From Nostoc sp. T09 (GTDB lineage: Bacteria > Cyanobacteriota > Cyanobacteriia > Cyanobacteriales > Nostocaceae): a DNA stretch of 35,884 bases. The notes beneath the pieces are model-generated. The model saw only the letters and a list, made by a program, of their open reading frames with translations, was not told where the DNA came from and searched no databases. Each line of letters starts with the position of its first letter. Position 1 is the stretch's first letter. This document shows positions 1-35,884 of the stretch, one piece after another. Location of the stretch: NCBI RefSeq assembly GCF_002154695.1, contig NZ_MTAV01000042.1, positions 1-35,884 on the forward strand, given 5' to 3'. The position numbers and the translations under genes were made by a program.

Positions 1-200
1 GAGGCAGTCCGGTCTTGGGGGTCTCCCCCAGGAGGAACTGCCGAAAGGGTTTCCCGGCTTGTTCGCTGTTCGGCGGAGCCGTTCCCGTTCCCCGTTGGGC
101 GTAGCCCTTCCCGCAGGGTAGGGGTTGCCGAAGGCTAGGGTAAGCGTTCCCGCAGGGTAGCAAGTGGCGTTTTCCCTCCGCAGGCGACTGCGAATCAGAA
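1..200. repeat. GC-rich mosaic of short palindromic repeats
   Basis: This stretch is much richer in G and C than the rest of the window. It is made of short repeated modules. A TGGGGG/CCCCCA hairpin lies at 16-30. TTCCCGCAGGGTAG occurs twice (108-121 and 147-160). GCCGAAGGCTA (127-137) and GGCGGAGCC (72-80) recur inside the gene at 1065-2546. No open reading frame is convincing. Such mosaics are known between genes of Nostoc-like cyanobacteria; I see no mobility gene. Confidence 0.7.
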
Positions 201-412
201 GGGGAGAAATTAATAAATGACCAATGACCAATGACTACTGATTACTGAGTTGGCGATCGAGATGATGAATTATGTACAAAAGAAAAACTATGTAAATACT
301 ATGACCTCAAAGCTGTGTAGTAATGCAATAGTGTAAAAATGATTTAATCAAGAGTGGTTCTACCACTGCTTTCTGCTTACAAGCGCTGCGATTTACTTAT
401 ATTTAAACTTGT
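201..412. other. Upstream region of the first operon
   Basis: This AT-rich stretch has no gene. It holds an iterated ATGACCAATGACCAATGAC at 217-235, a motif that recurs inverted at 12920-12936. The promoter of the operon starting at 413 must lie here or in the repeat mosaic before it, but I cannot point to a clear -35/-10 pair. Confidence 0.4.
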
Positions 413-1057
413 ATGGTGGCTATTGTTACTCAAACCCAACTTCAGGAGTTGCGTCCAGGCGATCGCGTTAGATATCATGGTGTCGATTGGCATATAGAAG
501 ACTACAGCACATATCAAGACCCCCAAGGGTATTTAACTGATGAGTGGTTGCTGAGTTCCAACGGTGGTTCTGAATACTATTTACTAAGAGAATTTGATCC
601 TAATAACAAACCAGTCTCTGTAACTTGGTATCTTGCCAACTCATTAAAAAATCCTCGCTTACTCCTCCCAGATTCTCAAGAAAATATAGTACCCAGGCTA
701 TGGCAAAATATGCAATCCCAAGCAGAACCATATCCTGAATTACTACTTTTTTACAAGCATTATTACTTCGAGTCTCAAACCGAAGGTAAATATCACACAG
801 ATGGAGAAAAGCAATCTCGCATTACTTGGGATTATTGGGATCAAGAGCATCAAATGAATTTAGCGATTGAAGCTTTTTCCGAGCATGAATTAGAAATTTA
901 CACTAGCAAGGTAGTGCACCCCAATGAATTTTCCCATATTCACAAATCAGAAGAAAGAAATGAGAAAAACTGGATGAGTAATATATCTCGTTTTTTGCAG
1001 ATTGTAGTAGCAGCAGTGCTATTACTTGTGGGAATCTCAATGATGATATTTGGATAA
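413..1057 (+). CDS. DUF4178-type protein with C-terminal membrane anchor
   Basis: A 214-residue protein. The first ~190 residues are soluble, with a DUF4178-like opening (LRPGDRVRYHGVDWHIEDY) typical of a small beta-rich domain. Later aromatic stretches (YYFESQTEGKYHT, ITWDYWDQEH) also fit. The end (about residues 193-213, LQIVVAAVLLLVGISMMIF) is one transmembrane helix, so the domain is tethered to the membrane. DUF4178, DUF350 and a spermidine-synthase-like protein are a recurrent gene set in bacteria, for example in mycobacteria, and that set is rebuilt here. The biochemical role of DUF4178 is unknown. The gene ends 7 bp before the next ATG, so the two are probably co-transcribed. The family assignment is from memory of sequence and context. 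Confidence 0.7.
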   Translation: MVAIVTQTQLQELRPGDRVRYHGVDWHIEDYSTYQDPQGYLTDEWLLSSNGGSEYYLLREFDPNNKPVSVTWYLANSLKNPRLLLPDSQENIVPRLWQNMQSQAEPYPELLLFYKHYYFESQTEGKYHTDGEKQSRITWDYWDQEHQMNLAIEAFSEHELEIYTSKVVHPNEFSHIHKSEERNEKNWMSNISRFLQIVVAAVLLLVGISMMIFG

Positions 1058-1064
1058 ATCGCAA

Positions 1065-2546
1065 ATGCCTAATTCATTATTTATTGAACAGCATGATGAC
1101 GGTATTGCCTTTTATATAAATGGAGATTTGCAGTTTGATACTGCTGATGAGGCAATATATCATGAGTATTTAGTAATTCCAGCAATAGCTTTAGCCAGTA
1201 AAAGATTTCCGCAAACACAACTGCGTGTCCTGATTTGTGGTGGTGGGGATGGACTAGCAGCGAGGGATGTATTACGATTTACGCAAATTCAAAAGATTGA
1301 TTTAGTTGATTACAATCCAGAAGTTTTAGAACTAGCAACAACTGTATTTAAACCTTATAATCTGGGCAGTTTAGAAGAAGATCAGGTAACTGTCTATACT
1401 CAAGAAGCATTTGAATTTGTTTCCCAACAGCCAAATGATTACTATCACGTTATTATTTGTGATTTTACCTATCCCCATTCCTCAGACGACACCAGGATAT
1501 ACAGTCGTGAATGGTTTCAAGAACTCCATCGTCTTTTGATACCTTCGGGAGTAATTTGTACTAACGGCGTTTCTCCAGAAAAGAGTACAACAGGTTTTTG
1601 GTGTTTATATCAAACGCTGCTATCAGCAGATTTGACAGTAAAGCCTTTACACCTAACTATCCCTTCATTTTCCGATCATGGTTATGGTAATTGGGGTTTC
1701 TTTTTAGGATCACCGCAAGTAATTAGGCGAGATGAAATAGAAACACTTGAATTCCCAGATAACTTACATTCCTTAACTCATAGCCAGCTACCAAACGCCT
1801 TTGTATTTGAGAGTGCGTTAGCCGAAGGCTATGGCGGAGCCATCGCGGAATCTCGGCATGAAGTAATGATTCACACTTTAGATAGTCCTCAATTATTCTA
1901 TTATCTATTGAATTCTACATCTAACCAAGAATATTTAGACTTACAATCTGACGCCAGTATTGATTTTTTGGATATTGAAGAACAGGTAACAGCAGAAATC
2001 GGTGAAAGCGATCTACTAGATTTAGAATCAGTAGCAAAGTTTTGGATAGAAAATATTTACTCTAACCCAACAGCACAGGAAAATTTACCAGATATAAATC
2101 GATATTTACCCGTGCGTCATCGCTACCATAGTCAAAATATGACATCAGCATGGCTGGCAAATATTAAAGAGTTATTGGCAGAAATCGATATTAAACAGTT
2201 GTTGAATAGTCTGTTAGCAAGAGCACAGGAATTACCGCCACAAATTGCCAGTGATTTGAAAAGATTAACTGATAAAATTAACTCTAATCAGCCGCTAGCC
2301 AAGCTACCTCCTCAAACTGTTGAATTTATTGCCATGCTATCGGTAACGCTATTAATGGCAAATTTAGTAGCACCAGATTCAGTATTTGCGAAAGGCTTCT
2401 ATTCTGGTAGTAGCAGCAGTACTAGTAGTGGCAGCAGTTATCCCACTGATGACGGAAGCTTTGGTAAGAAATTTACAGGTTTTGTATTGACTACCATCGC
2501 AGGAATCTGGTTAAGTAGTTTATTCTCAGGCTCGAAAGATGAATAA
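1065..2546 (+). CDS. Spermidine-synthase-like aminopropyltransferase with membrane tail
   Basis: A Rossmann methyltransferase-fold protein of the polyamine aminopropyltransferase family. Counting from an alternative TTG start at 1050, the AdoMet/dcAdoMet loop GGGDG is at residues 64-68, followed by LVDYNPEVLELA. The motif that is usually DxxDP reads DFTYP (about 138-142): the first Asp is kept and the second is Tyr. I prefer ATG 1065, which has GGAT about 10 nt upstream; TTG 1050 would overlap the previous gene by 8 bp. The protein is longer than SpeE (about 280-300 residues). It continues into a helical region and ends in two hydrophobic segments (about 424-445 and 475-494) around a Ser/Gly-rich linker. 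Residues around 256-267 are encoded by an interspersed repeat. It belongs to the DUF350-associated SpeE-like group; its real substrate is not known. Confidence 0.75.
   Translation: MPNSLFIEQHDDGIAFYINGDLQFDTADEAIYHEYLVIPAIALASKRFPQTQLRVLICGGGDGLAARDVLRFTQIQKIDLVDYNPEVLELATTVFKPYNLGSLEEDQVTVYTQEAFEFVSQQPNDYYHVIICDFTYPHSSDDTRIYSREWFQELHRLLIPSGVICTNGVSPEKSTTGFWCLYQTLLSADLTVKPLHLTIPSFSDHGYGNWGFFLGSPQVIRRDEIETLEFPDNLHSLTHSQLPNAFVFESALAEGYGGAIAESRHEVMIHTLDSPQLFYYLLNSTSNQEYLDLQSDASIDFLDIEEQVTAEIGESDLLDLESVAKFWIENIYSNPTAQENLPDINRYLPVRHRYHSQNMTSAWLANIKELLAEIDIKQLLNSLLARAQELPPQIASDLKRLTDKINSNQPLAKLPPQTVEFIAMLSVTLLMANLVAPDSVFAKGFYSGSSSSTSSGSSYPTDDGSFGKKFTGFVLTTIAGIWLSSLFSGSKDE
1815..1850. repeat. In-frame double-palindrome repeat inside the SpeE-like gene
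   Basis: Two 13-bp palindromes abut: TAGCCgaaGGCTA (1819-1831) and ATGGCggaGCCAT (1831-1843). Both modules also occur in the intergenic mosaic at 1-200. The reading frame stays open and gives the Ala/Gly-rich peptide ALAEGYGGAIAES. Confidence 0.7.
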
Positions 2547-2561
2547 AGATGAGATCGCTTC

Positions 2562-2593
2562 AGATCCCCGATTTTTTAAAGAAGTCGGGGATC
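2562..2593. repeat. Palindromic hairpin element within the operon
   Basis: AGATCCCCGA (2562-2571) pairs perfectly with TCGGGGATCT (2584-2593) around a T/A-rich loop. It lies in the 126-bp gap between the SpeE-like and FemAB-like genes. Elements of this sequence are dispersed in Nostoc-like genomes. It could act as an mRNA-processing or attenuation hairpin, or as a terminator since a short T-run lies in the loop. Function not shown. Confidence 0.6.
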
Positions 2594-2672
2594 TAATAAA
2601 TCCAACTTAAAAAATAAAATAGAAATCTTACATATAACTACTAATAGTTAAATACTAGGAATAACATAATTC

Positions 2673-3728
2673 ATGAAAATAAGTAATGCTATAAAAAATT
2701 CATTGGAAAAAGAGTATGTAAAATTAACTCTTAGAGAATTAAATATAGCAGAGTATCATGCTTGGGATTTGCTGGTGAAAAATCTCCAACACAGTTGCTT
2801 TATGCAAACTTGTAGTTGGGCAGATTTTAAAGAAATAGAGGGTTATAAAAGCTTTCGCTATGGGTTGTTTGCAAAGAGTCAATTAATAGGAGGATGTATA
2901 TATTATTTATATCCCCATTCCAACAAAGCCAATTTATTAATTGCGCCTGGCGGTCCAATTTTACCAGAAAATTTGCCAGAGGAAGGGATAGAATTATTGT
3001 TAAATAAAGCTAAGGAATTAGCACAAAAATTAGGAGCGATCGCTCTGCGGATTGAACCTCTATGGCAATCAAAACCTGATTATATTAAAAACTTTGTCCG
3101 TGCGCCTGCTGACTTACTACCATCGGAAACTTTATTAATCGATATACGCCCAGATGCGAGCCAAATATTGGCAGCAATGAAGCCAAAAGGACGCTACAAT
3201 ATCGGGCTAAGTCAACGCTACGGTGTCAAAACAGAATTCAGCAGCAATTCCCAAACAATTCCCTTATTTTATAACTTGTTTTGGGAAACTGTGCAACGGC
3301 AGAAATTTTTTGGAGAACCCTATGGCTTTTTTATCAATCTTTGCCAAACTTTATTCGCATCTAACATGGCAGAAATTGGTTTAGCTCATTGGCAAGGCGA
3401 GATAATAGCAGCAATTTTAGTTGTATATTGCGGTAATATTGCTACTTATTTATATGGTGGACGTAGTTTAGCACACCCAAAAATCATGGCAAATTACAGC
3501 TTACACTGGGATGCAATGCAAAGGGCAAAATTGCGAGGTTGTCAATTCTATGATTTCTATGGTTTTACCCACGATCCAAATCATAGTTATGCTAAATTTT
3601 CTCAATTTAAAAGTCAGTTTGGGGGTACACCTATAACTACTATAGGCGCTCATGATTATTTCTTCTATGACCAGTTGGCTGATACGCTAATTAGCTTATT
3701 CCAAAACCTGGCAGGTGGTAGCAAATGA
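2673..3728 (+). CDS. FemAB/GNAT-type peptidyl or aminoacyl transferase
   Basis: A 351-residue protein resembling the FemAB/FemX family (lipid II interpeptide bridge transferases), built of tandem GNAT folds. The first fold spans roughly 15-160. The second starts at about 165 with MKPKGRYNIGLSQRYGV, matching the K-x-R-x-x-I segment typical of FemAB. A late segment, ANYSLHWDAMQRAKLRGC followed by YDFYGF, fits the conserved C-terminal part of the fold. FemAB enzymes use aminoacyl-tRNA to add amino acids to peptidoglycan precursors; relatives add them to other substrates. No signal peptide or membrane segment is seen. The stop codon overlaps the next gene's start (ATGA), which indicates translational coupling with the DUF350 gene. 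The exact acceptor is unknown. Confidence 0.75.
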   Translation: MKISNAIKNSLEKEYVKLTLRELNIAEYHAWDLLVKNLQHSCFMQTCSWADFKEIEGYKSFRYGLFAKSQLIGGCIYYLYPHSNKANLLIAPGGPILPENLPEEGIELLLNKAKELAQKLGAIALRIEPLWQSKPDYIKNFVRAPADLLPSETLLIDIRPDASQILAAMKPKGRYNIGLSQRYGVKTEFSSNSQTIPLFYNLFWETVQRQKFFGEPYGFFINLCQTLFASNMAEIGLAHWQGEIIAAILVVYCGNIATYLYGGRSLAHPKIMANYSLHWDAMQRAKLRGCQFYDFYGFTHDPNHSYAKFSQFKSQFGGTPITTIGAHDYFFYDQLADTLISLFQNLAGGSK

Positions 3729-4594
3729 ACGAGAAAATTATTAATGGACTCACTCAATTAGGAGTTGTTTTACTAGAGTTAGTAGTAGGTTTTGGCGTAT
3801 TTTGGCTGGGACAGTTAGCTTATCAAAAGCTGTTTCGGCGGCGGATAGAATTGAATCTAGAACTGTTTGTTAAAGATAACCCTGCTGTTGCTATTGCCTT
3901 AGTGGGTTACTATTTTGGTATTGTAATTGCTTTAGGTGGCGTTCTCGGTCAAAGTGCAGTTAATTGGCAAGATAAAGCACTAAATTTAGTCAGCTACGGT
4001 GCAACCGTAATTTTATTAATGTTAGCAGGTGCATGGGTAGGTGATAGGTTAATTTTGCGCCACTTTAGTTGTGAACGAGAAATCATCCAAGACCGTAACG
4101 TTGGCGCTGCTACTGTAGAAGCAGGAAACCATATCGCCAACGGACTGATTTTAAGTGCAGCTTTAGCAGGCGAAAGTGGTGGCTGGTTAGTAGCATTAGT
4201 GTGCTGGTTAATTGGTTTAGGATTACTCGTGATAGTGAGTTTTGTCTATCCCAAAATTACTAAATATAATGTGTTTGCAGAAATCGAAAAGCGCAATAAC
4301 CCGGCTGCTGGTGTGGCGTTAGCAGGTTTACTTATTGCTACTGGTAATATTGTGCGAGTCGCCTTTGCATCTGAGTTTGAGAACTGGATTGTTAGTTTCA
4401 CTCAGTATGGTTTGGTATTATTATTTTGCTTAGGTTCGTTGATAGTAATTCGCTGGTTAGCCGATTTAATGTTAGTACCTGGCGTAAAAATTTCTGATGA
4501 AATTGTCAATCAGGAAATCCCAAATATGGGTGCAGGTTTAATAGAAGCTTTTGCCTATATTGCTGCTTCGTTTTTGATTGCTTGGTGCTTGTAA
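3725..4594 (+). CDS. DUF350 family membrane protein (two repeats)
   Basis: A 289-residue integral membrane protein with about eight hydrophobic segments arranged as two similar halves (about 10-140 and 145-289). Both halves carry the pattern of a short charged loop, then NPAVAIALVGYYFGI (first half) or NNPAAGVALAGLLIATG (second half). This duplication is the hallmark of DUF350 proteins (YjfL-like). In other bacteria DUF350 sits beside spermidine-synthase-like, DUF4178, PspA or ATP-grasp genes and has been linked by context to envelope stress. Here it closes a four-gene operon, translationally coupled to the FemAB-like gene. Transport or signalling activity is not established. Confidence 0.8.
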   Translation: MNEKIINGLTQLGVVLLELVVGFGVFWLGQLAYQKLFRRRIELNLELFVKDNPAVAIALVGYYFGIVIALGGVLGQSAVNWQDKALNLVSYGATVILLMLAGAWVGDRLILRHFSCEREIIQDRNVGAATVEAGNHIANGLILSAALAGESGGWLVALVCWLIGLGLLVIVSFVYPKITKYNVFAEIEKRNNPAAGVALAGLLIATGNIVRVAFASEFENWIVSFTQYGLVLLFCLGSLIVIRWLADLMLVPGVKISDEIVNQEIPNMGAGLIEAFAYIAASFLIAWCL

Positions 4595-4620
4595 ATTGAG
4601 GAGTAAGTTGTTAACTAATT

Positions 4621-4785
4621 TTACTGAACTGGCGCTATGGATTCAGACAGCAAGCCTGACATATCTAATACTTTTTGAGACCAAACACCAGATTGTTCTG
4701 CAACTTCAGTACGCAATTTTTCATCCGACCAAATATCATTCCAACTTAATTCCCACATAGCAAGTTGAACTTGAATATTAACCAA
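4621..4785 (-). pseudogene. C-terminal half of a gene cut by an in-frame stop
   Basis: This 54-codon stretch follows directly, in the same frame, the TAA that ends the 69-residue ORF at 4786-4995. It reads smoothly as helical protein (VQLAMWELSWNDIWSD, then VWSQKVLDMSGLLSE) and ends at a TAA at 4621. It has either a TTG right after the stop or an ATG at 4758. The simplest view is that one ochre mutation split a ~124-residue gene. Alternatively the ATG at 4758 starts a separate 45-residue protein. I do not recognise the family. Confidence 0.5.
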
Positions 4786-4995
4786 TTATTCAGTTTGCTC
4801 TGGTTCAATTTCTGCTGCTGTCCATTCGATTAACCACTTGGTTTCTAAAATTACACTGAATACTGCTTCTTTATAAGCAACATTAGAGAATGATTTAATA
4901 CGTGCTAAATTGGCAGCGATATGTCCTAAGCGAGTTGAAATATTGTCGCGTTGAAAGCGTGCTTGTTTTTCATCTAAATTCTGGTTCATAACCAC
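4786..4995 (-). CDS. Small hypothetical protein, probably an N-terminal fragment
   Basis: A 69-residue, soluble, largely helical protein (ISTRLGHIAANLARIKSFS, ILETKWLIEWTAAEIE). It overlaps the end of the upstream DUF5674-like gene by about 20-26 bp (ATG at 4995 or 4989), as in a coupled operon. The frame stays open beyond its TAA to 4621, which suggests the intact ancestor was about 124 residues. No domain recognised; no toxin-antitoxin motif seen. Confidence 0.5.
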   Translation of the reverse strand: MVMNQNLDEKQARFQRDNISTRLGHIAANLARIKSFSNVAYKEAVFSVILETKWLIEWTAAEIEPEQTE

Positions 4996-5173
4996 CTATT
5001 AAACTTTTAGTAATTTGCGTAACACGTTCTCTTATTGTAGTGTCTTGAATTATCATCGAGCGATTATTTTGACTGAGGCGAATATTGATAATCGACTCGT
5101 AAGCCACTCTCAAAGTTTGCAGCATTTCCTCAACTTGTTCGAGAGTTGCACGCTCTCTGATAATAAGTATCAA
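4970..5173 (-). CDS. Short DUF5674-like protein, middle apparently missing
   Basis: A 67-residue protein whose start (MILIIRERATLEQVEEML) and end (INIRLSQNNRSMIIQD, then RERVTQITKSLIG) resemble the two ends of DUF5674 proteins as I remember them. Full-length members are about 100-115 residues and have an acidic middle segment between these ends; here the ends are joined directly. It therefore looks like an internal in-frame deletion. It is followed by overlapping small ORFs that also look damaged. Function of the family is unknown. Confidence 0.5.
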   Translation of the reverse strand: MILIIRERATLEQVEEMLQTLRVAYESIINIRLSQNNRSMIIQDTTIRERVTQITKSLIGGYEPEFR

Positions 5174-5398
5174 ATCTTAACCTCCTGCATCCATAGCTGC
5201 ACAACCAAAATGTATCGGCTCAAAGTTATCCAACTTATCACTCTCTTTGTATCTCGCTCGGCTTGTCACCGCGTCATTTTACACTGAGCTTTTCTACTCT
5301 TGTCACTGTAAATTGCTAAATTAAATAAAGCTTGGGTTCATCGACTTTTAGCCCAAAGCCCTTAACATCTACCAAATTTAGGCTATTGCCGCAATCCT

Positions 5399-7612
5399 GT
5401 GATTAGTGGAATATTACAAAAACTCCGAGGCGCGTTTACAAAAGATCAGGGTTATCGGGACACGTCTCCTACCAAGAAATGGATGCAAATCGTTCTAGCC
5501 ACCAGCGTAGGGGTGACAGCTTTAGTATGGGGAGTGCGCGAACTGAAATGGTTGCAGTCTTGGGAATTAAAAGTTTACGATCAAATGCTGCGATCGCGTC
5601 CTATAGAAGGGCCTGATAATCGGATTTTATTGGTAACAATTACCGAAAACGATCTAGAGCGTGAGAAGTGGCCGTTATCAGATAATACAATCAATAAGCT
5701 GCTACAAAAACTAGAATCATATCAACCCCGTGTTATTGGCTTAAATGTTTTCCGACCAGCACAACAAAATTTAGCGGCTAGGATGCCAAATCGCAATAAT
5801 ATTATTGCTACTTGTTTATTGAGTAGCATCAGCAGACCAGAAATTCCACCGCCACCTAACTTCCCTATAGATAATGTCGGCTATAACGATTTTATTTCTG
5901 ATAACGAGGACGATCAAATTGTTCGGCGTGGATTGGTATTTGCGCACCCTACAAAAACAGATAAAAAATGTACAACAGAATTTTCGTTTGCAGCATTAGC
6001 AGCAATTACTTACTTAGAGAAAGCAGGTTTTGAATTAGATTTTCCCGATAAACACCATTTTTCTGTGGGTAAAACTATCTTTCCAACTTTGACAGCTAAT
6101 TACGGCAGCTATGAACATTTGGATGCTCAAGGCTACCAATTACTCTTAAATTACCGTCACCCTGGTCACTTCGCCCAGCAAGTTACTTTAACAGATGTCT
6201 TCACAAATAAAGTCAATCCTAATCAAATCAAAGACCGTTTAGTAATTGTTGGTGCTACTGCCGCCAGTATTCATCCAGGTTTATATACACCTTATAGTGC
6301 TTCACCACAGCAACCAGCTAGAACACCTGCTGTAGTAATTCATGCACAGATAGCAAGTCAAATCATCAGTAATGTGTTAGATGGCAGACCTCTAATTTGG
6401 GACTGGCCTGACTGGGCTGAATTTCTTTGGATATGGGCTTGGGCATTAATAGGCGGTAGTTTGGCATGGTGGTTGCGCCATCCTTTGCTACTAGTGGTAG
6501 TAGGTAGTATAAGCGTAATTACCTTGGTGGGTATCTGCTTTGGTTTGTTTTTTCTCTCCGGATGGGTTCCTCTTGTTCCAACTACTCTTACTTTGGTAAT
6601 TACTGGTATTAGTGTCATAGCTTACACTACCTACCAGGCTCAGCAGCAAAATCAGTTGATTATTCTGCAAGTTGAAAAACAAAAAGAGGTAATTGAACAG
6701 TTAGATATTCTCTTAAAGGAAAGTAAAGTAGACACGACAATTCAAGAGGAACATCATCACCAGACTCCTAAAATAGTGACACCAAAAATAACTGGTGACT
6801 TTCTCTTGGGCGGACGTTACCAAATCTCGAAAATCCTTGGTTCTGGTGGATTTGGTTGCACTTATTTAGCACATGATACTCAACGACCAGGTAATCCAAC
6901 TTGTGTAGTTAAACAGCTAATGCCAGCACGTCGGGATACCAAATTTTTGGAAGTTGCCAGAAGGTTATTTAATACAGAAGCCGAAATTTTAGAAGCTTTA
7001 GGCAAACATCATCAAATACCCGAACTGCTTGCTTATTTTGAAGATAATCAAGAATTCTATTTAGTTGAAGAATATATCCCTGGGCAAACATTAACTGAGG
7101 AATTACCACCTGTACAGGGTTTACAGAAAGAACCTGTTGTCATCCAGATGCTTAAAGGTGTCTTAGAAGTACTGGAATTTGTACATGAACATCGCGTGAT
7201 TCATCGAGATATTAAACCAGCTAATATTATTAGATCTGCTCAAGATCATCGGTTGGTATTGATTGACTTTGGTGCAGTCAAGTTAATGCAACCACCAAAT
7301 AGTGAGCAAACAGAATTAGCAACAGTAGCTATTGGAACGCGGGGTTATGCACCGCCAGAGCAATTTGCGGGACATCCTCGCTTGTGTAGTGATATTTACG
7401 CCTTGGGGATAATCGGAATTCAAGCCCTGACCGGTATTCCGCCACAGGAACTCCACCCAGATCCAGAAACAGGCAATATTATCTGGCGTTATCAAGCACA
7501 AGTTAGCGAAGAATTCGCCGCAATTCTGGATAAGATGGTACGTTATCATTTTAGCGATCGCTATCAATCTGCAAGCGCCGTTCTCGAAGATTTAAAATCT
7601 ATTGCAGAGTAA
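5399..7612 (+). CDS. CHASE2-domain serine/threonine protein kinase
   Basis: A 737-residue membrane receptor kinase. An N-terminal transmembrane helix (about 28-46) is followed by an extracytoplasmic CHASE2 sensor (about 50-330; ELKVYDQMLRSRP and LVIVGATAASIHPGLYTPY are typical). Three closely spaced membrane helices follow (about 340-420), then a short coiled-coil linker and a Hanks-type kinase domain (about 471-737). The kinase has a glycine loop GSGGFGCTY, the ATP lysine in VVKQL, HRDIKPANI (about 601-609), DFG (about 622) and the GTRGYAPPEQ activation-segment motif, so it should be active. The start codon is GTG without a clear Shine-Dalgarno. The ligand is unknown; CHASE2 kinases are common in cyanobacteria as environmental sensors. 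It appears to be a single-gene unit. Confidence 0.9.
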   Translation: MISGILQKLRGAFTKDQGYRDTSPTKKWMQIVLATSVGVTALVWGVRELKWLQSWELKVYDQMLRSRPIEGPDNRILLVTITENDLEREKWPLSDNTINKLLQKLESYQPRVIGLNVFRPAQQNLAARMPNRNNIIATCLLSSISRPEIPPPPNFPIDNVGYNDFISDNEDDQIVRRGLVFAHPTKTDKKCTTEFSFAALAAITYLEKAGFELDFPDKHHFSVGKTIFPTLTANYGSYEHLDAQGYQLLLNYRHPGHFAQQVTLTDVFTNKVNPNQIKDRLVIVGATAASIHPGLYTPYSASPQQPARTPAVVIHAQIASQIISNVLDGRPLIWDWPDWAEFLWIWAWALIGGSLAWWLRHPLLLVVVGSISVITLVGICFGLFFLSGWVPLVPTTLTLVITGISVIAYTTYQAQQQNQLIILQVEKQKEVIEQLDILLKESKVDTTIQEEHHHQTPKIVTPKITGDFLLGGRYQISKILGSGGFGCTYLAHDTQRPGNPTCVVKQLMPARRDTKFLEVARRLFNTEAEILEALGKHHQIPELLAYFEDNQEFYLVEEYIPGQTLTEELPPVQGLQKEPVVIQMLKGVLEVLEFVHEHRVIHRDIKPANIIRSAQDHRLVLIDFGAVKLMQPPNSEQTELATVAIGTRGYAPPEQFAGHPRLCSDIYALGIIGIQALTGIPPQELHPDPETGNIIWRYQAQVSEEFAAILDKMVRYHFSDRYQSASAVLEDLKSIAE

Positions 7613-7648
7613 GTTTTATGATTTTTAACAACCAGATAAACATCAGTT

Positions 7649-8092
7649 ATGCCTAAAAAAAATTCCAAAAAATTATCAGATAAAAAGCAGAAAGAACGAC
7701 ATAGGTTTTTTCTCAATCCCTATTCTGATAGTGCATTTACAAAATGTCCCAAATGTGATGCAAAAACAAAAATTCGCAAATTTCCTCTTGTGATTCATAT
7801 CCAGCCTCAACAGCTTTTTATCCTAAACAAGCAGTGTAGATATTGTGAAAACTGCGACCTAATCATTACTAAAAAGCAGGAAATTGAGTCATTAATGGCT
7901 GCTGGTTTTATCCAATCAAATCCTAAAATTATTGGCAATGATTATCTAGTGATGGGAACTGTTGATAGAAAAGATTGGAAAGAAGGCACCCAAAATGCTC
8001 TTTCTCCATCAGAAATGCTAGAGCGCATATACGTTTTCCAAGATGTCTGGGATTTTGAAGTTATTCCAGCCGGGTGGTATCGTAGCGAATAA
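7649..8092 (+). CDS. Small zinc-ribbon hypothetical protein
   Basis: A 147-residue soluble protein with a very basic N-terminus (MPKKNSKKLSDKKQKERHR) and two CxxC pairs (KCPKCD at about 32-37 and CRYCENC at about 63-69) that would bind one zinc. The rest is mixed alpha/beta with no recognised domain. It lies 36 bp after the kinase gene and may be co-transcribed. Its stop codon is 5 bp from the convergent stop of the IDGQRPI repeat gene. Function unknown. Confidence 0.65.
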   Translation: MPKKNSKKLSDKKQKERHRFFLNPYSDSAFTKCPKCDAKTKIRKFPLVIHIQPQQLFILNKQCRYCENCDLIITKKQEIESLMAAGFIQSNPKIIGNDYLVMGTVDRKDWKEGTQNALSPSEMLERIYVFQDVWDFEVIPAGWYRSE

Positions 8093-8097
8093 AAATT

Positions 8098-8562
8098 TTA
8101 ATCAACATAATCTGTTGTAATTTCAGACTTTTCTGTATTATTTGAAGTAATGGGACGGTGACCATCGATGTCAAGGGTACCTGTAACCTCATAGTTGCTC
8201 TTAGCAATCGGACGTTGACCATCAATGTCGAGAGTATCCTGAATTTCTAAATCACTTGGGTCAATTGGTCGCAATCCGTCTATAGCTATCATTTCGTGAT
8301 CTTCAAAATCGCTCTTGGCAATCGGACGCTGACCATCGATGTCAATTGTTCGATCTGATTGAATATCGCTTTTAGCAATTGGACGTTGACCATCAATGTC
8401 GAGAGTACCCTGAATCTCTAAATCACTTGGGTCAACCGGACGCTGACCATCTATTTTAATGACGCGCGACATTTGCTTCGGTTCGTTAGATGATGTCAGA
8501 GAAACAATGTTCGCTTCAGTCGATTTTGTATTCTGTCCCGAATTATTTTCTGTGTTATCCAT
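8098..8562 (-). CDS. IDGQRPI hexa-repeat protein
   Basis: A 154-residue, hydrophilic, cysteine-free protein. Residues 1-35 are a low-complexity polar leader. Residues 37-150 hold six units of exactly 19 residues, each starting IDG-x-RP(I/V), at 37, 56, 75, 94, 113 and 132. Units 1 and 4 share DPSDLEIQ, and units 2 and 5 share IAKS, so a three-unit block was duplicated. No signal peptide or membrane segment. It diverges from an Asn-synthetase-like gene 161 bp away, and the shared region could hold both promoters. I have a faint, unverified memory of other cyanobacterial proteins with xRPI repeats. It could be a scaffold, or a substrate/precursor for the adjacent enzyme; neither is shown. Confidence 0.75.
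   Translation of the reverse strand: MDNTENNSGQNTKSTEANIVSLTSSNEPKQMSRVIKIDGQRPVDPSDLEIQGTLDIDGQRPIAKSDIQSDRTIDIDGQRPIAKSDFEDHEMIAIDGLRPIDPSDLEIQDTLDIDGQRPIAKSNYEVTGTLDIDGHRPITSNNTEKSEITTDYVD
8113..8454 (-). repeat. 57-bp coding tandem repeat, six units in two blocks of three
   Basis: The DNA of the IDGQRPI gene repeats every 57 bp, with a stronger 171-bp period. TAAATCACTTGGGTCAA occurs at both block starts (near 8247 and 8418), 171 bp apart. This shows recent duplication of a three-unit block. Confidence 0.75.
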
Positions 8563-8723
8563 TCTCTGTGCTTGTTCTTCCTGCTTGTGGCTATTTGTTG
8601 ACTAACTGATTAAGATACTTGGGTAAAGTCAGAAAATCTTCTGCCACAGCAGAGAATTTGCCTCTTACTTAAGAGCGATTTATTCGTTGACTGTGGCTGC
8701 CAAAATACAAGAATCAAAGTCCC

Positions 8724-10451
8724 ATGCGATTTAATTTTTTTCCACGTCATCAGCCTGCACTCTCAGCTATCGAGAGTACTCCTGGATGGGTTGTTGCATG
8801 GGGAAGATTGAATTCACTAACAGAAAATGTAGTATGGCGAGATGAACAGTTCGCCATTGTTTCTACATTTGATACAGAATTTGCACTTAGTCCTATACAG
8901 CGATTTGTGGTGGTTGGGGATGTTTGGTTAAGTAATCGGGTGGAGTTGCTGCGAAAATTAGCAGTCGATGCAAATAGCTTTTGCGGAAGTGATATTCAAC
9001 TGATTGCACAACTTTGGGAAAACTGGGGTTTGCAATGTCTGGATCTGTTGGTAGGAATGTTTGCGTTCGTGGTTTGGGATCGGGAGAAACAGGTATTATG
9101 GCTAGGACGCGATCGCATCGGTAGTCGTACTCTCTACTACACTACTACTGGTGCAGTGCGTTGGATTGCCCCGAAATTGCGATCGCTTACACCCTATCAT
9201 TCAGCAGATTTGGATTTGGTGGCGTTGCGAGATTATCTCTGTTGCGCCTTTGTACCCGGAGAACGAACGCTTTGGGAACAGGTGCGAGAAGTCCGTCCGG
9301 GAACTGCGATTAATTTTTCTTCTGCGGAAGTTCATGCTTATTGGGAACTGCAAGAACAGATTACAGGTGACGATCAGTCATTAGTATGGCATGGCGAACG
9401 TTTGCGTTCTTTGCTTAACCAAGTTGTGCAAGAATATCTCCCGCAGAATCAACCTGTTGGTGTTTTCCTCTCCGGTGGTTTAGATTCCAGCAGCATCACA
9501 GCCTTAGCCGCAAAGTTTCATCAAGCACCCGTGCATACCTACTCAATTCATTTTGGTTCCGAAACTCCGAATGAGTTAGAGTTTTCTAGCTTGGTTGCGA
9601 AACATTGCCAAACTCAACACCATATTCTGGAAATTACCTTCCGCGATATGTGGGAACGTCTACCAGAGACAATGACTTATTTAGACGATCCTATAGGCGA
9701 TCCCTTGACAGTGCCAAATCTGCTGCTAGGAAAAATGGCGCGAGAGAATGTGCAGGTTTTACTCAATGGTGAAGGCGGCGATCCTTGTTTTGGCGGCCCA
9801 AAAAATCAGCCAATGTTAATTAATAGTTTATATGGTGCCATTACTCATCAAGATTCATTGCAAGCATATTTAATTTCCTTTCAGAAATGTGCATTAGATT
9901 TACCACAACTTTTACAACCAGAAGTTTGGCAAGCAGTAGAAACAGCACCATCAGTATTTGCTGCTGATTTAAATTCTGATGTTAGCTACTTGAATCGGTT
10001 AATGGCACTAAATATTAAATTCAAAGGAGCCGATCAAATCCTCACTAAGGTCAATAATTTAACTCAAGCCGTAGGTTTACATGGGCGATCGCCACTTTTT
10101 GATCAGCGCGTTGTAGATTTGAGTATGCAAATTCCCCCGCAATATAAACTCTCTGGCGTAGAAGAAAAAGCCGTACTCAAACAAGCGGTTGCAGATATCT
10201 TACCAGATACAATTATTCATCGCCCTAAAAGTGGCATGATGGTGCCTGTGCAATTAGGATTTCGCAAATATTGGCAGCGAGCAGCCAGGAAATTATTGTT
10301 GAGTAAAAAAAGTGCGATCGCACCTTATATTAATCAATCAATACTGAGTAAATGGCTAAACTATGAGGGCGATATTTGGGGTCGTTATGGTGTTAAGTTG
10401 TGGTTGTTGGTAAGTTTAGAAATTTGGTTACAGGTGAATAAAAAATCATAG
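8724..10451 (+). CDS. Asparagine-synthetase-like protein lacking the glutaminase cysteine
   Basis: A 575-residue two-domain protein of the asparagine synthetase B superfamily. The N-terminal Ntn-hydrolase-like domain (about 1-200) includes LVGMFAFVVWDREKQVLWLGRDRIGSRTLYY in shortened form, but the protein starts MRFNFF. The Cys-2 nucleophile needed to release ammonia from glutamine is absent. The C-terminal synthetase domain has the PP-loop SGGLDSSS (about 250-257) and GEGGD (about 350-354), so ATP-dependent carboxylate activation looks intact. Such Cys-less members include beta-lactam synthetase and lasso-peptide cyclases, which use an amine of the substrate instead of ammonia. It is divergent from the IDGQRPI repeat gene. 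It is also related to the protein at 14156-15934 (compare GGPKNQPMLINSLYGA with AGWTNKPLIAASIYQAG). The product is unknown. Confidence 0.8.
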   Translation: MRFNFFPRHQPALSAIESTPGWVVAWGRLNSLTENVVWRDEQFAIVSTFDTEFALSPIQRFVVVGDVWLSNRVELLRKLAVDANSFCGSDIQLIAQLWENWGLQCLDLLVGMFAFVVWDREKQVLWLGRDRIGSRTLYYTTTGAVRWIAPKLRSLTPYHSADLDLVALRDYLCCAFVPGERTLWEQVREVRPGTAINFSSAEVHAYWELQEQITGDDQSLVWHGERLRSLLNQVVQEYLPQNQPVGVFLSGGLDSSSITALAAKFHQAPVHTYSIHFGSETPNELEFSSLVAKHCQTQHHILEITFRDMWERLPETMTYLDDPIGDPLTVPNLLLGKMARENVQVLLNGEGGDPCFGGPKNQPMLINSLYGAITHQDSLQAYLISFQKCALDLPQLLQPEVWQAVETAPSVFAADLNSDVSYLNRLMALNIKFKGADQILTKVNNLTQAVGLHGRSPLFDQRVVDLSMQIPPQYKLSGVEEKAVLKQAVADILPDTIIHRPKSGMMVPVQLGFRKYWQRAARKLLLSKKSAIAPYINQSILSKWLNYEGDIWGRYGVKLWLLVSLEIWLQVNKKS

Positions 10452-10615
10452 CTTTGCTGATAAAATCTGCTGATGATTGCAACCTATATGATGCTATTGA
10501 TAATAGAATTTACTGTTAATTTCACTATAGCTTCTTCTTTTTAAACATTTGATGAAATATAGTAATTCAATAATTTAAGCGAGAAAATTTTTGATATGTT
10601 ATAAAAAAATAAAAA

Positions 10616-10987
10616 ATGTTTACTTCTATTGTTTTACTGTTTATATTAGCACTGATTATTCCCTTTTTTATTGCTCAGATGATGCCCACCGTGAAGTGGC
10701 TAATTATTTATACTATTTCTTTTGGAACGTTAGCTCTTCTTCAGCATTATAAGCACTTAACAACGCCATCCGAGCAAAGAGGAAATGGTTTTGCCTACTT
10801 GTTAGGAGTAGGTTTGATTCGTTTTATTTATACATCAGGAGTTGTGGGAATAATCAACAGAGCTATAATATTAAACTATACGTCAAGAGGATATAGAATC
10901 AATATATGGTTCATAGTTTATATAATTACCCTTGATGTTATGCTTATTTATATTGCATTCTTGATGTGGCAGAGCGAACGCATCTAA
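10616..10987 (+). CDS. Small integral membrane protein
   Basis: A 123-residue, very hydrophobic protein with about four predicted transmembrane helices: near residues 2-20, 25-42, 60-84 and 97-117. The basic segment NYTSRGYRIN lies before the last helix. No family recognised. The preceding 164 bp are AT-rich with no strong ribosome-binding site. It stands alone downstream of the Asn-synthetase-like gene, and I see no functional link beyond position. Confidence 0.5.
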   Translation: MFTSIVLLFILALIIPFFIAQMMPTVKWLIIYTISFGTLALLQHYKHLTTPSEQRGNGFAYLLGVGLIRFIYTSGVVGIINRAIILNYTSRGYRINIWFIVYIITLDVMLIYIAFLMWQSERI

Positions 10988-11126
10988 ATATTGACGAGCC
11001 TGAGTACCAGTGGAATTGACTAAGATCCTAATAATATTAGACTTTCACGAAATTAAATATTCACTTGTATCGACAAAGCCGCCCTTGGTTAAAAAAATTA
11101 GTGGGGATGTGTTGATAGCAGGCAGT

Positions 11127-11378
11127 TCAGCCACGGTTTAACTCGCGCTGCAAATCATCAAGGTCAACAGCAAAGACATCTACTTGTTCGCGGGCGAGGA
11201 TGGCTAGAAAGTCTCGGCGGTTTAACCCAGCAACATTGGCTGCTTTCTCCATTGAGATTTCCTGCTTCTGATACCAATAGATAGCAGCAGCCAGGCGCAT
11301 ATCGCGCACAAATTCCTCTGGAGTTAGGCGACGGGCGCTAAAAACTTCTTCTGGCAGATTAATTGTGACTAACGACAT
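11127..11378 (-). CDS. UPF0175 family protein, orphan antitoxin-like
   Basis: An 83-residue protein with the UPF0175 layout: a start of ITINLPEEVF type (here VTINLPEEVF), a helical EEFVRDMRLAAAIYWYQKQEISMEKAANVAGLNRRDFLAIL core that resembles a helix-turn-helix, and an acidic end. UPF0175 genes in cyanobacteria are often paired with a downstream PIN-domain toxin. Here no ORF follows before 10987, so it looks like an orphan. It may still be a small DNA-binding regulator. Confidence 0.75.
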   Translation of the reverse strand: MSLVTINLPEEVFSARRLTPEEFVRDMRLAAAIYWYQKQEISMEKAANVAGLNRRDFLAILAREQVDVFAVDLDDLQRELNRG

Positions 11379-11569
11379 AAATTATGTCCTAAATGGTTAA
11401 GGCTCTTGAAGCTGCATTAATTAATGATATCAAGCATTGCTGGAGATAATTATTTAATCGAGGAATTTTACCTTTTTAACAGGCTCCGCAGAGGAAGATA
11501 TTTCTGTGCTGAGGTTTCCTCCGTTAACGAAAAAAACGCACCTTACTAGCGAATGATTTTTGACTCTTG

Positions 11570-12871
11570 TCAACCAAAACTTTCGACTAAATAAATATCA
11601 TTGCCTGTATCGCCTACTAAAATTAAGCTACTATCATCAATTGCTAAATTTTGACTACCAGCAATACCACTTTGCAACACTTTAATGATTCTTTGGGGTG
11701 TGAGAGATTCCAACTCTACAAATTTTCCCGAATCCAACCATGCTAATTCTTCAGCAGTTAAATTCTGACGAACTTCCCCAAATAAATCTTTAGCTGCTTG
11801 TGCTGAATCTGGAGAGGCTTGGATGAACATTCCCTGCTTAGTGGCTAAAACTTGACGCGGTAATATACCTATATCGATAATCGTCACATTGCTATTGAAA
11901 AACCATTTAGGACTGGTGCGGAGTTGATGAACTAAACTAATTCCTTTGGGACTACAATCATGCAGTGCATATACTTTTAATTCTGGATTACGGCGCAGCA
12001 TTTCCATTGTCGTGTCAAAGATACTTTGGGGATATCCAGTGACGCTGAGAATTGCACAGTTATTTTCAAAGTGAAAGTTATTAGCAATTAATTGTTGAGC
12101 AATCGCAGTGCGATCGCAAACCACTAATCTGTCAAAACTGTAAGCAGTAACATCAGGATTAACTGTAACAGAGGCATTTTCTTCACGCGCAGCAGGTAGG
12201 GCTTTGAGAATTGAACCATTAATTCGTTGCCAACGATTTAGCCAATCTTGAAATTGAGATTGAGTAAGTAAAAACTCTTGAGCTACTCCAATATTTTTTA
12301 GCTGTATAGTTCCTAAGTATAGTGACAACATCCCAGCGATAACTGCAATTACAAATACAATGAATGAATTTAGGATAGATATACTGATAAACATTCCTCC
12401 AAGTAGAATTATCACTCCTATTAGTTGCAATATCCTGGCACTTGTTCTTCTAGCCTTACTGTTTATTTTAGGAGATTTAGTATTTTTGTATAAAGAAATA
12501 ACCAAAACTAACAAATATATGCATAGTACGATTAAAAAAGAGTTTTTCCCCAATACGCCTGAAAGGAAACCGCCGAAAAAAAGTGTTGTCCAAACACCAA
12601 AGAAAAGATATATGCAACCAAATCCAGCTATTGGAAATGAATTGCGTCTCAAGCGATTATCTAATAAATATAAAAGTTGTTTGTGTGTAAAAAATAAAGT
12701 GTTATTAGCAGAAATATCAGCGATAGCTTTGGCAAACATGGGGTCAGTAATTTTTACATTGCCCATTGTGGTTGGTTCAAATACAAACGGATGATTGCAT
12801 TGCATACACCGACCATTCTTAGCTGTTCTATCTTTTAGTTTATTGTCAGTTCCGCAGTTAATACATTTCAT
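11570..12871 (-). CDS. Zinc-ribbon membrane protein with a possible Toprim-like C-terminus
   Basis: A 433-residue protein. Residues 1-30 form a zinc ribbon (CINCG and CMQC pairs). Four transmembrane helices follow at about 80-185 (for example FGCIYLFFGVWTTLFFGG and LQLIGVIILLGGMFIS). The ~250-residue C-terminal part is soluble. It contains an alternating beta/alpha stretch with VVCDRTAIAQQL, CAILSVTGYPQSIF and VYALHDCSPKGISLV, which loosely resembles a Toprim fold (acidic-x-acidic-x-x-G), although the second Asp is Ser. This last point is weak inference. I do not know a named family. Its start follows a 91-bp gap from the decarboxylase-like gene's stop side, and it may be transcribed downstream of that gene pair. 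Confidence 0.55.
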   Translation of the reverse strand: MKCINCGTDNKLKDRTAKNGRCMQCNHPFVFEPTTMGNVKITDPMFAKAIADISANNTLFFTHKQLLYLLDNRLRRNSFPIAGFGCIYLFFGVWTTLFFGGFLSGVLGKNSFLIVLCIYLLVLVISLYKNTKSPKINSKARRTSARILQLIGVIILLGGMFISISILNSFIVFVIAVIAGMLSLYLGTIQLKNIGVAQEFLLTQSQFQDWLNRWQRINGSILKALPAAREENASVTVNPDVTAYSFDRLVVCDRTAIAQQLIANNFHFENNCAILSVTGYPQSIFDTTMEMLRRNPELKVYALHDCSPKGISLVHQLRTSPKWFFNSNVTIIDIGILPRQVLATKQGMFIQASPDSAQAAKDLFGEVRQNLTAEELAWLDSGKFVELESLTPQRIIKVLQSGIAGSQNLAIDDSSLILVGDTGNDIYLVESFG

Positions 12872-12919
12872 AATATTTCTATTTTAGGTATAAGATTTTT
12901 CGTTAAGGTTGTCATTGAT

Positions 12920-12936
12920 CATTGGTCATTGGTCAT
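12920..12936. repeat. TGACCAA-type iterated repeat
   Basis: CATTGGTCATTGGTCAT is the inverted form of the motif at 217-235. It sits in the 91-bp gap between two minus-strand genes. Confidence 0.5.
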
Positions 12937-12962
12937 TTGTTATTGGACTGTTGACTTTTGAC

Positions 12963-14192
12963 TCATTCCTCAATTACCTGATTTGCTAATAAAACACTAT
13001 AGTCTTCCCGATGACGAATTAGACGGTGTTTATGGTTTTCTAATAAAATTTCCGCTGGTTTAGGACGATGTAAAAAGTGAGAAGACATCGCATAACCATA
13101 AGCACCTACATCTAAAATGGCGATGATATCACCAATTTCTAAGGCTGGAAGTTGGCAGTTTTTACCTAAATAATCTCTGGAGTAAGTTGTGTTACCACAA
13201 ACATCAGTTGGATAAATTTGGGTATTGTCTGCTTTTTTCCATGTGACAATTTCTCGATAGCCACCATGTACAGAAGCAACCGAGAGATTAGCAACAGTGG
13301 TATCAACTCCCACAATTTGTTTTTCTGCTTGCCATTTTACAGATACAACTTGCGCTAACAAAGTAGCACAACCAGCGATCGCAGCTCGTCCCGGTTCAAT
13401 CACCAAATCAATTTCCCGTCCCAAAGCCGTAATTCTCTCACTTAAGTTTGCGCCAAACTCTTCCCAATCAAAGGCTACTTTACCGTGATGATAAGGATAG
13501 CCAAAGCCACCGCCAAAATCCAAATATTCCCAATCTGGTAACTTTTGCGCCGTCGCCAGCACAGTATCAATTACCTCGGTAAAAGCTTGTGTCGCATTAG
13601 TTCCAGTCCCCCGATAGAAGTGCAACCCCCTAAGCTTCAATCCTGCTTGCTGAGTAATGGCCACCGCTGCGGAAAATTCCTCCGGACGCACACCAATTCG
13701 ACTATCTCCAGTAAGTTCAGGTAAATTAAGCCTCAACCCCAACTTAATCTCTCCCTCTCTGCGCCTCTGCGACTCTGCGTGAAAAAAAACCTCACATAAC
13801 AACTCCAGCTGATTAACACTATCAAGATTGAGAGTAGTAACTCCCCAATCCAAAACTTGAACCATCTCATCTCGATTTAAATTACTGCCACTGTAAACAA
13901 TATCACCAGGGCCAAAACCCGCTTGCAACCCCAGATAAATATCTCCTGGTGTATTGGCGTGGAGTCCCCAGCCAGCAGCGCGAAAAATTTTGAGTAACGC
14001 AATATTCCCATTAGTAACGCTAGCAAAATGAAATTGCGTGCGGGGATAGCTGATAGCTTGAGTAATCCGCTTAATAGTTTGACGTAAGCGATCGCCATCA
14101 TACACATAAAGCGGAGAACCGTAGATCTTCAGTAACTCCTGCGCCCATTCTAAGGTTAAGCTTGCCATTGCTTGTATTTTCTCCATAACCAA
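12963..14192 (-). CDS. Diaminopimelate/ornithine-decarboxylase-like protein lacking the PLP lysine
   Basis: A 409-residue protein with the fold-type III (alanine-racemase-like barrel plus beta domain) plan of LysA-type decarboxylases. Visible landmarks are the barrel strands GLHFYRGTG (about 190), DFGGGFGYPYHHG (about 224), EPGR (about 266, phosphate binding), a CGNTTYSRD segment (about 330) and GAYGYAMSS (about 362), whose Tyr normally contacts PLP. The segment that should read YAVKAN, with the Schiff-base Lys, reads FASVTN (residues 56-61): Lys is Val. Canonical decarboxylation is therefore doubtful. About 15 residues (135-149) come from an interspersed repeat. The start may be ATG 14192 or the internal Met at 14168; either overlaps the end of the Asn-synthetase-like gene, so the two are coupled. 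Confidence 0.8.
   Translation of the reverse strand: MVMEKIQAMASLTLEWAQELLKIYGSPLYVYDGDRLRQTIKRITQAISYPRTQFHFASVTNGNIALLKIFRAAGWGLHANTPGDIYLGLQAGFGPGDIVYSGSNLNRDEMVQVLDWGVTTLNLDSVNQLELLCEVFFHAESQRRREGEIKLGLRLNLPELTGDSRIGVRPEEFSAAVAITQQAGLKLRGLHFYRGTGTNATQAFTEVIDTVLATAQKLPDWEYLDFGGGFGYPYHHGKVAFDWEEFGANLSERITALGREIDLVIEPGRAAIAGCATLLAQVVSVKWQAEKQIVGVDTTVANLSVASVHGGYREIVTWKKADNTQIYPTDVCGNTTYSRDYLGKNCQLPALEIGDIIAILDVGAYGYAMSSHFLHRPKPAEILLENHKHRLIRHREDYSVLLANQVIEE
13752..13785. repeat. CGCAGAG-type interspersed repeat inserted in frame
   Basis: On the minus strand this reads CACGCAGAGTCGCAGAGG followed by CGCAGAGAGGG. This run is widely dispersed in Nostoc-like genomes, usually between genes. Here it lies inside the decarboxylase-like gene and encodes HAESQRRREGE without breaking the frame. 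Confidence 0.75.
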
Positions 14193-15934
14193 CTAGGTAT
14201 CCAAAACGGATGATTCCAAGAATGTTTACCTAGTTCTTCACCTAGAACCTGCGATCGCCAAAGTTGCCACATAATTAATAACCAAAGACTCTCACCAATG
14301 CGGCGACCTTGAATAGCCCCTCCCAGTTCGCCTGTAACAATTTGTGTAGCTATTTGGGAAGTAAAGCGGTTTTCAGCACTGAGTATACCTGGATTTAGCC
14401 AGATACCTATATCATGCCAAAACTCATTGAAACACCAGGAGGTTAAGGGAACACCCATACCACGCTTTTGTCGCCAAACAATTTCCGGTGGTAGCCAATT
14501 TTCTACAGCCCGTTTGAGGATATATTTCTCACAAGCACCTTGTAAACAAAGTTCACCAGATAAGCTAAATGTCCACTCTGCTAAAGGTAGATCGCAAAAA
14601 GGCGATCGCACCCACAACCCATGTGCAAACCCCAAAGCAGTAGCACGGGGGTGGATATTTTGTGCCCCTTTTAGCATCAAGCTAGCGCGGCGCAGGCGAT
14701 GTAGCAAGGAAGGACAGCAAGTTGCATCCAGCGCCTCTAAAATCCAATCTTGGGGCTGTAAATTCTTTATCTGTGCGTAAATATCTGGCTGATAAATTTG
14801 CGATTCATATCCCCAAAGGCGGTGAAATGTGCGGAGATATTGCAATATAAAACTTTCCCCCGCTTGATAAATACTCGCTGCAATTAAAGGCTTATTCGTC
14901 CACCCAGCAAATAATTGATCTCCACCTTCACCATTAAAAATTACACGAGTTTCTTGACTAGCCCTTTGCACCAGGAGATATAAAGGAACAGTCACCCCAT
15001 CACCAAAAGGTAAATCCAGCGCTTGCACAGTAGAAATTAAAGCATTCTTAACTTCACGTGGAGTCGCCGCCACTTTCACCAAAGGAATTTTGAGAAACTG
15101 CGCCACCTGTTCTGCATAAGGGAATTCCGGAATCCCAGCACCACCAAAATCGAGAGTATAGGCGCGGACTTTTACCCCAGCTTGCACCAACAGCGCCGCC
15201 ACAATTGAAGAATCTAAGCCACCAGAGAGAAACACCCCTACAGGTTCATCTTTTAAATCAGCAATTTGCTGCTGAATCGATGCTTTCAGGAGAGTTTGCA
15301 GTTGAGTAACGGCTGTAGCTTCGTCTTTAATTTGTTCAGCCTGTTCGCGCCATGAGTATATACTTCGAGATTGCGGCTGACAGAGTTTACCTAATTCGCA
15401 ATTACCCTGCCAAATCAACTCAGTTCCCGCCGGGACTGCAAACACATCATTAACAGGTGTTAAAGGAGTAGGGACGTAGGAAAAACAAGTATAACCATAT
15501 AAGCCAGGAATGCTAACATCTCGCTGTTGCAGAATTGGTAAAAGCAGTTGCAGCAGGGATGCAAACCAAATCACCTCTCCTTGCTGAGTCCAATATAAAG
15601 GCATCCTGCCAAAAGCTTCTCTCGCCAAAATCAGGCAGTTATTTTCTTCTATACTTACCCAAGCATCTGGTGTCTTGGATAATCCCGATGCGGAAATAGC
15701 AGCAATTGTATTTTGCTGTGGCGGGGAATTTCTATCTATTCCGATGTGAACAACATTCCAAATCGGTTGATTCTCTGTTTGAGAGAACTGCTGTGTAGAC
15801 AGTGGAGAAGTTGCAGACAAATTAGTTAACAACGCCGTCAATTCACGTTGAGAACCGTAACCCCAGTATCCAATAAAAGCTGATTGGTGATTGGGGGAGA
15901 GGGACAAGGAGGACAAGGGAGACAAGGAGAACAA
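14156..15934 (-). CDS. Second asparagine-synthetase-like protein lacking the glutaminase cysteine
   Basis: A 592-residue paralogue of the protein at 8724-10451. The N-terminal Ntn-type domain (about 18-210) begins SAFIGYWGYG where family members read CGIVGYWG; the nucleophile is lost. The synthetase domain keeps SGGLDSS (about 236-242) and GEGGD (about 336-340), so the ATP-pyrophosphatase chemistry should be possible. There is no ATG before the conserved region. The frame opens at TTG codons lying in GGACAAGG-type repeat DNA, so the start (15934 or a TTG a few codons later) is uncertain and the original one may have been lost. Its end overlaps the decarboxylase-like gene by 13-37 bp, indicating joint action. 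A substrate cannot be named. Confidence 0.8.
   Translation of the reverse strand: MFSLSPLSSLSLSPNHQSAFIGYWGYGSQRELTALLTNLSATSPLSTQQFSQTENQPIWNVVHIGIDRNSPPQQNTIAAISASGLSKTPDAWVSIEENNCLILAREAFGRMPLYWTQQGEVIWFASLLQLLLPILQQRDVSIPGLYGYTCFSYVPTPLTPVNDVFAVPAGTELIWQGNCELGKLCQPQSRSIYSWREQAEQIKDEATAVTQLQTLLKASIQQQIADLKDEPVGVFLSGGLDSSIVAALLVQAGVKVRAYTLDFGGAGIPEFPYAEQVAQFLKIPLVKVAATPREVKNALISTVQALDLPFGDGVTVPLYLLVQRASQETRVIFNGEGGDQLFAGWTNKPLIAASIYQAGESFILQYLRTFHRLWGYESQIYQPDIYAQIKNLQPQDWILEALDATCCPSLLHRLRRASLMLKGAQNIHPRATALGFAHGLWVRSPFCDLPLAEWTFSLSGELCLQGACEKYILKRAVENWLPPEIVWRQKRGMGVPLTSWCFNEFWHDIGIWLNPGILSAENRFTSQIATQIVTGELGGAIQGRRIGESLWLLIMWQLWRSQVLGEELGKHSWNHPFWIPSWLWRKYKQWQA
15894..15930. repeat. GGACAAGG minisatellite at the 5' end of a gene
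   Basis: This is an imperfect run of GGGACAAGGAGGACAAGGG followed by AGACAAGGAG, a simple repeat common between genes in Nostoc-type genomes. On the minus strand it encodes the first ~14 residues (FSLSPLSSLSLSP) of the Asn-synthetase-like protein. Confidence 0.65.
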
Positions 15935-15962
15935 ATTGCGTTGTGAATTTATGATATCTTTT

Positions 15963-16109
15963 GAGCCTTTGAGCCTGGAAGTTGAGCCTTTGAGCCTGAA
16001 CGTTGAGCCTTTGAACCTGAACGTTGAGCCTTTGAGCCTGAACGTTGAGCCTTTGAGCCTCGAAGTTGCACCTTTGCTCCTCGAAGTTGCACCTTTGAAA
16101 CTAAAATTT
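15963..16109. repeat. Seven-unit 21-bp tandem array
   Basis: Seven consecutive 21-bp units start at 15963, 15984, 16005, 16026, 16047, 16068 and 16089. The consensus begins GAGCCTTTGAGCCTGAACG. The first five are nearly identical and the last two diverge. Because 21 is a multiple of three, both strands stay open: the plus strand would encode EPLSLNV heptads from an ATG at 15951. No ribosome-binding site supports that ORF, and it lies between two minus-strand genes. I treat it as non-coding repeat DNA. Confidence 0.75.
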
Positions 16110-16125
16110 CAACCTTGACAAATAA

Positions 16126-16746
16126 CTACTTAACTTCAAACCTTTGAACGCTAATTTGCCGACCTTCAAGGAACATCTCTACTTGCCAATTGCCAACTGG
16201 TGCAGTCGCACCAATAGTATAGCGACAGTAAGTATCCCAAATAGATGTATTAATCTCACGAGTTTGATAACGATTTTGCTTGATGATTTGACCAGTTGGG
16301 TCAATCCAATTACAAGAGAGAGACAGCTTTTTACCCAAAGGTGCATCCTTCAAAGTGACACGATAAAAAACTTCTGGGCTGTTTTGCCGGGAGATACTAT
16401 TTAAATTACCGCTATCCTCAACTAAAGTAATGCGGTCTTGCTGAGTAGAAACGCGAGAGATCAGAGAATTCTGTTGTTGCACAAAATCCACTATAGAAGC
16501 GATCGCCACTACAGCAGCCGCAACTACTACAAACGCAATAAAGCGATTTCTGCGTTGTTGTACCTTTAATGCTTGTCGTCGCCGCAACTCAATCAGTGCT
16601 TCATCGAGAAACTCTGGCGGTAAATTCAATTCCTGTAAAATTTCTCTAACTTGCTGTAAGTCTAGTTCCGCATCTCGACGCACTTGCAGCCCTTGTACTT
16701 CACTAATTATTTGTGATAATTGCTCTTGAGTTAGTCGCTCCGTCAT
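16126..16746 (-). CDS. Single-pass membrane protein with extracytoplasmic beta domain
   Basis: A 206-residue protein. A helical N-terminus (about 1-60, LTQEQLSQIISEVQGLQ and LPPEFLDEALIELRRRQ) precedes one transmembrane helix (about 68-85, FIAFVVVAAAVVAIASIV). A beta-rich C-terminal domain ends GNWQVEMFLEGRQISVQRFEV. That ending resembles small exported cyanobacterial beta domains, including the protein at 22669-23205. Topology is probably N-in, C-out. Family and role are unknown. It diverges from the SDR gene at 16788 with only a 41-bp gap, so the promoters must overlap or lie within genes. Confidence 0.6.
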   Translation of the reverse strand: MTERLTQEQLSQIISEVQGLQVRRDAELDLQQVREILQELNLPPEFLDEALIELRRRQALKVQQRRNRFIAFVVVAAAVVAIASIVDFVQQQNSLISRVSTQQDRITLVEDSGNLNSISRQNSPEVFYRVTLKDAPLGKKLSLSCNWIDPTGQIIKQNRYQTREINTSIWDTYCRYTIGATAPVGNWQVEMFLEGRQISVQRFEVK

Positions 16747-16787
16747 AATTAATTACAACTCCTGTTAAAAACTTCAACGATTTTTTA

Positions 16788-17768
16788 ATGAAACACCTTG
16801 AAGGTAAAATTGCCTTGGTTACAGGTGCTACACGGGGAATTGGCAAGGGAATTGCTATTAGTCTTGGTGAAGCAGGTGCGATCGTATATATTACGGGTCG
16901 CAGTTTAGATAAATCTCTTGCCGATGATGGTATCTCAGGTAGTCTTGCGGACACTTGTGCTGCTGTTGAGGAAGTCGGTGGTGTATGTATTCCTGTTCAA
17001 GTAGATCATAGTAACGATGAGCAGGTGCTATCGCTCTTCGATCGCATTCAAGATGAGCAGCATGGACAACTCGATCTACTGGTAAATAATGTTTTCTCAG
17101 GAGTTCAAGCCTTAAGTGATGCTCAAGGAAAGCCATTTTGGGATTTTGAACCCAGCCTTTGGGATAGTTGCAACAATGTCGGTTTGCGTAGCCACTATGT
17201 TAGCAGTGTTTTTGCGGCTCGTATGATGAGCAAGCGTAACTCTGGATTGATTTGTACTATTTCTTCCTGGGGCGGGTTGTCTTATATTTTCGGTGCAGCA
17301 TACGGTGCTGGTAAATCAGGATGCGATCGCCTAGCCGCTGATATGGCCGTTGAATTAAAGCCTTATAACATCGCTTCACTTTCACTATGGCCAGGTATTG
17401 TAGGCACTGAGCACATTTCCCGCCTCACATCTCAAATGAACGAAAACAATGCTACTGACCAGAAAAACTCATTAATCGCTGAACGCTACAACTGGGAAAC
17501 CCCCATACTCACAGGAAGAGTGATAGCCGCACTAGCAGCAGATTCCAACGTGATGCGCCGCACCGGAAGAGTGCAGATTGTCGCCGAACTCGCTCAACAT
17601 TATAGACTTGTAGATCAAAATGGCGATCGCCCTGTATCTCTACGTTCTCTGCGTTTCTTGATACCTGCTGCATTGCCTGTACTGAGAAAATATACATGGC
17701 TCATACCAGATCTGAAAGTGCCTTGGTTGCTCTTACTACTCACAACACTCAAATCACCGCAAATTTAA
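16788..17768 (+). CDS. Short-chain dehydrogenase/reductase (DHRS1-like)
   Basis: A 326-residue classical SDR with an extended C-terminus. The NAD(P) motif TGATRGIG is at about 13-20, then NNVFSG (NNAG-like) at about 99. Catalytic Ser is in ISSWGG (about 164) and the YxxxK motif is YGAGK (about 177-181). Arg in ITGRS after the second strand suggests NADP(H). The length and the QALSDAQGKPFWD-type insertion resemble DHRS1-like reductases. A C-terminal hydrophobic stretch (IPDLKVPWLLLLLTTL) could associate with membrane. It heads a same-strand set SDR-SDR-monooxygenase-VOC. The substrate is unknown. Confidence 0.85.
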   Translation: MKHLEGKIALVTGATRGIGKGIAISLGEAGAIVYITGRSLDKSLADDGISGSLADTCAAVEEVGGVCIPVQVDHSNDEQVLSLFDRIQDEQHGQLDLLVNNVFSGVQALSDAQGKPFWDFEPSLWDSCNNVGLRSHYVSSVFAARMMSKRNSGLICTISSWGGLSYIFGAAYGAGKSGCDRLAADMAVELKPYNIASLSLWPGIVGTEHISRLTSQMNENNATDQKNSLIAERYNWETPILTGRVIAALAADSNVMRRTGRVQIVAELAQHYRLVDQNGDRPVSLRSLRFLIPAALPVLRKYTWLIPDLKVPWLLLLLTTLKSPQI

Positions 17769-17934
17769 TACACATTTCAATTAATTACTTTTTGCTGAAT
17801 CAGATAGCATCAAAAAGCTGATTTTTGTTAGTTTATAAACATCATTTTCTGCAACAATGATTTGGATGAGTTTGCCCTAAATTTTGAATAAATTTCATTA
17901 AACAAAATAATTCTACCAAGTATGGAAGAGAGAA

Positions 17935-18762
17935 ATGACCCAGCTAAATAAGGCTGTTGTACTGCTCACTGGTGCATCTGGCGGGTTCGGGCAGGAACTA
18001 ACCAAACAGTTGTTAATGGCTGGTAGCCGACTGATTTTAACTGATTTGAATGAAGCTGTTCTGCGTCAAAGAGTTGCAGCAATTCAAAGCTTAGTTTCAA
18101 CCGGAGAGGTTCTTGCTTACCTAGCTGTTGATCTTGCTAGTCGTGAGGGATGTGAAACCCTTTATAGTCAAGTTAAAAAACTCAATATACCCATCGATAT
18201 CTTAATTAATAACGCTGGTATAGCATTCTTTGGTCGCATGGATGAAGTTCCTAGCGAGAAATGGGAGCGACTCATGCAGGTAAATCTGCTAGCACCAATG
18301 CGATTAAGTGCCTTATTTGTTGCTGATATGATTGCCCGTAAAAAAGGCCACATAGTCAATATTTCATCACTAGCAGGTTGGTTAGCACCCGTTGGGTTGG
18401 TTCATTATGCAACTAGCAAATTCGGTTTGCGTGGCTTCAGTGAAGGACTTTTTAATGAAGTCAAAGACTATCAAGTAAAAGTTACAGTTGTTTATCCTTT
18501 TTTTAGCCGCACTCCAATTCTCCAATCAAAAAGTTATGGAACTTTAAGTAAACTGATCGAGGATGGTTTTCCACAAAGTCTGGCAACAGATCCAGCAAAA
18601 GTAATGCGCGCAACCATACAAGGAATTGTTCACGATCAACTGCACGTATTTCCTGATGCAACTGCTAAAAGCGTCCATCTGATGAAAAGATATTCTCCCC
18701 TGCTACTGGACTTAATTATTAATGCATTTACCAGGAGGTTGAAAGTTGGTCAATCTAAGTAA
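17935..18762 (+). CDS. Short-chain dehydrogenase/reductase
   Basis: A 275-residue classical SDR. TGASGGFG (about 14-21) binds the dinucleotide, and Asp in LTDLNEA suggests NAD(H). NNAG is at about 92, Ser in NISSLAG (about 143) and YATSK (about 156-160) form the catalytic set. The C-terminal ~40 residues are hydrophobic (LLLDLIINAFTRRL), suggesting a lipophilic substrate or membrane contact. A 166-bp gap separates it from the first SDR. It overlaps the monooxygenase gene by 17 bp, so those two are tightly coupled. Confidence 0.85.
   Translation: MTQLNKAVVLLTGASGGFGQELTKQLLMAGSRLILTDLNEAVLRQRVAAIQSLVSTGEVLAYLAVDLASREGCETLYSQVKKLNIPIDILINNAGIAFFGRMDEVPSEKWERLMQVNLLAPMRLSALFVADMIARKKGHIVNISSLAGWLAPVGLVHYATSKFGLRGFSEGLFNEVKDYQVKVTVVYPFFSRTPILQSKSYGTLSKLIEDGFPQSLATDPAKVMRATIQGIVHDQLHVFPDATAKSVHLMKRYSPLLLDLIINAFTRRLKVGQSK
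18733..18738 (+). promoter_or_regulatory. Shine-Dalgarno deciding a TTG start
   Basis: AGGAGG, a perfect ribosome-binding site, lies 7 nt before TTG 18746 inside the end of the upstream SDR gene. It supports the non-ATG start of the monooxygenase. Confidence 0.75.
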
Positions 18763-20119
18763 TTCTAGCCAAACTCAAAAGATATTTAATACTACTGGCA
18801 AACATCTAATTATCGGGGCTGGGTTTGTCGGGCTAGGTATGGCTCAAGCACTCAAATCGGCTGATATTCCCTACGATCAAGTCGATGCTAGTGATGATAT
18901 CGGTGGTAATTGGTATCACGGCGTTTACGAAACTGCACATATCATCTCGTCACGCAAAATTACCCAATTTACCCATTTCCCGATGCCGGATCATTATCCC
19001 GACTTCCCCAGTGCACAGAATATGCGGGATTACTTGAACGCCTTCGCCAATCATTTTAACTTGCGTGAGCATATCGAACTTAAGCGTACAGTTAGTAATG
19101 TGCGTCCAGTCGAAAATAATCTCTGGGAAGTGACTTTTACTAATGGAGAACAGCGAATCTATAAAGGAGTGTTGATTTGTAATGGTCATCACTGGTGCAA
19201 ACTTTTTCCTAAATTTCAGGGAGAATTCAACGGAGAAATTATCCATTCCAAAGATTACAAACACCCAAATCAGCTTACTGGCAAACGAGTTTTGGTAATT
19301 GGTGGTGGAAACTCAGCTTGCGATGTCGCAGCAGAAGCAGCCCGCGTCAGCGCTAAATCTGTTCTGAGTATGCGTGAATCAGTATGGTTTATTCCCAAAT
19401 CATTTGCAGGAGTTCCAGTAGCCGATTTAATTAAATGGTGGATGCCAGAATGGTTTCAAAGACTTACAACTTATGGGATAATCCGCCTAACCTTCGGCAC
19501 TCATAAAGATTATGGTTTATCTAAACCCAACCATCGAGTTTTTGCCGAGCACCCAACTCTGAACAACGAGGTGCCCTATTACATCAAACACGGAAGGATT
19601 ACCCCCAAGCCTGGTGTGCGTCGTTTGAATGGTTGGGAAGTGGAATTTATGGATGGTAGTCGAGAAGCATTTGACTTAATAATTTGTGCCACTGGGTACA
19701 ACGTCGCTTATCCATTTTTACCCGAAGAACTTCAGCGCATTGAAGGAGCAGCAGTTCAATGTTATGGCGGCTCATTTTTTGCCGATTATAAGGGACTGTA
19801 TTTTATTGGTTGGGGGCAAGCAAGAGGCGGTGTAGGCTCGCTAATTTCAGCTTACAATTCACTTTTTATCCGGTTTCTTAAACTCCAGGATGAAATAAAT
19901 GTGCCTATTGGTCTGGTTTTTAAAGAAATGGGACAACAATTACCGAAATCTCACCTTGCCGATCCACAGCAGATTTTTAGGCAATTAAAGATTGTTAATT
20001 TCTTCTTTAACAGGATTGTTAAAAAAGCCCACCAAGTTGATAGCAAATATTCCAATTTTTGCAATAAACCGCTTCCTACTTCACAAAGTATTGAGAAAAC
20101 TCAGTCGTTGGCAAGTTAA
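18746..20119 (+). CDS. Flavin-containing (Baeyer-Villiger type) monooxygenase
   Basis: A 457-residue FAD/NADPH enzyme. The FAD motif GAGFVGLG is at about 25-32, the FMO fingerprint FNGEIIHSKDY (F-x-G-x-x-x-H-x-x-x-Y/F) at about 160-170, and the NADPH motif GGGNSACD at about 186-193. A conserved ICATGYN segment lies at about 312. These are the hallmarks of class B monooxygenases, which oxygenate N, S or carbonyl groups. The TTG start is backed by AGGAGG 7 nt upstream. It overlaps the SDR gene by 17 bp and is followed 47 bp later by a VOC gene. The neighbouring dehydrogenases suggest alcohol-to-ketone conversion before or after oxygenation; the substrate is not predictable. Confidence 0.88.
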   Translation: MVNLSNSSQTQKIFNTTGKHLIIGAGFVGLGMAQALKSADIPYDQVDASDDIGGNWYHGVYETAHIISSRKITQFTHFPMPDHYPDFPSAQNMRDYLNAFANHFNLREHIELKRTVSNVRPVENNLWEVTFTNGEQRIYKGVLICNGHHWCKLFPKFQGEFNGEIIHSKDYKHPNQLTGKRVLVIGGGNSACDVAAEAARVSAKSVLSMRESVWFIPKSFAGVPVADLIKWWMPEWFQRLTTYGIIRLTFGTHKDYGLSKPNHRVFAEHPTLNNEVPYYIKHGRITPKPGVRRLNGWEVEFMDGSREAFDLIICATGYNVAYPFLPEELQRIEGAAVQCYGGSFFADYKGLYFIGWGQARGGVGSLISAYNSLFIRFLKLQDEINVPIGLVFKEMGQQLPKSHLADPQQIFRQLKIVNFFFNRIVKKAHQVDSKYSNFCNKPLPTSQSIEKTQSLAS

Positions 20120-20166
20120 CAATTTAAACATTTGTATTTGTAGAAAATCTAATATTCAAAATTATT

Positions 20167-21195
20167 ATGGTTCAAGAGCAACAAACTACAATTGCAGGTA
20201 TCTATGAAGTTTGTATTGGCGTCCCAGAACCAATTTCTGCAATTCAATATTGGGAACAGTTTGGCTATCGCATTGGTCAAGTGGGTGAACTATCCGCAAC
20301 TTTAGCCAATCAATTATATGGAGTAAATTCACCTTTACGCTCAATTCGCCTTTACCACCAAGATGCCGATCATGGATTAATTCGGTTAATGATTTGGCAA
20401 AATCCCACAAATCAGGGATTAGGAACGAGTTCAATGAAAGTCAAGGGAAATCGTTGGGCAACTGCCTTAACTGCTGATGCGTTAACTATTTTAAATCATG
20501 CAGAAGAAGCGAAAGCCGCAGGTTGGGATATTAGATACACCATTCCCTACTGGGAAATTATCTACAACAAAGAAAGAAAAAGCCGACCCTTTATCGATCC
20601 TGCGGTTGGGGTGCGAGAAATGTTGTTATTGCAACCTTTAGCTAGACAAGTTTTATTTCAACGGTTTGGCTATACACTGCCTGATTATGGACAAATTAAC
20701 CAAAATGCCACATTCCAGACTAGCCAATTTACCCACATGGGGTTAATCGTTCAGGATGACAGCAAAGAAACTTTGAAGTTTTACGAAGACATTTTAGGTT
20801 TGCTGCGTGTGCGTGATGATGTCGAGACTAGCTATGAATCTTCATTAGCAGGTCGAGATTTATTTGACCTTAACCCTGGTGAAAAGTTTATTGTTACAGC
20901 CTTTGATGACCCACGTTCTTCTGTGTCTGACTTTATGGCTGCGCGCAGTGGCAGACTTTACATTGTTCGCTTACCAGATGCGATAAATTTAGAATCGCAG
21001 TTTGAAGCAGCACAACCAGGTAGCTTAGGGATGTGCTTATATACCTACCGTGTGCAGGGAATTGAGACATATTGCGATCGCATTCAGAAAAGTTCAGCGC
21101 AAAATATAACTAACATAGTCAGCAATGAATTTGGTGAGATGAGTTTCTCCTTCATTGCACCCGACGGCTACTTCTGGACTTTAGTAGAAGGTTAA
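20167..21195 (+). CDS. Two-domain VOC (glyoxalase/dioxygenase fold) protein
   Basis: A 342-residue protein with two VOC halves. The N-terminal half (about 8-75, YEVCIGVPEPISAIQYWEQF) and the C-terminal half (about 189-342, FTHMGLIVQD, then FYEDILGLLRVRDD and SFIAPDGYFWTLVEG) each show the beta-alpha-beta-beta-beta pattern. His in FTHMG and the terminal Glu are candidate metal ligands in the second half; the first half lacks an obvious His. It could be a dioxygenase, isomerase or binding protein. It follows the monooxygenase gene by 47 bp and likely belongs to the same pathway. Confidence 0.7.
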   Translation: MVQEQQTTIAGIYEVCIGVPEPISAIQYWEQFGYRIGQVGELSATLANQLYGVNSPLRSIRLYHQDADHGLIRLMIWQNPTNQGLGTSSMKVKGNRWATALTADALTILNHAEEAKAAGWDIRYTIPYWEIIYNKERKSRPFIDPAVGVREMLLLQPLARQVLFQRFGYTLPDYGQINQNATFQTSQFTHMGLIVQDDSKETLKFYEDILGLLRVRDDVETSYESSLAGRDLFDLNPGEKFIVTAFDDPRSSVSDFMAARSGRLYIVRLPDAINLESQFEAAQPGSLGMCLYTYRVQGIETYCDRIQKSSAQNITNIVSNEFGEMSFSFIAPDGYFWTLVEG

Positions 21196-21297
21196 TTTCC
21201 TAATTTTGTTCTTTGAATTTCGTACGCGATCCTAAGTGTAATTATTTAGTAGATAAGTGACTGCTAACCTTTAATTTAAGGGAGAAATTTCTGAGGT

Positions 21298-21327
21298 AAA
21301 AAGATAACTATAAATGTTATTTTTTTA
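21298..21327. terminator. AT-rich hairpin after the oxidative cluster
   Basis: AAAAAGATAAC (21298-21308) pairs with GTTATTTTTTT (21316-21326) around a 7-nt loop. It lies between the VOC gene and the GNAT gene. The stem is AT-rich and weak, so the terminator call is tentative. Confidence 0.3.
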
Positions 21328-21350
21328 TAGTTTACCTTATTTATTCTTCT

Positions 21351-21938
21351 ATGAAGTCATCTTCAAATTTACCTTTAGGACATCTTTTGGATATCGCCTC
21401 AAATAAGGATGCATTGAAAATTGTTAATTTCACATATTTTGACCATAAACTAGTATTGCTTTCTATTTATTTATTACCTCTTCTATCTTATTTATTGATA
21501 TTTTTTCTTTCTACCGATCGAGTTCTTAAATTAGTTATGTTTGGTCTATACGCAGCCACTACATTACTTGGCATGACAATTTATGCTCTTGCTTGGTTCA
21601 ACATAAAAACATTACTACAATCATCAAAATGTTGGGTTATTAAATATCAAAACAAAATTGTAGGTTATGCAATAGTCAAGAAGCGAGAGCTTAAATATTC
21701 AGAAATTTCCAACTTGTATGTTAAATTTTGTCATCGCAATCAAGGCTTAGGTTCTCACTTAGTGCGAACTCTTTTACAACAAGTGACTCAACCAATTTAT
21801 GTTATTCCCGCTCCCAAAGCACTTCATTTCTATATACGTCTTAAATTTTTACCAGTTCCTAGGCATAAATTACCAAAATACTACAGTCAATTGTCTCGCC
21901 AGGGAATGATTGTTCTGCGCTTTATATCTGAGGAATAG
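21351..21938 (+). CDS. Membrane-anchored GNAT acetyltransferase
   Basis: A 195-residue protein. Two transmembrane helices lie near the N-terminus (about 34-53 and 58-82, for example LVLLSIYLLPLLSYLLIFFL). A GNAT fold follows (about 92-190): GYAIVKKRE, then the acetyl-CoA loop RNQGLGSHLVRTLL (about 130-143), then YIRLKFLPVP. The membrane part is inserted where a first strand would be expected. The acceptor is unknown. It is followed, with only a 19-bp gap if ATG 21958 is used, by the DUF218 gene; the pair is probably an operon. Confidence 0.7.
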   Translation: MKSSSNLPLGHLLDIASNKDALKIVNFTYFDHKLVLLSIYLLPLLSYLLIFFLSTDRVLKLVMFGLYAATTLLGMTIYALAWFNIKTLLQSSKCWVIKYQNKIVGYAIVKKRELKYSEISNLYVKFCHRNQGLGSHLVRTLLQQVTQPIYVIPAPKALHFYIRLKFLPVPRHKLPKYYSQLSRQGMIVLRFISEE

Positions 21939-21957
21939 CGTCTTGCCATATAAACAA

Positions 21958-22548
21958 ATGAAAAAACGATGGCTCATGCTGATTTTACTAGCTTTAATAT
22001 CTGCCCTATTGCTAGCAATAACATCTACAGCCATCAGTATTTACGTGTACGGTAACAAAATTCATACAACTAAAGCCGAAGCAGCCATTGTTTTAGGAGC
22101 AGCCGTTTGGGGAAAGGAACCATCTCCGGTTTTTCGAGAAAGAATTAATCACGCTATTAATCTGTATAAAAATCAGGATGTTAATAAGATAATTTTTACT
22201 GGCGGTGTTGGTGAAAGTAATGAACCTGCTGAAGCTGTAGTTGGCAAACGCTATGCTTTGGCACGACAAGTAAAATTAAATGATATTATTACTGAAACTG
22301 AATCGCGAACAACTTACCAAAATCTCAAAAATGCCCGTTCACTGGCATCTATTTACCAATTAAATAAGTTTCTTATTGTTAGCGATCCATTGCACATGAA
22401 ACGATCTGTACTGATGGCACGAACTTTAGGAATGGATGCATATCCATCACCCACACCTACAACTCGCTATAGTAGTTTCCACAGCCAGATGGAGTTTCTT
22501 ATACGAGAGACTTTTTTTTACTTTGTCTACCTCATGTTTAAAATTTAA
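21958..22548 (+). CDS. DUF218 / SanA-YdcF-like membrane protein
   Basis: A 196-residue protein. The start at ATG 21958 (MKKRW) is preferred over an upstream one, because it directly precedes a clear membrane anchor (LMLILLALISALLLAITSTA). The DUF218 domain follows: AIVLGAAVW (about 42), FTGGVGESNEPAEA (about 82-95), ESRTTYQNLKNA (about 116-127) and IVSDPLHMKRSVLMARTLG. These are the conserved motifs of the SanA/YdcF family, implicated in envelope barrier function and vancomycin resistance in enterobacteria (SanA). The active domain would face the periplasm. It lies downstream of the GNAT gene. Confidence 0.85.
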   Translation: MKKRWLMLILLALISALLLAITSTAISIYVYGNKIHTTKAEAAIVLGAAVWGKEPSPVFRERINHAINLYKNQDVNKIIFTGGVGESNEPAEAVVGKRYALARQVKLNDIITETESRTTYQNLKNARSLASIYQLNKFLIVSDPLHMKRSVLMARTLGMDAYPSPTPTTRYSSFHSQMEFLIRETFFYFVYLMFKI

Positions 22549-22668
22549 CTATTAACTCTATTTTTCAAATTTTTCTATAAAAATAATTCTGTCAAATTGT
22601 TAGCAGCCTCAACCGGAAGATGAGTCGGAAGGCTTGAAATAATTACCAAAAGATCCGACCAAAAAATT

Positions 22669-23205
22669 ATGTTGATGAGAATTTGGGCTGTTACTGTTGT
22701 ACTAACTTCTTCTTGGTTAATAACTGGGGTCATAGCTGCTGAACCAATCAATGCTATGGCAGCTTCTCCACAAAGCGATGCTCAACCAATTATTGTCAGT
22801 AAAGCAGAGTTTGGGGTGCAACGAGTTGACTCCCAAGGTAAAGGGACTTTTATCCCCACTTATAGAGTGCCACTTCAAGAGGGAAACAAATACGGCTGGC
22901 AAATTCAACTCAAAAATTACAAGGGTGCAGTGACGTGGAGAGAAGTTCTGCGATTGCCAAAACGTCCAGAAACCTGGGGTGTAGATAGTGGGCAAGACCT
23001 CATAATCTCCACAGACGGTAAAGAAGCAGTGACGAAGCGCACACAGACGACTACTGATGGAGTGATTAAGAATTTTTGGACGATCGCACCTGGTGACCCA
23101 GATGGTAAGCATAAGATACAAGTCTATATTGATGACCGTCTGATTGCTGCTTTCGAGTTTGAAATTATTCCTTTGAAAAAGCCGAAAGCAGAAGGCAGAA
23201 TTTAG
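22669..23205 (+). CDS. Exported DUF3859-like protein
   Basis: A 178-residue protein with an N-terminal signal peptide (about 1-32, IWAVTVVLTSSWLITGV then an Ala-rich region ending INAMAA). The mature beta domain contains AEFGVQRVDSQGKG, KYGWQIQLKNY and a C-terminal KIQVYIDDRLIAAFEFEI, which resembles DUF3859 as I recall it. It is likely periplasmic or surface bound. The C-terminal sequence shape recalls the protein at 16126-16746. No enzymatic motif is seen. It stands alone between the DUF218 gene and a hairpin at 23281-23303. Confidence 0.6.
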   Translation: MLMRIWAVTVVLTSSWLITGVIAAEPINAMAASPQSDAQPIIVSKAEFGVQRVDSQGKGTFIPTYRVPLQEGNKYGWQIQLKNYKGAVTWREVLRLPKRPETWGVDSGQDLIISTDGKEAVTKRTQTTTDGVIKNFWTIAPGDPDGKHKIQVYIDDRLIAAFEFEIIPLKKPKAEGRI

Positions 23206-23280
23206 AAGCGATCGCCATTTAGCTTGATGTTTGTCTTGAGTTAAAGCCAATAAAGCCCAAATTGGCACGGAAAGCATAGT

Positions 23281-23303
23281 AAGGGTGGGAAAACCCCACC
23301 CTT
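23281..23303. terminator. Hairpin after the DUF3859-like gene
   Basis: AAGGGTGGG pairs perfectly with CCCACCCTT around a 5-nt loop, 75 bp after the stop codon. No T-run follows, so it may terminate or only stabilise the 3' end. Hairpins of this GGGTGGG type are also dispersed repeats in Nostoc-like genomes. Confidence 0.5.
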
Positions 23304-23839
23304 GACGATTAACAGTTTATCCGCATTAATGTCAATGTTAATTAAATGGAAATATAAAATTATTCTGACAATTATCTAAACTCATTTCTATATATTTGCT
23401 GAGTTAATAAATTAGTTTATTTTTGTTATAACAGTAATTTTACTTGTAGCTAAAAAAACGTGACATTCCTCAATCAGGTAGTTAATATATAACTTGATAT
23501 CTCATCCATTAAATCGATTCGCTTAAGGTGACAGAAACTTGGATGAGAATTTAGAAAAATTAATAATTTATTCATTCAGATATGGAAATTACTCGATTAA
23601 ATCTGGCTCTTAATGGAATTGCCATCAAAGAGTTAATAATTATTAAAAATTTAATTAGCTTTTATTTATAAGAGTCAATTTTTTCATACTTTTTTTAATA
23701 AAAAAATTAGTAAACACGAGTAATCGATAATACGTATTTTACTAATTAATTAAAATAAGCTTGTAATCTTGATCAAAACTAGCAATTTTATATTAACCAA
23801 GTACAGCGTCATAACTGGTATGTCTGGAGAAATCCACCA
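23304..23839. other. Long AT-rich upstream region of the VWA-tubulin operon
   Basis: About 536 bp without a gene on either strand. It is clearly AT-richer than its surroundings, with long A/T runs near 23640-23770. It probably holds the promoter of the operon starting at 23840. I cannot assign boxes with confidence. A GGAG ribosome-binding site lies at about 23825, before the ATG. Confidence 0.45.
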
Positions 23840-25669
23840 ATGAATTTTAAATACTTCAAACATTGGTTGAAATATACAACAATCCAAAGTGTTGTGGTTT
23901 TGGCTTTTATGTCAATTTCTCATTTATGTACTGCATCTGCTCAGGCTACCTCAGAAGGAGGAATTGACTGGATTGTTGTAGTAGATACTTCTGCTTCAAT
24001 GCGTGGTGTTGGCGGAACAAAAAACATTTTTGATCAAGTCAAGAGTTCCATTACTGAATTTATTAATACAGCCAGATTAGGCGATACCATTACTATTTAT
24101 ACTTTTGATAAAGATGTAACCCTCAATGCTAATGATATCAGTATTGCCAGTAATCCTGACCGAGGTAAACTTAAGCAAATAATTAGCTCACTCCAAGCTA
24201 ATGGTGTGCGTACTCATACAGGTAAAGCAGTGCAAAAGGCTCTGCAACATTCCGCCTTGTTAAACCAACGGGCTGATGCGCTTGGTCGTACTGTCAGCAT
24301 AGTATTTTTGACAGATGGATTAGAGGATGTGCGTGGTATTCCTAATCCAGTTTCTATTCCTAGTAGTACTCAACTTTTAAGTCAGCAACAATGCAAACCA
24401 TATGTCTTCTTTGTATCTTTAGGATTAGAAGAACACGAAAAACAATTGAATGAATTTGCTAACAATCCAGCACTTTGTAATAAAGGACAGGTATTGCGAG
24501 ATCCTGGAGGAGTGCAGCTAAATAGGTTGGCGCAAAATATTCGACCAGTACTGATTAAACCTAAGCTAGATGCCAATTTACCCACTGCTAATTTGCAGCC
24601 AGTATTACCTGGAACAACTACTGAACCGCTAAATATTAATGGCATCAGTAATGTCAACGCCACAGTAAATTTGCAACTGGAAGACCCTAGCCAAAGTGGA
24701 ATTCGCTTAAGTCCACCCCGCCCAATCGACTTAGCTGCTAATAAACCAACAGTGATTCCCGTGCGCTTGCAGATACCAGCAGAGGTTAAGGGAGGTGTTC
24801 ATAGCTTGCGTGTGGTGTTGATGACCGCAGATAAAGCGATCGCCCCCATGACTATTGAATTACCTGTTACCGTTAAGCCAACATTGCAATTTTCAACGGC
24901 GAAGATAGATTTTGGTTCCACAGAAGCAGGTAATAACAGTGAAACCCAAACTTTAGTAGTCAACAGCAATATATCCACAACGGCTAAATTACAACTACAA
25001 GGCGATATCAAAGATATTTCTCTAGCTAAACCTCCAACACCTGTATCCTTGCAAGTCGGGGAAACTCGAATTCCGATGCAGTTGCAGGTGAGCAGTCGCA
25101 GTTCTGAAGGTAAGCGCAACTTTACCTTGGTATTGCAGTCAGATAACTCACTTGCAAGTCCTATTAGTGCTGAAGTTCATCTCAATATTTTGATACCACT
25201 GGGACGCAAAATCATTACTTGGTCGCTATTGGTGCTGCTGCTGTTATTAATTGTTCTGATTGCGTTTTGTTTGATTCAACGCAAAACCCCCTTAGAAATA
25301 ATCGAAGATATCCGCAGCCGCAACTGCTTAGAAGGTGCGCTGGTTATCCTCGAACCACTACCCAAATCTTTGGAAGACGAAGAGATTAGTCTCACACGCC
25401 TGCATAAAAGCAAAGTGTCCTTGAGCGATTTAATACCAGCAATTGCAGACACTAATTCTGATGCTGAGTTAGTCATAGATTGGCGAGCAGGCAAAAAGAA
25501 TATTGAACTACGCTGTTTGAAAGGTGTAATTTTTGTCAATACTAAGAAAATCAATACAGAAGAACTTTACGACGAGGACATAATCGAGATTGGCGATGTG
25601 AAGCTGCAATTTAACTGGATTGAACGCCAAAGACCCTCTGAGCCAAGCAGTGGGCAAACAAACTTTTGA
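23840..25669 (+). CDS. Membrane VWA-domain protein with FHA-like cytoplasmic tail
   Basis: A 609-residue protein. A signal peptide (about 1-35, ending TASAQA) leads to an extracytoplasmic VWA domain (about 42-235) with an intact MIDAS: DTSAS (about 48-52), a Thr in THTG and the Asp in LTDG (about 157-160). Two Ig-like beta domains follow (about 255-450, for example STAKIDFGSTEAGN), then one transmembrane helix (about 457-478). A ~125-residue cytoplasmic domain ends with VNTKKINTEELYDEDIIEIG then VKLQFNW. This last part follows the end of an FHA domain (VNG...L..GD.I.IG...L.F), although the phosphothreonine-binding Arg/Ser residues are not obvious. It heads an operon with the tubulin-like genes and probably transmits an outside signal to them. 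Confidence 0.82.
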   Translation: MNFKYFKHWLKYTTIQSVVVLAFMSISHLCTASAQATSEGGIDWIVVVDTSASMRGVGGTKNIFDQVKSSITEFINTARLGDTITIYTFDKDVTLNANDISIASNPDRGKLKQIISSLQANGVRTHTGKAVQKALQHSALLNQRADALGRTVSIVFLTDGLEDVRGIPNPVSIPSSTQLLSQQQCKPYVFFVSLGLEEHEKQLNEFANNPALCNKGQVLRDPGGVQLNRLAQNIRPVLIKPKLDANLPTANLQPVLPGTTTEPLNINGISNVNATVNLQLEDPSQSGIRLSPPRPIDLAANKPTVIPVRLQIPAEVKGGVHSLRVVLMTADKAIAPMTIELPVTVKPTLQFSTAKIDFGSTEAGNNSETQTLVVNSNISTTAKLQLQGDIKDISLAKPPTPVSLQVGETRIPMQLQVSSRSSEGKRNFTLVLQSDNSLASPISAEVHLNILIPLGRKIITWSLLVLLLLLIVLIAFCLIQRKTPLEIIEDIRSRNCLEGALVILEPLPKSLEDEEISLTRLHKSKVSLSDLIPAIADTNSDAELVIDWRAGKKNIELRCLKGVIFVNTKKINTEELYDEDIIEIGDVKLQFNWIERQRPSEPSSGQTNF

Positions 25670-25689
25670 AAGATGTTACAGGAGAGTGC

Positions 25690-28443
25690 ATGTCTAGTCC
25701 CACGGTTGTACGTCCTACGGTTGTTTTTCGCCCTACCGTTGTCATTGGCTTAGGTGGAACAGGTTATGAAGTTGTACTCAAGCTCAAAAAGCGTTTCATA
25801 GATGTTTACGGCTCAGTACCAGAAATTATTCGTTTTCTTTCTATTGATACTACGGAAAATATCCAAGAACGGGAAAAATCACCTGATGGTACTAAGGTTT
25901 TCTTAGAACCTAATGAACTTTATCCAATTTCAGTAGCAAATCCCGCCGGACTTTTAGGGGGACGTAACGACCATATTGATGAATGGTGGCCTAAGGAAAT
26001 TCCCGCTTATGGCATTATCAATGGTGCAGGACAAATTCGGGCCCGGGGACGACTGGCTTTATTTGCCAAAGTCGGTGATATTAGCAGTCTCATCAGTCAG
26101 GCAATCAATGGTGTACGCGGAATTCGTACTAGTAGGCAAGCATTTTCTGATAACTTTCAAGTTTCCAATCGTGATGGTGTGGAAATTTTTATTATTGGCA
26201 GTTTGGCAGGGGGAACGGGTAGCGGTACATTCTTAGATGTGGCGTTTTTAGCACGGCAATATCTTAATAGTTTTTCCAATATTACAGGGGTATTTGTATT
26301 ACCAAGAGTATTTGCCAATCTCCCCCAAACTCATATGGTAAAGTCCAATGCTTATGGTGCTCTCAAGGAAATAGAATACTTTTGGGGATTAACACCATCT
26401 AATAGTATTGAGATTGATTATGGTATTTCTAAAGTCAAAGCCGATCGCCCTCCCTTTGATGCAGTATTCTTGATTGATGGCATTAACAAGAAGGGAACTG
26501 TAGTTAGCCGTCCTGACGATTTACAAAATTTGGTTGCAGATGGCTTATACATTCAGATTGGTTCTCAAATTGGTCTAGATGCTGCTAACGTTGCTGATAA
26601 CATCCGCGCTTATTTGGCAACGGGTGAGAAAGTCCGAGGACGGAAGATAAATTACTGTAGTTTTGGTTTTGCTACCTTGACTCTACCAGTACAGCAATAC
26701 GAGCGCATGAAACTAGAAGATGCTCAAAAATTGCTGAAACATGAGTTGATGGCAACTACTTCCACAACTGATTTAAACAGTGAAATCGAGCGTTTTTTAC
26801 AAGATTGCAACTTAGTAGAAGCTAGTAATATTTTGAATGCGTTGACTGAAAGCGATCGCGGAGGGCAGGTAAAACCCGAATTCCGAATTGGCGAAATGCG
26901 TTTTGAGCGTACAGCACTACCAACAATCAAAGAACTCTACAAGCGGCAGTTGGATCAAATGGAACAACGAACCGCTAAAGAACTAGCAACAAATTTTTAT
27001 CGCTTAGAACAGACTATAAATACAGCCATTAATACTTGGTGGGAACGAAGCATTAACCGTCCCAATGGTCTAGCTTATGCCCTACAATTTCTCAGCAAAA
27101 TTTATCACCAAATCGATGAATTGCAGCAGAGCGTACAGCGCAAGTCCCAAGAAGCACAATCGAGTTTTAATGCTTTAAAATTAGAACCACAAGAAGAGAA
27201 AATCAAAGAAGCCGCAGAAACTTGGTTTCCCAATAAGAACACTATTCAAGCAGCTTGCCAAAGATACAAAGAACGCGCCGACCAAAAGTGGAAGATTTAT
27301 TTACATTGGAAGCGCTGTGATAAAGCGGCTGAACTGTACGGTTTACTGCGAGCTAGGTTAGAAGAACTTCAGGAAAAATCTCAGCGTCTTCACAGTAACC
27401 TAGATAAAGTTTATCGAGACTTGGAACAGAGTTATAGCGAAGTAAACCGTCACGAAACTAACGACAATCCTTTTATTCACACTATTCAGCGCGTTAATCT
27501 GCAATCGAAACGCCCAAAAGTTACAGGCGAAGACTTCATTCGTTGGTATAGGGAACAGTCGCAAACTTTGACTAATTGGGCAGATAAAAAAGCTGAAAAT
27601 GTGAAGAATGAAATTATCGCATTTATCGATGAAACTTACCATCCCCTCACCAGTATGACTGTTGAGCAGGTATTAGCAGATAGCAATCCTGAAGATGCGG
27701 GAAAAGATTTAGAACAGCTAGGTAAACTCGCAGTTCCTTTGTGGCAATATGAAGAATCAGAAATTCCCACTCAACAACAGCATGTAATTACAGAATTTTA
27801 TTACTACGGAGTTGAGAGTAGCAACACAGTTTTTAGCAGTCCGCCGCTTTCTAGTCGCTTACCTAAAGGCAAAGATAATCCTTCTTTTGTACCCACAGGC
27901 GAAGCTCATAAAGTTACTTTGTTTCGCGTAGAAGTGGGTGTTCCTTTATTTGCCTTCAGTGGCATGAAGGATATGGAATTAGCTTATCTAGATCCAAATA
28001 AAGTCTTCAAGCACTTAGACCGTAATTGGGGAAACTTTGCTAATTTAATTCCCCCAGAAGATGATGGCGGGGCGTTGCGCTGGTTTGCTTTGGCGTTGGC
28101 TCCTGATATGTATAGATTGATTGTAAATCAGCGCAAGCAATACTTTGTGCATACAGACCTAGCGAAAAAATTAGAGGGCGGAGTTTTGCCTTTAGGAGGC
28201 GATCGCAAGTCAGCCTTTAAAGCTTTTAAAACTAACTTGCCTCTAGTTCAGGAAATCGCTGACAAAGTTGAACGCATTACCCACGCAGACCAAGACAAAG
28301 CCAAATTTACTCTCGATGGCTATATCACTCAAATCAATAAATTCTTAAAGGAAGGCAAGGTAGATACCCTAATTAAAGAACAGGTAGAAATGGAAATCCA
28401 GGCAATCGAAGCCTACCTGGAAAATTTAGATGTGATTATGTAG
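25690..28443 (+). CDS. FtsZ/tubulin-like GTPase (FtsZl-1 / Tubulin_2 type)
   Basis: A 917-residue protein starting at ATG 25690, which has GGAG 5 nt upstream; the TTG at 25666 would overlap the VWA gene and is less likely. The N-terminal GTPase domain (about 12-380) has GLGGTG (about 20-25) and the tubulin signature GGTGSG (about 174-179), with FDAVFLIDG and SFGFATLTLP further on. A long alpha-helical, partly coiled-coil region follows (about 390-680), then a mixed C-terminal domain (about 690-917). The layout fits the large FtsZ-like family described by Makarova and Koonin (2010) as associated with VWA genes and proposed to act in membrane remodelling. It should polymerise with GTP at the membrane. 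It lies 20 bp after the VWA gene and 11 bp before the next. Confidence 0.88.
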   Translation: MSSPTVVRPTVVFRPTVVIGLGGTGYEVVLKLKKRFIDVYGSVPEIIRFLSIDTTENIQEREKSPDGTKVFLEPNELYPISVANPAGLLGGRNDHIDEWWPKEIPAYGIINGAGQIRARGRLALFAKVGDISSLISQAINGVRGIRTSRQAFSDNFQVSNRDGVEIFIIGSLAGGTGSGTFLDVAFLARQYLNSFSNITGVFVLPRVFANLPQTHMVKSNAYGALKEIEYFWGLTPSNSIEIDYGISKVKADRPPFDAVFLIDGINKKGTVVSRPDDLQNLVADGLYIQIGSQIGLDAANVADNIRAYLATGEKVRGRKINYCSFGFATLTLPVQQYERMKLEDAQKLLKHELMATTSTTDLNSEIERFLQDCNLVEASNILNALTESDRGGQVKPEFRIGEMRFERTALPTIKELYKRQLDQMEQRTAKELATNFYRLEQTINTAINTWWERSINRPNGLAYALQFLSKIYHQIDELQQSVQRKSQEAQSSFNALKLEPQEEKIKEAAETWFPNKNTIQAACQRYKERADQKWKIYLHWKRCDKAAELYGLLRARLEELQEKSQRLHSNLDKVYRDLEQSYSEVNRHETNDNPFIHTIQRVNLQSKRPKVTGEDFIRWYREQSQTLTNWADKKAENVKNEIIAFIDETYHPLTSMTVEQVLADSNPEDAGKDLEQLGKLAVPLWQYEESEIPTQQQHVITEFYYYGVESSNTVFSSPPLSSRLPKGKDNPSFVPTGEAHKVTLFRVEVGVPLFAFSGMKDMELAYLDPNKVFKHLDRNWGNFANLIPPEDDGGALRWFALALAPDMYRLIVNQRKQYFVHTDLAKKLEGGVLPLGGDRKSAFKAFKTNLPLVQEIADKVERITHADQDKAKFTLDGYITQINKFLKEGKVDTLIKEQVEMEIQAIEAYLENLDVIM

Positions 28444-28454
28444 AGATTAGCCTC

Positions 28455-31400
28455 ATGCCAAAACCAACTATTCTAATTGCACTCGATCCTCACAGTGCTG
28501 CTTTTTGTGCAGCCATTAAACGCCAACTGCAAGAATTACCTGCTGTCCAAAGTCGTTTAATTCAAACTTATGCTTTCACTTGGGACAACCAAGCTTTTAG
28601 TTTCAGTGCTGAGTTAGATCGGTTTGCTGACGCGAGTTTTGACCTGGCTCAAATCAATAGCGGGAAAACTTCTGTCTCGCAAATCCGCACCCAATTTACT
28701 CAAGCTGCTAGCCAGCTGCAAACTGAACTGATCGATTTACTCAAAACCCTGAATCAATCACAAGAAGCGATCGCAGCTAAACGTGAGGGACTGGAAATCA
28801 GCAACAGCCATCGAGTTTATCTCATGCTGTCAGCCAGCAATCATTTTGCTCAAGGTGTAGTTTTTGAGCTAGTACGTTTGATGCGCTGGCTATTTACTAA
28901 GTACTTCACAGATATTCCCCACAACTTAGAAGCTTTATTGCTATTGCCAGGGTTATTTACTCAAGCTACAACTGCTGATTACAGTGCTGCCTATACGCTC
29001 CTCAAAGAGCTAGATTACAAAATGACTAGTGGTGTTGTAATTACAGGTAGCCAAAAAGTACCGCCTTTTGATAACTGCTGGCTAATCGATGAGCGAATTG
29101 GCGGATTGAAAGACAATTTGCCCAGTTATGCTGATGCTTTTGCAGGCTTTCTCACTGTAGAACCGGAAACTAGCGGCTTGTTGATTGGTACACACAAAGT
29201 CCGGGGAAAAATTCCTGCTTACAGTGCTTTTGGCTATGGTGAATTGTTTTTTCCAGGAGAAACAGTTATCAATCGTTTGAGTGCTGCTTTAGCTGCCGAT
29301 ATCGTCATGGGGCAGTTTTTACTAAAGGCAGAATTTACTCCAGAGGCAAATCGCAAGTGGCTATTAGATGCCAAAGATTTTGTCTTGAGTGATGAGTTTA
29401 GCAATGCCTTTTTGCAATTAGAACGAGACAACGGTAAACCAGTGTGGCAAGATTTTAATCCCCGCATTGATATCCGTACTGGCATGGCTAAGGAATATGG
29501 CATGGAATTGCAGCGTGCTTATCGGCAATTTGAAAATAAAGAACTCCTTTCCTATAAGCGCACCCTAGAAAATTCTGGCAAACAAGCTCAGACAACCTTA
29601 GTCAATTTTTTAGATCACAGCATTAATCGCTATGCTGATGCTACACCTAAAGGCTTACATGAAGCAGTTAGGATATTAAATATATTGACTTATTTATATT
29701 TAGAACTGCAAACCGATTCGATTAGCGATCAGCCAGAAAATCTCTTTACACAGTTGCGGGCTGCTGAAGCATTTCTGGATTCCAAATTGCAGGTAACAAT
29801 TGACAAAGAAACTAGCAAAAAGCTGCTCAACCAAGTTTTATCTTTAAAATTGCAGCGGCAACAATTACAAGATGTTTCACCTGAAGGAAGTTTGGAATTA
29901 CAGAAAATTCAAGAACAACTAGAAACAGTGATCGCTGATTATCGACAAGCGTTAAATGCTGAAATCGAACATGCTCGACAAATCCGCGTAATGGCGATCG
30001 CTCAGGCTCGTGAAAAAGCATCGGCTGCAATTGATGCATCACAAAAACACCTCAATGCCATTGAAAATCAACTGGAAAGCAGCACTGATAAATTAAATGA
30101 ACTGCTAGCAGAAGAAAGCCGTTTTCGTACTCAGTATTTAGTTGTTTTTCCTATCCTTGTAGCTGTGGCTCTTCTCGCTTTGTTGATTCTTACAGGAATT
30201 TTCAGTCAATCAACACTGTGGATATTCTTGCAACATATTTGGGGTAACTTAGTTAATCATCTGCTGGGAACGGCGGTAACAATTTTGACATATTTAGGCA
30301 TCATTTGGCTCAAGTACAGCACTGATATACGCGATCACATTCAAAAGGTACAAAAGCAAATTCAACGGCTAGAAAACAGTTTAAAAGCAACTGCTGTAGA
30401 ATTACGCCGTAACTATAACGAGCAATTAAAGCTAGAATACGACCTCTACGCCCAAAATCTCCGCGTTGAAGCGTTGAATTATCTAATTAAAATAGCTAAA
30501 CAAAGAACTGATACTTTACGTACAACTCTCTCCAACTTTTCTCAGTTATATGATGATTTGCAGGCGCAACGTCAAAAAGCAACAACGTGCTTTTCGGAAA
30601 TTCGGCTCTCAGTTTTAACTGATGCTGATATTGATATTTATTACGACAGTTTTCTGGCAACACTACCAAAAGAAAAATTCACTCAGGAACAGGTAAAGCG
30701 TTCTCAGTCATGGCAGATGACTGCGGTAGAATTTCAGAATCTACTGATTTCATTTGCGCGTCAGCAGTTTGAGCATTTGAGTAATTTGTCTATTGGAGAA
30801 GCATTAAAACAATCAGATTTAATAGCGGATCACAGTGCTAGCCTGCGCTTAAATCAGCTTTATGATAACGCTAAACTCTTGCTCAGAATTCAAGATATTG
30901 ATGCTAATTTAAACCCGACTTCTCAACAAGAGCTTACTCTCTGGGTGGGAACTAAAGATAAAGAAGAAATGTTTGGGCTTTACAGCCGTTTTAGTCGCAC
31001 TTTAACGGCTTTATTAGGGGAAGATGAGCAACGTTTGTGTATTTTGACTCGTTCATTAGGTTTTCCCGCTTATTTTCTCAGTCAAGTTGAATTTTACCGA
31101 GACTGCTATGAGCGTACTCAGAGCGAACATACAAAGCAAGAGGAAAATATTCCCGATTTAATTCCAGAGGAAATTGGCTCAAGTAAGGAATTGAAGCTAG
31201 CTTATCAAACCCTGCTTTTAGCGATCGCTCTAGGATTATCATCTCAAAATTCTCAAGGTAATTATCAGTTCAAAGGCCAGTCACTTGGTAAAGATAGAGA
31301 ACAAATCGCCTCAGCTTTAGCAACTGAGTTCACTTTTCAAGAACTCTATGAAGAACTACAACAACGTATTGAAACATTTGAACATGATTTGATGTATCAG

Positions 31401-31496
31401 AAATTACAAGAAGTTGAAAAAACTGCTCAAGATTTAACTCATTACGAACGCAAACTTTTAGATCAGCTACTTTCAGACTATAATCCTTTAAATTAG
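28455..31496 (+). CDS. Membrane coiled-coil protein with a degenerate tubulin-like domain
   Basis: A 1013-residue partner of the tubulin-like GTPase. Its first ~300 residues align by eye with that neighbour: PTILIALDPHS against PTVVIGLGGTG, LMLSASNHFAQG against IIGSLAGGTGSG, PPFDNCWLIDE against PPFDAVFLIDG, and KVRGKIPAYSAFGYGEL against KVRGRKINYCSFGFATL. Both glycine nucleotide motifs are lost (ALDPHS, ASNHFAQG), so it should not bind GTP normally. A helical region (about 350-555, coiled coil) precedes two transmembrane helices (about 560-582 and 600-621), a second coiled coil (about 625-715) and a long helical C-terminus. It probably anchors or caps filaments of the partner at the membrane. 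Pseudo-tubulin is my reading, not a database result. Confidence 0.8.
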   Translation: MPKPTILIALDPHSAAFCAAIKRQLQELPAVQSRLIQTYAFTWDNQAFSFSAELDRFADASFDLAQINSGKTSVSQIRTQFTQAASQLQTELIDLLKTLNQSQEAIAAKREGLEISNSHRVYLMLSASNHFAQGVVFELVRLMRWLFTKYFTDIPHNLEALLLLPGLFTQATTADYSAAYTLLKELDYKMTSGVVITGSQKVPPFDNCWLIDERIGGLKDNLPSYADAFAGFLTVEPETSGLLIGTHKVRGKIPAYSAFGYGELFFPGETVINRLSAALAADIVMGQFLLKAEFTPEANRKWLLDAKDFVLSDEFSNAFLQLERDNGKPVWQDFNPRIDIRTGMAKEYGMELQRAYRQFENKELLSYKRTLENSGKQAQTTLVNFLDHSINRYADATPKGLHEAVRILNILTYLYLELQTDSISDQPENLFTQLRAAEAFLDSKLQVTIDKETSKKLLNQVLSLKLQRQQLQDVSPEGSLELQKIQEQLETVIADYRQALNAEIEHARQIRVMAIAQAREKASAAIDASQKHLNAIENQLESSTDKLNELLAEESRFRTQYLVVFPILVAVALLALLILTGIFSQSTLWIFLQHIWGNLVNHLLGTAVTILTYLGIIWLKYSTDIRDHIQKVQKQIQRLENSLKATAVELRRNYNEQLKLEYDLYAQNLRVEALNYLIKIAKQRTDTLRTTLSNFSQLYDDLQAQRQKATTCFSEIRLSVLTDADIDIYYDSFLATLPKEKFTQEQVKRSQSWQMTAVEFQNLLISFARQQFEHLSNLSIGEALKQSDLIADHSASLRLNQLYDNAKLLLRIQDIDANLNPTSQQELTLWVGTKDKEEMFGLYSRFSRTLTALLGEDEQRLCILTRSLGFPAYFLSQVEFYRDCYERTQSEHTKQEENIPDLIPEEIGSSKELKLAYQTLLLAIALGLSSQNSQGNYQFKGQSLGKDREQIASALATEFTFQELYEELQQRIETFEHDLMYQKLQEVEKTAQDLTHYERKLLDQLLSDYNPLN

Positions 31497-31524
31497 CGCT
31501 CTTCCAGTGGACAATTAACACAAA

Positions 31525-31569
31525 GCATCTGGAAGAAGAGGCTAGCAATTTTTGGCTGCTTCCAGATGC
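31525..31569. terminator. Bidirectional hairpin between convergent genes
   Basis: GCATCTGGAAG (31525-31535) pairs perfectly with CTTCCAGATGC (31559-31569). The loop contains ATTTTT. It sits between the tubulin operon's end (31496, plus) and the tautomerase gene's end (31611, minus), where a two-way terminator is expected. A third copy of CTTCCAG at 31501-31507 could form an alternative stem. Confidence 0.6.
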
Positions 31570-31610
31570 AACAGTCTCTCAACCGACAACCAGAAGCGAT
31601 CGCAATTGTG

Positions 31611-31997
31611 CTAAACCTCAATTTTATAGTTAAGTTCATGTTCATCGCCCGGTAGCCCGCGAAAACCCCAATTGTGCTTGGGGTTCTCGAAAATTGTAAT
31701 CTCTAAATCTTGCGAAGTAATACCTACCGAAAGCGATCGCTCAAACAACAGCCGGATTAATTGTTTTTTCGCTGCTACACTCCGCCCTTCAATCATACTG
31801 AACTCAATGATGGTATAACGGTCAGTACGGCCAGATGGGTAGTAAAAATCTGACTTATCCAACGGAAAAAAGCGATGTGCCCGTTTATTTGCGGGATACT
31901 GTAATGCTTCCATCACACAACTATGAATTACATCCGACAGCTGCTGCTTGATGGGGTTCAGATAATCCCGCATTCCGTAAATCTTGACTTGAACCAT
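31611..31997 (-). CDS. Tautomerase-fold protein (Tautomerase_2 type) without Pro-1
   Basis: A 128-residue protein whose motifs (KRAHRFFPLDKSDFYYP, YTIIEFSMIEGRSVAAKKQ, ITIFENPKHNWGFRGLPGDE) match the Tautomerase_2 branch of the MIF/4-oxalocrotonate tautomerase superfamily as I recall it. The catalytic base of the superfamily is an N-terminal Pro exposed after Met removal; here residue 2 is Val (MVQVKIYG). Either activity differs or the family branch does not use Pro-1. It is cytosolic. It is a single gene, convergent with the tubulin operon. Confidence 0.75.
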   Translation of the reverse strand: MVQVKIYGMRDYLNPIKQQLSDVIHSCVMEALQYPANKRAHRFFPLDKSDFYYPSGRTDRYTIIEFSMIEGRSVAAKKQLIRLLFERSLSVGITSQDLEITIFENPKHNWGFRGLPGDEHELNYKIEV

Positions 31998-32420
31998 ACT
32001 TTATCCTCTTTTTCATTATCACTGTTAACTTTCTAGACGACAAATAAGCAACTAAGATTTATGTTTTCACTTGTACAAAAACATAAATGTGAACCTCTTT
32101 ACTAGAGCCATCAACAACATAATAGAGATGGGCTGTTGATTGTATAAAGCAAAAATTAGATGCTTCTCAATTACTGAACCAAGATTCCAGAGTTTGGGTT
32201 GAGTGCCATCGTCTACCAATTTACATTAGTCAAGTATCATACAGATGAAAATATTAATATCCATTTTTTGAAGAATCGTAAACTTTGATTGTAATATTTG
32301 CCCAATCTCTAAATACATCCTCAGAAAATGCCTAGACGTGCAGCAATTTGTCATTAGACATATTACTTACCGCCAAACCACGCAGTATCTTAAAGATAGA
32401 GAGTTAATACTGTTTGAGTA
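31998..32420. other. Intergenic region, no convincing gene
   Basis: About 423 bp, AT-rich. An ATCAACA/TGTTGAT inverted repeat lies near 32111-32140. A 40-codon open stretch without a start codon at about 32130-32247 reads like protein (for example LDASQLLNQDSRVWVEC) and ends in TGA; it may be a gene remnant. No other structure was recognised. Confidence 0.35.
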
Positions 32421-32423
32421 GTG

Positions 32424-32747
32424 ATGGTAACTTTAGCCGAATTCCAGCAGTTGAGCGAAAAACAGCACTTATGTCCTAAAACATTACCAAAAGCACTACA
32501 AGCTATGTTTTATGACAAAAAAGGTGATTGGGACAAAGCTCATGAAATAGTCCAAAATGCCAGTGATGCTGATAGCGCTTGGGTTCATGCCTATTTGCAC
32601 CGCAAAGAAGGCGATTTGAGTAATGCTCGTTACTGGTATCGACGCAGCAATCAGCCAGAGTCCTCCGGAGGACTCAATCAAGAATGGGAAGAGATTACTT
32701 CTTGTTTACTAAAAAAGGTGAAAGAAGCATGGACGCAGAAGAATTAA
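32424..32747 (+). CDS. Small TPR-like hypothetical protein
   Basis: A 107-residue soluble protein (a GTG three bases upstream is the alternative start). The core DWDKAHEIVQNASDAD, AWVHAYLHRKEGDLSNARYW and YRRSNQPES looks like two helix-turn-helix TPR/SEL1-like hairpins. I recall similar short proteins, annotated as hypothetical, in proteobacteria and cyanobacteria. It overlaps the pentapeptide repeat gene by 19 bp, so the two are co-translated. Function unknown. Confidence 0.65.
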   Translation: MVTLAEFQQLSEKQHLCPKTLPKALQAMFYDKKGDWDKAHEIVQNASDADSAWVHAYLHRKEGDLSNARYWYRRSNQPESSGGLNQEWEEITSCLLKKVKEAWTQKN

Positions 32748-33097
32748 GACGGCGTTACGCTGGAGGAGAGAGATATTTTCCAGCCGCAAACTTAAGTCAA
32801 GCCAAGTTGATTGGAGCAGACTTACCTGGAATCAATTTATGGGGAGCAGACTTGAGTGGAGCTAACTTAGCCAAAGCTAAACTATGGGGAGCAGACTTGA
32901 GTAGAGCTAACCTTGCGAAAGCAAACTTAACCAGAGGAAATTTAAGTGGTGTGAAGCTAAATGAAGCGAATCTGCGGGGAGCAAAACTTAATTATGCCAA
33001 GTTGTATGGAGCCGATTTGAGTGGAGCCTACTACGATGAAAGCACTCGATTTCCTATAGGTTTTGATCCTGTTAGTAGAAATATGCGCAAGTTCTAA
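32729..33097 (+). CDS. Pentapeptide repeat protein
   Basis: A 122-residue protein starting at ATG 32729 (MDAEELRRRYAGGERYF), inside the end of the preceding gene; a longer frame to 32684 exists but has no good start. Residues about 19-100 are A(D/N)LxX repeats (GADLSGANLAKAKLWGADLS and so on), about 16 units, which form a right-handed quadrilateral beta helix. The ending (YYDESTRFPIGFDP) is a common cap in cyanobacterial members. Cytosolic, function unknown, coupled to the TPR-like gene. Confidence 0.88.
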   Translation: MDAEELRRRYAGGERYFPAANLSQAKLIGADLPGINLWGADLSGANLAKAKLWGADLSRANLAKANLTRGNLSGVKLNEANLRGAKLNYAKLYGADLSGAYYDESTRFPIGFDPVSRNMRKF

Positions 33098-33214
33098 AAA
33101 GCTATTGTATTCACGTTTAAATATTGGCTTTTGAATATTTTAGTAGTAAAAAATCTTCAATTTTTGGTAAACAGCATTTTTAGCATTTGTCCTATTTAGG
33201 GTAATAATTAGGCA

Positions 33215-34177
33215 ATGAAAGGAAGAAAAACACGGCGAAATTTCTTGCTTACCAGTGCTGCTGTAGCTAGCAGCATTGTCACCGCTGACGCCCTGATAAA
33301 TAATACTTCTGGGACACCATCAGCAACAATGCCAGAACGAGTTTTAGGACGCACAGGAGTAAAAGTCCCGATTCTGGGGTTGGGAGGTGCAGGTACAAAC
33401 ACGCCACTAGACAAACCGGATAAAGAACGTGAAGCTGTGGCTATTATTGAAAGAGCAGTTGAACTCGGCATTCGTTACTTTGATACTGCCCGAAGTTATG
33501 GAACAAGTGAAATTCATTTAGGAAAAGTGTTACCAACTCATCGTGCAAAAATTTTCTTAGCGAGTAAAACAGATAAAAGAGATAGAGACGGAGCATGGCG
33601 AGAACTAGAAAGTTCGCTGAAACGTCTCAATACCGATTATCTAGATTTATGGCAACTGCATCATGTTTCTTTTCTCCAAGAAATCGACACCATATTTAGT
33701 GCTTCGGGTGCAATCAAAGCGTTAGAAGAAGCAATGCAGCAAAAAATTGTACGGTTTGTAGGCATTACCGGACACCACGATACACAAGTAATAGCCGAAG
33801 CGCTACGTCGCTTTGAATTTCACACAACTCTTATCCCGATAAATGCTGTAGAAAATCATCATGCAGATTCATTTATTCCAGCAATTCTACCATTAGCAAA
33901 GCAACAAAACTTAGGTGTAATTGCCATGAAAGTTCCTGCTTATGGAAAGTTATTTCAAACAGGTGGTTTGGAAAATATACAGCAAGCTTTAGGATACACC
34001 TTATCTCAGTCAGGGGTTCATTGTTGCATAATTGCTGCTGATAGCGTGCAACAATTAGAAGAGAATGTTCAAGCAGCTGTTTCCTATCAACCTCTAACTA
34101 ATCAGCAACTAGCGACAATTGAGCAGCGTACTCAAGGAATTTGGCAAGATACTACATTTTATCGGTCTTGGAATTAA
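33215..34177 (+). CDS. Tat-exported aldo/keto reductase
   Basis: A 320-residue (alpha/beta)8 oxidoreductase. The N-terminus carries a twin-arginine signal (TRRNFLLTSAAVASS, residues 6-20), so the enzyme is probably exported folded with its NADP(H). The AKR domain begins at about 41 (RVLGRTGVKVPILGLGGAG). Catalytic residues are Asp and Tyr in FDTARSYG (about 89-96), Lys in LASKTDK (about 117-123) and His in LWQLHH (about 142-147). The short C-terminus lacks a ferredoxin domain. The role could be periplasmic aldehyde or ketone reduction. It appears monocistronic. Confidence 0.85.
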   Translation: MKGRKTRRNFLLTSAAVASSIVTADALINNTSGTPSATMPERVLGRTGVKVPILGLGGAGTNTPLDKPDKEREAVAIIERAVELGIRYFDTARSYGTSEIHLGKVLPTHRAKIFLASKTDKRDRDGAWRELESSLKRLNTDYLDLWQLHHVSFLQEIDTIFSASGAIKALEEAMQQKIVRFVGITGHHDTQVIAEALRRFEFHTTLIPINAVENHHADSFIPAILPLAKQQNLGVIAMKVPAYGKLFQTGGLENIQQALGYTLSQSGVHCCIIAADSVQQLEENVQAAVSYQPLTNQQLATIEQRTQGIWQDTTFYRSWN

Positions 34178-34197
34178 TCTAAAACCCCTATTATAAA

Positions 34198-34422
34198 TTG
34201 CTCCCATGCTTTGCGTGGGATCTTATTCGCAGTTATATTGGCGTAATATTCACTCAAGATGAAAATAAGAGTGTGCAAATAATCTGTGCTTTGAATAAAC
34301 CTGCTAGAGATATTCCCAATCAACCAACTTTTAAAGTAGGTATTGCAACCTGCGGTGAGGGAACTTTTATGATTCCCGAAACAGTAAATAGTGTAACTGA
34401 AATTACTTATCTTAGAAACTAA
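34198..34422 (+). pseudogene. Possible remnant ORF
   Basis: A 74-codon ORF opening with TTG inside a CCCATGC/GCGTGGG hairpin that may be the terminator of the preceding gene. The latter part (ALNKPARDIPNQPTFKVGIA, then EGTFMIPETVNSVTEITYL) reads like the end of a real protein, but no good start, ribosome-binding site or known domain is present. It is more likely a 3' gene remnant than a functional gene. Confidence 0.3.
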
Positions 34423-34606
34423 TGCAGTGTTACGCCGTAGGCTATAGCGTTTACCAAGCCAGTGAGGTACAGAAAGAAGTAATTAACCACAGATGAACAC
34501 AGATAAATTCGTACCTTAGCAGACTGGGAACCGCTATAATGCACCTTGAATTGTTGACGGTGCGTTGCGCTACGCGACAACACACCCTACCTTCTTGAAA
34601 TTGGTA
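34423..34606. repeat. Cluster of short interspersed repeats
   Basis: This stretch combines AACCACAGATGAACACAGAT (34479-34498), a dispersed cyanobacterial motif partly echoed at 35759-35768, with a palindromic GCGTTGCGCTACGCGACAAC block (34562-34581) and CACACCCTACC. No gene. Confidence 0.5.
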
Positions 34607-35638
34607 TTATTTTATATTGCTACTTTCTAATTTTACTAAATTCGCAGTATCTGGGAAATCACTAAATACACCATCAATTGCTAAACTGAAAAATAGCTCA
34701 TATTCCCCTTGGGGATCACCTTGAAAGTCGAGAGGTAAAAACAAATCTTCATTCCGGAATGTCCAAGCGTGAACTAGCAAAGAAGCTGCATGAGCATCGG
34801 TGACTAATGATGTAGGCGATATCTGGCGATAAGCCGCTCCGCGTCTACGCAATTTACCATCACTATCTGTAGGCACAAGCAGATTTTTATGAATCCCGAT
34901 CGCCTGTGCATATTGAGCAATCTCTTTTAAACCTGATTTTGTGGCTAAGTCTGCATAGGTGCGACTATCACCATTCACGATAAAATCATAAGGCTGATCA
35001 GTGTTATTGACCAATTGCACCAAAGGTAAATCAGTTTTTGTCGCTAAATATTTGAGGTTGCTGACTTCAAAAGACTGGATGAAAACAGGTGCATTGGCTC
35101 CTTGATAACCGTTCGCCTGTAAAGTTGCCAGTAGGGGTTCCTCCAGGGATAATCCAATAGACTGGAAATAGGTCGGGTGCTTTGTTTCTGGATAAATGCC
35201 AATGGTACGACCAATTGCAATACTTTTAGCCTTGGCTAAAGTGATAATTTCTTGCAATGTCGGAATTTCAAATAATCCATCATAGTTGGTATTTTGCGAT
35301 CGCACTTCGGGAATTCGCTCTTTTGCCCGTAGTGTTTTCAGTTCTGCAAGGGTAAAGTCTTCAGTAAACCAACCTGTTTTAGTTTCCCCATCAATGATTT
35401 TGGTAGTTTGGCGTTGAGCAAATTCTGCATGGCTAGCAACATCAGTAGTTTCCGAAATTTCATTTTCGTGACGAGCAATTAACACACCGTCTTTACTTAC
35501 AACTAAATCAGGTTCAATATAGTCAGCCCCTAAATCAATTGCTAATTCATAAGCAGCCAACGTATGTTCTGGACGGTAGCCGCTAGCACCTCTGTGTCCG
35601 ATAATAATTGGAGGTATACCTTGCAAAGTTGTAGTCAT
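34607..35638 (-). CDS. glpQ: Glycerophosphodiester phosphodiesterase
   Basis: A 343-residue GDPD-family enzyme that cleaves glycerophosphodiesters to glycerol-3-phosphate and an alcohol. The start at ATG 35638 is chosen because GGCAGGTAAGG lies just upstream and homology begins right after it. Motifs are IIGHRGASGYRPEHT (catalytic His and Arg), ADYIEPDLVVSKDG (Glu and Asp metal ligands) and ARHENEIS (second His). TKTGWFTEDFTLAEL and IGIYPETKHP also fit GlpQ-type proteins. No signal peptide is visible, unlike many GlpQ proteins, so it is likely cytosolic. It is a single gene. The symbol reflects the family, not proven orthology. Confidence 0.85.
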   Translation of the reverse strand: MTTTLQGIPPIIIGHRGASGYRPEHTLAAYELAIDLGADYIEPDLVVSKDGVLIARHENEISETTDVASHAEFAQRQTTKIIDGETKTGWFTEDFTLAELKTLRAKERIPEVRSQNTNYDGLFEIPTLQEIITLAKAKSIAIGRTIGIYPETKHPTYFQSIGLSLEEPLLATLQANGYQGANAPVFIQSFEVSNLKYLATKTDLPLVQLVNNTDQPYDFIVNGDSRTYADLATKSGLKEIAQYAQAIGIHKNLLVPTDSDGKLRRRGAAYRQISPTSLVTDAHAASLLVHAWTFRNEDLFLPLDFQGDPQGEYELFFSLAIDGVFSDFPDTANLVKLESSNIK

Positions 35639-35784
35639 TACCTTACCTGCCCAAAAACATCGACATATAATCGGCATACTAAATCAAAAACCGCTAAAAG
35701 GTAAAATCCTCCAAACGGCTATCTTCAAACTTCTAATTATTGATCGCCAAATATTGGAACCACAGATAAACCATCGGTGTTAAT

Positions 35785-35880
35785 CAGTAGACTTCTTGCA
35801 GAAGTCGGTAAAAGGGAAAGGGGGAAAGGGGAAAGAAACTCAAAACCCTTTCCCTTTAACCTTTTCCCTTTCCCCCCTCT
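35785..35880. repeat. Polypurine/polypyrimidine inverted repeat at the window end
   Basis: ACTTCttgcaGAAGT (35791-35805) is followed by AAAAGGGAAAGGGGGAAAGG (about 35810-35829). An opposing CCCTTTCCCTTT/CCTTTTCCCTTTCCCCCC stretch lies at about 35847-35877. The two arms can form a long hairpin. Such runs are common between Nostoc-type genes. The element continues to or past the window edge. Confidence 0.55.
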
Positions 35881-35884
35881 TGCA

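Follow-up and report, generated by a model that had tools for sequence, protein, structure and literature searches.

A degenerate FtsZl1 paralogue with a predicted membrane hairpin neighbours a tubulin-like GTPase in cyanobacteria

Results

The window analysed here, the whole stretch of 35,884 nucleotides from the 8.25 Mb genome of Nostoc sp. T09, carries a three-gene cassette on its + strand in the order vWA gene, FtsZl1/Tubulin_2 GTPase, and a gene for a membrane protein of 1013 residues (28455..31496), which we term pseudo-tubulin (PT). By profile comparison, PT is a degenerate FtsZl1 paralogue, diverged over its full length (hhalign prob 99.5, E 4.6e-23), which goes beyond what the first-pass annotation of this DNA had claimed.

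The first gene encodes a vWA protein of 609 residues (23840..25669, + strand; Pfam VWA_2 1.1e-13, VWA 1.2e-10), for which hydropathy gives one transmembrane stretch at about residues 461-488 and a tail after it; a homologue is present at 21/21 compared loci. The second gene (25690..28443, + strand) encodes a GTPase of 917 residues counted from the ATG at 25690. Its open reading frame also has a longer TTG-start version from 25666, which gives the 925-residue numbering used below, while in 17 of the 21 orthologous frames the earliest possible start is an ATG at 25690 or only a few codons away. The GTPase matches PF13809 over residues 25-347 of the 925-residue frame (E 7.8e-63) and passes the gathering score (213.3 bits, cut-off 27). 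With the adjoining vWA gene, it is a member of the FtsZl1 family (Tubulin_2, PF13809), known from vWA operons (Makarova and Koonin, 2010). PT follows after a gap of 11 bp, and its closest counterparts among named records are cyanobacterial, e.g. from Tolypothrix, Nostoc, and Calothrix. The search of PT against Pfam returns one meaningless match (E 0.35) and no tubulin-family match at E <= 1. Across 26 genomes, PT matches PF13809 in a single case (G431; E 5.7e-4), which at 19.9 bits does not reach the cut-off of 27.

The likeness of PT to the GTPase was first noticed in four matched blocks within about 300 N-terminal residues. All four blocks (PT 4-14, 127-134, 203-212, and 248-264 against GTPase 23-33, 181-187, 262-271, and 322-338) line up in a 73-row joint MAFFT alignment that was computed without block information, and the same alignment also registers two C-terminal blocks. 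Two of the N-terminal blocks form a scaffold common to both proteins: PPFDNCWLID (29061..29090, + strand) is in register with PPFDAVFLID of the GTPase, and KVRGKIPAYSAFGYGEL (29196..29246, + strand) with KVRGRKINYCSFGFATL. In the former, F205, D206, C208, W209, L210, and D212 of PT are invariant across 21 PTs.

Since pairwise BLASTP between the PT and GTPase of the window is marginal (22%, E 0.002), families were built for profile comparison. They comprise 21 PTs including that of the window, to which the other 20 are 56-83% identical, 20 GTPases of the same subfamily, and 19 full-length cyanobacterial GTPases of the common type (from 20 loci). The PT alignments use 20 of 23 loci (L067, L072, and L073 being partial or decayed), and the GTPase alignment excludes L054 and L066 (cut frames) as well as L067 and L073, whose fetched stretches contain no GTPase. 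When the window PT is compared by BLASTP to the open reading frames of the 20 cyanobacterial FtsZl1 loci, all matches at E < 0.05 are FtsZl1 orthologues and fall into two colinear regions, within PT 41-440 and 643-976 (best E 6.8e-6). In hhalign, PT residues 72-983 align with the combined FtsZl1 alignment (prob 99.3, E 1.5e-20). The common type alone gives prob 98.2 and E 5.1e-14, and the subfamily of the neighbour GTPase alone is weaker (prob 82.7, E 9.4e-6).

Both halves of PT contribute to this result. The comparison of N-domain with N-domain reaches E 2.5e-10 and a score of 77.7 (maximum of 200 column shuffles, 37.2), and that of C-part with C-part E 1.6e-14 and a score of 111.4 (maximum of 200 shuffles, 27.1), so that none of 200 column shuffles attains half the real score. 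The remaining seven part-versus-part pairs yield nothing (best E 0.078), and reversed profiles give E 0.16 (N) and 0.03 (C). As the best N shuffle is itself assigned E 2.6e-4, the hhalign E-values are optimistic and the comparison of scores is safer. Addition of one divergent sequence per side, from a genome of another order (G734; PT row, its longer piece only), brings the N-domain to E 3e-11, the C-domain to E 6.3e-17, and the full-length comparison to the value given above. Profile comparison of the PT N-domain thus points to FtsZl1 and not to an unrelated family. The homology claim of the first-pass annotation is borne out for the N-domain, but the similarity extends well past its limit of about 300 residues: PT residues ~672-978 (30468..31388, + strand) are homologous to the helical C-terminal domain of FtsZl1 by the C-part comparison and its shuffles. 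This homology also rules out a tubulin domain fused to an unrelated coil.

The N-terminal part of PT was also modelled from PT rows only. For residues 1-320 (28455..29414, + strand), the model (m85d5eecbeeec) has a pTM of 0.71, with pLDDT mostly 80-93 at residues 1-235 and mostly below 50 at residues 237-289. Among the 50 Foldseek matches listed from the PDB (of 915 at E <= 10), 47 are TubZ, tubulin, gamma-tubulin, CetZ, or microtubule entries, with chain identity in multi-protein microtubule entries taken from title and length. Five of the listed matches are at E <= 0.001, all of them TubZ (best E 4.6e-4, prob 1.00). Query TM-scores of the 47 are only 0.30-0.45, which fits the poorly modelled stretch 237-289 that holds the fourth block. 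Because no GTPase row entered the model, this outcome is independent of the sequence argument, and the tubulin fold anticipated for the PT N-domain is recovered as a prediction. A domain-only model was needed, as the full-length model is poor (mean pLDDT 65) and lists no tubulin among its 50 Foldseek matches, which are largely long-helix proteins; it contains long helices at 480-582 and 599-708 with low confidence. Together with the C-domain match, these helices correspond to the coiled coil and mostly helical C-terminal domain that are typical of FtsZl1, while common N-terminal ancestry with FtsZl1 follows from hhalign, the shuffles, and the fold search.

A different reading takes PT for an unrelated coiled-coil membrane protein, with the four blocks arising by chance or composition. 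The marginal pairwise BLASTP and the lack of a Pfam tubulin match for the window PT would agree with it, as would a sequence search of the PDB, which finds nothing below E 0.08 for either the PT or the GTPase family. Profile scores, shuffles, the blind Foldseek search, and the PF13809 match in G431 contradict it; chance resemblance is ruled out by the first three, and we consider the reading as a whole barely credible.

The predicted tubulin-fold domain of PT lacks the motifs of the GTP site. Its T1-loop equivalent, PTILIALDPHS (28464..28496, + strand), has ALDPHS in place of GLGGTG, and A-(L/V)-D-P is found in 22/22 PTs, whereas T1 reads GxGGTG in 43/43 aligned FtsZl1 proteins including the window GTPase. 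In the T4-loop equivalent, ASNHFAQG (28833..28856, + strand), AGGTGSG is lost: GGTGSG occurs in 0/22 PTs versus 43/43 FtsZl1 proteins, and the loop is variable among PTs. The destruction of both glycine motifs, described at first for the window PT, consequently holds in all 22 aligned orthologues. An aspartate and GAxxxRxxGR, which we assign to T2 and T3 on the basis of FtsZ anatomy, are also retained in 43/43 FtsZl1 proteins; this T2/T3 stretch fell outside the hhalign alignment with PT. Going by its motifs, PT would be "GTP-free", and the invariant D-P suggests that the old T1 loop still serves a function.

Purifying selection acts on PT. In four pairs (Nei-Gojobori), its dN/dS is 0.14-0.17 over the whole protein and 0.09-0.24 over residues 1-300, whereas the GTPase gives 0.05-0.13 when these pairs are compared. 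The whole-protein values and the 27 full-length frames described below rule out a dead copy drifting as a pseudogene.

Between its two long helices, PT contains a transmembrane hairpin formed by residues 562-580 and 599-617 (30138..30305, + strand; Kyte-Doolittle cut-off 1.6). The first hydrophobic segment passes the cut-off in 22/22 PTs and a separate second one in 20/22. None of the 20 cassette GTPases passes (maximum 1.34), and 2 of the 19 common-type FtsZl1 proteins lie narrowly above it (1.64 and 1.77). Membrane anchoring of PT, as proposed initially, is therefore predicted by hydropathy for the PTs and absent from the 20 cassette GTPases. Owing to the hairpin, both ends of PT would lie on one side of the membrane, presumably in the cytosol.

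Motifs and hairpin also bear on how PT might pair with the GTPase. Alpha/beta tubulin and BtubA/BtubB, in both of which the two subunits bind nucleotide, are paired tubulin-fold paralogues, as are PT and the GTPase. A stoichiometric heterodimer that builds a polymer of alternating active and inactive subunits in their manner would suit the shared fold, the full-length colinearity, and the neighbouring genes. Unlike the subunits of these pairs, PT has no GTP motifs, with T1 and T4 gone, so that intact motifs are not found in both partners, and it is a membrane protein; a free cytosolic filament is difficult to envisage if every second subunit spans the membrane. Such a heterodimer appears quite improbable to us.

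Among 21 loci (the window and 20 others), no gene family other than vWA, GTPase, and PT is shared by every locus, and the flanks vary. Of the 217 genomes in the window's GTDB family, 41 have some PT match, which is full length in 27, represented only by decayed or partial copies in 13, and cut by a contig end in 1. Because 13 of 41 genomes keep only decayed or partial PT, the system is dispensable. Where PT is full length, it adjoins the GTPase by coordinates in 27/27 cases. Conversely, 27 of the 28 long window-type GTPases (above 1700 bits, with 436 at the second-best place) have a full-length PT beside them. The 28th genome (G435) has a PT that matches only as two fragments, covering residues 1-242 and 712-1018; the place is the one also read in Calothrix sp. 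PCC 7716.

The GTPase lies beside PT in 26/26 genomes examined individually, a set made up of G734 and 25 of the 27 genomes whose PT is full length; the window's own genome was searched separately, and G453 was excluded for 38% contamination, although its GTPase is still beside its PT by coordinates. The GTPase frame spans at least 900 residues in 23 of them and is shorter in three (G379, G431, and G457) in which PT is full length. These three shortened frames imply that PT can persist for some time after the GTPase is no longer intact.

An order-wide scan of 388 genomes with a four-row PT profile gives 16 matches, 14 of them in the window's family; the other two (G377 and G289) are weak, cover coil and hairpin only, and are not counted as PT. 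In a phylum-wide sample of 339 genomes, 6 match, 5 from the window's family and 1 from another order. The latter, G734, carries the whole trio of vWA, GTPase, and PT genes, with PT ending near a contig end and its final part on another contig beside a putative TnpB gene. On plasmids, PT has no match at E 0.01 in the plasmid collection.

The usual cyanobacterial FtsZl1 operon differs from this cassette. At 12 of 20 loci, a vWA-like gene precedes FtsZl1 and a MotA-like gene follows it; an OmpA-like gene is present at 11 of the 20 and another upstream gene pair at 6 (names by eye and by comparison with an annotated Deinococcus operon). PT thus occupies the place of the MotA-like gene, which is mostly followed by the OmpA-like gene. 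As a relative of PT, the MotA-like third gene was dropped, its single BLASTP match being at E 0.073.

In a tree of 73 rows with the T4 columns kept, PT forms one clade (100/100), and the cassette GTPases group with GTPases of Thermaceae plasmids (100/95), leaving PT outside. PT is a long branch whose placement is unsupported (90/17), with a program warning that long branches meet. Subject to these caveats, a grouping of PT and cassette GTPases apart from the Thermaceae GTPases is rejected (p-AU 0.019), while one of PT with MotA-type FtsZl1 proteins is allowed (p 0.216). Further, the PT profile scores the neighbour GTPase at 24.3 bits and the best MotA-type cyanobacterial FtsZl1 proteins at 34.0 and 32.3 bits. 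The profile bits and, within its long-branch caveats, the rejected topology agree with the ancient duplication put forward in the first-pass annotation, in that it does not look recent within the operon; a recent duplication of the neighbour GTPase is unsupported by profile scores and tree. Taken at face value, the PT split would predate the cyanobacterial/Thermaceae divergence of these GTPases.

Discussion

PT shares with the FtsZl1 family the N-terminal tubulin domain, the coiled coil, and the C-terminal helical domain, but it is without GTP motifs and has a transmembrane hairpin. The family's neighbours include vWA, kinase, GTPase, and OmpA genes, and FtsZ paralogues without motifs are noted especially in archaea, while the available part of the same source has no mention of an inactive FtsZl1 paralogue or partner (PMC2875224). 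Tubulin_2 has also been treated as a divergent group, according to the portion at hand of PMC9871819. The main text of the BREX paper PMC12839542 does not contain the word "tubulin". In the open-licence literature, we found no conserved pseudo-tubulin with a membrane anchor and a one-to-one link to a live bacterial tubulin relative, nor any experiments on FtsZl1 or a report of its polymerisation.

Motifs and gene neighbourhood point to PT as a candidate filament partner. We propose that PT is a fixed, nucleotide-free, membrane-bound subunit of a two-part assembly with the live GTPase, a proposal that we hold to be about evenly balanced between right and wrong. PT would be anchored in the inner membrane, its two globular ends facing the cytosol, and offer a tubulin-like surface as well as a matching coiled coil and C-domain to the soluble GTPase, whose polymers it would nucleate, cap, or tether at the membrane. 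The vWA protein might read an outside signal and couple it to PT and the GTPase. With its nucleotide face ruined, PT should fit into a tubulin-type filament only at an end, and this would favour a cap or tether over an alternating lattice. From the sequence, a membrane tether or cap is thus the likeliest role of PT. A part of FtsZl1 in membrane remodelling was predicted in 2010. Several points weigh against our proposal: according to the available part of that study, the T6-H7 elements of FtsZl1 could not be identified (PMC2875224); three genomes combine a full-length PT with a shortened GTPase frame; many PT copies are decayed or partial; the full-length PT model lists no tubulin match; and two common-type FtsZl1 proteins also pass the hydropathy cut-off. 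The C-terminal domains alone could carry the interaction of PT with the GTPase, the tubulin domain being a relic.

Among kinases, regulation of an active enzyme by an inactive relative is well known, and in chloroplast division ARC3, whose GTP motifs are degenerate, is an FtsZ-derived regulator of active FtsZ. The main rival to a tether or cap is an inhibitor or disassembly factor like ARC3, in which the dead domain of PT would dock at a filament end and stop its growth until a membrane or vWA signal releases it. ARC3 resembles PT in combining an FtsZ-derived domain with an unrelated regulatory or anchoring region, and an inhibitory role would fit every sequence result obtained; the one-to-one linkage would suit a structural subunit as well as an inhibitor. 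According to the part available of PMC5855766, ARC3 binds both FtsZ1 and FtsZ2 and acts as an inhibitor of Z-ring assembly; it differs from PT in that it is a stromal protein of plants, carries a MORN domain, and targets division FtsZ and not FtsZl1. On balance, we regard this inhibitory role as possible but rather unlikely.

Under the preferred reading of PT as a membrane-bound subunit, a dedicated dead partner hints at where the GTPase works, the inner membrane, and at which of its surfaces may matter. It is also relevant to the origin of heteromeric tubulin systems.

A further reading sees the cassette as an anti-invader module with the GTPase/PT/vWA complex as sensor or switch. It draws on the patchy presence and frequent decay of PT and on the nearest GTPases in the plasmid collection, which are on Thermaceae plasmids. 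On three of these plasmids, the order is vWA, FtsZl1, a third protein of 677 to 686 residues, and brxL, with helicases, nucleases, methylases (2/3), or CRISPR genes nearby, and on one the neighbours match HmaB and HmaC. Moreover, operons of tubulin and vWA genes have been proposed as conflict systems (Kaur et al, 2020). In the available part of that work (PMC7159879), Firmicutes versions of the GAP1-N2 systems have two tubulin/coiled-coil genes besides vWA genes, as well as GAP1 GTPases and FNIII proteins, in contrast to the three genes of the window cassette, and there is no statement that one of the two tubulins is inactive. Against a defence role, no PADLOC 2.0 family matches the vWA protein, the GTPase, or PT at E <= 1, and the 11 other recurrent flanking families listed (3 to 7 loci each) include none that is defence-like by eye. 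As only three genes are common to the 21 loci, BrxL is no part of the cyanobacterial cassette. Overall, we find a defence module doubtful.

The third gene of the Thermaceae operons (677-689 residues) has the operon position of PT and a similar start (HPTLL or HPTVL), and a Thermaceae counterpart of PT is possible. Unlike PT, it has no transmembrane segment in 4/4 cases. In eight local or global hhalign comparisons with PT or FtsZl1, none is significant, with 7 to 66 of 100 shuffles each attaining the observed score, so that homology to PT is unsupported. If this third gene were a further degraded PT, the two-tubulin design would be old and tied to defence. Prokaryotes would then share a general arrangement of a live FtsZl1 and a dead membrane- or complex-bound tubulin, split before the cyanobacterial and Thermaceae cassettes, with the gene beside BrxL as the same tubulin worn further and the pair as a defence switch; we think this unlikely. 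Compared to its own neighbour GTPase, the Thermaceae third gene reaches at best E 0.003 (prob 10), in the coil. On a fourth Thermaceae plasmid, the last two genes of the operon lie behind a putative GTPase remnant.

Translation start of the GTPase

The longest open reading frame of the FtsZl1 GTPase in the window begins with a TTG that overlaps the stop codon of the preceding vWA gene (start region 25666–25690). In 17 of 21 orthologous GTPase frames, no start is possible before the ATG near 25690, so the true start probably lies 8 residues downstream of the TTG.

Apparent decay and interruption of the cassette

Remnant cassettes, consisting of GTPase and PT (its paralogue with a predicted membrane hairpin) fragments with stops, occur in two genomes, G020 (L005 1456–1692; contig C1:1179568–1182428) and G531 (contigs C104 and C166). 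In G020 a GTPase piece continues in frame into the last ~60 residues of PT, so the genes of the cassette apparently degenerate together.

In Calothrix sp. PCC 7716, the PT match falls into two pieces (residues 1–236 and 707–1013; L072 10001–11634), the middle is missing, and a full-length GTPase adjoins it. Among the 217 genomes of the family, this is the only place with a long GTPase and no full-length PT. PT is full length while the GTPase frame is cut or shortened at L054 7222–9639, L066 7195–9498, and in genome G457 (C1:1451226–1453679); these short frames may reflect real decay or an assembly error. In G734, a genome of another cyanobacterial order, the PT gene is divided between two contigs (L122 16654–16936 and L123 1–1897). 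With a TnpB-like gene near one broken end, it looks as if interrupted by an insertion element.

Related gene arrangements

Thermaceae plasmids carry the gene order vWA, FtsZl1, a 677–689-aa protein, and BrxL, complete in three stretches (L128 8288–16365, L129 8357–17449, and L130 8386–16345) and with only the last two genes in a fourth (L134 10001–13685). Defence genes share these stretches, namely Hma homologues (L128), CRISPR (L134), and methylases. Neither our literature search nor the consulted part of the BREX paper (PMC12839542) yielded a mention of FtsZl1 together with BrxL.

A Nostocaceae-type genome (L127 4668–9459, minus strand) contains a distinct, second tubulin-like gene, coding for 503 aa, side by side with an actin/HSP70-like one coding for 1089 aa. 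By eye, the 503-aa protein retains the glycine motifs; it matches Tubulin_2 (PF13809) weakly, as does G375 (C432 8695–9357; L099). The L127 pair resembles the tubulin plus HSP70 systems of Kaur et al, 2020 (PMC7159879).
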